A stretch of DNA of 33,775 bases, from the IMG/VR virus record IMGVR_UViG_3300028558_000073, positions 1-33,775 of that record; one strand, given 5' to 3'. Below, in pieces: positions 1-33,775 of the stretch (positions within the stretch are counted from its first letter, which is position 1; every line of letters starts with the position of its first letter). Source of the stretch: a virus. The notes beneath the pieces are model-generated. The model had not been told where the DNA came from and searched no databases. It saw only the letters and a list, made by a program, of their open reading frames with translations. The position numbers and the translations under genes are program-made.

Positions 1-1
1 G

Positions 2-118
2 TGGACGATGCTTAGCACTAAATTGGATGAAGCAGCGCAATTGTGTGAAAAAGCAGGAATTAAAGTTGACATTGAACGTGAAATGAATAAACCTGAAAAC
101 GAAGAAGAAGAAATTTAA
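2..118 (+). CDS. C-terminal end of an unidentified protein (5' partial)
   Basis: An open frame enters from the left edge and stops with TAA at 116-118, giving about 38 residues. The end is polar and acidic, finishing in a run of four Glu residues followed by Ile. It lies just upstream of the gp25-like baseplate gene on the same strand, so a tail or baseplate role is possible. Too little is visible to assign a family. Confidence 0.6.
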   Translation, partial: WTMLSTKLDEAAQLCEKAGIKVDIEREMNKPENEEEEI

Positions 119-125
119 ACTGACT

Positions 126-147
126 TCAACGAGTTTTCGCTCGTTGA
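126..147 (+). terminator. Intergenic hairpin, possible weak terminator
   Basis: TCAACGAG pairs perfectly with CTCGTTGA around the loop TTTTCG (8 bp stem). It lies directly after the stop codon of the partial first gene and before the gp25-like gene. Only a short T-rich stretch follows (gtgattt), so it could be a weak terminator or an mRNA-processing or stability hairpin. Confidence 0.45.
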
Positions 148-178
148 GTGATTTAAATGCTGGAAATTACTTATTCAC

Positions 179-646
179 GTGGCAACATTTTCTTTCAAGT
201 CTGTTGGTGTAACTCAAATTGATGCACAAACAAATGCAACGAAAGCTACACCCACGCCTGTTGGAATTTTGACACCGTTGAAGTTGTCGACGACTGACGG
301 GTTGTTCGTGATGAGTTATTCGCTTGCAGACCAAGTCAACGATAACTTGAAAAATTTGCTCCTGACGAATTGGGGCGAGCGTCTTGAACTATACGATTTT
401 GGTGCAAACTTACGCCCGCTGTTATCTGAGCTCGCGTCTGACCAAGACTTTGGAACTCAGGCGATACAACGAATTTCAGCCGCTGTCAGCAAGTGGATGC
501 CATACATTGAACTTGACGATTTTAGCGTTGTGACAGTAAACACGGGAAACAAAAATCTTGCAATCAAAGACATCACTATCACATATGACGTGCCGTCTTT
601 AAACGTTCAAAAGAAAAGTTTAAAGGTTCGATTGTACGCATTGTGA
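179..646 (+). CDS. 25: Baseplate wedge protein, T4 gp25-like (lysozyme-like fold family)
   Basis: 155 residues, close to the 132 of T4 gp25. Residues about 56-84 (NLKNLLLTNWGERLELYDFG and following) match the family signature, in which a helix with N-LLLT and GER is followed by DFG--L--LL. In contractile tails gp25 joins the baseplate wedge to the start of the sheath. The next gene is gp6-like, as in many T4-related baseplate operons. The start is GTG at 179 after TTATTCAC, with no convincing Shine-Dalgarno sequence. The first 40 residues, rich in Thr, Pro and Ala, are an extension relative to T4. Confidence 0.85.
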   Translation: MATFSFKSVGVTQIDAQTNATKATPTPVGILTPLKLSTTDGLFVMSYSLADQVNDNLKNLLLTNWGERLELYDFGANLRPLLSELASDQDFGTQAIQRISAAVSKWMPYIELDDFSVVTVNTGNKNLAIKDITITYDVPSLNVQKKSLKVRLYAL

Positions 647-671
647 CACGACATCATATTTATATTGTGAA

Positions 672-2510
672 ATGGCCGTCAATCAGGATGATCTAAAATC
701 AGTACGCGTTAGACAATTTTTAGCCGGCGATTTTAACAGCTTTCGAGCAATGTTGCTTGACTATGCTCGTCAATTTTATCCTGATCGCATCAGTGACTTT
801 AGTGAAGCGTCACTGGGTGGGTTATTTCTTGACTTTGCGGCCGCTGTCGGCGACCACATGTCGTTTTACTTGTCACATCAATTTAGTGAACTAAACTCTA
901 CGACTGCTGTTGAACTAACTAACATTGAACGTTCGTTGAAAGCAGACGGCGTGCCGATCGCTGGTGCAGCACCTGCAATAGTTCCGGTGACAGTGTACGT
1001 ACAAATACCGGTGATATTACAAAACAACGTTCAACAACCAAATGCAAACGCTTTACCGATAATAAAACAAAACTCAATATTTTCCGCCGACAATGGTGTG
1101 CAATTCATTCTTTTGGAAGACATAGATTTTAGCAGCAAGTATTCTGATGGCACGTACAAGTCAACGATTGTGATTGGACAAAAATCAACAAATGGCACAC
1201 CGTTGACGTACATATTTTCGTTGGCTGGACTTTGTATAAGTGGAAACACGACGACTGAAACGATATCGTTGGGAACGTTTCAACCTTTCAAAAAAATTAC
1301 GCTCAGCAATCCAAACGTGACAGACATATTGTCGGTGACTGATGGTGTCGGTAACACGTATTATCAAGTAACTCACCTGACACAGGACGTCGTTTATCGA
1401 AATGTGCTAAACACCGCTGTAGATGCCGACATCGTGAAAGACGTTATAAAAATTGTGCCCGCGCCCTATCGATACACTGCGGACGTAGATTTAGCAACAC
1501 GCTCAACGATGTTAACGTTGGGTGGTGGGAGCGCAGACACGCTTGAGGACGACGTAATTCCAGATCCATCTGATTTTGCAATCGCGTTTCCTTACACGAA
1601 AACATTTTCAAGAATATCAGTTGATCCATTGATGTTGATACAGACGAAGACATTGGGCGTTGCTGCAATAAACACGACGTTGTCTATAACGTACAGATAT
1701 GGCGGTGGTTTAAATCACAATGTTCAAAAGAATTCAGTAAAGAACATAAACACAATCAACGTATTTTTTCCAAACAACCCGTCAGCAACGATCGCATCAA
1801 GCGTGAAAAATAGCATTGAAATCACAAACGACATTCCCGCAAAAGGTGGAGATGATGCGCCCACGCCTACAGACTTATCAACTCTTGCACCACAAGTAAA
1901 AAATTCTCAAGAAAGAATTGTGTCTCGAGAAGATTTGTTGGCGAGAATTTACACGTTGCCTTCAAATTTTGGCAGAGTATTTCGTGCACAAGCAAAGTCA
2001 AATCCCATTAACCCACTTGCAACGCAACTTTACATAATCTCAAGGGATATCGATGGTAAATTGACGACGTCTTCAGACACGTTGAAACAAAATCTTATTC
2101 GTTATTTAAACCCATATCGTCAAATAGCAGACGCAATTGACGTGTTAGACGCAAGAATAGTTAATTTTACTGTCAACTTCAACATTCTGACGGACCCGTC
2201 ATTGAACAAGAGCGTCATCTTACAAAATATTTTGACAAAGTTGATAAAGTTGTTTGACATAAAAAACGTTAACATTGATCAGCCATTGCAAATCAGTAAC
2301 ATTCGAAATACAATATTTTCAACGACAGGTGTCTTATCAATAATTGATCTACAGGTTCAAAACATTTCGGGTATTGTTAACAACCGTCAATACAGCAACG
2401 TTGTACATGACATAGCAAACAACACGTTCATGGACCTTGCAATGCCCCCGCGCGGGGGAATTTATTTTTTACAGGAGCCCAACTACGACATAATCGGTAA
2501 GGCATCATGA
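672..2510 (+). CDS. 6: Baseplate wedge protein, T4 gp6 / baseplate J-like
   Basis: 612 residues, against 660 for T4 gp6. The N-terminal block (residues about 18-75: D-NSF--MLLDYARQFYPD, then SEASLGGLFLDFAAAVGDHM) is the typical start of gp6/J-like wedge proteins. A C-terminal PPRGGIYFLQEP resembles the conserved end of the family. gp6 forms the ring that holds baseplate wedges together. The ATG at 672 lies just after TTTATATTGTGAA, and no SD is visible. The 3' end of the gene contains a 14 bp GC-only palindrome (2445-2458). The operon is then interrupted by a homing endonuclease. Confidence 0.82.
   Translation: MAVNQDDLKSVRVRQFLAGDFNSFRAMLLDYARQFYPDRISDFSEASLGGLFLDFAAAVGDHMSFYLSHQFSELNSTTAVELTNIERSLKADGVPIAGAAPAIVPVTVYVQIPVILQNNVQQPNANALPIIKQNSIFSADNGVQFILLEDIDFSSKYSDGTYKSTIVIGQKSTNGTPLTYIFSLAGLCISGNTTTETISLGTFQPFKKITLSNPNVTDILSVTDGVGNTYYQVTHLTQDVVYRNVLNTAVDADIVKDVIKIVPAPYRYTADVDLATRSTMLTLGGGSADTLEDDVIPDPSDFAIAFPYTKTFSRISVDPLMLIQTKTLGVAAINTTLSITYRYGGGLNHNVQKNSVKNINTINVFFPNNPSATIASSVKNSIEITNDIPAKGGDDAPTPTDLSTLAPQVKNSQERIVSREDLLARIYTLPSNFGRVFRAQAKSNPINPLATQLYIISRDIDGKLTTSSDTLKQNLIRYLNPYRQIADAIDVLDARIVNFTVNFNILTDPSLNKSVILQNILTKLIKLFDIKNVNIDQPLQISNIRNTIFSTTGVLSIIDLQVQNISGIVNNRQYSNVVHDIANNTFMDLAMPPRGGIYFLQEPNYDIIGKAS
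2445..2458. repeat. 14 bp GC-only palindrome inside the gp6-like gene
   Basis: CCCCCGCGCGGGGG is its own reverse complement and is followed by AATTTATTTTTT. In RNA it would form a 5 bp G-C stem with a GCGC loop followed by a U-rich stretch, resembling an intrinsic terminator about 50 nt before the gene ends. It encodes the conserved Pro-Pro-Arg-Gly-Gly, so coding constraint explains part of it, but the choice of all-G/C codons does not fit this AT-rich DNA. Confidence 0.6.
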
Positions 2511-2540
2511 TTTATCGCTTATCAGTTATTGATAGATAAA
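2511..2540 (+). promoter_or_regulatory. Hairpin immediately upstream of the homing endonuclease
   Basis: TTATC and TATCA (separated by the bulge GCT) pair with TGATA and GATAA around the loop GTTAT. This gives about 10-11 bp, starting right after the gp6-like stop codon and ending 15 nt before the endonuclease ATG. T4 homing endonuclease genes are often preceded by hairpins that limit translation. A similar role is inferred here. Confidence 0.45.
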
Positions 2541-2554
2541 TTAAATTTAATTCT

Positions 2555-3433
2555 ATGTTAATAGAAATCATAAACGTTGTAACAGTTCAACGAAATGGAC
2601 ATAAAATTAAAGGACGTAGGTGCATATTTAAATGTGATTTTTGTGATAAAGAACTTATACGTCCATACAAATATAGAAATGCACAATATGTTTTTTGTGA
2701 TAAAAAATGTGCAAATCAATCACAGAAAAGTGGTGTTTTAAAAGAAAAAAAAGAACAAACGTGTTTTGAACATTATGGTGTGACATGTTCTTTTCAATCG
2801 CCCGTAGTTAAGGAAAAAATTACTCAAACTTTACAAACAAAATATGGCGTTGATTTTATATCACAAATTGAAGAAGTAAAAATAAAAAAAGAAAAAACTT
2901 TTACTATAAGATATGGTGCACCACATCCATTACAATCAAGTATTTTACGCGACAGATTAGAACAACGAATGCTTGTGAAGTATGGCATTAAAAATGCTTT
3001 AAATCACGGTCCAATAAGAGATAAAATTAATTTGATTGAAAATGCTCATAAAGCACACGAAACAAGGAAACGTAATGGAACGTTTCGTAAATCACGCGCA
3101 GAGGACGTATGTTATAATCATCTTGTAGAATTGTTTAATACTGAAAACGTTATTCGACAAAAACTTGTGAAGAATTGGGCAATTGATTTTTATATTCAAA
3201 ATATTAATACTTACGTTCAACTTGATGGTGTTTATTGGCACGGACTAAATCGACCCATCGAAGAAATTCTTAAGTATAAAACTCCACGTGATGTTCAAAT
3301 TTACAAAAAATATCTTACTGATCGTGAACAAGATTGTTATTTTAACGAAAACAATTTAAAACTTGTTCGTGTAACTGACATCGAAATTTATGCCAATCCG
3401 ACAATACTTATTGAAAGATTAGGCATGCCATGA
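2555..3433 (+). CDS. Free-standing homing endonuclease, VSR-like (PD-(D/E)XK-type) nuclease domain
   Basis: 292 residues. The N-terminus has a zinc-ribbon pattern (C27-x2-C30 and C48-x3-C52). Residues about 70-160 contain three to four repeats of the form KYG(V/A/I), Q, VKEK-type, seen in phage homing endonucleases. The C-terminal part (about 180-292) looks like a very-short-patch-repair nuclease: E183, then IDFYI with D211, then VQLDGVYWHG with D224 and H229. It is inserted between two baseplate genes and ends in an ATGA overlap with the next gene, so it may be translationally coupled to it. It is more AT-rich than its neighbours (few GC-rich codons), a sign of transfer. No intron is evident. 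The exact nuclease subfamily (EDxHD-like) is inferred. Confidence 0.75.
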   Translation: MLIEIINVVTVQRNGHKIKGRRCIFKCDFCDKELIRPYKYRNAQYVFCDKKCANQSQKSGVLKEKKEQTCFEHYGVTCSFQSPVVKEKITQTLQTKYGVDFISQIEEVKIKKEKTFTIRYGAPHPLQSSILRDRLEQRMLVKYGIKNALNHGPIRDKINLIENAHKAHETRKRNGTFRKSRAEDVCYNHLVELFNTENVIRQKLVKNWAIDFYIQNINTYVQLDGVYWHGLNRPIEEILKYKTPRDVQIYKKYLTDREQDCYFNENNLKLVRVTDIEIYANPTILIERLGMP

Positions 3434-4917
3434 TAAAAACTTGCGTTTGTGACAAAGATACATATATTGTTAATAGAATTATCAATAACGTTCATACATT
3501 AAACGCAAACGTGGGTAGTGCTGGAACGTGTGATTTGTACAAATTGTATGGATTTTCGTCTTCTGAGTCGGTTCCAAACGTAGAATTATCTCGACTATTA
3601 ATACACTTTGATTTAAATCCTTTACGTGAATTAATAAATGAAAATAAGCTTGATATATCGAATGCATCGTTTAATGCAAAAATGATACTTCACGATGTTT
3701 ATGGTGGACAACCGACACCTTCAAATTTTACAATCGACGTGTTTCCGCTGTCTGCTTCTTTTGATGAGGGAGCAGGACGTGACATCATTCAATATTCAGA
3801 CATCGATGCATGTAATTGGCTCACTTCATCATTTGGTTCTACGTCGTCAATTCTTTGGCACGCACCCGGGTGTGCATTAGCATCAATTCCCCCTGCAGTA
3901 GGAGACTATTTTAGCAATTATAAATCTTCACAGACATTCAAAGGCGAAGAAGATTTATCGATTGACGTGACACAAATGGTGTCTGCAACGCTATCCGGAT
4001 TGATACCCGATGAGGGATTTCGAATAGCCTTTAGCTCAACGTTAGAAAATGATTATCACACTTATTTTGTGAAGCGTTTTGCCGCAAGGTCAGCATACGA
4101 CAAAACGCTCGTTCCTGAACTCGTAATTAAATTTGATAATTCAATTCAAGACGACAGTCAGGCTGCGCATATAGACACACCAACAACGTTGTTTTTGTAC
4201 AATTATGTTGGGAGTGGATTATCAAACATATTGTCTGCAAGTAACGCAGTTATAGGGACAAACAGTTTAAAACTACGATTAGAAATGCCAGTGTCAGGTG
4301 GAAGCATTGTGTTGCCCTATTTTGTGTCACAGCACTATTCAGGAATTAATTCAGTCGTAGGCGTGTATTCTTCGTCGTTCACTATACAATCAACGCAACA
4401 AATCACAAAAGAGCTCATAAACAGTGGATCACTAACGTTTACACCAATTTGGAGCTCACTTGACAACTCAATTGGATATGCAACAGGAAGCGTTGTTACG
4501 TTTTATCCACCTCAACGCACGTCAAGTCAATTAGGCACAAAAAAATACGTCGTCAACGTGTTAGGAGTGTCTGATGATTATTCAATTTGTGAAACGACAA
4601 CGTTACGCGTAAACATTTTTGATTATTCATCACCATTAATAACAGTCGTTAAAGTTCCCGTTGAATTACCTGGAATTGTTGTACGTGACGTACATTATCA
4701 AGTTCGTGACGTTGAAACGAACGATGTCAAAATTCCATTTGACACGAAGTACAATTCAACGCGTGTTTCAAGCGATACATCAGGAATGTTTTTTGAACTT
4801 GACATGTCAAATTTGGTACCTGAACACACGTATGCAATTGATATATTGATTAAAACAAATGGCGTGCAAAGGGTGTATAAAGATGCAAGTCAGGCGTTTA
4901 GAGTGCTTTCTGCGTAA
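3430..4917 (+). CDS. Baseplate/tail structural protein with jelly-roll (DNRLRE-like) N-terminal half
   Basis: 495 residues. The start ATG overlaps the endonuclease stop (ATGA). Residues about 50-240 look like a beta-sandwich of the DNRLRE/carbohydrate-binding type: a strand with SRLLIHFDL, then DLSIDVTQMV, then DEGFRIAF, and a final PELVIKF strand. The second half (about 250-495) is rich in Ser, Thr and Val and appears to be repeated beta-domains (TLFLYNYVG; PVSGGSIVLPYF). The position after the gp6-like gene suggests a wedge or peripheral baseplate component, possibly binding surface glycans. No T4 counterpart is recognised. Confidence 0.65.
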   Translation: MIKTCVCDKDTYIVNRIINNVHTLNANVGSAGTCDLYKLYGFSSSESVPNVELSRLLIHFDLNPLRELINENKLDISNASFNAKMILHDVYGGQPTPSNFTIDVFPLSASFDEGAGRDIIQYSDIDACNWLTSSFGSTSSILWHAPGCALASIPPAVGDYFSNYKSSQTFKGEEDLSIDVTQMVSATLSGLIPDEGFRIAFSSTLENDYHTYFVKRFAARSAYDKTLVPELVIKFDNSIQDDSQAAHIDTPTTLFLYNYVGSGLSNILSASNAVIGTNSLKLRLEMPVSGGSIVLPYFVSQHYSGINSVVGVYSSSFTIQSTQQITKELINSGSLTFTPIWSSLDNSIGYATGSVVTFYPPQRTSSQLGTKKYVVNVLGVSDDYSICETTTLRVNIFDYSSPLITVVKVPVELPGIVVRDVHYQVRDVETNDVKIPFDTKYNSTRVSSDTSGMFFELDMSNLVPEHTYAIDILIKTNGVQRVYKDASQAFRVLSA

Positions 4918-4935
4918 ACGTCATAGTTATATTTT

Positions 4936-7900
4936 GTGGCTCAATCACAATTAAACATTCCGTCATTTGTGCGGTCGGCATTGTCAGGAAGTCGTCCTGT
5001 GCAACTTACGTTTGCGGACGTTGCAGACACAAACATTCAAAGTACGTCATCGTTCATGTACGACATAACGTCTGCTGCGCTTAAATCAACGCAACAACTA
5101 AAAGTCGATTGGTCAAAATTTGAAAATCACACGTTCTTTTCTTCTGCGGAATCGAAGATAAATTTTACGTTTGATCAAATAATAAACGGTTATCCATTTG
5201 ATGGAACGAGACAAGAGGTTGAAGCATTTTTAGAAAAATTAACAGGATTTGAAAATTGGGTTTTGACTAAAAAGTTTCCAACGTACAAAGGAGAACTACT
5301 ATTTTCTGGTTCATTTATTGAAGTTAAAGACGTTGCAGGTGGACTTTACCCTGACATATCAAAAAATCGATCAGGTGATCCAATCTTAAATCCACATGGC
5401 ACGTCATTTAGTGCAGAAATGCAACTTTTTCTACCGGTGACAAATAATTCTACACAATTTGTGTTTCAAAAAATGTCAGGAAGCTCTGAAGGAATAGCAT
5501 TATACTTGATGCCAAGTTCAACAGACGTAGTTGAAGCAAGGTTTAGCGTTGTATCTCAAGGGTTTGGTGACATCACTGTACCATTTGAAATATCAAAAGG
5601 AGTGTTCAATCACATTTGTGTGCAAATAAACAGAGAGAATTCTGTGAACTATCTTGAAGCATTTGTCAACGAACAATCGGTGTCTAAATCAAAAACATCA
5701 ACAATCATAAATGATCTAAACAATGATGCAGCAAGCTTTTTTATAGGCGTTCCTAATGTATCTGGAACGATAAACTTATCAACAGGTGTGATTACACAAT
5801 CTCAAATGTTGAGTGGTGTACTTGATGAATTTCGCGTATTTCATTCAGTTAGATCATTAAATCAACAAGCAAATTTTGCAAAAAAATCAATATTTTCTAC
5901 TTCTGATCTAAAATTGTATTATCGTTTCAATGAACCGCCACCGCCAATCATGTCAACAATCGACGATCCGGTGAATGGAATAGTGATAGATAGTAGCGGA
6001 AATTCTTTACATGCATTAATAACTAACTTTACGTCATCGCTAAGATTAGACGCATCGTTAGATAAAGCAAGCAATTTGATCTACGAAAAGATTGAAACGT
6101 TACCCGTGCTTTTTCCAGCGTATCAACCGACAATTGATTTAAACAATGAACTACTTGCAAGTGCATCACTGTATGATGCTGAAAATCCCAATTTAATTAC
6201 AAAACTAATACCACAACATTATCTTCTTGAAGGCAGCGATCAAGGCGGATTTAATTCTACGACTGAAATACAAAAATCGTCAGGCATTGGAATTCCGGGA
6301 GATGGCGAAAAGAGTACCGTACAAATAATGTTGTCATTGTTATACATATGGGCGAAATTTTTTGATGAAATTAAGTTATACATTGATCAATTTCGAAATC
6401 TTAAAACAGTATCTTATGATGATTACGACAATGTTCCAAATAATTTTATGTTGGATTTGTTACAACAAAGCGGAATTTATCTCCCACCTCTATTTAATGA
6501 CGCGTCAATAGAACAATACATTAGAGCAGAAAATATTGACATTGACACGTACGGCACGTTTGAAACGTCACTAAAAACTGTTCAACATGAACTGTTAAAA
6601 CGAATAGTGATAAATTTGCCTGATGTTCTTAAATCAAAGGGTACATTGAACAGCGTAAAGTCATTTTTACGTGCGATGGGAATTGATCCCGACAACAGCA
6701 TGCGCATACGTGAATATGGTGGACCAACAAATCGAACGCTTGAACAATCAAGAGAAGCAAAAAGAACTGTCGGCACGTTTGTGCAATTTTCAACGTCATC
6801 AATCGTGACGTCCAATTATCTTGTTGAACCACGCGTTGAACCCGGCATACCATATCCCGTAGGAACGTTTGTGACGAATTCGTTTGGAAACGTTACGGGA
6901 ACAACAAACGTATCTGATAATTTATTGACGTCAGGATCATGGACGTGTGAAATGCTTGTCAAATTTTTGCCAAATATATCATACGTATCACAAAGTATCG
7001 CAAGACTTTGTGTAACAGGTTCTTCTATTACAAACATCAATAATATTGGAACAATTGTAAACATTGTCGCGACATCAGGTTCAAATTCAAACATTACGCT
7101 GTACGCGAGGCCGTGTCAGAACACAGAAACTTTAGTCATGACACTGCCAATGCTTACGCAAAGCATTTTTGATAGTGATGCGTGGAACATAAGTTTTGGA
7201 CTACAGCGTGGAGATTTACACTCACCACCAATACCTACGTCATCTTCATACTTTTTACGAATTGGTAAACAAAACGCCGGAGAAATTGATTACGCCGCAT
7301 CAATATCGTCAATTTTTAATGTAACAGATTTTGGAATTGAAACTGACATCACAGACGATTTAGACGTAAACATAATTTTAGATAGCAGCCAACAGGTCAT
7401 TGACGACGATTTAGTCGCGACAAATGCATTTAGAAGCGTGACTGATTTTAATGGATCAGGTTCGTTCATTGTGCTGGGCAACAAAGACATGTACCCGGGT
7501 ACAATATATCTTGAAGACGCATCAATAACTCCACAAGCAAGAACTTCAAAATTTTCTGGTCAAATGTCAAACGTAAGATTTTGGACAAAAGCAATAACAA
7601 TACGCGAGTGGAAAGAACACGTAAGAAACGTAAAATCTGTGGGTGTCGATGATCCAGCAATAAATTATAACTTTAATAAAGCCGATCCAGGATCTTTTGA
7701 AAAACTACGCATTGACACGTTATCAAAACAAGAAATTCGTGACACTGACACGAAAGGAAACATAAATTTCTTAGATTTTAGTCTAAATAAAATGCACATG
7801 TCTGGAACGTTATTTCCTGTTTCAAGCAGAGCCGTTGTTGGAGAAATATTTGATTATAGCATGCTTTCACCGTACTTTGACGAAGCGGTGTGTGACAATA

Positions 7901-8430
7901 AAATTCGCGTCAGAGGATATAACGATTTAGATCTCGTAAATTCTGTTCCATGGGCAGCAGTTGCACCAGTTTATGAAATAGCAAAGAATGAACAACCAAC
8001 AGATGATGTTAGGTTTAGCGTAGAATTTTCGTTAGTCGACGCGCTCAATCGTGATATTGTGACGATATTCTCGTCATTAGATGCAATGGGAGACGCAATG
8101 GGTGCACCTGAGGTAATGTTTTCTTCAGATTATCCCAAATTGTCCGCAATCACAAACACATATTTCAATCGTTTACAATCTAAACTTGATTTTGGCGCAT
8201 TTTTTGAATATTTTCGATGGTTTGATACATCAATCAGTAATGTAATTGATCAACTAATACCGCGAAAGGTAAAATTTAACGGCACAAACTTTGTCGTCGA
8301 GTCACACATGCTTGAACGACACAAGTTACAGTATCAATTCACAGATCAATACTTGAGCGAACAGACACGGGCCGACATAGCAACAAGTATTCTACTTCAA
8401 CAAGTGGCGGGTATATTATCGAAATATTGA
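4936..8430 (+). CDS. Very large baseplate wedge/tail protein with two LamG-like domains
   Basis: 1164 residues, similar in size and position to T4 gp7 (1032), though I cannot show homology. Two concanavalin/LamG-like regions are visible. The first (about 115-325) includes SFSAEMQLFLP and ends GVLDEFRVFHSVRSLNQ. The second (about 655-890) includes GSWTCEMLVKFLP and ends SNVRFWTKAITIREW. Between them, residues about 560-595 (VLKSKGTLNSVKSFLRAMG, then IREYGG) match a motif that recurs in big structural proteins of large phages. The start is GTG at 4936, directly after TTATATTTT, without an SD. LamG domains often bind sugars, so a host-contact role is likely but inferred. Confidence 0.7.
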   Translation: MAQSQLNIPSFVRSALSGSRPVQLTFADVADTNIQSTSSFMYDITSAALKSTQQLKVDWSKFENHTFFSSAESKINFTFDQIINGYPFDGTRQEVEAFLEKLTGFENWVLTKKFPTYKGELLFSGSFIEVKDVAGGLYPDISKNRSGDPILNPHGTSFSAEMQLFLPVTNNSTQFVFQKMSGSSEGIALYLMPSSTDVVEARFSVVSQGFGDITVPFEISKGVFNHICVQINRENSVNYLEAFVNEQSVSKSKTSTIINDLNNDAASFFIGVPNVSGTINLSTGVITQSQMLSGVLDEFRVFHSVRSLNQQANFAKKSIFSTSDLKLYYRFNEPPPPIMSTIDDPVNGIVIDSSGNSLHALITNFTSSLRLDASLDKASNLIYEKIETLPVLFPAYQPTIDLNNELLASASLYDAENPNLITKLIPQHYLLEGSDQGGFNSTTEIQKSSGIGIPGDGEKSTVQIMLSLLYIWAKFFDEIKLYIDQFRNLKTVSYDDYDNVPNNFMLDLLQQSGIYLPPLFNDASIEQYIRAENIDIDTYGTFETSLKTVQHELLKRIVINLPDVLKSKGTLNSVKSFLRAMGIDPDNSMRIREYGGPTNRTLEQSREAKRTVGTFVQFSTSSIVTSNYLVEPRVEPGIPYPVGTFVTNSFGNVTGTTNVSDNLLTSGSWTCEMLVKFLPNISYVSQSIARLCVTGSSITNINNIGTIVNIVATSGSNSNITLYARPCQNTETLVMTLPMLTQSIFDSDAWNISFGLQRGDLHSPPIPTSSSYFLRIGKQNAGEIDYAASISSIFNVTDFGIETDITDDLDVNIILDSSQQVIDDDLVATNAFRSVTDFNGSGSFIVLGNKDMYPGTIYLEDASITPQARTSKFSGQMSNVRFWTKAITIREWKEHVRNVKSVGVDDPAINYNFNKADPGSFEKLRIDTLSKQEIRDTDTKGNINFLDFSLNKMHMSGTLFPVSSRAVVGEIFDYSMLSPYFDEAVCDNKIRVRGYNDLDLVNSVPWAAVAPVYEIAKNEQPTDDVRFSVEFSLVDALNRDIVTIFSSLDAMGDAMGAPEVMFSSDYPKLSAITNTYFNRLQSKLDFGAFFEYFRWFDTSISNVIDQLIPRKVKFNGTNFVVESHMLERHKLQYQFTDQYLSEQTRADIATSILLQQVAGILSKY

Positions 8431-8449
8431 ATGTGAACTATTTATATTT

Positions 8450-9307
8450 GTGACGCAAATCGATACGAGTACAATTGACTTTGCACGACAAGGCGTGGAA
8501 ATCACGCAGCAAAAATATTTTGACGCCGGACTTGTGAAAATTTGGTCAGGTGAACAAAACAGCGTATCACTAAAACTCGACTATGGCGAAGAAACCACGA
8601 GATATGATAATGTCGTATTTGTTGATCGATCATATTCTGATGCGATACAGATGCTAAAATCTGATTTTTCAAACGTCAGAGAAAAAATAGTTGATGATGA
8701 CGTTTTTGTTGAAGCAGATCAAATAATTGATTTTGAGAATGAGAACATCGTTATTTCATCATTATCAAAAGTATCACTTGGTCCACCGGTACACATCACG
8801 ACGTTTCCAATTCTATATGATAGCGTTGATTACGTTGCAGTTAGAGAAATTACGTTCGATGGCGTGCTCGAACCGCTTAGCATTCGAGCACGTGCAATAT
8901 ATTTAACGTCTGACGCGTTAGGTGACATACATAGCTGTAATGGTAGCGTAGGAACAGGAAACATTGATAGTGAAAAAAAATCTGACACGTTGGTATCGAT
9001 TGATAAATTAATTTCTACGTTCGTTCCATTTGATGACGCAAAAGTTCAACGTCAACGCTCAATAATGAAAACAGTCGGGTATTTTACGAATGATGATACA
9101 ATCAAACCTTTTGTTGACGATAGGTTATTATTAAATTTTGGAACAGATAATTCATTGGAAACAGACATGATCGAAGCAGTTAGTTTAATGACTGGATCAA
9201 CAGAAAATTACATAAATCCTGGTGAATATTCTATGTCAACGGGATTTACATACGAAAACTGTCCAGCAGGCACAGACTCACTCGTGTTTGGAGGAATGGG
9301 ATACTAA
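8450..9307 (+). CDS. Putative baseplate/tail structural protein, family not recognised
   Basis: 285 residues in the same operon, 20 bp after the LamG protein and ending just before the ATG of the next giant gene. The sequence is acidic and beta-rich, with no signal peptide, membrane segment or catalytic motif. The centre (PVHITTFPILYDSVDYVAVREITFDG) looks like alternating strands. The start is GTG at 8450, preceded by TATTTATATTT, the same context as the gene before. A structural role follows from context only. Confidence 0.6.
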   Translation: MTQIDTSTIDFARQGVEITQQKYFDAGLVKIWSGEQNSVSLKLDYGEETTRYDNVVFVDRSYSDAIQMLKSDFSNVREKIVDDDVFVEADQIIDFENENIVISSLSKVSLGPPVHITTFPILYDSVDYVAVREITFDGVLEPLSIRARAIYLTSDALGDIHSCNGSVGTGNIDSEKKSDTLVSIDKLISTFVPFDDAKVQRQRSIMKTVGYFTNDDTIKPFVDDRLLLNFGTDNSLETDMIEAVSLMTGSTENYINPGEYSMSTGFTYENCPAGTDSLVFGGMGY

Positions 9308-12300
9308 ATGACTTCACCCACATCAAAAAGAATTCCTCCACAGCGTAATTTTGACGATTATGTCTTGACATTATCGCGTGGTGAGCACGTTGGAATGTCA
9401 AACACGCCACAAAACAAATTTACACAAATATCAGGTGGTCCAGGACTTAGTTCTGCGACATACGATGCGTGTTCACTACCACTTGATATTGGATTTAATT
9501 TTTCGTTCAACAATAAAATTTATACAAAATTTGCTGTGTGTGTAAATGGATACTTTGTTTTGTTGGATCCACTCGTGAATACGTTCAATGCGTTGGATAT
9601 TTTTACGATATCTTCTGGTGATAATACACACATGCGCTCAACGTTTACACATGATCACGTGATACTTGCACCATGGTTGGCAGGTACTTTATCTGGTGAC
9701 GCTGCAGAGATACAAGTTGCACTTACAAACAACGCGTCGAATTATAATACTGTCAACGGAATTGACGTACCACTAAGCACAGTATACGATCCCGTGTCAT
9801 ACGCGTGCAGTAAATGTAATACGTCATATACAAAATACGGTAACGCGTTAATAGTTCGTTGGAACAATATAAGTTCCGCGACAAATAGTGCGTCAGGACG
9901 ATTGACATATGAAATCATTTTATACGAAAATGGCAAAATAGAATTCAATTACACTCCCATTAAAATAATCAATGGAATAAACGTAAACGAAATTGGAACA
10001 ATTGGGATATTTTTATCAGATAAAATTTTTCGTGATTTTGCTTCGGAATTACAAGCAACTAATCGTTCGTTAAACGTTAACGGCGGCGCAAAATACAACA
10101 CAACGTTTGCAGATCCAATAAACGGAACAAATTACGCGTCTAGTTTAAGACCTTTATCTGTTTATCAAGATTTAAATATTTCAACTCCTGTTGATTTTTT
10201 CAATTGGCCAACACAAGATAATTTGGGTGCAACATTTACGTTTCAACCACCATTATTAAGACGTAAAGTACTGCCACGAAAAGACATATCAAATATTGAC
10301 GCACAAACAAATAAAAAATTGTTTTTTGATGATAGAACGTCTACTACGTTTGGATTTGACGCAGTTGTAAATTATCCAACGACATTGCAACGAAATTTTA
10401 ATGCGCATATAGAAACAAACGTAAATGAACAAAATTTGTTTTCATCGAATTTCTTAGTGTCAAGTAGCATTTCACGTAATGCAAGTGAACAATTTTTGTT
10501 ATCAGAAATTGAAACAACAATTTCACCGTTTAATGACAGAACAATTCTTCATAGTAGCGGTTCATCTATTGATTTGTTTGGATATTCGTTAAAACAATCA
10601 AATGAAAACAAAACTCGAATTGATATAGCGTTGCCCGTAAATTATAACACACGAATGGTGCCACTCACAAGTAGTATCTATTACTATAATAGTGCAATAA
10701 AATGTTGGAACATTCCCGAAAATGCCGCTGGAGATCTCGCTGGACCTGCTTCGTATGACATATTTCAACAGGCTTCGTCTTATGTTTCAGAAGACTTTCG
10801 TGGGTTTGGTCCTATATCAAACTTGATTTCATCGGGAAGTGACAGAACGTTTAAGATTGATCCTTGGTGGCCATATCTTGAAACGCAAACAGATACATTA
10901 GTTGGTGAACGTTATACACAGGAAAATTTTACAAAAGCAATTGGAAAAAAATATCAAAAAAGCGTTCAAATTAATCCTGATTATGAAGCAATTGATGAAA
11001 CGATCGAACTAAACATTGACACGCCGTTCGTTTTAGAACACGCGACCATTACGTTGCCCTGCGCGATGGGTGATAGTTGGTTCAAACAAAGAACTACAAC
11101 GTTCACGCCTGCGGACGAATTAAACAACAATGGAAATCAAATGTTTGTATCGTTTGTAGATTTTGTCGGTCCAGCGCTGACATGTGCATTGTTTAACCAA
11201 ATAAAGTTAAACAATACGACGCGTAGAGAACTAATTTGTACAGGATCAATAATACCAATTGGCGACAATACGTCCGAATTAGTCTTTTCAAGCGATCCAG
11301 GACTTACAAATTTATCACCAAATGAACAATTTAATATTCGTCCCGAAGGGTTTTTAGCGTATTCATCAAATCCGGCAGCAATCATTTCGCCAAACAATTT
11401 TGCAGCTTTCACTGGTTCTGCACACATAAATTGTGAAGCAGCTATCACAAATGGTATCGTCGCAAACGTGTCGTGGATATTATCAGATGCATCGTTGGAT
11501 GCACAAAATAGAAACACGGTTTCATCTATATTATCATCTTCTACGTTACCATCTAATGATCAAACGAGAATTTATTCAATTTCACCATTTGGTAGGGCTG
11601 CAACAGGAATTGAGCAATCAGGACGATCAGTTTTTGGAAACGAGTTTGGAACATCAGACATACAACTTGCAAACATTAAAAACCCATTTTATTTGCCAGC
11701 ACCAACTACTCAACAACAAGGTGTCATTAATAATGGAAAAGCATTTTTGTTGTCAGCAAACGTACCTATTACAAAAACAGTGCAAAGTCCATATCTTTTG
11801 TATCCGGGTGACAAGTTGATTTTTAGCGTGTCAAAAACACGTCCAAAATTTTATGGAAATTTATGGTGGTACGCGTCTGGAAGCGCTGTTAGCGGTAGCT
11901 CGTTCGTAACAAGTAACATAGCAAATAGATTTGATGACGTGCAATTGATTAGCGGAACAATCAATATAACGTTATATGGGTCATATATAAAAAATGATAA
12001 AGAATTTCATAAAATTGAAAATTATTCATCACCCATCATAAACGATATCATTTGTAATGATCCCACCGTTGATCAATTTGAAACAATGAACAGAGACGAA
12101 TATGTGGGAACAATTACTGATCGATACATAACAGGCAGCATAATTCAACGTGCACAGTCTTTTGATAAATCTTCACAATTTATTTTCGGAAACAGAACGG
12201 TCGAAACATCAATATATAATTCTGAAAATCAACATAATTCTGACACAAATTCAAAATCTTTTAACATGCAACCACTTTTTGAACGTACACCAAAAAACGT

Positions 12301-13135
12301 TTCAAGAATGTTCGTCATACCAGATTATAACGAAAGATTTTATGATACATTATTACCTGATTTCTCAAAGTGTTTAAAATTAAACGGCGGTGCATTATAC
12401 ACACAAAATGGTGTTAATCTTGCAACGTTTGACATCGGTGCATCTGTAGTTCCTGTGCTTGATTATAGATGGACTAAGTCATTTCCTTATGAACAACACT
12501 ACTCAACTGCAAAACGATTACAAAATATATCAAGCGGATTTACAGTTTCTACTGTATTGTCCGGAACAACATTCCTATCAATACCAGAAACAAACGTAAA
12601 CGGATTTTTTATCCGAGAAAATGGTACGTCAGACGCGACGTACATCACACCAGGCACGTTAATATTGGTTGAAGATTTTTTTGGAAACACTACGTCTAAT
12701 CAAATTTATCCTACACAAAATGATTATGCAAAAATTCTATATGGATTTGGTGATGTAAATACGTGTAAAATAAGCGGAGAACGAACTGAAGGAACAAATC
12801 ACTTTTCAAGTTTTAGATTTAATACATTTGGCGTAGTTTTTGTATCACCCGTAATACGCGGGTCAAAATACGGTGTACACAACGTGTTACCTGAATACAC
12901 AAAGCAATATTGCTCAAGAACGCATTACGGATTTATTAGAGATGTGTATGAACAACGCGTTTACGGTCGCTTATATAATGAGGCAAATTCAACAACGAGT
13001 CAAGGCTGCGTAACTGTAAAATTCATTGACAGTAGTGGAAAATTGACGCAACCTGAATTGACAAATAGTCAAAATTTATCGCTTGAGTGCACGTCGTCAA
13101 TTCCCTACATTGACAATGTCACGACTGATCGTTAG
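9308..13135 (+). CDS. Giant tail/baseplate adhesin-like protein with a nidogen-like N-terminal segment
   Basis: 1275 residues. Residues about 45-225 resemble a nidogen-like/PSP-type beta fold: PLDIGFNFSFNNKIYTKF, a Val-Asn-Gly-Tyr motif, then ILAPWLAG, ALIVRWNN and TYEIILYENGKIEFNY. This arrangement is typical of cell-surface adhesion modules. The remainder is Asn/Ser/Thr-rich beta structure without recognised domains. The ATG follows the previous stop immediately (TAA-ATG); an internal GGAATGG may serve as the SD. The gene closes the structural run, and its 3' end overlaps the convergent gene at 13119 by 17 bp. A host-recognition or peripheral baseplate role is inferred. Confidence 0.62.
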   Translation: MTSPTSKRIPPQRNFDDYVLTLSRGEHVGMSNTPQNKFTQISGGPGLSSATYDACSLPLDIGFNFSFNNKIYTKFAVCVNGYFVLLDPLVNTFNALDIFTISSGDNTHMRSTFTHDHVILAPWLAGTLSGDAAEIQVALTNNASNYNTVNGIDVPLSTVYDPVSYACSKCNTSYTKYGNALIVRWNNISSATNSASGRLTYEIILYENGKIEFNYTPIKIINGINVNEIGTIGIFLSDKIFRDFASELQATNRSLNVNGGAKYNTTFADPINGTNYASSLRPLSVYQDLNISTPVDFFNWPTQDNLGATFTFQPPLLRRKVLPRKDISNIDAQTNKKLFFDDRTSTTFGFDAVVNYPTTLQRNFNAHIETNVNEQNLFSSNFLVSSSISRNASEQFLLSEIETTISPFNDRTILHSSGSSIDLFGYSLKQSNENKTRIDIALPVNYNTRMVPLTSSIYYYNSAIKCWNIPENAAGDLAGPASYDIFQQASSYVSEDFRGFGPISNLISSGSDRTFKIDPWWPYLETQTDTLVGERYTQENFTKAIGKKYQKSVQINPDYEAIDETIELNIDTPFVLEHATITLPCAMGDSWFKQRTTTFTPADELNNNGNQMFVSFVDFVGPALTCALFNQIKLNNTTRRELICTGSIIPIGDNTSELVFSSDPGLTNLSPNEQFNIRPEGFLAYSSNPAAIISPNNFAAFTGSAHINCEAAITNGIVANVSWILSDASLDAQNRNTVSSILSSSTLPSNDQTRIYSISPFGRAATGIEQSGRSVFGNEFGTSDIQLANIKNPFYLPAPTTQQQGVINNGKAFLLSANVPITKTVQSPYLLYPGDKLIFSVSKTRPKFYGNLWWYASGSAVSGSSFVTSNIANRFDDVQLISGTINITLYGSYIKNDKEFHKIENYSSPIINDIICNDPTVDQFETMNRDEYVGTITDRYITGSIIQRAQSFDKSSQFIFGNRTVETSIYNSENQHNSDTNSKSFNMQPLFERTPKNVSRMFVIPDYNERFYDTLLPDFSKCLKLNGGALYTQNGVNLATFDIGASVVPVLDYRWTKSFPYEQHYSTAKRLQNISSGFTVSTVLSGTTFLSIPETNVNGFFIRENGTSDATYITPGTLILVEDFFGNTTSNQIYPTQNDYAKILYGFGDVNTCKISGERTEGTNHFSSFRFNTFGVVFVSPVIRGSKYGVHNVLPEYTKQYCSRTHYGFIRDVYEQRVYGRLYNEANSTTSQGCVTVKFIDSSGKLTQPELTNSQNLSLECTSSIPYIDNVTTDR

Positions 13136-13310
13136 TCGTTGGCTGTTCAGCTTCAGTCGAAGCCTCTGATTTGTAAAGTTGACACTCTTTTGTGTGTGCA
13201 TCAGTTTTTGATAATTTTTGTATCCAATCGTTTTTGGGTGCAGGTGGCATCTTTTTACACATTACGACTGGGTTTCGTGTGAAAGGCACTGCGGTGATAT
13301 TGTCTGACAT
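13119..13310 (-). CDS. Small hypothetical protein (63 aa)
   Basis: Starts at the ATG at 13310, preceded by AGGAG with 8 nt spacing, one of the clearest Shine-Dalgarno sequences in the window. The protein has two cysteines in a loose pattern (VMCKK and TKECQLYK) resembling half of a zinc-binding unit, and a polar Glu/Thr-rich tail. Its 3' end overlaps the convergent giant structural gene. It lies just downstream of the decayed IS element, whose TnpB frame runs into its 5' part. Function unknown. Confidence 0.6.
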   Translation of the reverse strand: MSDNITAVPFTRNPVVMCKKMPPAPKNDWIQKLSKTDAHTKECQLYKSEASTEAEQPTTNDQS

Positions 13311-13869
13311 ATGATTTGCTCCTATTTTCGAATGTAACACTAACGTATCTGAATTTCTTATCCCACGACGGGATAAGGATCAAGAGTTGTCTTTGATTGA
13401 CTTTGCCCGTTGAAGGATTTGCAACAACAATTGAATGTGAAGTCGAGTTTAAATCAATACCAACGAAATTCTGTGACTTCATCACTTCAACATCAGGAAT
13501 TGTGACTTGAACGTATGCCCAAACTTTGTCAAGTTCAATCTGATTTACCTTTGTGAAGTCTGTGCGAAACCAAAAATTGAAAGAACTTTTAAGACAAGGA
13601 AGTCGAATTGTTTTGTTCTTGAGATCAACTTTGACATTCTGTCCAGGAAGGGTTAATTTGACTTTCTTTGGATTAACTTTCTTGATCGTTTTACTTTTTC
13701 CATACTTTCTGATGATTTGATTTGCAATCTCAGATTTTAATCCAAATTGCTTGACAGACTTTGTTGAACAAGAACCGTGTTCAATAGCAAACTGTGCAAC
13801 CTTGACTGCATTTTCAAAAAGAGAATGATCAAGTTGCAACTTGTGTTTGACTTTAAACGTTAGGATCAT
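13255..13869 (-). pseudogene. tnpB: Truncated TnpB (IS200/IS605 OrfB) fragment
   Basis: From the ATG at 13869 the frame is 204 residues, about half of a normal TnpB. Residues about 1-157 look like the N-terminal half: FKVKHKLQL, a helical stretch with IANQIIRKYG, the beta segment FNFWFRTDF, WAYVQVTIPDVEV, and the RuvC-I motif NFVGIDLNSTSHSIVVAN with catalytic Asp139. After residue about 160 similarity ends. The frame reads through the right-end palindrome (IPSWDKK) and on into flanking DNA overlapping the next gene. The RuvC-II and RuvC-III residues and the C-terminal zinc finger are missing, so it cannot be a working nuclease. It is probably an internal-deletion remnant; a domesticated small protein is a less likely alternative. 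Confidence 0.7.
13357..13377. repeat. Palindrome at the 3' (right) end of the TnpB remnant
   Basis: CTTATCCC pairs perfectly with GGGATAAG around ACGAC (8 bp stem, 5 nt loop), extendable by a G-T and an A-T pair. It is related to the palindromes at 13915 and 17384 by the core ATCCC-ACGA-x-GGGAT. It lies where an IS605-type right-end hairpin is expected. In intact TnpB systems the guide RNA ends at this boundary. Confidence 0.65.
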
Positions 13870-13914
13870 TTGTTTAAGATTAATCAATCTTGTTTAACTT
13901 GTACAACAATTCAT

Positions 13915-13935
13915 GTCATCCCACGAGGGGATAAC
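13915..13935. repeat. Palindrome at the 5' (left) end of the TnpB remnant
   Basis: ATCCC pairs with GGGAT around ACGAG. After one C/A mismatch, two more pairs (T-A, G-C) extend the stem. It lies 46 bp upstream of the TnpB fragment ATG on the - strand, the expected place for an IS605-type left-end hairpin. The core is identical to the solitary copy at 17384-17412. Confidence 0.6.
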
Positions 13936-13965
13936 CTTTCTTGTTAAAGAGAACGTAAATATACA

Positions 13966-14769
13966 TCACATTTTAGACTTTTGCCACAATAAAAAGTCAT
14001 CATTACACACGTATTGTTTACATTTGGAGTTCCATTTTTTGGGAAGCGTGTGTCTTAGTGATATCAAAAAAGGTAACAGTGGGCGAGTGGGTGGTAATTT
14101 TGCCTCTCTATAGTCTTCTACGTTGTCTTTCCACGCGAATTGTGATTTGAACTCACTAAATCCAAATCCATCAAAGAAATTCTCTCCGCCCACAAGCGGT
14201 ATGTACCACAATGAAGGAATGCCATGTGGATTAACTTTTAAAGGAATTTCTTTCACAAAGCGTTGAAGCAATTCGCTGCCTTTTTCGTCGTCCTTAACGT
14301 AGTCTTTTAGTTCTTCATATGCCGTGTACTCAACTGGTGGGCTAACGAACAACACTGGCTTTCGCTGTTGCCTTGCGAGCGATATTTCATGAGGAGTACC
14401 AACGCTGTAGATATTTGTCGGGCATCGAGCTATCACAATGTCACATGTGTCAACCATACGTAGGTCGACATGCATTGTTTCTCTATACTTCAACACAAGT
14501 TCACCACGAACTTCTGCACCCGCCTGTGTATCTTCAAACGTCCAACGACTTAGATCGCACGTTGTGTTAACACCTTCTTTCCCATAACCTAAAAATCCAC
14601 GCAATGACGGCTTTTTCCACGGGTCAAACACAACACACCCCTGTGCCTTCAGAAAGTCCCCCATGCGTGTTCGCCACCCGTTTTCTGCCTCTTCTTCACG
14701 CGAAGCAACAAAATCCATGGGACCGCTTAGGTAAACACGCACACCGCTAAGAAAGTTTATATTTGACAT
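13966..14769 (-). CDS. Nucleoside 2-deoxyribosyltransferase-like protein
   Basis: 267 residues from the ATG at 14769, which overlaps the preceding stop as TGATG. The N-terminal 150 residues match the family: VYLSGPMDF at 12-20, VVFDPW at 46-51, the helix DLRMVDTCDIVIARCP at 102-117, and SVGTPHEISLARQQRKPVLF with the likely catalytic Glu128 in the G-T-x-x-E context. These enzymes exchange or hydrolyse bases on 2'-deoxynucleosides. In a phage this could serve nucleotide salvage, base modification or nucleotide-signal turnover. The C-terminal 85 residues, with many Trp and Pro, are outside the family and unrecognised. The protein is about 100 residues longer than single-domain relatives. The specific reaction is not predictable. 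Confidence 0.75.
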   Translation of the reverse strand: MSNINFLSGVRVYLSGPMDFVASREEEAENGWRTRMGDFLKAQGCVVFDPWKKPSLRGFLGYGKEGVNTTCDLSRWTFEDTQAGAEVRGELVLKYRETMHVDLRMVDTCDIVIARCPTNIYSVGTPHEISLARQQRKPVLFVSPPVEYTAYEELKDYVKDDEKGSELLQRFVKEIPLKVNPHGIPSLWYIPLVGGENFFDGFGFSEFKSQFAWKDNVEDYREAKLPPTRPLLPFLISLRHTLPKKWNSKCKQYVCNDDFLLWQKSKM

Positions 14770-14993
14770 CAAACTTCGTCCAATTCAATTACTGGTCGCC
14801 ATTCAGCATTTGGCGCCAAACAATCACCATGTCCAACAATGTACACCATATTTCCGTTGATATTAACACGTGTTAATACTTTTTCACTCGGTGCGGCGGT
14901 GATACGTTGCAAACGCCAACGAAGCGCATCACATATTTCATTCATTTTTTCATATGTGTATTCATTTGCAATTACGTCTAATGAAATTTTCAT
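14769..14993 (-). CDS. Small hypothetical protein (74 aa)
   Basis: The ATG at 14993 lies one base after the TAA of the upstream gene, and its own stop overlaps the next ATG (TGATG), so it is part of a coupled operon. Predicted alpha/beta: MKISLDVIANEY, a helix YEKMNEICDALRWRLQRI, then strands VLTRVNINGNMVYIVGHG. No family recognised. An in-frame start further upstream is possible but would overlap the previous gene by over 60 bases, so the shorter form is preferred. Confidence 0.6.
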   Translation of the reverse strand: MKISLDVIANEYTYEKMNEICDALRWRLQRITAAPSEKVLTRVNINGNMVYIVGHGDCLAPNAEWRPVIELDEV

Positions 14994-14994
14994 G

Positions 14995-15234
14995 TTACTT
15001 TGACTTTCCGTCACACGGCATTTTTCGCTCATCATTTGTGATGTCACGCTTTGCATCATTGTGTGCCTTCACCTGATTGTCAATGTCGTGAAAAGCTACA
15101 TCAAGTGCACAAATGAACTTCTGTGCTTCAGACACCGTGCAAAATGGGTTTTTCTTGATCAGATCACATGTGTTCTTGATCAGCGCGTCTTTTGTTGGCC
15201 CGGGATTTTGAAAATCGATTACTAAATTTGACAT
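14995..15234 (-). CDS. Small hypothetical protein (79 aa)
   Basis: ATG at 15234, directly after the TAA of the small membrane protein. AGGAG with 8-9 nt spacing lies within the end of that gene. The protein is mostly helical and charged, with two Cys in the first half (NTCDLIKKNPFCTVSEAQKF), and ends in a basic tail. Family not recognised. Coupled translation with both neighbours is likely. Confidence 0.65.
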   Translation of the reverse strand: MSNLVIDFQNPGPTKDALIKNTCDLIKKNPFCTVSEAQKFICALDVAFHDIDNQVKAHNDAKRDITNDERKMPCDGKSK

Positions 15235-15408
15235 TTAAAATGCTCCTAAAACCACACGAGTAAAAAGTAAAACTGCACAAACTAAAAACCCAAAACCAAT
15301 TCCAAGTAATGAAAGTGCGGCGAAATCGTTACTTGTGAGCTTATTTTCAAGATTTCGAGTGTCAATTTCATTTATTTCTTTTGTGCTTTTTGTGCCATAC
15401 ACCAGCAT
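15235..15408 (-). CDS. Small single-pass membrane protein (57 aa)
   Basis: ATG at 15408, preceded by AGGAG at 6 nt spacing; the TAA stop abuts the ATG of the next gene. Residues 1-29 are polar and charged. Residues about 30-56 form one long hydrophobic segment (ALSLLGIGFGFLVCAVLLF then TRVVLGAF), a clear transmembrane helix. There are no cleavage or lipobox motifs. Small membrane peptides of this kind in phages may modify the host envelope, lysis or exclusion; the role here is unknown. It lies between the VWA protein and the small unknown genes of the same operon. Confidence 0.7.
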   Translation of the reverse strand: MLVYGTKSTKEINEIDTRNLENKLTSNDFAALSLLGIGFGFLVCAVLLFTRVVLGAF

Positions 15409-15446
15409 AATTTATCTCCTGTTTTTCAGGCTATCACTTACATACG

Positions 15447-16838
15447 TCATTTACACTTCTTGATGAAGATTTTTGTTTCATTCGAGTCGAATGCAAGTTT
15501 GTCACCTGTCATCAAAACCCACGCTCGTTTTTTGCGACACGATTTTGGCTTGGGCGCGCCACCATCTGTAACAATCATCAAGGCGTCCCACCTTCCACGA
15601 TTTTTTGGATCATTGAACAATTCTGTGGGTGCGTCAAAGCTCGTGCCACCCGTCTTCACGCGCTTCAACTTTACTTTTGCACACTTTCGAAGGGTGATGA
15701 TTTGTTTTCTGTCCAAAGCACAGTCAAATGGAACATAGTCAACTTCGACTTTGCGCGTCAAGCTCAATATTTCTGCAATGAAATATGACAACAAATCATC
15801 GTCAACGCTTCCACTTTGGTCGACTGCGACTAACAACTTTGCAGTGCGATTTCTTTTGACGCCTGGATGATCGTATGGTTGTTTACGATTTAGTTTTTTG
15901 ATAGTTGAACTGCGCCCACCGGTTGCGAGTGATCCAACAAATTGTTTTAGAGCTTTTCTCCAATCGATTGTTCGAGACACTCTTTGACGAATTTCGTCTC
16001 GAACTGAAGCAGGTATGTTCCCCCACCCGTTTGTCGTTTGGTCTGCGTGTTGAATTGCTTTTTCAACGATCGACTTTACTTTTGCTTTTGTCCTATCGTC
16101 TGAACCATCATCCGAGTTACCATCCTGCCACCCAGAATGATTGTCGAGCTGTTTTCCAAGTAAACCTTTTTGTGATGCATTTTTGCTTCCTGATTGATCG
16201 TCAGAAGAACCACCATTACCATTTTCGTCACAATCAGATCCTGAACCTTTTTTTCCCTTGAGACCGTTCTTTCCGGGCGCGCCCGGACCTGGTTTGCTTC
16301 CTTTTACGTTGCCATCACCATCACACGCATCGTTGTCAGAACAATCTTCGATTTCTTTTTTTAATCTTTCGAAGTACCATTCGCTTGCTTGAAGCGGTGG
16401 GAATTTCTTCACAAGCTCAACAAGCGCAGGATCACCTGCAATCGTTGCACCAGGAATTAGTGCACTTTTTGGTAATTGTATGTTTTTGTCGTTTGTCGTC
16501 TTAATTATCGAATTGACAGCCAAATCAGTCGCATAATTCCAAATGATGTGCCACTTTTTGTCAGGCATACGAGTGAAGATGTGTTCATTTATGATGTGAT
16601 AGAATTCGTGAACGATGACGCCCATGATTTCTTGAGGCTGAAGCGCTTTAAAGAACGTTGGCGACCACAACAATTGTAGTTCATCTAATTCTTTGTTATA
16701 CAATACACCTGCAGTTTCAATTGTTTCACACGGTATCTTGTGAATGTTACGCGAAATCTCTGCGTAAAATGGTACGTGTCGTAGCAAATTCACGAGGTGT
16801 TTGTCGAGGTTGAACTCTGTCTCAACGCTTTCGTACAT
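15447..16838 (-). CDS. Putative metallopeptidase-VWA protein (DUF2201/CobT-like), MoxR partner
   Basis: 463 residues. The N-terminal 150 residues carry a zinc-peptidase-like motif VIVHEFYHIINEH (H77-E78-x2-H81). A Gly/Ser/Asp-rich linker (about 190-260) follows. The C-terminal VWA domain has a MIDAS motif D340-Q-S342-G-S344, a Thr in GGT near 399 and D425 in IVTDGG. This layout is typical of VWA-like proteins that work with MoxR-type AAA+ ATPases, one of which is encoded 1.6 kb away at 18476. It probably binds a target through the VWA domain while the ATPase remodels it; the target is unknown. The start lies 6 nt after the extended -10 element TGGTATAAT and has no SD, so the mRNA may be leaderless. 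Confidence 0.8.
   Translation of the reverse strand: MYESVETEFNLDKHLVNLLRHVPFYAEISRNIHKIPCETIETAGVLYNKELDELQLLWSPTFFKALQPQEIMGVIVHEFYHIINEHIFTRMPDKKWHIIWNYATDLAVNSIIKTTNDKNIQLPKSALIPGATIAGDPALVELVKKFPPLQASEWYFERLKKEIEDCSDNDACDGDGNVKGSKPGPGAPGKNGLKGKKGSGSDCDENGNGGSSDDQSGSKNASQKGLLGKQLDNHSGWQDGNSDDGSDDRTKAKVKSIVEKAIQHADQTTNGWGNIPASVRDEIRQRVSRTIDWRKALKQFVGSLATGGRSSTIKKLNRKQPYDHPGVKRNRTAKLLVAVDQSGSVDDDLLSYFIAEILSLTRKVEVDYVPFDCALDRKQIITLRKCAKVKLKRVKTGGTSFDAPTELFNDPKNRGRWDALMIVTDGGAPKPKSCRKKRAWVLMTGDKLAFDSNETKIFIKKCK
16272..16287. repeat. 16 bp perfect palindrome with GGCGCGCC core
   Basis: TCCGGGCGCGCCCGGA equals its own reverse complement. It lies in the part of the VWA gene encoding the Gly/Pro-rich linker (Gly-Pro-Gly-Ala-Pro-Gly). 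The codons for these residues are GC-rich anyway, but the exact symmetry is unusual in this AT-rich DNA. Confidence 0.6.
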
Positions 16839-16844
16839 ACAATT

Positions 16845-16853
16845 ATTATACCA
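16845..16853 (-). promoter_or_regulatory. Extended -10 promoter of the VWA gene, 6 nt before the ATG
   Basis: TG-G-TATAAT followed by AATTGT and then ATG. The hexamer is a perfect consensus, and transcription starting about 7 nt downstream would begin at the A of the ATG. A weak TTGTAA lies 17 bp upstream as a possible -35 element. Confidence 0.65.
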
Positions 16854-17304
16854 CGTTTTTTGATTTTTTACAATTCACAGGAACGTAATTGTCGTCGTCA
16901 ATATAAAAAATGCTCCTGTTTGCAAATATTGTTGGATCTAATTTTTCTAAATTTGTCATGCCAATTGAACCATCTGGATTTATGTGTTCCCTTGCACGTT
17001 CAAAGCACATTGTTACTTCTTTTGCCCACTTTTCACCAACTTGCGTGTTCACGAACGTTTGTCGCATTTGTTTGCGACCGGTTTTCGTGAAGCCACGTTG
17101 GACTTTTCCTTTGCTTTCAATGAGCGTTTGTCGCAAAAATCCACTGTTCAAAAAATATTCGTAGTTCGAAGACGACATGTAACCCACCAACGACCCATGT
17201 TGTAATATGTGTGCGTGGTACAAACACTCTTCAGCCGTCAATGGACCATGTTGTGAAATTGCGTAACAAATGAAGTGTGACTTTGTGAGGCGTACTTTCA
17301 CCAT
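16846..17304 (-). CDS. Putative winged-helix DNA-binding protein (152 aa)
   Basis: ATG at 17304, chosen because an extended -10 lies exactly 6 nt upstream; an earlier in-frame start would lie inside that promoter. Residues about 5-85 read like a winged helix: LTKSHFICYAISQHGPLTAEE, a recognition-type helix, then SGFLRQTLIESKGKV and RGFTKTGRKQM, the usual wing with T-x-x-G-R. The C-terminal third contains HINPDGSIG, shared with the divergently encoded protein at 17600. It overlaps the VWA gene promoter region and may regulate the divergent cluster. The regulator role is inferred. Confidence 0.6.
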   Translation of the reverse strand: MVKVRLTKSHFICYAISQHGPLTAEECLYHAHILQHGSLVGYMSSSNYEYFLNSGFLRQTLIESKGKVQRGFTKTGRKQMRQTFVNTQVGEKWAKEVTMCFERAREHINPDGSIGMTNLEKLDPTIFANRSIFYIDDDNYVPVNCKKSKNVV

Positions 17305-17310
17305 GTGACA

Positions 17311-17319
17311 AATATAACA
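17311..17319 (-). promoter_or_regulatory. Extended -10 promoter of the winged-helix gene, 6 nt before the ATG
   Basis: TG-T-TATATT, then TGTCAC, then ATG. There is no Shine-Dalgarno sequence, so a leaderless transcript is predicted. It points away from the + strand promoter at 17345-17353. Confidence 0.6.
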
Positions 17320-17344
17320 CAAATGTGTCTTTTTTACATTTTTG

Positions 17345-17353
17345 TGATATTAT
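17345..17353 (+). promoter_or_regulatory. Extended -10 element, 6 nt before an ATG at 17360
   Basis: TG-A-TATTAT, then GATTTC, then ATG at 17360. The frame from that ATG is only 15 codons and stops inside the 17384-17412 palindrome. This suggests the gene this promoter served has been disrupted, or that a nearby start in another frame is used. Confidence 0.55.
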
Positions 17354-17576
17354 GATTTCATGGTTTATGTTCGAATTGACAAGAATAGTCATCCCACGAG
17401 GGGATGACTATTTGACTTTGAACCCAAATTTGCTCATGCTTGGCCGGCCAAAACGATGGCATTTTTTGACTGTTGACATGAAGTTGAAACCGCTTCACAA
17501 TGAACCTTGGAAAAATGTGCTTGTGAATGCGCACGAAAAATTAATTTGTGCAGCAGAAAATTGGATTAAACGTTAG
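17352..17576 (+). CDS. Possible small protein, perhaps disrupted by a palindrome
   Basis: An open frame from the ATG at 17352 (or 17367) to the TAG at 17574-17576. The C-terminal 45 residues (LGRPKRWHFLTVDMKLKPL, then NEPWKNVLVNAHEKL, ending AENWIKR) look like a genuine protein. The N-terminal part is translated through the 17384-17412 palindrome as VIPRGDD. The ATG best placed for the promoter (17360) is in another frame and ends after 15 codons, so the original gene may have been split by insertion of the palindrome. Family unknown; low certainty. Confidence 0.35.
   Translation: MISWFMFELTRIVIPRGDDYLTLNPNLLMLGRPKRWHFLTVDMKLKPLHNEPWKNVLVNAHEKLICAAENWIKR
17384..17412. repeat. Solitary copy of the IS-end-type palindrome (12 bp stem)
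   Basis: AATAGTCATCCC pairs perfectly with GGGATGACTATT around the loop ACGAG. The core is identical to the palindrome at 13915. This is the strongest hairpin in the window. There is no poly-T after it, so a terminator is unlikely. It could be a REP/MITE-like derivative of the element at 13341-13940. Confidence 0.65.
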
Positions 17577-17584
17577 ATAAACTG

Positions 17585-17593
17585 TGGTAATAT
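17585..17593 (+). promoter_or_regulatory. Extended -10 promoter of the beta-helix/Gly-rich gene
   Basis: TG-G-TAATAT, then GTCTAT, then ATG at 17600, again exactly 6 nt and without an SD. A leaderless transcript is predicted. Confidence 0.6.
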
Positions 17594-17599
17594 GTCTAT

Positions 17600-18445
17600 A
17601 TGCATAGACAAACGCATGTGTTTGATTACCTAAACGACGGTGATAAAAATCAACGCGTCTTTGGTCAATTCAAATTTTGTCTCGACCAAGACGAAGTTCC
17701 TGCACATCGTCACATTAATCCCGATGGTTCGCTTGGTGGGTGGGTTGCTGAAACTGCGTACGTTGACGTCAGTGCATATGTGGATGAAACAGCTACGGTG
17801 TACGACACTGCACGCGTGATAGGTGCTTCAATCATTGAACCGTTCGCAAAAGTGTGTGATGATGAAGTCATTAATGACAAAGACTTTGCTGATGTCTTCA
17901 CGTCGTGGGCTGAAACTTCTCCCAAAGCAGAAGCTTTAGCGGCAAAGTACGAAAAACGTATCAAACACAATTCAACCATAAAAGAATTTACAAATGTTGT
18001 TGAAAAGCTTTTTGAAAAAAGCGTGAAAGAATTCAAAGATTTAGATGAGTTATCGTCAGTTGAAGAATTCATCCAATATAAGGTCGACAATGACGAATTT
18101 TCGTTCACAACTGTTGAACTTCAAGCGCTCGCACACAACGTTGATTATTCGCAAAGAAAGATCAAGAACGCTCTCCCGCCTACTGCTTTAGTGAAAACAA
18201 TAAAGAATGAACTTGTATCACTTGGATTGAAGTTCATTCCACGAGAGTCACCAAGGTTCACACGTGGTGCACGTAGCGGTTCACACGGTACACACCCATT
18301 CGCAGGTTCAGGTGGCGGTGGATCAGGAATGGGTTCAGGACGTGAAGGGCCGAGTGGGTTTTCGTTTGGTGGAGGCCCAGGTGTGATGGGCGGTGGGTAC
18401 AAGTGGGACAAAAACGACAAGAAAAACTTGAAGATGTGTAAATAA
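17600..18445 (+). CDS. Unknown protein with a short hexapeptide-repeat segment and a Gly-rich tail
   Basis: 281 residues. Residues about 38-90 (HINPDGSLGGWVAETAYVD and onward, with VSAYVDETATVYDTARV) have the spacing of left-handed beta-helix hexapeptide repeats, though only about two turns. Residues 95-205 are helical and charged. From about 220 the chain is Gly/Ser-rich with the motif GSHGTHPFAGSGGGG, then ends basic. The first gene of the + strand run, it is followed directly by the MoxR-type ATPase, so it may be a substrate or adaptor of the MoxR-VWA pair. HINPDGS is shared with the divergent winged-helix protein. Family not recognised. Confidence 0.6.
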   Translation: MHRQTHVFDYLNDGDKNQRVFGQFKFCLDQDEVPAHRHINPDGSLGGWVAETAYVDVSAYVDETATVYDTARVIGASIIEPFAKVCDDEVINDKDFADVFTSWAETSPKAEALAAKYEKRIKHNSTIKEFTNVVEKLFEKSVKEFKDLDELSSVEEFIQYKVDNDEFSFTTVELQALAHNVDYSQRKIKNALPPTALVKTIKNELVSLGLKFIPRESPRFTRGARSGSHGTHPFAGSGGGGSGMGSGREGPSGFSFGGGPGVMGGGYKWDKNDKKNLKMCK

Positions 18446-18455
18446 TCAACAAAAG

Positions 18456-18464
18456 TGATATACT
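18456..18464 (+). promoter_or_regulatory. Possible extended -10 promoter of the MoxR gene (11 nt gap)
   Basis: TG-A-TATACT lies 11 nt before the ATG at 18476. The longer gap allows a very short leader of about 4-5 nt. No SD is visible. It resembles the exact-6 promoters but is less certain. Confidence 0.4.
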
Positions 18465-18475
18465 AAAACAACACT

Positions 18476-19549
18476 ATGACACAGATGAGTATCAAATCAT
18501 TCGTTGAAGTAGCAAAATTGCTTCCCATTGAACAAAGTGTGATGGTCAGAGGAAATCACGGAATTGGGAAGTCGGACGTCGTTCGAATGCTTGCCCATGA
18601 AATGGGTTTCAAAAAAGAAGACGTCATCGACCAGCGCCTTGCACAAAAAACTGAAGGTGACATCATCGGCATGCCCGATAGAAATGGGCAGACGACAAGG
18701 TTTCTACCACTCGATTGGTTGATCAGCGCATGTGAAGCACCAAAGCTATTATTTTTCGATGAGCTCAATCGAGCGACAATTGAGGTCATGCAAAGCGTTT
18801 TTGAGCTCGCACTTGATCGTGGGTTGAATGGAAATAAACTACATCCTGGAACTCGAGTTTACGTTGCTATCAATGCAGACACACAGTACACAGTGAACGA
18901 AATTGATCCTGCGCTCCTCGATAGGTTTTGGGTGGTTGACCTAAATCCCACAGTTGACGATTGGATCACCTGGGCACGTCGTACAGATGCATTCGGCGGT
19001 GACGTCAGTGAAACAACGATTGAGTTCATTCAGTGCAACGCAAAATTCCTTGATCCCGAGAAGAACGTTGAACAGGACAAAGTGACTGTCTCTCGTAGGT
19101 CCTGGAAGAAGCTCGACAATGCTCTCAAGAATGCGAAGTTGATCGACACGCCTGAGAGCGACGTCTTTTATCACATGTGTTTGGGTTTCATAGGAGTCGA
19201 AGCAACAATCGCGTTCCAGGCTTTTGCAAAGAAAACAGACAATCGCCTCACCGGTGAGGACATCATTTGCGCAAAAGATTACGAAAAGCTGCGTAAGAAG
19301 TTCAAGAAGCTTGGTCAAGAACAACACAACGTGTGCATTGAGCGCATCACACATTACCTTCTCACGATGGACGCAAAAGATCTTTCAGAATTACAATTAG
19401 AAAACCTTTATACGTTCGTCAAAGAACTTCCTGGTGAACTGCGTGTTTCACAGTGGGCAAAGTTGATGCAATCGGGTACAAAGAAAATTGAGCTCGCGAG
19501 GCAGATACAGAAAAAGTGTAGTGATTTGATTGTAGAGGTGCACAAGTGA
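18476..19549 (+). CDS. MoxR/CobS-type AAA+ ATPase
   Basis: 357 residues. Walker A is G26-NHGIG-K32-S33, Walker B is LLFFDELNRA with D95-E96, sensor 1 is near N133 in VYVAINADTQY, and DPALLDRFW carries the likely arginine finger R150. This is the usual MoxR order and size. MoxR ATPases act with VWA-domain proteins as chaperones that activate or insert cofactors into target proteins. The obvious partner is the VWA protein at 15447-16838 on the other strand. The last codons overlap the next gene's GTG. The substrate in this phage is unknown. Confidence 0.85.
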   Translation: MTQMSIKSFVEVAKLLPIEQSVMVRGNHGIGKSDVVRMLAHEMGFKKEDVIDQRLAQKTEGDIIGMPDRNGQTTRFLPLDWLISACEAPKLLFFDELNRATIEVMQSVFELALDRGLNGNKLHPGTRVYVAINADTQYTVNEIDPALLDRFWVVDLNPTVDDWITWARRTDAFGGDVSETTIEFIQCNAKFLDPEKNVEQDKVTVSRRSWKKLDNALKNAKLIDTPESDVFYHMCLGFIGVEATIAFQAFAKKTDNRLTGEDIICAKDYEKLRKKFKKLGQEQHNVCIERITHYLLTMDAKDLSELQLENLYTFVKELPGELRVSQWAKLMQSGTKKIELARQIQKKCSDLIVEVHK

Positions 19550-19767
19550 TATTTAGACGTTACAAGAAACCAAAGATTGGTGACACACGTGAAGTGAAGC
19601 GGTTTGCATGGTGGCCAAGAAGTTTGGGTGATGATTACATCATTTGGCTTGGTTTCTACATGATTTATCAACGATATGATCCCTGGCCGGGTCAGCCCGA
19701 TTGGCGTGAATTTACGTCAGAAGAATACAAAAATTGTTCGCGACATTGGATTTCATTAAATGAGTGA
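19546..19767 (+). CDS. Small hypothetical protein (73 aa)
   Basis: GTG start at 19546 overlapping the MoxR stop, with GAGGTG as SD inside the ATPase gene, so it is translationally coupled. The protein is aromatic-rich (seven Trp) with a basic start: FRRYKKPKIGD, then FAWWPRSLGDDYIIWLGFY. No family recognised. It may be an accessory factor of the MoxR pair, on context only. Confidence 0.6.
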   Translation: MIFRRYKKPKIGDTREVKRFAWWPRSLGDDYIIWLGFYMIYQRYDPWPGQPDWREFTSEEYKNCSRHWISLNE

Positions 19768-19803
19768 TAGAATAATTTTGCTTCCTAATTATGTTTTGGA
19801 AGC

Positions 19804-20394
19804 ATGCCGTCGTCGTTCAACGTTGACTTGTGGCGTTCTCGAGCCCGTCAGAGGCACGTTGATAGGTTTACGAAAAAACACGACAATCATTTATCGTCAA
19901 TTTTACTAAAAAATGATTTAACTGCGATTGATGGTATCAAAGAAGTCATTGATTGGTGTAACATAAAAGGTATCAAAGTCATTTTAAATGCCAAAGAACT
20001 TGGTGGCACGTTTGAACAGTCAACACGTGAAATGATATTGAATACACGGCTTTTGCCACAAAAAATGCTTCACCTGATGTTGCACGAAGCCGGTCATATG
20101 TTGATTGGCGATAGCAAACCAAACGCTCGCTTTGGACGTGGTTACAACGCAAAAAAGACGTCAGACAAGGCTAAAAACTTTTCCCACCGCGTAGATGTCA
20201 TAGACGAAGAACTTTGCGCCTGGGCAGAGGGCGAAAAGCTCGCAAAGAAACTAAAAATTACGTTGAACAGGGATGAATACATCTCAACGCGTGACAAGAA
20301 CGTAAAGGGATATTTAGAGTGGGTAGTACGAGCAGGTAAATTCAGGCATCTAAAGGACGAAGACGACACTGACACGTATGCCGATGATACTTAA
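19804..20394 (+). CDS. Putative HExxH zinc metallopeptidase (ImmA/IrrE-like by motif only)
   Basis: 196 residues. The motif MLHLMLHEAGHMLIGD near residues 83-98 has HEAGH, the zinc-binding H-E-x-x-H helix. Downstream, VIDEELCAWAEGEKLAKKL supplies an E-x-x-A-x-x-x-G/E helix, as in gluzincin-type peptidases. The C-terminus is charged and acidic (DEDDTDTYADDT). It follows the MoxR operon, giving this cluster two HExxH proteins. The start is unclear: ATG 19804 has GGAAG only 1 nt away, while an ATG at 19760 coupled to the previous stop is in another frame. Target unknown. Confidence 0.65.
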   Translation: MPSSFNVDLWRSRARQRHVDRFTKKHDNHLSSILLKNDLTAIDGIKEVIDWCNIKGIKVILNAKELGGTFEQSTREMILNTRLLPQKMLHLMLHEAGHMLIGDSKPNARFGRGYNAKKTSDKAKNFSHRVDVIDEELCAWAEGEKLAKKLKITLNRDEYISTRDKNVKGYLEWVVRAGKFRHLKDEDDTDTYADDT

Positions 20395-20398
20395 TCAT

Positions 20399-20683
20399 AT
20401 GCGTCTCACAATCAAAACGTTACGTAAGATAATTCATGAAAGTCTCGTTGCGCGCTCAGGACAAGTAATTGCTCATGGGGACGATGATCAAGTCGTGTTT
20501 GGACACTTGCCAAATGAATTACCAAAGTCTGCGTCTCTTGAAAAAGACGACGAGCTCGACGAAGAAGCTTGGGTGCCCGGGCGATGGATGCCTGACAGCG
20601 GTGAGCCGGTGAGCAAAGATGACGCTGAAAAATTGGGTGATAAACGTGGAATGGCGTCTGACATAGACTTGGACGAAGAATGA
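20399..20683 (+). CDS. Small acidic protein with shared N-terminal LR-IIxE motif (94 aa)
   Basis: The ATG at 20399 is chosen because MRLTIKTLRKIIHESL then aligns with the starts of the proteins at 20680 and 33567. The remainder is acidic and poor in secondary structure (DDELDEEAWVPGRWMPDSG, ending DIDLDEE). The stop overlaps the next ATG (ATGA). In T4, internal head proteins and Alt share an N-terminal targeting peptide starting MKTYQEFI; the shared motif here could be analogous. Function otherwise unknown. Confidence 0.6.
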   Translation: MRLTIKTLRKIIHESLVARSGQVIAHGDDDQVVFGHLPNELPKSASLEKDDELDEEAWVPGRWMPDSGEPVSKDDAEKLGDKRGMASDIDLDEE

Positions 20684-21018
20684 AAACGTCAATAAAAAAT
20701 CTTCGTAATATCATTCGTGAAGCGTTGTCAGAAGAAGAGCCCGTAAAAACGAGTTATTATGGTGATCCCACCGACTTGACAAATGCGCCCTACGCGTACG
20801 ACATCGATATCACAGGAATGTCAGAACCCAATACTCCAGGACAACCATTTGATTACGATACACTGCGTCCTGAAGACGCGTTGTTGTATTTGGGTTTTAT
20901 TAGAGATGGTGAGACAGACAAAAATACGACACATCCTGCAGCAGACGGTAAAAAAGGCGTTGCTGCACGAATTGGCACAGGTTTGCAACCGACGTCGACA
21001 AGAGATTTGCTACCGTGA
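20680..21018 (+). CDS. Small acidic protein with shared N-terminal LR-IIxE motif (112 aa)
   Basis: Begins MKTSIKNLRNIIREAL, the same motif as its upstream neighbour, with which it overlaps by ATGA. The rest is Asp/Pro/Tyr-rich (PYAYDIDITGMSEPN, then DTLRPEDALLYLGF). No known domain. The 3' end overlaps the convergent gene at 21010. The pair probably arose by duplication or belongs to one class of virion-targeted proteins. Confidence 0.62.
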   Translation: MKTSIKNLRNIIREALSEEEPVKTSYYGDPTDLTNAPYAYDIDITGMSEPNTPGQPFDYDTLRPEDALLYLGFIRDGETDKNTTHPAADGKKGVAARIGTGLQPTSTRDLLP

Positions 21019-21411
21019 AATCTTTTTGTCAATGTTTGCTAACTTTTTTCTGATTACATTTGCTGTCACGTTGACGTCGTTTTTTGTGACAGGTTGTTTT
21101 ACGATCGCCTCTGCAACTACGTTGACTGTTTTCTTGAATTCAGCAACGAACTCAGCAGGAGTAAAGTAACGATTTTCTACAAATACTTCGACTTTACAAT
21201 TGTACTTACCCGCTTTTAATCGATCATTCATTTCAGGAATGTCAAATCTTACGACGTTTAACTCACTTATCGCACGCCCAGGAAATGCGTACATTACATC
21301 ACCACACTCACACACCAACCTTGCATTCGATGACGACGCGTTTGCTCCTTCAACGTGAATAGCAAAATCTATCTGATTTTTTTCAGAAATGTCAAAGACA
21401 ACATCTTCCAT
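21010..21411 (-). CDS. Hypothetical, probable virion protein (133 aa)
   Basis: Beta-rich first half with two Cys (ARLVCECGDVMYAFPGRAI), then a strand-loop region (KAGKYNCKVEVFVENRYFTP) leading to a helical, Lys-rich C-terminus (FVAEFKKTVNVVAEAIV). It is the last gene of the - strand fibre operon and overlaps the convergent gene by 9 bp. No family recognised; a structural role follows only from its neighbours. Confidence 0.55.
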   Translation of the reverse strand: MEDVVFDISEKNQIDFAIHVEGANASSSNARLVCECGDVMYAFPGRAISELNVVRFDIPEMNDRLKAGKYNCKVEVFVENRYFTPAEFVAEFKKTVNVVAEAIVKQPVTKNDVNVTANVIRKKLANIDKKISR

Positions 21412-21416
21412 TGTTA

Positions 21417-21728
21417 TTAAGTATGACGCTTTACGTTTACTTTGACATCGTCAAATGTTTTCTTTGTTTCAACGTGATTGATGGCAACTCGTTTTTGCTC
21501 GTCGAATGCTAACGTTTGACTTGTTACTTTTGACAAAATTTTCTCACCGTTCACACGTAAAAGTTTCATGTAAATTGTAATTTCTTCAATTGTGCGTTTT
21601 GCTGCGGATCTACCCGCTCTAATCACTCGTCTACTTGTTTCAGCGATAACAGCAAAAAATCCCCCCATTCCTGACGTTATGGGTGAACTATTTTTGCCAA
21701 ATCCACGCGTGATGAGCTTTGCGACCAT
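21417..21728 (-). CDS. Hypothetical basic protein (103 aa)
   Basis: ATG at 21728 with AGGAGAG as SD, one base after the upstream TAA. The protein is basic (ARG, RR, KR clusters: TSRRVIRAGRSAAKRTIEE) and ends DVKVNVKRHT. It could bind nucleic acid or be a small connector protein; no family recognised. An in-frame start further upstream would overlap the preceding gene. Confidence 0.55.
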   Translation of the reverse strand: MVAKLITRGFGKNSSPITSGMGGFFAVIAETSRRVIRAGRSAAKRTIEEITIYMKLLRVNGEKILSKVTSQTLAFDEQKRVAINHVETKKTFDDVKVNVKRHT

Positions 21729-21729
21729 C

Positions 21730-22218
21730 TTACACTCTCCTGCGCTCAAACACGTTTTCGCTCGATGGTGTACCTTGATCGTCAAACAAGTTAAACGTCG
21801 CGATAGGCGTGTCGTCGTTAGTGCTGAAAAATATCATTTGATTGTTTTGAATTTTCCACCGCCCGACAGATACGTCGATGAGCGTTTGAATAGATCCCGT
21901 TAGTGATTGCAACGTTTGTAAAACACGTGGATCATTCGCTTCAACGTTGTATTCTTCAATTGCGTAAGACGTTGTCTGAAACGTAGTTCCACAATCCCAC
22001 ACAACTGCGCCTCGAAACGCGTCAGGAAAATCGATGTTTGCATAATATATTCCACTGTTAGGCAACGACTGATACACGTTGTCAGTCGTTCGTTGGGTTG
22101 CAACGTTGCCGTTCGTGTCTTGTAAAAAATAACCAACGCCAACAGAACCTGTTGCGTTTGCTCGATTACGTCCAAAATTTACAGTTCGCAGTTGAAGTGT
22201 CACAATGGCTTTCCACAT
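21730..22218 (-). CDS. Hypothetical tail/virion protein (162 aa)
   Basis: Beta-sandwich-like composition (GSVGVGYFLQDTNGNVATQR, then NSGIYYANIDFPDAFRG) followed by a helix and a further beta region (MIFFSTNDDTPIATFNLFDD). The N-terminus overlaps the preceding gene by 19 bp. The pattern of cladding-type strands fits small tail or decoration proteins. Family not recognised. Confidence 0.55.
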   Translation of the reverse strand: MWKAIVTLQLRTVNFGRNRANATGSVGVGYFLQDTNGNVATQRTTDNVYQSLPNSGIYYANIDFPDAFRGAVVWDCGTTFQTTSYAIEEYNVEANDPRVLQTLQSLTGSIQTLIDVSVGRWKIQNNQMIFFSTNDDTPIATFNLFDDQGTPSSENVFERRRV

Positions 22219-22448
22219 GTTGGACAGTATGAAATTGGTTCAGTTCCTTGATGTACAACAATTATTTGATCAAGTATTGCCTTATCATATTGAGACAAGA
22301 CGTCTGAAAAATAGATGTTACAATCGTCACCACACGTGTCAATGTGATCAATCGTTTGTATGTGTGCTTTGATTTGTTGTTGTAAAGCGTCAGGACACAC
22401 CACTTTATTGGGAAAAGCACCTAAAATGCTGTACGCATATAACGTCAT
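22200..22448 (-). CDS. Small protein with C-terminal CPxCGKPL motif (82 aa)
   Basis: Ends SYCPTCGKPL, half of a zinc ribbon. A possible second half is DTCGDDCNIYF (C-x3-C) near residues 39-43. The centre is helical. The ATG overlaps the preceding gene's stop (ATGA) and its own end overlaps the next gene. It is probably a small metal-binding protein; the role among fibre genes is unknown. Confidence 0.55.
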   Translation of the reverse strand: MTLYAYSILGAFPNKVVCPDALQQQIKAHIQTIDHIDTCGDDCNIYFSDVLSQYDKAILDQIIVVHQGTEPISYCPTCGKPL

Positions 22449-22858
22449 GTTAGTACTTCCATTATTATCAACGTTGCAAATTCTGCTGTTGGTGCCGCGA
22501 TTGGCCTAATTTGTCCTGTTCCTGAATTGACGTACCAATTGATTGAAACAGTGTGTACACCCGCTGTTAATGAAGTTATAACAACTTGTAGCGCACTTGA
22601 GACCGCAGGAGCGTTAACATAACGTACCGCGGCCGCTTCCTGCACAACATTATCAACAAGAAGTTGAAACATTATGTTTGAGTTTGCAGTCGTATTTGAA
22701 CATGACGCAGCGAACTGTAAAATTAATTTACCACCAGATGTTGTGATTGACGACGACATCAGTGTCACAGCAGTCGTAGATGTCGTCGTCGTGTTTGCCG
22801 TTACGGTAACGCTCGTTGACTGCAAAAAATTATTATTTGTTGCAGGATATAATGGCAT
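22445..22858 (-). CDS. Tail-fibre-like beta-sandwich protein (137 aa)
   Basis: Thr/Ser/Val-rich strands (TSVTVTANTTTTSTTAVTL, then GKLILQFAASCSN and AGVHTVSINWYV) typical of fibre or receptor-binding tip domains. Good SD (TAGGAACAA before ATG). Part of a run of five to six small fibre-like genes on the - strand. No catalytic motifs. Confidence 0.6.
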   Translation of the reverse strand: MPLYPATNNNFLQSTSVTVTANTTTTSTTAVTLMSSSITTSGGKLILQFAASCSNTTANSNIMFQLLVDNVVQEAAAVRYVNAPAVSSALQVVITSLTAGVHTVSINWYVNSGTGQIRPIAAPTAEFATLIIMEVLT

Positions 22859-22864
22859 TTGTTC

Positions 22865-23452
22865 CTACGTCAATTCTGTTATTCTCGCATTGCCATTTGC
22901 TGCCGCCCAAATTGCGTCAACACGTCCAACATATCCAGTAGGTAATTCATAATAACCTTGTGGCATAATTTTTACAGTGAAGTTAGCGTTAGTCGCAGTT
23001 ATACCTAATTTTAGGTACATTGCGGCAGTACTGTCATTATATACTGTACCACCTAAGCGCGAATTATTCGTTGCGAGTAACGTTACGTTCGTAATCGCTG
23101 ACACAATTGATGTCACCGCAGATGATGATGACGATTGATATTCAATAACTTGACGCCCGCCTGCATCAACCAACATTGTTCGAACAATGCCATTTGCATC
23201 AACACCTGCAACCAGTAATGGACCGTTCGTTGGGTCAGCAACTGATCCAGATAAATTATTTCCTGCAACTTTCTGCACACCTGTCGTCTCGTTTATAACG
23301 ACAACAGATCCAGTTACTTGTTGCACTGTAGGAAAGTTTGTTACGGTAACACTTCCAGTAACAGAATTGCCTAAAGTGACAGGTAATGGATTTGATTGAT
23401 TGATTACATTACCTGATGCGTCTACTAATAGTGCTGCTGGCCCATTTAACAT
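22865..23452 (-). CDS. Tail-fibre-like protein with NPLPVT / TVTNFP strands (195 aa)
   Basis: NPLPVTLGNSVTGSVTVTNF is a repeat type common in phage fibre and structural proteins. The centre has VDANGIVRTMLVDAGGRQV, and the C-terminal half is another beta domain ending with GYVGRVDAIWAAANG. SD AAAGGAAAC is present upstream. It probably forms part of a fibre or an appended tip; partner unknown. Confidence 0.62.
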   Translation of the reverse strand: MLNGPAALLVDASGNVINQSNPLPVTLGNSVTGSVTVTNFPTVQQVTGSVVVINETTGVQKVAGNNLSGSVADPTNGPLLVAGVDANGIVRTMLVDAGGRQVIEYQSSSSSAVTSIVSAITNVTLLATNNSRLGGTVYNDSTAAMYLKLGITATNANFTVKIMPQGYYELPTGYVGRVDAIWAAANGNARITELT

Positions 23453-23470
23453 TGTTTTTTGTTTCCTTTT

Positions 23471-24013
23471 CTATGAAAGAGTTCTTGTTCTACTGACTTC
23501 AAATATGCCGTTATAGCTTATTGTGTCAGTCAACGTCGATAACACTGTCACCCCATCAATATCATATATTTTATATTGTGTCGTCGAAGGTGTCATATTT
23601 GCGTTGTAAACAATGTGAGTTTCTATGATTTTTTTTGTTCGTGTTGTGTCAACAAACCAAATACTTGATGTAGGAAATGGTGTCGGTCCAACGTCCATGA
23701 CGCATCCTGAAAACCCATCGTAAGGGCCGTCATTCGCTAGGTGAATGAACTGGCGCAAAGTTTCATGCGTTGTTGCTGTCAATGACGAAGAAATTTGTGT
23801 CAAAACATCCCAAGAAACGTTATTATCGTTTCGTCTGTACAACGCAAGATTTGTCGTGTTAAAGAAAACTTCTCCCGCAGATGCAGACACAGGCATTGTT
23901 GGCCCACTTGGCGGTATCAATACACCTCCACATGCACGATCAAAATCGTACACACCTGTTATCGTCTTGTTCGACGCATCATTGATGACAACTTGCACAA
24001 CCTGTAATGACAT
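23471..24013 (-). CDS. Tail-fibre-like protein (180 aa)
   Basis: Contains HETLRQFIHLANDGPYDGFS, FPTSSIWFVDTTRTKKIIE, and a final strand pair DGVTVLSTLTDTISYNGIF. I know this combination from small phage structural proteins thought to lie on fibres. GEVFFNTTNLALYRRND resembles the fibre head motif in which a value is displayed on the surface. The start overlaps the upstream stop as TAATG. Confidence 0.65.
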   Translation of the reverse strand: MSLQVVQVVINDASNKTITGVYDFDRACGGVLIPPSGPTMPVSASAGEVFFNTTNLALYRRNDNNVSWDVLTQISSSLTATTHETLRQFIHLANDGPYDGFSGCVMDVGPTPFPTSSIWFVDTTRTKKIIETHIVYNANMTPSTTQYKIYDIDGVTVLSTLTDTISYNGIFEVSRTRTLS

Positions 24014-24456
24014 TACACAACCCTTTTTCTATTAATTGACGTGATGCGATGTTTATTATCATACGTTGGCACGTCAACGATTTGCTCAACGAGTGAACCT
24101 GTCGTGTAAAGACTTGAAGTCATGACGTCGATGTAAGTTCCAGAGTACGCAACATCATAATGTTGAAGCTTTGTAGTTCTCGTTGCGTCTGACCAAACGT
24201 CCATTGAACTTATTCCAAACGAACAATATGAGACGTCAGTCACATTGACGACAGGATCGTGCACAAACGTGTTGAGCCCGTCATGTAGCGTAGCATCAAA
24301 TCCACCTAACCCACGCACCGTTCCATTCTCATTAAACAAGAAACTTCCAGACGTGTAACACACCTCGCCCGGTGTCGTTGGTTGTCCAACACTTGGATCG
24401 ATGAGTAAACTTTCGTCTTCCCTTTCACCAGGAAATCTATCAGGTGTAATTGGCAT
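24013..24456 (-). CDS. Tail-fibre-like protein, MPITPDRFPG family (147 aa)
   Basis: The ATG at 24456 is preferred over 24489 because MPITPDRFPGEREDE matches the start of related small phage structural proteins. SGSFLFNENGTVRGLGGFDA and a repeated LHDGLNTFVHD follow. It closely resembles its neighbour at 23471 in layout: DVWSDATRTTKLQHYDVAYS compares with FVDTTRTKKIIETHIVYN there. The first gene of its operon; it diverges from 24518. Confidence 0.65.
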   Translation of the reverse strand: MPITPDRFPGEREDESLLIDPSVGQPTTPGEVCYTSGSFLFNENGTVRGLGGFDATLHDGLNTFVHDPVVNVTDVSYCSFGISSMDVWSDATRTTKLQHYDVAYSGTYIDVMTSSLYTTGSLVEQIVDVPTYDNKHRITSINRKRVV

Positions 24457-24469
24457 GTTATGTTTTAAA

Positions 24470-24522
24470 AATATTTCATGAATGAACAAATGAAACGTCT
24501 TAGCTTATTAATATTTCATGAA
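24470..24522 (+). repeat. Direct repeat AATATTTCATGAA around two start-like sites
   Basis: AATATTTCATGAA occurs at 24470-24482 and again at 24510-24522, exactly 40 bp apart, each creating an ATG with Asn-Glu next. The second is the start of the 182 aa gene. A near copy (TATTTCATGAA) lies at the start of the last gene (33561-33571). It is probably a conserved initiation or promoter context, or a small tandem duplication. Confidence 0.5.
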
Positions 24523-25066
24523 CGAATTGTCACAAGTTGTTTCAGAAGTAAAAGTTTATACGGCAAACGAAATTGGAGCAAACATTGAAGATATGCTCAA
24601 TAATGCTGAAAAAGCTGAAAAGATGCACGAAGGTGCAAAATTAGTATTGGGTGATGCAATCAAAAAGATTGGTGCGCTCGTCGATTTGTTGAAACAAGAC
24701 ATTGATGAAGGACGGATGAAGATTGATGATTTTTCGTCAATCACTGCCGTACAGGCGATAATTGTGAAATACGTTGCTCGAGCTCAAAATATTCTTGAGA
24801 ACATGCAGTTATCAGAACAAAGTTCTCAAACTGCTGCAGCAGGAATGTCAGTTGCGTATAAGCGCTCGATGGACACAGTAAAAAGAATGAAAGACGCAGA
24901 AGAAGCAAAGTTAGTGACTTTAAAAAATGCAATTGTAGAAGAAATATCTGTAGAAAAAACCACAGATGACGTTGACGAAGACACAAGGCGACCAGCAGGA
25001 AGAACTGCGGGTGTGCACCCAGGTAATCCGATTGCGAAGCGAACTAAACGTGCGACAAAAGTGTAA
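24518..25066 (+). CDS. Helical hypothetical protein (182 aa)
   Basis: Nearly all helix, charged and coiled-coil-like in the first 150 residues (ANIEDMLNNAEKAEKMHEG, then SMDTVKRMKDAEEAKLV). It ends in a basic, Pro/Arg-rich tail (DTRRPAGRTAGVHPG, then KRTKRATKV) that could contact nucleic acid. Divergent from the fibre operon. ATG after ATATTTC, with no SD. No family recognised. Confidence 0.6.
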   Translation: MNELSQVVSEVKVYTANEIGANIEDMLNNAEKAEKMHEGAKLVLGDAIKKIGALVDLLKQDIDEGRMKIDDFSSITAVQAIIVKYVARAQNILENMQLSEQSSQTAAAGMSVAYKRSMDTVKRMKDAEEAKLVTLKNAIVEEISVEKTTDDVDEDTRRPAGRTAGVHPGNPIAKRTKRATKV

Positions 25067-25080
25067 ATTCTTTGAAGATA

Positions 25081-25089
25081 TGATATATT
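25081..25089 (+). promoter_or_regulatory. Extended -10 promoter, 6 nt before the ATG at 25096
   Basis: TG-A-TATATT, then GATTTC, then ATG. The same exact spacing as at six other genes; no SD, leaderless transcript predicted. Confidence 0.6.
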
Positions 25090-25095
25090 GATTTC

Positions 25096-25320
25096 ATGGA
25101 AAAAACAATTGATGCGTTTTACAGATTGTTTTCTGATTATCGTCATTCACAACCAATTCGTTTGTCAGTGGAATTTGCATTGTTGAAAGTCGTTCAGAAC
25201 GCAAAAATTGAAGGTGTGCTAGATGGGTACAAGATTTCTGTTGGAAACGTCATTGAATATTCATCTCACAATGAGAATGATTTTTTCAACGCCTGCGTGA
25301 GACTAATTAAAAGAATTTGA
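25096..25320 (+). CDS. Small hypothetical protein (74 aa)
   Basis: Alpha/beta composition: a helical start (TIDAFYRLFSDYRHSQPIRL), a strand turn (LDGYKISVGNVIEYSS), then a basic end. No family recognised. It has its own extended -10 element and ends 28 bp before a strong terminator, so it is a short, independent transcription unit. Confidence 0.6.
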   Translation: MEKTIDAFYRLFSDYRHSQPIRLSVEFALLKVVQNAKIEGVLDGYKISVGNVIEYSSHNENDFFNACVRLIKRI

Positions 25321-25348
25321 TATCTTCTCTATTTTAGAATTAAACAAA

Positions 25349-25374
25349 AACGAGGTTTCAAAAGAAACCTCGTT
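25349..25374. terminator. Bidirectional intrinsic terminator
   Basis: AACGAGGTTTC pairs perfectly with GAAACCTCGTT around AAAA (11 bp). On the + strand it is followed by GATTTTTG; on the - strand by TTTTTGTTT. It lies between two convergent genes, 28 bp after one stop and about 20 bp from the other, so it can end both transcripts. Confidence 0.88.
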
Positions 25375-25394
25375 GATTTTTGTCTAAAACTAAT

Positions 25395-26948
25395 TTAGAC
25401 GTATTTGACGATTGTTAGTACGTCAGGGTTTGCTCCAGTGCCCTTGAGTTTGAACGCAAACTTGATTTTTCCAAGAGACAAGTTACTTCCAGGATAATAA
25501 TCGTTGCCATCGATGTTCGATGACGAATTGCTACCCTGTAACAGAACTCCGTTCAAATATAGATCATAATTTGCAGTAAAATCACTTGCAAGACTAAGAT
25601 CACCGAACGACGTTGTGACATCAGTTCCTGCACTAACGTTTGCAGGAACAACATATGTTAATTTGTTGTGAGTTACGTGAGCAAACGCTTGATCAAGTGC
25701 CGCCATCAATGACACTTCACCAAAAGCAGCCTTGTACGCGGTCCATTCACTCGTTGCAGACGACAGTTGCAGTCCTGTCGTTACCGTCCACGAAGAACCC
25801 GCCTGATGTGCATCTTCCAAGAACAAGTTTGACGCAGCTTGAATTTCAAGGTTCCCTGCCGTCGTGTTGATCACGCCGTCAGTGACACCGACATTGATTG
25901 GTTTTGCGCCACCTGTGCGTACGTGTAACCCTGCGATGACGTTGTTCGTGACTGAATTGACGTTCAACGTATCGACGTCGCTTGCTATTGTAACGGTTGA
26001 CGTGCCACCGGTTGAACCATCTGTAACTCTGAATAATGTCGCTTCAGCAAGGTCACGAACCTCCCAAAATAAACCCGCAGAATTTAGGTCAAGAGTTGCG
26101 TTCGTGTTTAGATCAACAGGCGTCGTTCCTTGGTTGTCATATGCAACCTGTCGAGTGATTGTTGTTGCGCCGGCAACGTCAACAATTGCACCACGTAGGA
26201 AGTCTTGCTCGCTCAATGTCAACATGTCGACACGTTCAACCCATTGAACGTCAACCGATTTACCAGCGATTGCACTAATGGGCGCTAATTTCAAGACATG
26301 CGATCCTGCGGATGTGTCTATTATAACGAATGTAAGTTGTACCCTATTTGGTGTTACGCCGCTGATTGTTGAACCATCGACTGTGCTTTCACACTGCGCA
26401 AGAGCAAAAATATCATTATTGTTTGCGTCAAGTACTGGTTGTCGTGTAACAGAATCAACTACTTGACACAAGTTTTTTGGATCGATTGCAGTTGAACCTG
26501 TCACCATCGCAAGTGTTGCAGTACCAAAAGCGGTGCTATGCGCAACGACGGTACCAAGCGTTGTTACGTTGTCAATTGCGGCAACAGTGTTCGATGGTAA
26601 AGAACCTGCGGGAACTATAACGTAGTTTGCTCCTGCGGGAACTGCTAAATCAGGTAAAACCGCGACGTAACGAAGTATACGCTTGTGTTCAAGGTCGTGT
26701 AAGTCTTGGTTTAGGTTATCAACACCACGTGCAACACCACCCTCAAATGTAGAAGGCACAGCAAGCGTGTCGTACCAATTACCGACCTGTTGATCTTTAA
26801 GATATGACGTAACAGAACGCAACGAGTTTAGATCGTCCTGAATGTTAGTTGCGGCTGTCACAAGGTTCGCCAGTGACGGCACGATGTTGTCGTTATATAA
26901 ATTTGATTGTGATATCTGATCGTCTTGTCTTATGAATGTACGCGTCAT
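25395..26948 (-). CDS. Long tail-fibre protein (517 aa)
   Basis: The ATG at 26948 is preceded by GGGAGAG with 5 nt spacing. The start MTRTFIRQDDQISQSNLYND is helical, probably the shaft or attachment end (coiled region to about residue 95). The rest is Thr/Val/Asn-rich beta repeats (TNATLDLNSAGLFWEV; GNLEIQAASNLFLEDAH) ending in NYDLYLNGVLLQGSN and a final strand region. LYLNGVLLQG is a common C-terminal fibre motif, also seen as FFVNGVLQTQG in the next gene. It is the largest of the fibre genes and the last before the terminator. Confidence 0.72.
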   Translation of the reverse strand: MTRTFIRQDDQISQSNLYNDNIVPSLANLVTAATNIQDDLNSLRSVTSYLKDQQVGNWYDTLAVPSTFEGGVARGVDNLNQDLHDLEHKRILRYVAVLPDLAVPAGANYVIVPAGSLPSNTVAAIDNVTTLGTVVAHSTAFGTATLAMVTGSTAIDPKNLCQVVDSVTRQPVLDANNNDIFALAQCESTVDGSTISGVTPNRVQLTFVIIDTSAGSHVLKLAPISAIAGKSVDVQWVERVDMLTLSEQDFLRGAIVDVAGATTITRQVAYDNQGTTPVDLNTNATLDLNSAGLFWEVRDLAEATLFRVTDGSTGGTSTVTIASDVDTLNVNSVTNNVIAGLHVRTGGAKPINVGVTDGVINTTAGNLEIQAASNLFLEDAHQAGSSWTVTTGLQLSSATSEWTAYKAAFGEVSLMAALDQAFAHVTHNKLTYVVPANVSAGTDVTTSFGDLSLASDFTANYDLYLNGVLLQGSNSSSNIDGNDYYPGSNLSLGKIKFAFKLKGTGANPDVLTIVKYV

Positions 26949-26981
26949 GTGCACTCTCCCTCATTAAAAATATCTATGTAA

Positions 26982-27383
26982 TCACCATGGATAAGTTGCC
27001 ACAATATTGTTAGATTTACAACTATATTTAATGGTTACAATATTGTCTGTCAAAGTGTAATCGTTGTCAACACCTTGTGTTTGAAGAACGCCGTTTACAA
27101 AAAACATCAGCGCCATTGCAGGTGAAGGAACATGTTGCAAAATAAACGTGTTATTTGCTCCTGCGACAGGTACTTCCATCCACGACATTTGCGCAGAAAC
27201 AGTAAGAAATTCACCATCGTCTACAATGTTTACACCAACGCCACGCACCAATTGTCGCGAATTACCAAACGATCCCGACGTGACAACGAGCTGCATTTCC
27301 GCAAGTTCATCAAGCTTTGAATGCGCGACAACGCCGCTGTTGTCTAACTCTTCATGTGCAGTTATAATCCGATTCGCTGTCAC
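26982..27383 (-). CDS. Short tail-fibre-like protein (133 aa)
   Basis: GTG start at 27383 with GGGAG upstream. The N-terminal ANRIITAHEELDNSGVVAHSKLDELAE is helical. The C-terminal half (NNTFILQHVPSPAMALMFF then NGVLQTQGVDNDYTL) is the recurring fibre-tip domain with the F-V-N-G motif. It probably forms a complex with the 517 aa fibre encoded next. It diverges from the sigma factor gene with a 12 bp palindrome in between. Confidence 0.68.
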   Translation of the reverse strand: MTANRIITAHEELDNSGVVAHSKLDELAEMQLVVTSGSFGNSRQLVRGVGVNIVDDGEFLTVSAQMSWMEVPVAGANNTFILQHVPSPAMALMFFVNGVLQTQGVDNDYTLTDNIVTIKYSCKSNNIVATYPW

Positions 27384-27448
27384 GCCACTCCCTATAGCAA
27401 ATTTAACTTATTGTGTAAATCTTGTTTGAAAAATTATATTGCGTGCTG

Positions 27449-27460
27449 GTGTAATTACAC
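27449..27460. promoter_or_regulatory. 12 bp perfect palindrome between divergent fibre and sigma genes (operator candidate)
   Basis: GTGTAATTACAC is its own reverse complement. It lies 29 bp before the sigma factor ATG and close to a - strand TATAAT at about 27433-27438 that may be the fibre promoter -10. The position suits a repressor or activator site controlling both directions. No binding protein can be named. Confidence 0.45.
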
Positions 27461-27488
27461 GCGAAAGATATTATCATGATATTACAAC

Positions 27489-28241
27489 ATGGAAAACTTT
27501 AAACGTCAGTCTGAAGTCAAAAATTACGTTCAACGCATTCAGTGCATTCCTCGATTAAAACATGAACAACTTGTAGAACTATTTAAACAATACAATTCAA
27601 CAAAATCACCACGAGCAAGAAAAGAGCTCATAGAGAAAAATTTACGACTTGTCGTCTCAATAGCAAAGACGTACAATCGAAACAATGAAATTTCAATGAT
27701 GGATCTGATCCAGGAGGGAAATCTTGGATTAATGAAAGCATTAGACAAGTTTGATCACACGAAGGGTTTTCGGTTTTCAACGTACGCGTCATGGTGGATC
27801 AGACAGGCAATTGGACAGTTCATTTCACAGACACGTAGGACTGTTCGCTTACCTGCACACGCTGTCAATGGACAGAAGCGATTGATAATGTCAACTGAAA
27901 AGTTGCACAACGAATTGGGACATGAACCAACGATGGAAGAAATAATAGCAGACAGTCACGTCAGCAAAGTCGTTGCAAACGCAATTTTACACTCAGGACG
28001 TGGCACGATATCGTTACAGTCTCCGGTGAAGGGAGACTATTCTAAGGAAGAGACAATTGAAGATCGAGTTCTAAGTAACGATGATCCCTTTGAGAACGTT
28101 GCGAACATGCAAGCATTAGAGATTATCGATAACATGCTCAATAACGAGCTGTCTCCAAAGGAAGCAGCAATTCTTAGACTAAGATTTGGAATAGACGAAA
28201 ATATTGATGAAAATGACTACCAACTAAAAGAAACAGTATGA
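27489..28241 (+). CDS. Sigma-70-family sigma factor lacking region 4.2
   Basis: 250 residues. Region 2 spans about 51-124: [31 protein letters not shown], then [20 protein letters not shown] with the -10-reading W102-W103. RTVRLPAH (about 117-124) starts region 3, with [13 protein letters not shown] in 3.1. Region 4.1 is [17 protein letters not shown] (221-237). The protein then ends [10 protein letters not shown] exactly where the region 4.2 helix-turn-helix should begin, so the part that reads the -35 element is missing. H124 matches the residue that contacts the extended -10 TG in sigma-70, but the usual Glu three positions on is N127. It probably redirects host RNA polymerase to phage promoters. 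The next gene overlaps by ATGA. Confidence 0.88.
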
Positions 28242-28423
28242 CTGTATTGATTGTAATTTGCACTGCATTATTAGCACTGATTTTAATCGTTGAACTCATA
28301 ATCTTGAAAGTTATTGTCACATTGTGTGTTGATTTAAGAGAAAATCATCGCGTGATGTCACCAACTCGCCCAATCATGCACCCAGAAATATTTGACGCAA
28401 TTAGAGAAAGAAAGTTATCATGA
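28238..28423 (+). CDS. Small membrane protein (61 aa)
   Basis: Overlaps the sigma factor stop (ATGA) and the next gene (ATGA). Residues about 2-35 are one long hydrophobic run ([20 protein letters not shown], then LKVIVTLCV), one or two membrane helices. The C-terminal part is basic and cytoplasm-like ([19 protein letters not shown]). It lies between the sigma gene and a possible region-4-like gene, so it may tether transcription factors to the membrane or simply share the operon. Function unknown. Confidence 0.6.
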
Positions 28424-28668
28424 CGGAAAAACAAGTTGAAATTGACTATCGAAAAATTGCCACAACGATGACGTCTCGAGGATACCCGCTCAATCACTCT
28501 TCTGTAAGAAACTATGTCCTTCGAGGAATGAATAAAATAACAGATCGCCTAATACGAGAGGACATACTACCCATCAAACAATCTAAATGCGAGCTCGTCT
28601 CGAGGTCAGCATCATTTCAAGATTGTGTTGGAGAATTGATGTACGCGAGTTCATTTAAACGTTCGTAG
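28420..28668 (+). CDS. Small HTH protein, candidate separate sigma region 4-like (82 aa)
   Basis: IDYRKIATTMTSRGYPLNHS followed by SVRNYVLRGMNKITDRLI reads as a helix-turn-helix resembling sigma region 4.2, where SxREIA, a turn, then S-x-V-R-x-I-x-x-x-A-L-x-K-L is usual. This is just what the sigma factor two genes upstream lacks. It overlaps its upstream neighbour by ATGA, so the three genes are co-translated. T4 divides sigma function between gp55 and gp33; this may be analogous. It could equally be an unrelated small HTH regulator. The C-terminal 35 residues are not recognised. Confidence 0.6.
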   Translation: MTEKQVEIDYRKIATTMTSRGYPLNHSSVRNYVLRGMNKITDRLIREDILPIKQSKCELVSRSASFQDCVGELMYASSFKRS

Positions 28669-28685
28669 CTTACAATATCTATTGT

Positions 28686-29009
28686 ATGCAGTACGTTTTA
28701 AAGAACACGCCAAAAATAACGCTTGCATATTTGCTGCGGCGGCGAAAAATATCACTAAACGATTTTATCTTAAATCGTGGAATAAAATCGTACGACGAAT
28801 TATGTGCTTTGTGCCAAAGCATGGGTTGCTTGGCACCTGACGAGGTGACGTATTTAAAGTGTTTACCTGTCGAAAAGAAAATTGAACCTGACGTTCAAGT
28901 CACAAATAAAAAGAAACGTAAAGTTGTTTTAGAAGAGGAAATTACTATCGATGAGCCAAAATCTGAACGAAAAGCTACCGAGTTGGTGTTTGGAACAAAA
29001 TCCGATTAA
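28686..29009 (+). CDS. Hypothetical protein (107 aa)
   Basis: An N-terminal helical region (NTPKITLAYLLRRRKISLND) and a centre with Cys pairs (DELCALCQSMGC). The C-terminal 40 residues are charged and rich in Lys/Glu (TNKKKRKVVLEEEITIDEP). The ATG follows an AT-rich stretch without an SD. The last 59 bases overlap the next gene in another frame. No family recognised. Confidence 0.55.
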   Translation: MQYVLKNTPKITLAYLLRRRKISLNDFILNRGIKSYDELCALCQSMGCLAPDEVTYLKCLPVEKKIEPDVQVTNKKKRKVVLEEEITIDEPKSERKATELVFGTKSD

Positions 29010-29256
29010 AAACGCAGTTGATGAATATGGAAAGCGCCTGTATGTTCGTTGCATGCAACAGTGCATTAACGAACTAAAGTCGATAAACACGAGTTTGCGT
29101 CACTTGGTGAACGTTGCAAACTCTGAAAATATGTCCAGGGAAGAAGTCATTGAAAAAGTGAGAACGATTTCTTTGTCAAACGATAACGTCATTTCGTCGC
29201 TCATGGGCACGATGAATAGGACTAAAGACACGCTTCCTGAGAATTACAACGATTAG
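28951..29256 (+). CDS. Hypothetical protein (101 aa)
   Basis: The ATG at 28951 has a good SD (GAGGAAA, 9 nt away), so the 59 bp overlap with the previous gene is likely real. The protein is helical, with two Cys (YVRCMQQCINELKSINTSL) and no known motif. The end overlaps the convergent isochorismatase-like gene by 35 bp. Confidence 0.6.
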   Translation: MSQNLNEKLPSWCLEQNPIKNAVDEYGKRLYVRCMQQCINELKSINTSLRHLVNVANSENMSREEVIEKVRTISLSNDNVISSLMGTMNRTKDTLPENYND

Positions 29257-29722
29257 ATCGCAATAGATTGTATAGCTCAATCATATTTGAAATTTTGTTT
29301 GTTCCCTTGACATCTTTTATAATGTCATCAACTTTATATGTAAACGCGTGTTCAGCACATCCAGGTTCAACTATGTATAGTTTGTTTGAATAATAAGTGA
29401 GTCCAACAACTGTTTCTAACACACATGCACCTGTGTTGACGCCACACACTACAAAATTTGTTGAAAGTGCGTTCTTTGTGACACACTCATTGATTTCTTT
29501 GCTCCCGTCACACTTGTCTTTATAGACGTAATGTGCGTTACGTGTAAGTCGCGCCGCTCGGGTGAGCGATGAAATCGTTTGTCCACATCCAACGTATTCA
29601 ACGAACACAATGTCATTGTTCGTTTTTATGAATGCACGAACTATGTCTTTGCATGCGTCCAAGCACTTTGACGACGCGGGAAACATGTGTTGCATGTCGA
29701 CAACGATGAGTGTATATTTCAT
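29222..29722 (-). CDS. Isochorismatase/nicotinamidase-family hydrolase
   Basis: 166 residues, typical of small members. The N-terminal LIVVDMQHMF gives catalytic Asp9. A Lys in the YVYKDKCDG segment (K68 or K70) and Cys100 in VVCGVNTGACVLETV complete the Asp-Lys-Cys triad. These enzymes hydrolyse amide or vinyl-ether bonds; the nicotinamidase subgroup turns nicotinamide into nicotinic acid. In a phage this might support NAD recycling or counter NAD-depleting defence, but the substrate cannot be told from the sequence. Transcribed alone against its neighbours, from an extended -10 element 6 nt before its ATG. Confidence 0.8.
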   Translation of the reverse strand: MKYTLIVVDMQHMFPASSKCLDACKDIVRAFIKTNNDIVFVEYVGCGQTISSLTRAARLTRNAHYVYKDKCDGSKEINECVTKNALSTNFVVCGVNTGACVLETVVGLTYYSNKLYIVEPGCAEHAFTYKVDDIIKDVKGTNKISNMIELYNLLRSNRCNSQEACL

Positions 29723-29728
29723 ATTATG

Positions 29729-29737
29729 AATTTATCA
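29729..29737 (-). promoter_or_regulatory. Extended -10 promoter of the isochorismatase-like gene, 6 nt before the ATG
   Basis: TG-A-TAAATT, then CATAAT, then ATG. The hexamer is weaker than the others but the TG and the exact 6 nt spacing hold. No SD. Confidence 0.5.
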
Positions 29738-29827
29738 CATTCTTAGAAAGATTACACAATTTAAAAACTTTATATACTGCGACGATGTGTAACACCAATA
29801 AAAAATGTACTATTATTATATGGTTAT

Positions 29828-30076
29828 ATGATCACAAAAAATGTTGCGAAATTATATCGGCTTAACGACTATGTCGGTAAATGGATCAAAAAACTATCAT
29901 TTGAAGATCGTGTCGCACGTAGCGTTATAACTCTAATCACGAACGATGCAACGGGAGAAATTGAAATATTACAGACGAATGACGCGGGAGACGAAATTAA
30001 AACACGTTTGAGCAAACAAGACGCATTAATAATGTGTGTAACGTTTAAACAATTTCTTGAAAAGAAAAAAGTGTAA
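29828..30076 (+). CDS. Small hypothetical protein (82 aa)
   Basis: Composition alpha/beta: helical start (NVAKLYRLNDYVGKWIKKL), strands (SVITLITNDATGEIEILQTN), then a helix ending in Lys residues (FKQFLEKKKV). ATG after TATTATATGGTTAT, with no SD. Promoter-like AT-rich sequence lies upstream but without the TG of the extended -10 class. Family unknown. Confidence 0.6.
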   Translation: MITKNVAKLYRLNDYVGKWIKKLSFEDRVARSVITLITNDATGEIEILQTNDAGDEIKTRLSKQDALIMCVTFKQFLEKKKV

Positions 30077-30124
30077 CGTTATCAACATGTGTGTTATTTT
30101 TTTACGTGAAAGGTGAGTGAAACT

Positions 30125-30442
30125 ATGACTGAAAACAAAGAAGAACGAGTTCTTAGCGCGATTGAGAAGATTATCAAAGAATTTACCGACGGTGTATCTA
30201 CGAACGGTGATTTAGCAGAGCAACTGTATGATTGCATTGCAAATAATCAGTGCACAAAAGAAGAATTCACAGATGAACTCATGTTTATGTTTAGTATCAA
30301 GAAGGATGAGATACTTGACGAGGCTCACAAGGCTCTACGCATGCTCTCGCCGTTCTACGACGGTGAGTATGACGACGAAGACGATGATTGCGACGAGTGT
30401 GAGTGCGTTTGCGATGATTGCAAGAAGAATTCATTGAACTAA
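30125..30442 (+). CDS. Acidic protein with Cys-rich C-terminus (105 aa)
   Basis: The ATG at 30125 is preferred over GTG 30113 because AGGTGAG lies about 8 nt upstream of it. Unlike the promoters with a 6 nt gap, a TG-T-TATTTT element at 30092-30100 would leave a leader of normal length. Residues about 1-75 are helical. The end (DDEDDDCDECECVCDDCKK) has five Cys among many Asp/Glu, likely a metal-binding tail. Family unknown. Confidence 0.6.
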   Translation: MTENKEERVLSAIEKIIKEFTDGVSTNGDLAEQLYDCIANNQCTKEEFTDELMFMFSIKKDEILDEAHKALRMLSPFYDGEYDDEDDDCDECECVCDDCKKNSLN

Positions 30443-30458
30443 TCAAATTCACGAATGT

Positions 30459-30491
30459 GACAGTGCGTTGTAGTTTTGCAACGCAATTGTC
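30459..30491 (+). terminator. Intergenic hairpin, possible terminator or mRNA processing site
   Basis: TGCGTTG pairs with CAACGCA (7 bp, 8 nt loop), and the outer GACA pairs with TGTC. It follows the stop of the acidic Cys-rich protein and lies ahead of the next promoter (30517). The following TTTAAAG has a short T-run only, so termination would be weak. Confidence 0.5.
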
Positions 30492-30516
30492 GTTTAAAGT
30501 GTAATAATTTTGAGAA

Positions 30517-30525
30517 TGTTATAAT
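30517..30525 (+). promoter_or_regulatory. Extended -10 promoter, 8 nt before the ATG at 30534
   Basis: TG-T-TATAAT with a perfect hexamer, 8 nt gap to the ATG. A transcript beginning about 7 nt downstream would have only 1-2 leader bases. No SD. Confidence 0.6.
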
Positions 30526-30533
30526 ATGAGCTT

Positions 30534-30788
30534 ATGAAATTAGAACTAAAACGTTTACAATGTTACGTTGACGACGTGTTTGAATGTTCATACACATACG
30601 ATAAAACAACGTTGCCCATAATTGTTGCACTTAACCCATCGCCTAATGGCACAATTTTAGGTAAAAATGAGTGGTACACGTCACCAGTTTCAACATATGA
30701 TGTAAAACGTGTTGTTGAAACTGGTGAAACATTTGTGTGTCATAAAACGACATGGTGTGGCAAAGCCGCAGAATACACACTAAATTAG
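30534..30788 (+). CDS. Small hypothetical protein (84 aa)
   Basis: Beta-rich (LELKRLQCYVDDVFECSYTY, then TLPIIVALNPSPNGTIL), with a pair of Cys at the end (VCHKTTWCGKAAEYTLN). No known family. A transcription unit of its own, placed before the DNA ligase promoter. Confidence 0.6.
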   Translation: MKLELKRLQCYVDDVFECSYTYDKTTLPIIVALNPSPNGTILGKNEWYTSPVSTYDVKRVVETGETFVCHKTTWCGKAAEYTLN

Positions 30789-30808
30789 TGTACGTTTTAG
30801 TTTATGTG

Positions 30809-30817
30809 TGTTATTAT
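30809..30817 (+). promoter_or_regulatory. Extended -10 promoter of the DNA ligase, 6 nt before the ATG
   Basis: TG-T-TATTAT, then AATTGT, then ATG at 30824. The spacer AATTGT is identical to that before the VWA gene on the other strand. No SD, leaderless transcript predicted. Confidence 0.62.
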
Positions 30818-30823
30818 AATTGT

Positions 30824-32197
30824 ATGGAAAGAACAGTCTTAGATTGGCTTGAAGAACTTGAAAACGCGCAGGGACGCAACGCAAAGGAAGACATTCTTCG
30901 ATCAGCGTCAAAGACTGAAATTGGTGATCTACTTCGAACGATATTTTATCTCGTAGATGATCCATACGTTAACTTTGGCGTGAGCAAGTTCAAGATGCCG
31001 CCACCTGGTACGTGTCGATTGGACGACAATACATGTGTTGAATGTTTTACTGACATTTTATCTAAATTAGACGCCCGTGTCGCTACTGGAAACGCAGCAC
31101 GAAAGCTCGTCACCGATGCATTTGTGAACATGAACGTGAAGCAGCAGAAGTGGTGTCAGCGCATGATACTTCGCAACCTACGTGTAGGCGTTCAGGCGTC
31201 GACTTCTGAGAAGATTTGGCCTGGCGTCGTGCGACACTTCAACGTTGCATTGGCAGGGAAGTTGCAGGTGAAGCTCGACAAAGAAAAGGGCTTACAGATT
31301 GTCTCAAAGATTTCATTCCCGATTTTAGCAGATTGCAAATTAGATGGACTTCGATGTCTCACAGTGAAGCACGCAGGTAAAGTTACGTTGTACAGTCGGA
31401 GCGGAAAAGAAATCGTGACTTGTCAAAGGGTGCGAGATGCAATCGCAAGCGCTCCCGTTGACGACGTGGTGCTCGACGGTGAGATGCTCGGTAGTAAAGA
31501 GGGTGATTGGAACGCCGCGGCGAGCGTCATCATGTCGAGCGTCAACAAGAAGGACGATGCTGAAGTCACGTACAACGTGTTCGACACGATGTCTTACAAA
31601 GACTGGGCGAAGCAGGAAAACAACGTGCCTTTCTCTGAACGCACAAAGGCAGTCAAGGAAACTATCGAAAGGATTGACAGTGGCTACGTGAAGTACGTAG
31701 TTCCACGAGAAATCAACTCTGAGAAAGAGTTGTTGGATTATTATGCGGAGCTGCTAGAGAGCGGCAGCGAGGGAATTATGATAAAGGATCCCAAAGAGCC
31801 GTATGTTTTCGACAGAAGTGATGCGGTGAGGAAGCTGAAACCCGTGTTAACCGTCGAAGGCACAATTGTGTCTGTGTACGCGGGACGCGTGGGCACAAGC
31901 AGAGAGACAGGCATAGGTGGGTGGGAAGTTTTGTTCGAAACAGGCGTGATCACAAGAATAGGCAGCGGCTCAATGACGTCGCAGGTACAAGCGGACGTGA
32001 TGCTCGACCCACAGTCGTTTATAGGACGCATCGTGGAATGCAATGGACAACCCGACGTCGCGACGACCCATCTGTTTTCGAAGGACGGCAAGTTAAGATT
32101 TCCCCGTTTTATCAGATTTCGTGACGTTGCAGACGTTGATCAGAAAATAGTTGAACTTGGACGAAATTATCTTATACACAAGAATGAAATTGTTTAA
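30824..32197 (+). CDS. 30: ATP-dependent DNA ligase (T4 gp30-like)
   Basis: 457 residues, close to 487 in T4. The adenylated lysine is K172 in DCK172LDGLR (motif I). VVLDGEMLG (motif III region), VTYNVFDTM, SEGIMIKDP (motif IV) and RKLKP (motif V) follow in order, then an OB-fold C-terminus (GWEVLF, GRIVECNGQ). The start at 30824 was chosen because the promoter lies 6 nt upstream and earlier in-frame codons would fall inside the preceding gene. It seals nicks during phage replication and repair, in the cytoplasm. It is more GC-rich in codon use than the structural genes. Confidence 0.93.
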   Translation: MERTVLDWLEELENAQGRNAKEDILRSASKTEIGDLLRTIFYLVDDPYVNFGVSKFKMPPPGTCRLDDNTCVECFTDILSKLDARVATGNAARKLVTDAFVNMNVKQQKWCQRMILRNLRVGVQASTSEKIWPGVVRHFNVALAGKLQVKLDKEKGLQIVSKISFPILADCKLDGLRCLTVKHAGKVTLYSRSGKEIVTCQRVRDAIASAPVDDVVLDGEMLGSKEGDWNAAASVIMSSVNKKDDAEVTYNVFDTMSYKDWAKQENNVPFSERTKAVKETIERIDSGYVKYVVPREINSEKELLDYYAELLESGSEGIMIKDPKEPYVFDRSDAVRKLKPVLTVEGTIVSVYAGRVGTSRETGIGGWEVLFETGVITRIGSGSMTSQVQADVMLDPQSFIGRIVECNGQPDVATTHLFSKDGKLRFPRFIRFRDVADVDQKIVELGRNYLIHKNEIV

Positions 32198-32273
32198 TTT
32201 TATTATGTGAAGGATATACGAAAAAGACATCGATAACTTTATATGACGTAAACGTGTAATTTTATTGTGATTA

Positions 32274-32282
32274 TGATATAAT
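32274..32282 (+). promoter_or_regulatory. Extended -10 promoter, 7 nt before the ATG at 32290
   Basis: TG-A-TATAAT with a perfect hexamer overlapping an upstream ATG (32281), which therefore cannot be the start of this transcript's protein. Transcription about 7 nt downstream would begin at or next to the ATG at 32290. Confidence 0.62.
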
Positions 32283-32289
32283 GTATCAA

Positions 32290-32496
32290 ATGACTGAACA
32301 AATAGCGAATGAAAATCAGTGTCCAATGTGTTGTGGTCCCGCGACAATTGAAATAATTGAAAGTGAACTTGCTTACGGGTGTGAGCCAAACACAGTTATT
32401 TTGCAAGTTCATGACTTGGGCTGTGATCCTGACGAAGTTCTCGCAGAGAGAAAGCGATTGAAAAATGAACGTTTACAAAATTCAGATCAAAGATAA
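32290..32496 (+). CDS. Small protein with CPxC motif (68 aa)
   Basis: The N-terminus has QCPMCCGP, then YGCEPNTVILQV and LGCDPDEV; the cysteines could bind zinc. It vaguely resembles YgiT/MqsA-type zinc fingers but lacks a clear second C-x-x-C. The C-terminus is charged helix. First of three overlapping small genes. Confidence 0.55.
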   Translation: MTEQIANENQCPMCCGPATIEIIESELAYGCEPNTVILQVHDLGCDPDEVLAERKRLKNERLQNSDQR

Positions 32497-32695
32497 TAAC
32501 AACGTTCGATTTGTTTGCACCGGATACGGTGATATGTCTGTTGGCCACGTCTTCACAAAGAAAAACACCGTGACAAATCAGGTGAATGATTATCATCCCG
32601 AACAGTATGACGTCGTCGAGTATGAGCTCGTCGAAGTGAAGCGCACGCCAGGAGACGAGTGGTTGAAACAATCGAAAGCGAAAAGGAAGTCATGA
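32465..32695 (+). CDS. Small hypothetical protein (76 aa)
   Basis: Overlaps the previous gene by 32 bp and the next by ATGA. Strand-rich (VYKIQIKDNNNVRFVCTGYG) with a charged end (KQSKAKRKS). A purine-rich stretch (GAGAGAAAG) lies upstream as a possible SD. No family recognised. Confidence 0.58.
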   Translation: MNVYKIQIKDNNNVRFVCTGYGDMSVGHVFTKKNTVTNQVNDYHPEQYDVVEYELVEVKRTPGDEWLKQSKAKRKS

Positions 32696-33135
32696 CAACG
32701 AGTTTCGAGAAATGTGCATGTGGTACGTTGATTATTGTTGACAGAAATTCATTACAACATTCATGGTTACATCGACGCATGATACCAAAAGCCATTGGAG
32801 CGTGTACGGAAAATTTCATAGCATACATTGCTGCAAACGAAGATTTACGACTATTTAGTGCTGAGTTTTACTCAGGGAAAAAAGTAAAGTCAGAAATCAC
32901 CACGAAAGACGTGTTTGGTTTTGACGTCAAAATTGGTGATGTCATTGTTTATAGTTCGAGCAAAAAATCGGGTGTTGGAGCAATGGTCGTCGCACGTGTT
33001 AAAAAAATCAACAAAGCAATTCGTGCAAAAGTGCTACAAAGCTCGAACGAATATTATAAGATGGTTGGTGAGACGATAACGATCGTGAGCAACTTTGTGA
33101 AGGTTTCTAACGTGAATTGGAATACGTTGAAATAA
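32692..33135 (+). CDS. Hypothetical protein (147 aa) with possible zinc-binding start
   Basis: The ATG at 32692 overlaps the preceding stop (ATGA), with AGGAA as SD; an earlier in-frame start would sit deep inside the preceding gene. The first residues MTTSFEKCACGTLIIVDRN suggest a small metal knuckle (CACG), though only one Cys pair is close. The second half is beta-rich (VKIGDVIVYSSSKKSG, then MVVARVKKINKAIRAKVL), like an SH3-type or Tudor-type barrel. Function unknown. Confidence 0.6.
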   Translation: MTTSFEKCACGTLIIVDRNSLQHSWLHRRMIPKAIGACTENFIAYIAANEDLRLFSAEFYSGKKVKSEITTKDVFGFDVKIGDVIVYSSSKKSGVGAMVVARVKKINKAIRAKVLQSSNEYYKMVGETITIVSNFVKVSNVNWNTLK

Positions 33136-33164
33136 TTAATTGTGCATGAAACTCATCAAAGAAT

Positions 33165-33344
33165 ATGTCAACTTATCTTGGAAATGATTGTGTACGCAAG
33201 TACGTCACAATTGACGAACCAATGAATGAAGGCTATGTTGGGTTGACAGTTCCAAAAAATTTGTTTGACTTTCCCACAATGAAAGATGTGAAAAGTTATA
33301 AAAAGAAGAACCCACTTGCATACGCTCCAAGAAAAGTTGCATAA
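33165..33344 (+). CDS. Small hypothetical protein (59 aa)
   Basis: ATG at 33165, TAA at 33342-33344. MSTYLGNDCVRKYVTIDEPM, then VGLTVPKNLFDFP, then a Lys-rich end (KSYKKKNPLAYAPRKVA). Composition and codon use match the neighbours and it fills an otherwise empty stretch. There is no clear SD. Family not recognised. Confidence 0.5.
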   Translation: MSTYLGNDCVRKYVTIDEPMNEGYVGLTVPKNLFDFPTMKDVKSYKKKNPLAYAPRKVA

Positions 33345-33360
33345 ATTAAAATCTGTATGA

Positions 33361-33391
33361 AACTTCACGGGTTCACTTGGGCCCGTGAGTT
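33361..33391 (+). terminator. Hairpin after the 59 aa gene, probable terminator
   Basis: CACGGG pairs with CCCGTG, and after a one-base bulge AACT pairs with AGTT, giving 10 bp with a 10 nt loop. It starts 16 bp after the preceding stop codon and is followed by an AT-rich stretch (ATTTAAATT). Confidence 0.6.
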
Positions 33392-33444
33392 ATTTAAATT
33401 GCGAACACAAGTGTGTAAATTTATTCAACTTTTTATTTCCATCA

Positions 33445-33502
33445 AGATGAACTTTCGAGATTGTAATATAGGATTACCAATCAAATGTTTCAAAGTTCAT
33501 CT
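33445..33502 (+). ncRNA. Nested double-hairpin, candidate structured RNA
   Basis: An outer 11 bp perfect helix (AGATGAACTTT with AAAGTTCATCT) encloses an inner helix, GATTG-TAAT with ATTA-C-CAATC (9 bp, one bulge, loop ATAGG at 33468-33472). It lies in a 222 bp gene-free stretch (33345-33566) between the terminator-like hairpin and the last gene. The nested perfect pairing is unlikely by chance; it could be a small RNA, a 5' leader structure of the last gene, or a protein-binding DNA cruciform. Confidence 0.45.
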
Positions 33503-33566
33503 CGATTGAAACTGTGAACTCACTTTTTGATCGCACATTTTCGACATGAGACAATAATTATATTTC

Positions 33567-33775
33567 ATGAAAACGACGATCAACGAGCTTCGCAGCGTGA
33601 TACGTGAAGAGCTCGCGCAGTACATGCAGCAGAAAGTTCAGAACGTCATTGACAACGCAGTCGACGTTGCAGACGAGTACGTTGGTGCAGTTGCAGACAA
33701 AAAGATGTTTGGAAAGCGTGGGTTGTTGAACGACCTCAAGGAGAAAGTTCACACGTTGAATTCACTTGCAAAGTG
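33567..33775 (+). CDS. Protein with shared N-terminal LR-xIRE motif (3' partial)
   Basis: Begins MKTTINELRSVIREEL, aligning with the proteins at 20399 and 20680. At least 69 residues, helical and Val/Asp/Lys-rich (QQKVQNVIDNAVDVADEYVG). ATG follows AATTATATTTC with no SD. The gene runs off the right edge. It may belong to the same class of virion- or scaffold-targeted proteins. Confidence 0.65.
   Translation, partial: MKTTINELRSVIREELAQYMQQKVQNVIDNAVDVADEYVGAVADKKMFGKRGLLNDLKEKVHTLNSLAK

Follow-up and report, generated by a model that had tools for sequence, protein, structure and literature searches.

We found that the window, by which we mean the whole stretch of 33,775 bases from an IMG/VR virus record analysed here, is a marine phage fragment carrying the widespread phage pair of a MoxR-type AAA+ ATPase and a VWA protein, rearranged head-to-head and with a zincin alongside. 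It also encodes tail proteins (baseplate wedge), an ATP-dependent DNA ligase and a sigma-factor-like protein. The window is thus a rearranged variant of an already known phage pair; the observation made in the preliminary description of this DNA is confirmed and its interpretation is partly supported. We assign a probability of about 0.5 to the reading that the pair is a remodelling machine of the phage N4 gp24/gp25 type, with its genes rearranged to opposite strands, an optional zincin, and a middle or DNA-metabolism client likelier than a virion one. The features concerned are collected in Table 1.

Table 1. Features of the window (position 1 is its first base), with the basis of each call or a remark.
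Feature	Coordinates	Strand	Basis or remark
VWA protein, 463 aa, N4 gp25 homologue	15447..16838	-	Pfam, PHROG, alignments, structure model
Extended -10 TGGTATAAT	16839..16853	-	ends 6 nt before VWA ATG; predicted leaderless promoter
Small DNA-binding-like protein (winged helix of the preliminary description)	16846..17304	-	ATG 17304 likelier start than TTG 17322 (promoter spacing)
Extended -10 TGTTATATT	17305..17319	-	6 nt before ATG 17304; conserved in L002
Perfect 12-bp hairpin, at break of third-HExxH remnant	17384..17412		kin at 13358-13376, 13916-13934
Third HExxH protein, C-terminal remnant	17409..17576	+	full 170-aa HEIGHHTHH protein in L003, 2867-3376 minus
Extended -10 TGGTAATAT	17585..17599	+	6 nt before Gly-rich ATG
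Gly-rich protein with HINPDGSLGGWV module	17600..18445	+	linked to pair only in near relatives
MoxR-type AAA+ ATPase, 357 aa, N4 gp24 homologue	18476..19549	+	Pfam, PHROG, alignment
Small Trp-rich protein	19546..19767	+	start overlaps MoxR stop (GTGA); phrog_11031 E=5.5e-5
IrrE/M78-like zincin, 196 aa	19804..20394	+	HMM, alignment, model; recurrent pair neighbour in marine phage contigs
ATP-dependent DNA ligase	30824..32197	+	start shifted to ATG 30824 from promoter spacing

The VWA protein matches PF13203 (DUF2201_N, putative metallopeptidase; E=4.8e-19), PF09967 (VWA-like; E=4.4e-7) and phrog_1314 (E=4.5e-45), and it runs from a zincin-like N-terminal domain (HEFYH, residues 77-81) through a disordered linker (about 172-230) and a helical part to a C-terminal VWA domain with its MIDAS, which bears out the combination of HEFYH and MIDAS noticed at the outset. 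In an alignment of the window protein with 16 others, 16-87% identical to it, H77, E78, H81, D105, N109 and the MIDAS residues D340, S342, S344, T399 and D425 are invariant; across 74 proteins the same residues, together with N101, are invariant, and by this measure of sequence conservation the constancy of HExxH and MIDAS far exceeds chance. The AlphaFold model (mean pLDDT 78) places the HExxH inside a helix of the N-terminal domain and gives the VWA domain a VWA fold (Z up to 12.2), and the best PDB sequence match of the N-terminal domain is a weak one to the minigluzincin MJ1213/selecase (E=0.006). The usual Glu zinc ligand is not evident in this domain and the candidate third ligand is instead D105, an uncertain one, so that the putative protease may be inactive. 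The label 'HNH endonuclease' attached to phrog_1314, which a number of public phage records carry, is unsupported, since an HNH family is found in 0 of 17 members and PF13203 with PF09967 in 17 of 17. Downstream of the VWA gene lies a nucleoside 2-deoxyribosyltransferase-like gene (13966-14772, minus strand; PF05014, E=7e-7), which is retained in L002 and L003, the two near relatives of the window.

The MoxR protein belongs to phrog_1297 (E=1.7e-49) and matches PF07728 (AAA_5; E=8.2e-8); its Walker A, Walker B, sensor 1 and arginine finger are intact, with K32, D95, E96, N133 and R150 invariant among 14 proteins. A phmmer search of the PDB with it gave no match at E<=0.01. Because single-protein searches of viral contigs with the MoxR protein, and likewise with the zincin, recovered no viral relatives, narrower alignments were used as queries. 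A known anti-phage defence system is rejected as an identity for the locus, PADLOC giving 0 matches for five proteins.

The pairing of the two families is real and ancient. Each of the 16 records examined from isolates or named phages has both; these records were picked for matching either protein (N4 being added by name) and are therefore informative in both directions without being a random sample. The two genes share a strand and are no more than 3 kb apart in 14 of the 16, and in Va1 (measured round the circle) and phiTY18 they are about 45 kb apart. Among 95 VWA clusters, formed at 95% identity, MoxR is adjacent on the same strand in 86, while in the others it is on the opposite strand (1, the window), is missing from the locus (3) or the locus runs to a contig edge (5). 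A scan of contigs from bacterial genomes yielded only four MAG contigs; these are probably phage, binned with bacteria, since one of them is as long (101,404) as a viral contig recovered before.

The neighbours of the pair are mostly genes of DNA metabolism. In marine phages a RecA/DnaB-like ATPase lies upstream and a DNA ligase downstream, the window ligase being of the same family as the ligase found 3' of VWA in that block, and in named phages we find topoisomerase/gyrase (BpSp, PBS1), helicase and DNA polymerase (SBP1) and dCTP deaminase (N4, N38). We posit that the MoxR protein would form an ATP-driven hexamer, as its family suggests, on which the VWA domain would dock, and that, as NorQD leads one to expect by analogy, the MIDAS metal would grip an acidic site of the client. 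The HExxH domain at the N-terminus, tethered by a flexible linker, may bind or cleave this client; what the stand-alone zincin processes may be that client again or a regulator of the host. The analysis itself establishes layout, co-occurrence, homology, predicted folds of the domains and intactness of the motifs; the complex, its protease activity, its timing and its client are inferences. For the pair of group 2.2 jumbo phages, Iyer et al. (2021; PMC7824862) favour virion assembly, in which case the MoxR–VWA chaperone would remodel, and the N-terminal peptidase clip, structural proteins at maturation. This is consistent with the analogy they draw to a MoxR–vWA system required for the tails of Acidianus two-tailed virus, and in RaK2 and Ettore the pair does have virion structural genes close by; neighbour function is weak evidence for the client. 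Against it, N4 gp24/25 are middle and not late transcripts (PMC4193335), the virion proteins listed for RPP1 are encoded near the gp24/25 homologues and apparently do not include them, and most of the neighbours observed are those of DNA metabolism. We consider virion assembly rather unlikely and, from the DNA-metabolism neighbours together with the middle expression in N4, prefer a client in DNA metabolism, the predicted complex then probably acting at the middle stage.

The layout in the window is the exception. The preliminary description had set the MoxR gene 1.6 kb from the VWA gene on the other strand; the start codons of the two are indeed 1.6 kb apart on opposite strands, the open reading frames lie at the positions given there, and two genes and one gene remnant lie between the pair. 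A join made in assembly, for example at a repeated hairpin, could have produced this from the usual MoxR–VWA operon, and the recurring hairpin copies, the head-to-head arrangement seen in the window alone and the different sequence that follows the Gly-rich gene in L003, where the window has MoxR, would all fit such an artefact. In the window MoxR begins 31 nt after the Gly-rich gene, L003 has no MoxR in its remaining 446 nt, and the Gly-rich–MoxR junction occurs in the window only. Speaking against an artefact, the independent contigs L002 and L003 share the VWA/winged-helix side, with L003 also having the divergent Gly-rich gene, and the wide separations in Va1 and phiTY18 indicate that rearrangement of the pair does occur. 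An artefact is accordingly a distinctly unlikely explanation, and we retain a genuine rearrangement of the N4-type pair.

The genes around the pair change fast. L003 is 86% identical to the window in the VWA protein and 96% in the Gly-rich protein, yet it has its winged-helix gene reduced to the last 45 residues, additional ORFs and an intact version of the third HExxH protein, whose remnant in the window the preliminary description had overlooked; these flanks are evidence against the compact six-gene module proposed there. Homologues of the winged-helix, Gly-rich and Trp-rich genes are found in no MoxR/VWA loci other than L002 and L003, and relatives of the Gly-rich gene occur on contigs without a VWA match, so that these genes show no linkage to the pair beyond the near relatives and the module is rejected for all three, whereas MoxR and VWA do co-occur (16 of 16 isolates) and the zincin recurs. 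Searches of Pfam and PHROG with the protein at 16846-17322 returned no family match, and thus none backing 'winged helix'; 'beta-helix' and 'Trp-rich' are labels based on sequence appearance and weak PHROG matches.

Dispersed perfect or near-perfect hairpins with the core TCATCCCACGAGGGGATGA have 3 matches in the window (<=3 mismatches) versus 0 expected, with further members in L003 at 96-120 and 1731-1755; they are possible terminators or recombination sites. Proteins that are not related to one another (the Gly-rich and winged-helix proteins among others) share a recurring peptide motif, NPDG[ST]-x-G, at 17717(+) and 16980(-) in the window, at 3476, 429 and 1172 in L003 and at 7022 and 8413 in the contig L021; it sits at the point where the L003 winged-helix gene diverges, resembling a recombination point. 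An 'LRxIIxE'-like N-terminal tag, possibly a targeting signal, is likewise borne by otherwise unlike proteins (window 20420 and 20701; L003 1820; contig L116 about 5650).

The window contains 9 places where the end of an extended -10 element (TGnTAwhhT) stands exactly 6 nt ahead of an ATG, versus 0.7 expected from 200 first-order Markov sequences (maximum 5). Since a scan for sigma-70 promoters was weak (17 sites versus 11.4 expected), we base the promoter claim on this spacing, from which leaderless transcripts are predicted, as are new start codons such as that of the DNA ligase. The sites, often with a GTGTAA-like element upstream, include 16853(-), 17319(-), 17345(+), 17585(+), 25081(+), 29737(-) and 30809(+), and several precede plausible frames (VWA, the winged-helix gene from its start at 17304, Gly-rich and DNA ligase). 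An element like TGGTATAAT precedes the VWA gene of L003, and TGATATACT lies 11 nt upstream of the MoxR start; the marine VWA loci taken together show no such spacing preference. Co-regulation from divergent promoters by the winged-helix protein had been suggested earlier: divergent promoter-like sites at 17319(-) and 17345(+) are plausible and conserved in L002, but nothing links the winged-helix protein to such regulation and the genes appear, from the predicted elements, to be separately promoted.

The second HExxH protein seen in the preliminary description stands as a zincin with an HEAGH motif (H94, E95, G97, H98) followed by invariant E135, E136, A139 and W140; H94, E95, H98 and the downstream E135/E136 are invariant in 38 zincin sequences. 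A search of phages with it gave no match, and an HMM of marine zincins with the window protein left out scores it at E=8.5e-21. Its score against PF06114 (M78), 15.5 bits, is under the curated cut-off of 22, and we therefore term it IrrE-like and do not file it as an M78 member; PF06114 is matched by 6 of 13 members of the zincin family (best 3.1e-5). The predicted fold is IrrE/PprI-like, with 3dte as the best VIA match (Z 7.9, rmsd 2.6 over 92 residues), and Foldseek gave no match at E<=0.001; the model has N-terminal helices additional to those of IrrE/PprI (M78).

When the VWA loci were scanned, homologues of the zincin turned up on the upstream side of MoxR, at a distance of 1.5-2 kb. Since VWA had served to collect these loci, a follow-up search used marine zincins as its only seeds; six of the seeds stem from the VWA loci, and the seeds, being drawn from the linked block, are biased towards it. 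In 34 of the 49 viral loci recovered, the MoxR and VWA genes follow about 1.6 kb downstream on the strand of the zincin; one reaches a contig end and 14 have neither gene within the fetched stretch, four of these 14 having VWA elsewhere on the contig, some 16-23 kb off. The marine block comprises zincin, RecA/DnaB-like ATPase, membrane protein, MoxR, VWA and DNA ligase, and its synteny may stem from descent. Phylogenetically, the zincin of the window clusters, on a long branch, with the unlinked zincins, and the gene is absent from 16 of 16 isolate genomes and from the majority of the large contigs tested. The zincin is accordingly optional as a partner of MoxR–VWA and not a fixed subunit. A bolder scheme, in which a MoxR ring, the VWA/zincin adaptor and the IrrE-like zincin would constitute a three-part machine, with the ATP-driven remodeller presenting clients to a site-specific phage protease or activating it, strikes us as speculative and quite improbable; were it true, this protease would cut a host or phage DNA-metabolism protein. 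In marine phages the genes of the three parts remain linked while varying in order.

Metal insertion is one among several known outcomes of MoxR–VWA action, and the preliminary description had entertained it. A system of this kind, like cobaltochelatase CobST or NorQD and loading metal into a cofactor or enzyme, would fit the MoxR–VWA architecture common to NorQD and the phage CobS/CobT AAA+ and VWA pairs that are widespread in tailed viruses (PMC8651126), yet it is very improbable, for the MoxR protein matches phrog_249 ('porphyrin biosynthesis') only at 1.4e-6 versus 1.7e-49 for phrog_1297 and the VWA protein matches no CobT family, on which grounds a CobS/CobT identity is rejected.

The N4-type reading bears on more than this locus: throughout the N4-like family gp24 and gp25 belong to the core genes, gp25 has tblastn matches in 642 phage records, and our literature search found no experiment on the MoxR–VWA pair for any phage. 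The 'HNH endonuclease' label is misleading, and the corrected assignment makes the function of gp24/gp25 testable with phage N4 on E. coli K-12. The recurring zincin neighbour is a specific additional candidate partner in marine phages.

Compared with known systems, the window pair resembles the MoxR–VWA couples of cells, NorQ/NorD among them, in combining a MoxR ring with a VWA/MIDAS adaptor, and differs from such adaptors in its N-terminal domain, the DUF2201_N HExxH; in NorQD, client activation depends on the MIDAS but ring binding does not, and the pore of the hexamer is plugged by the VWA (PMC9976466). Unlike phage CobS/CobT, its family scores favour phrog_1297/phrog_1314. The pair was already known as a prediction, since its architecture is that of the MoxR–vWA chaperone/co-chaperone, with an N-terminal metallopeptidase on the vWA protein, which the passages of Iyer et al. 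on group 2.2 jumbo phages describe, and homologues are present in jumbo phages such as RaK2; those passages give neither a layout variant nor a separate zincin partner. The closest likeness is to N4 gp24/gp25 (phrog_1297/phrog_1314), listed as core products of the N4-like viruses (PMC7650795; Schitoviridae), with which both families, their domains and their invariant residues are shared. N4 gp24 and gp25 lie side by side on one strand, an adjacency that is usual for the type and not defining, as Va1 and phiTY18 lack it; the window pair, in contrast, is encoded on opposite strands, with a zincin next to MoxR.
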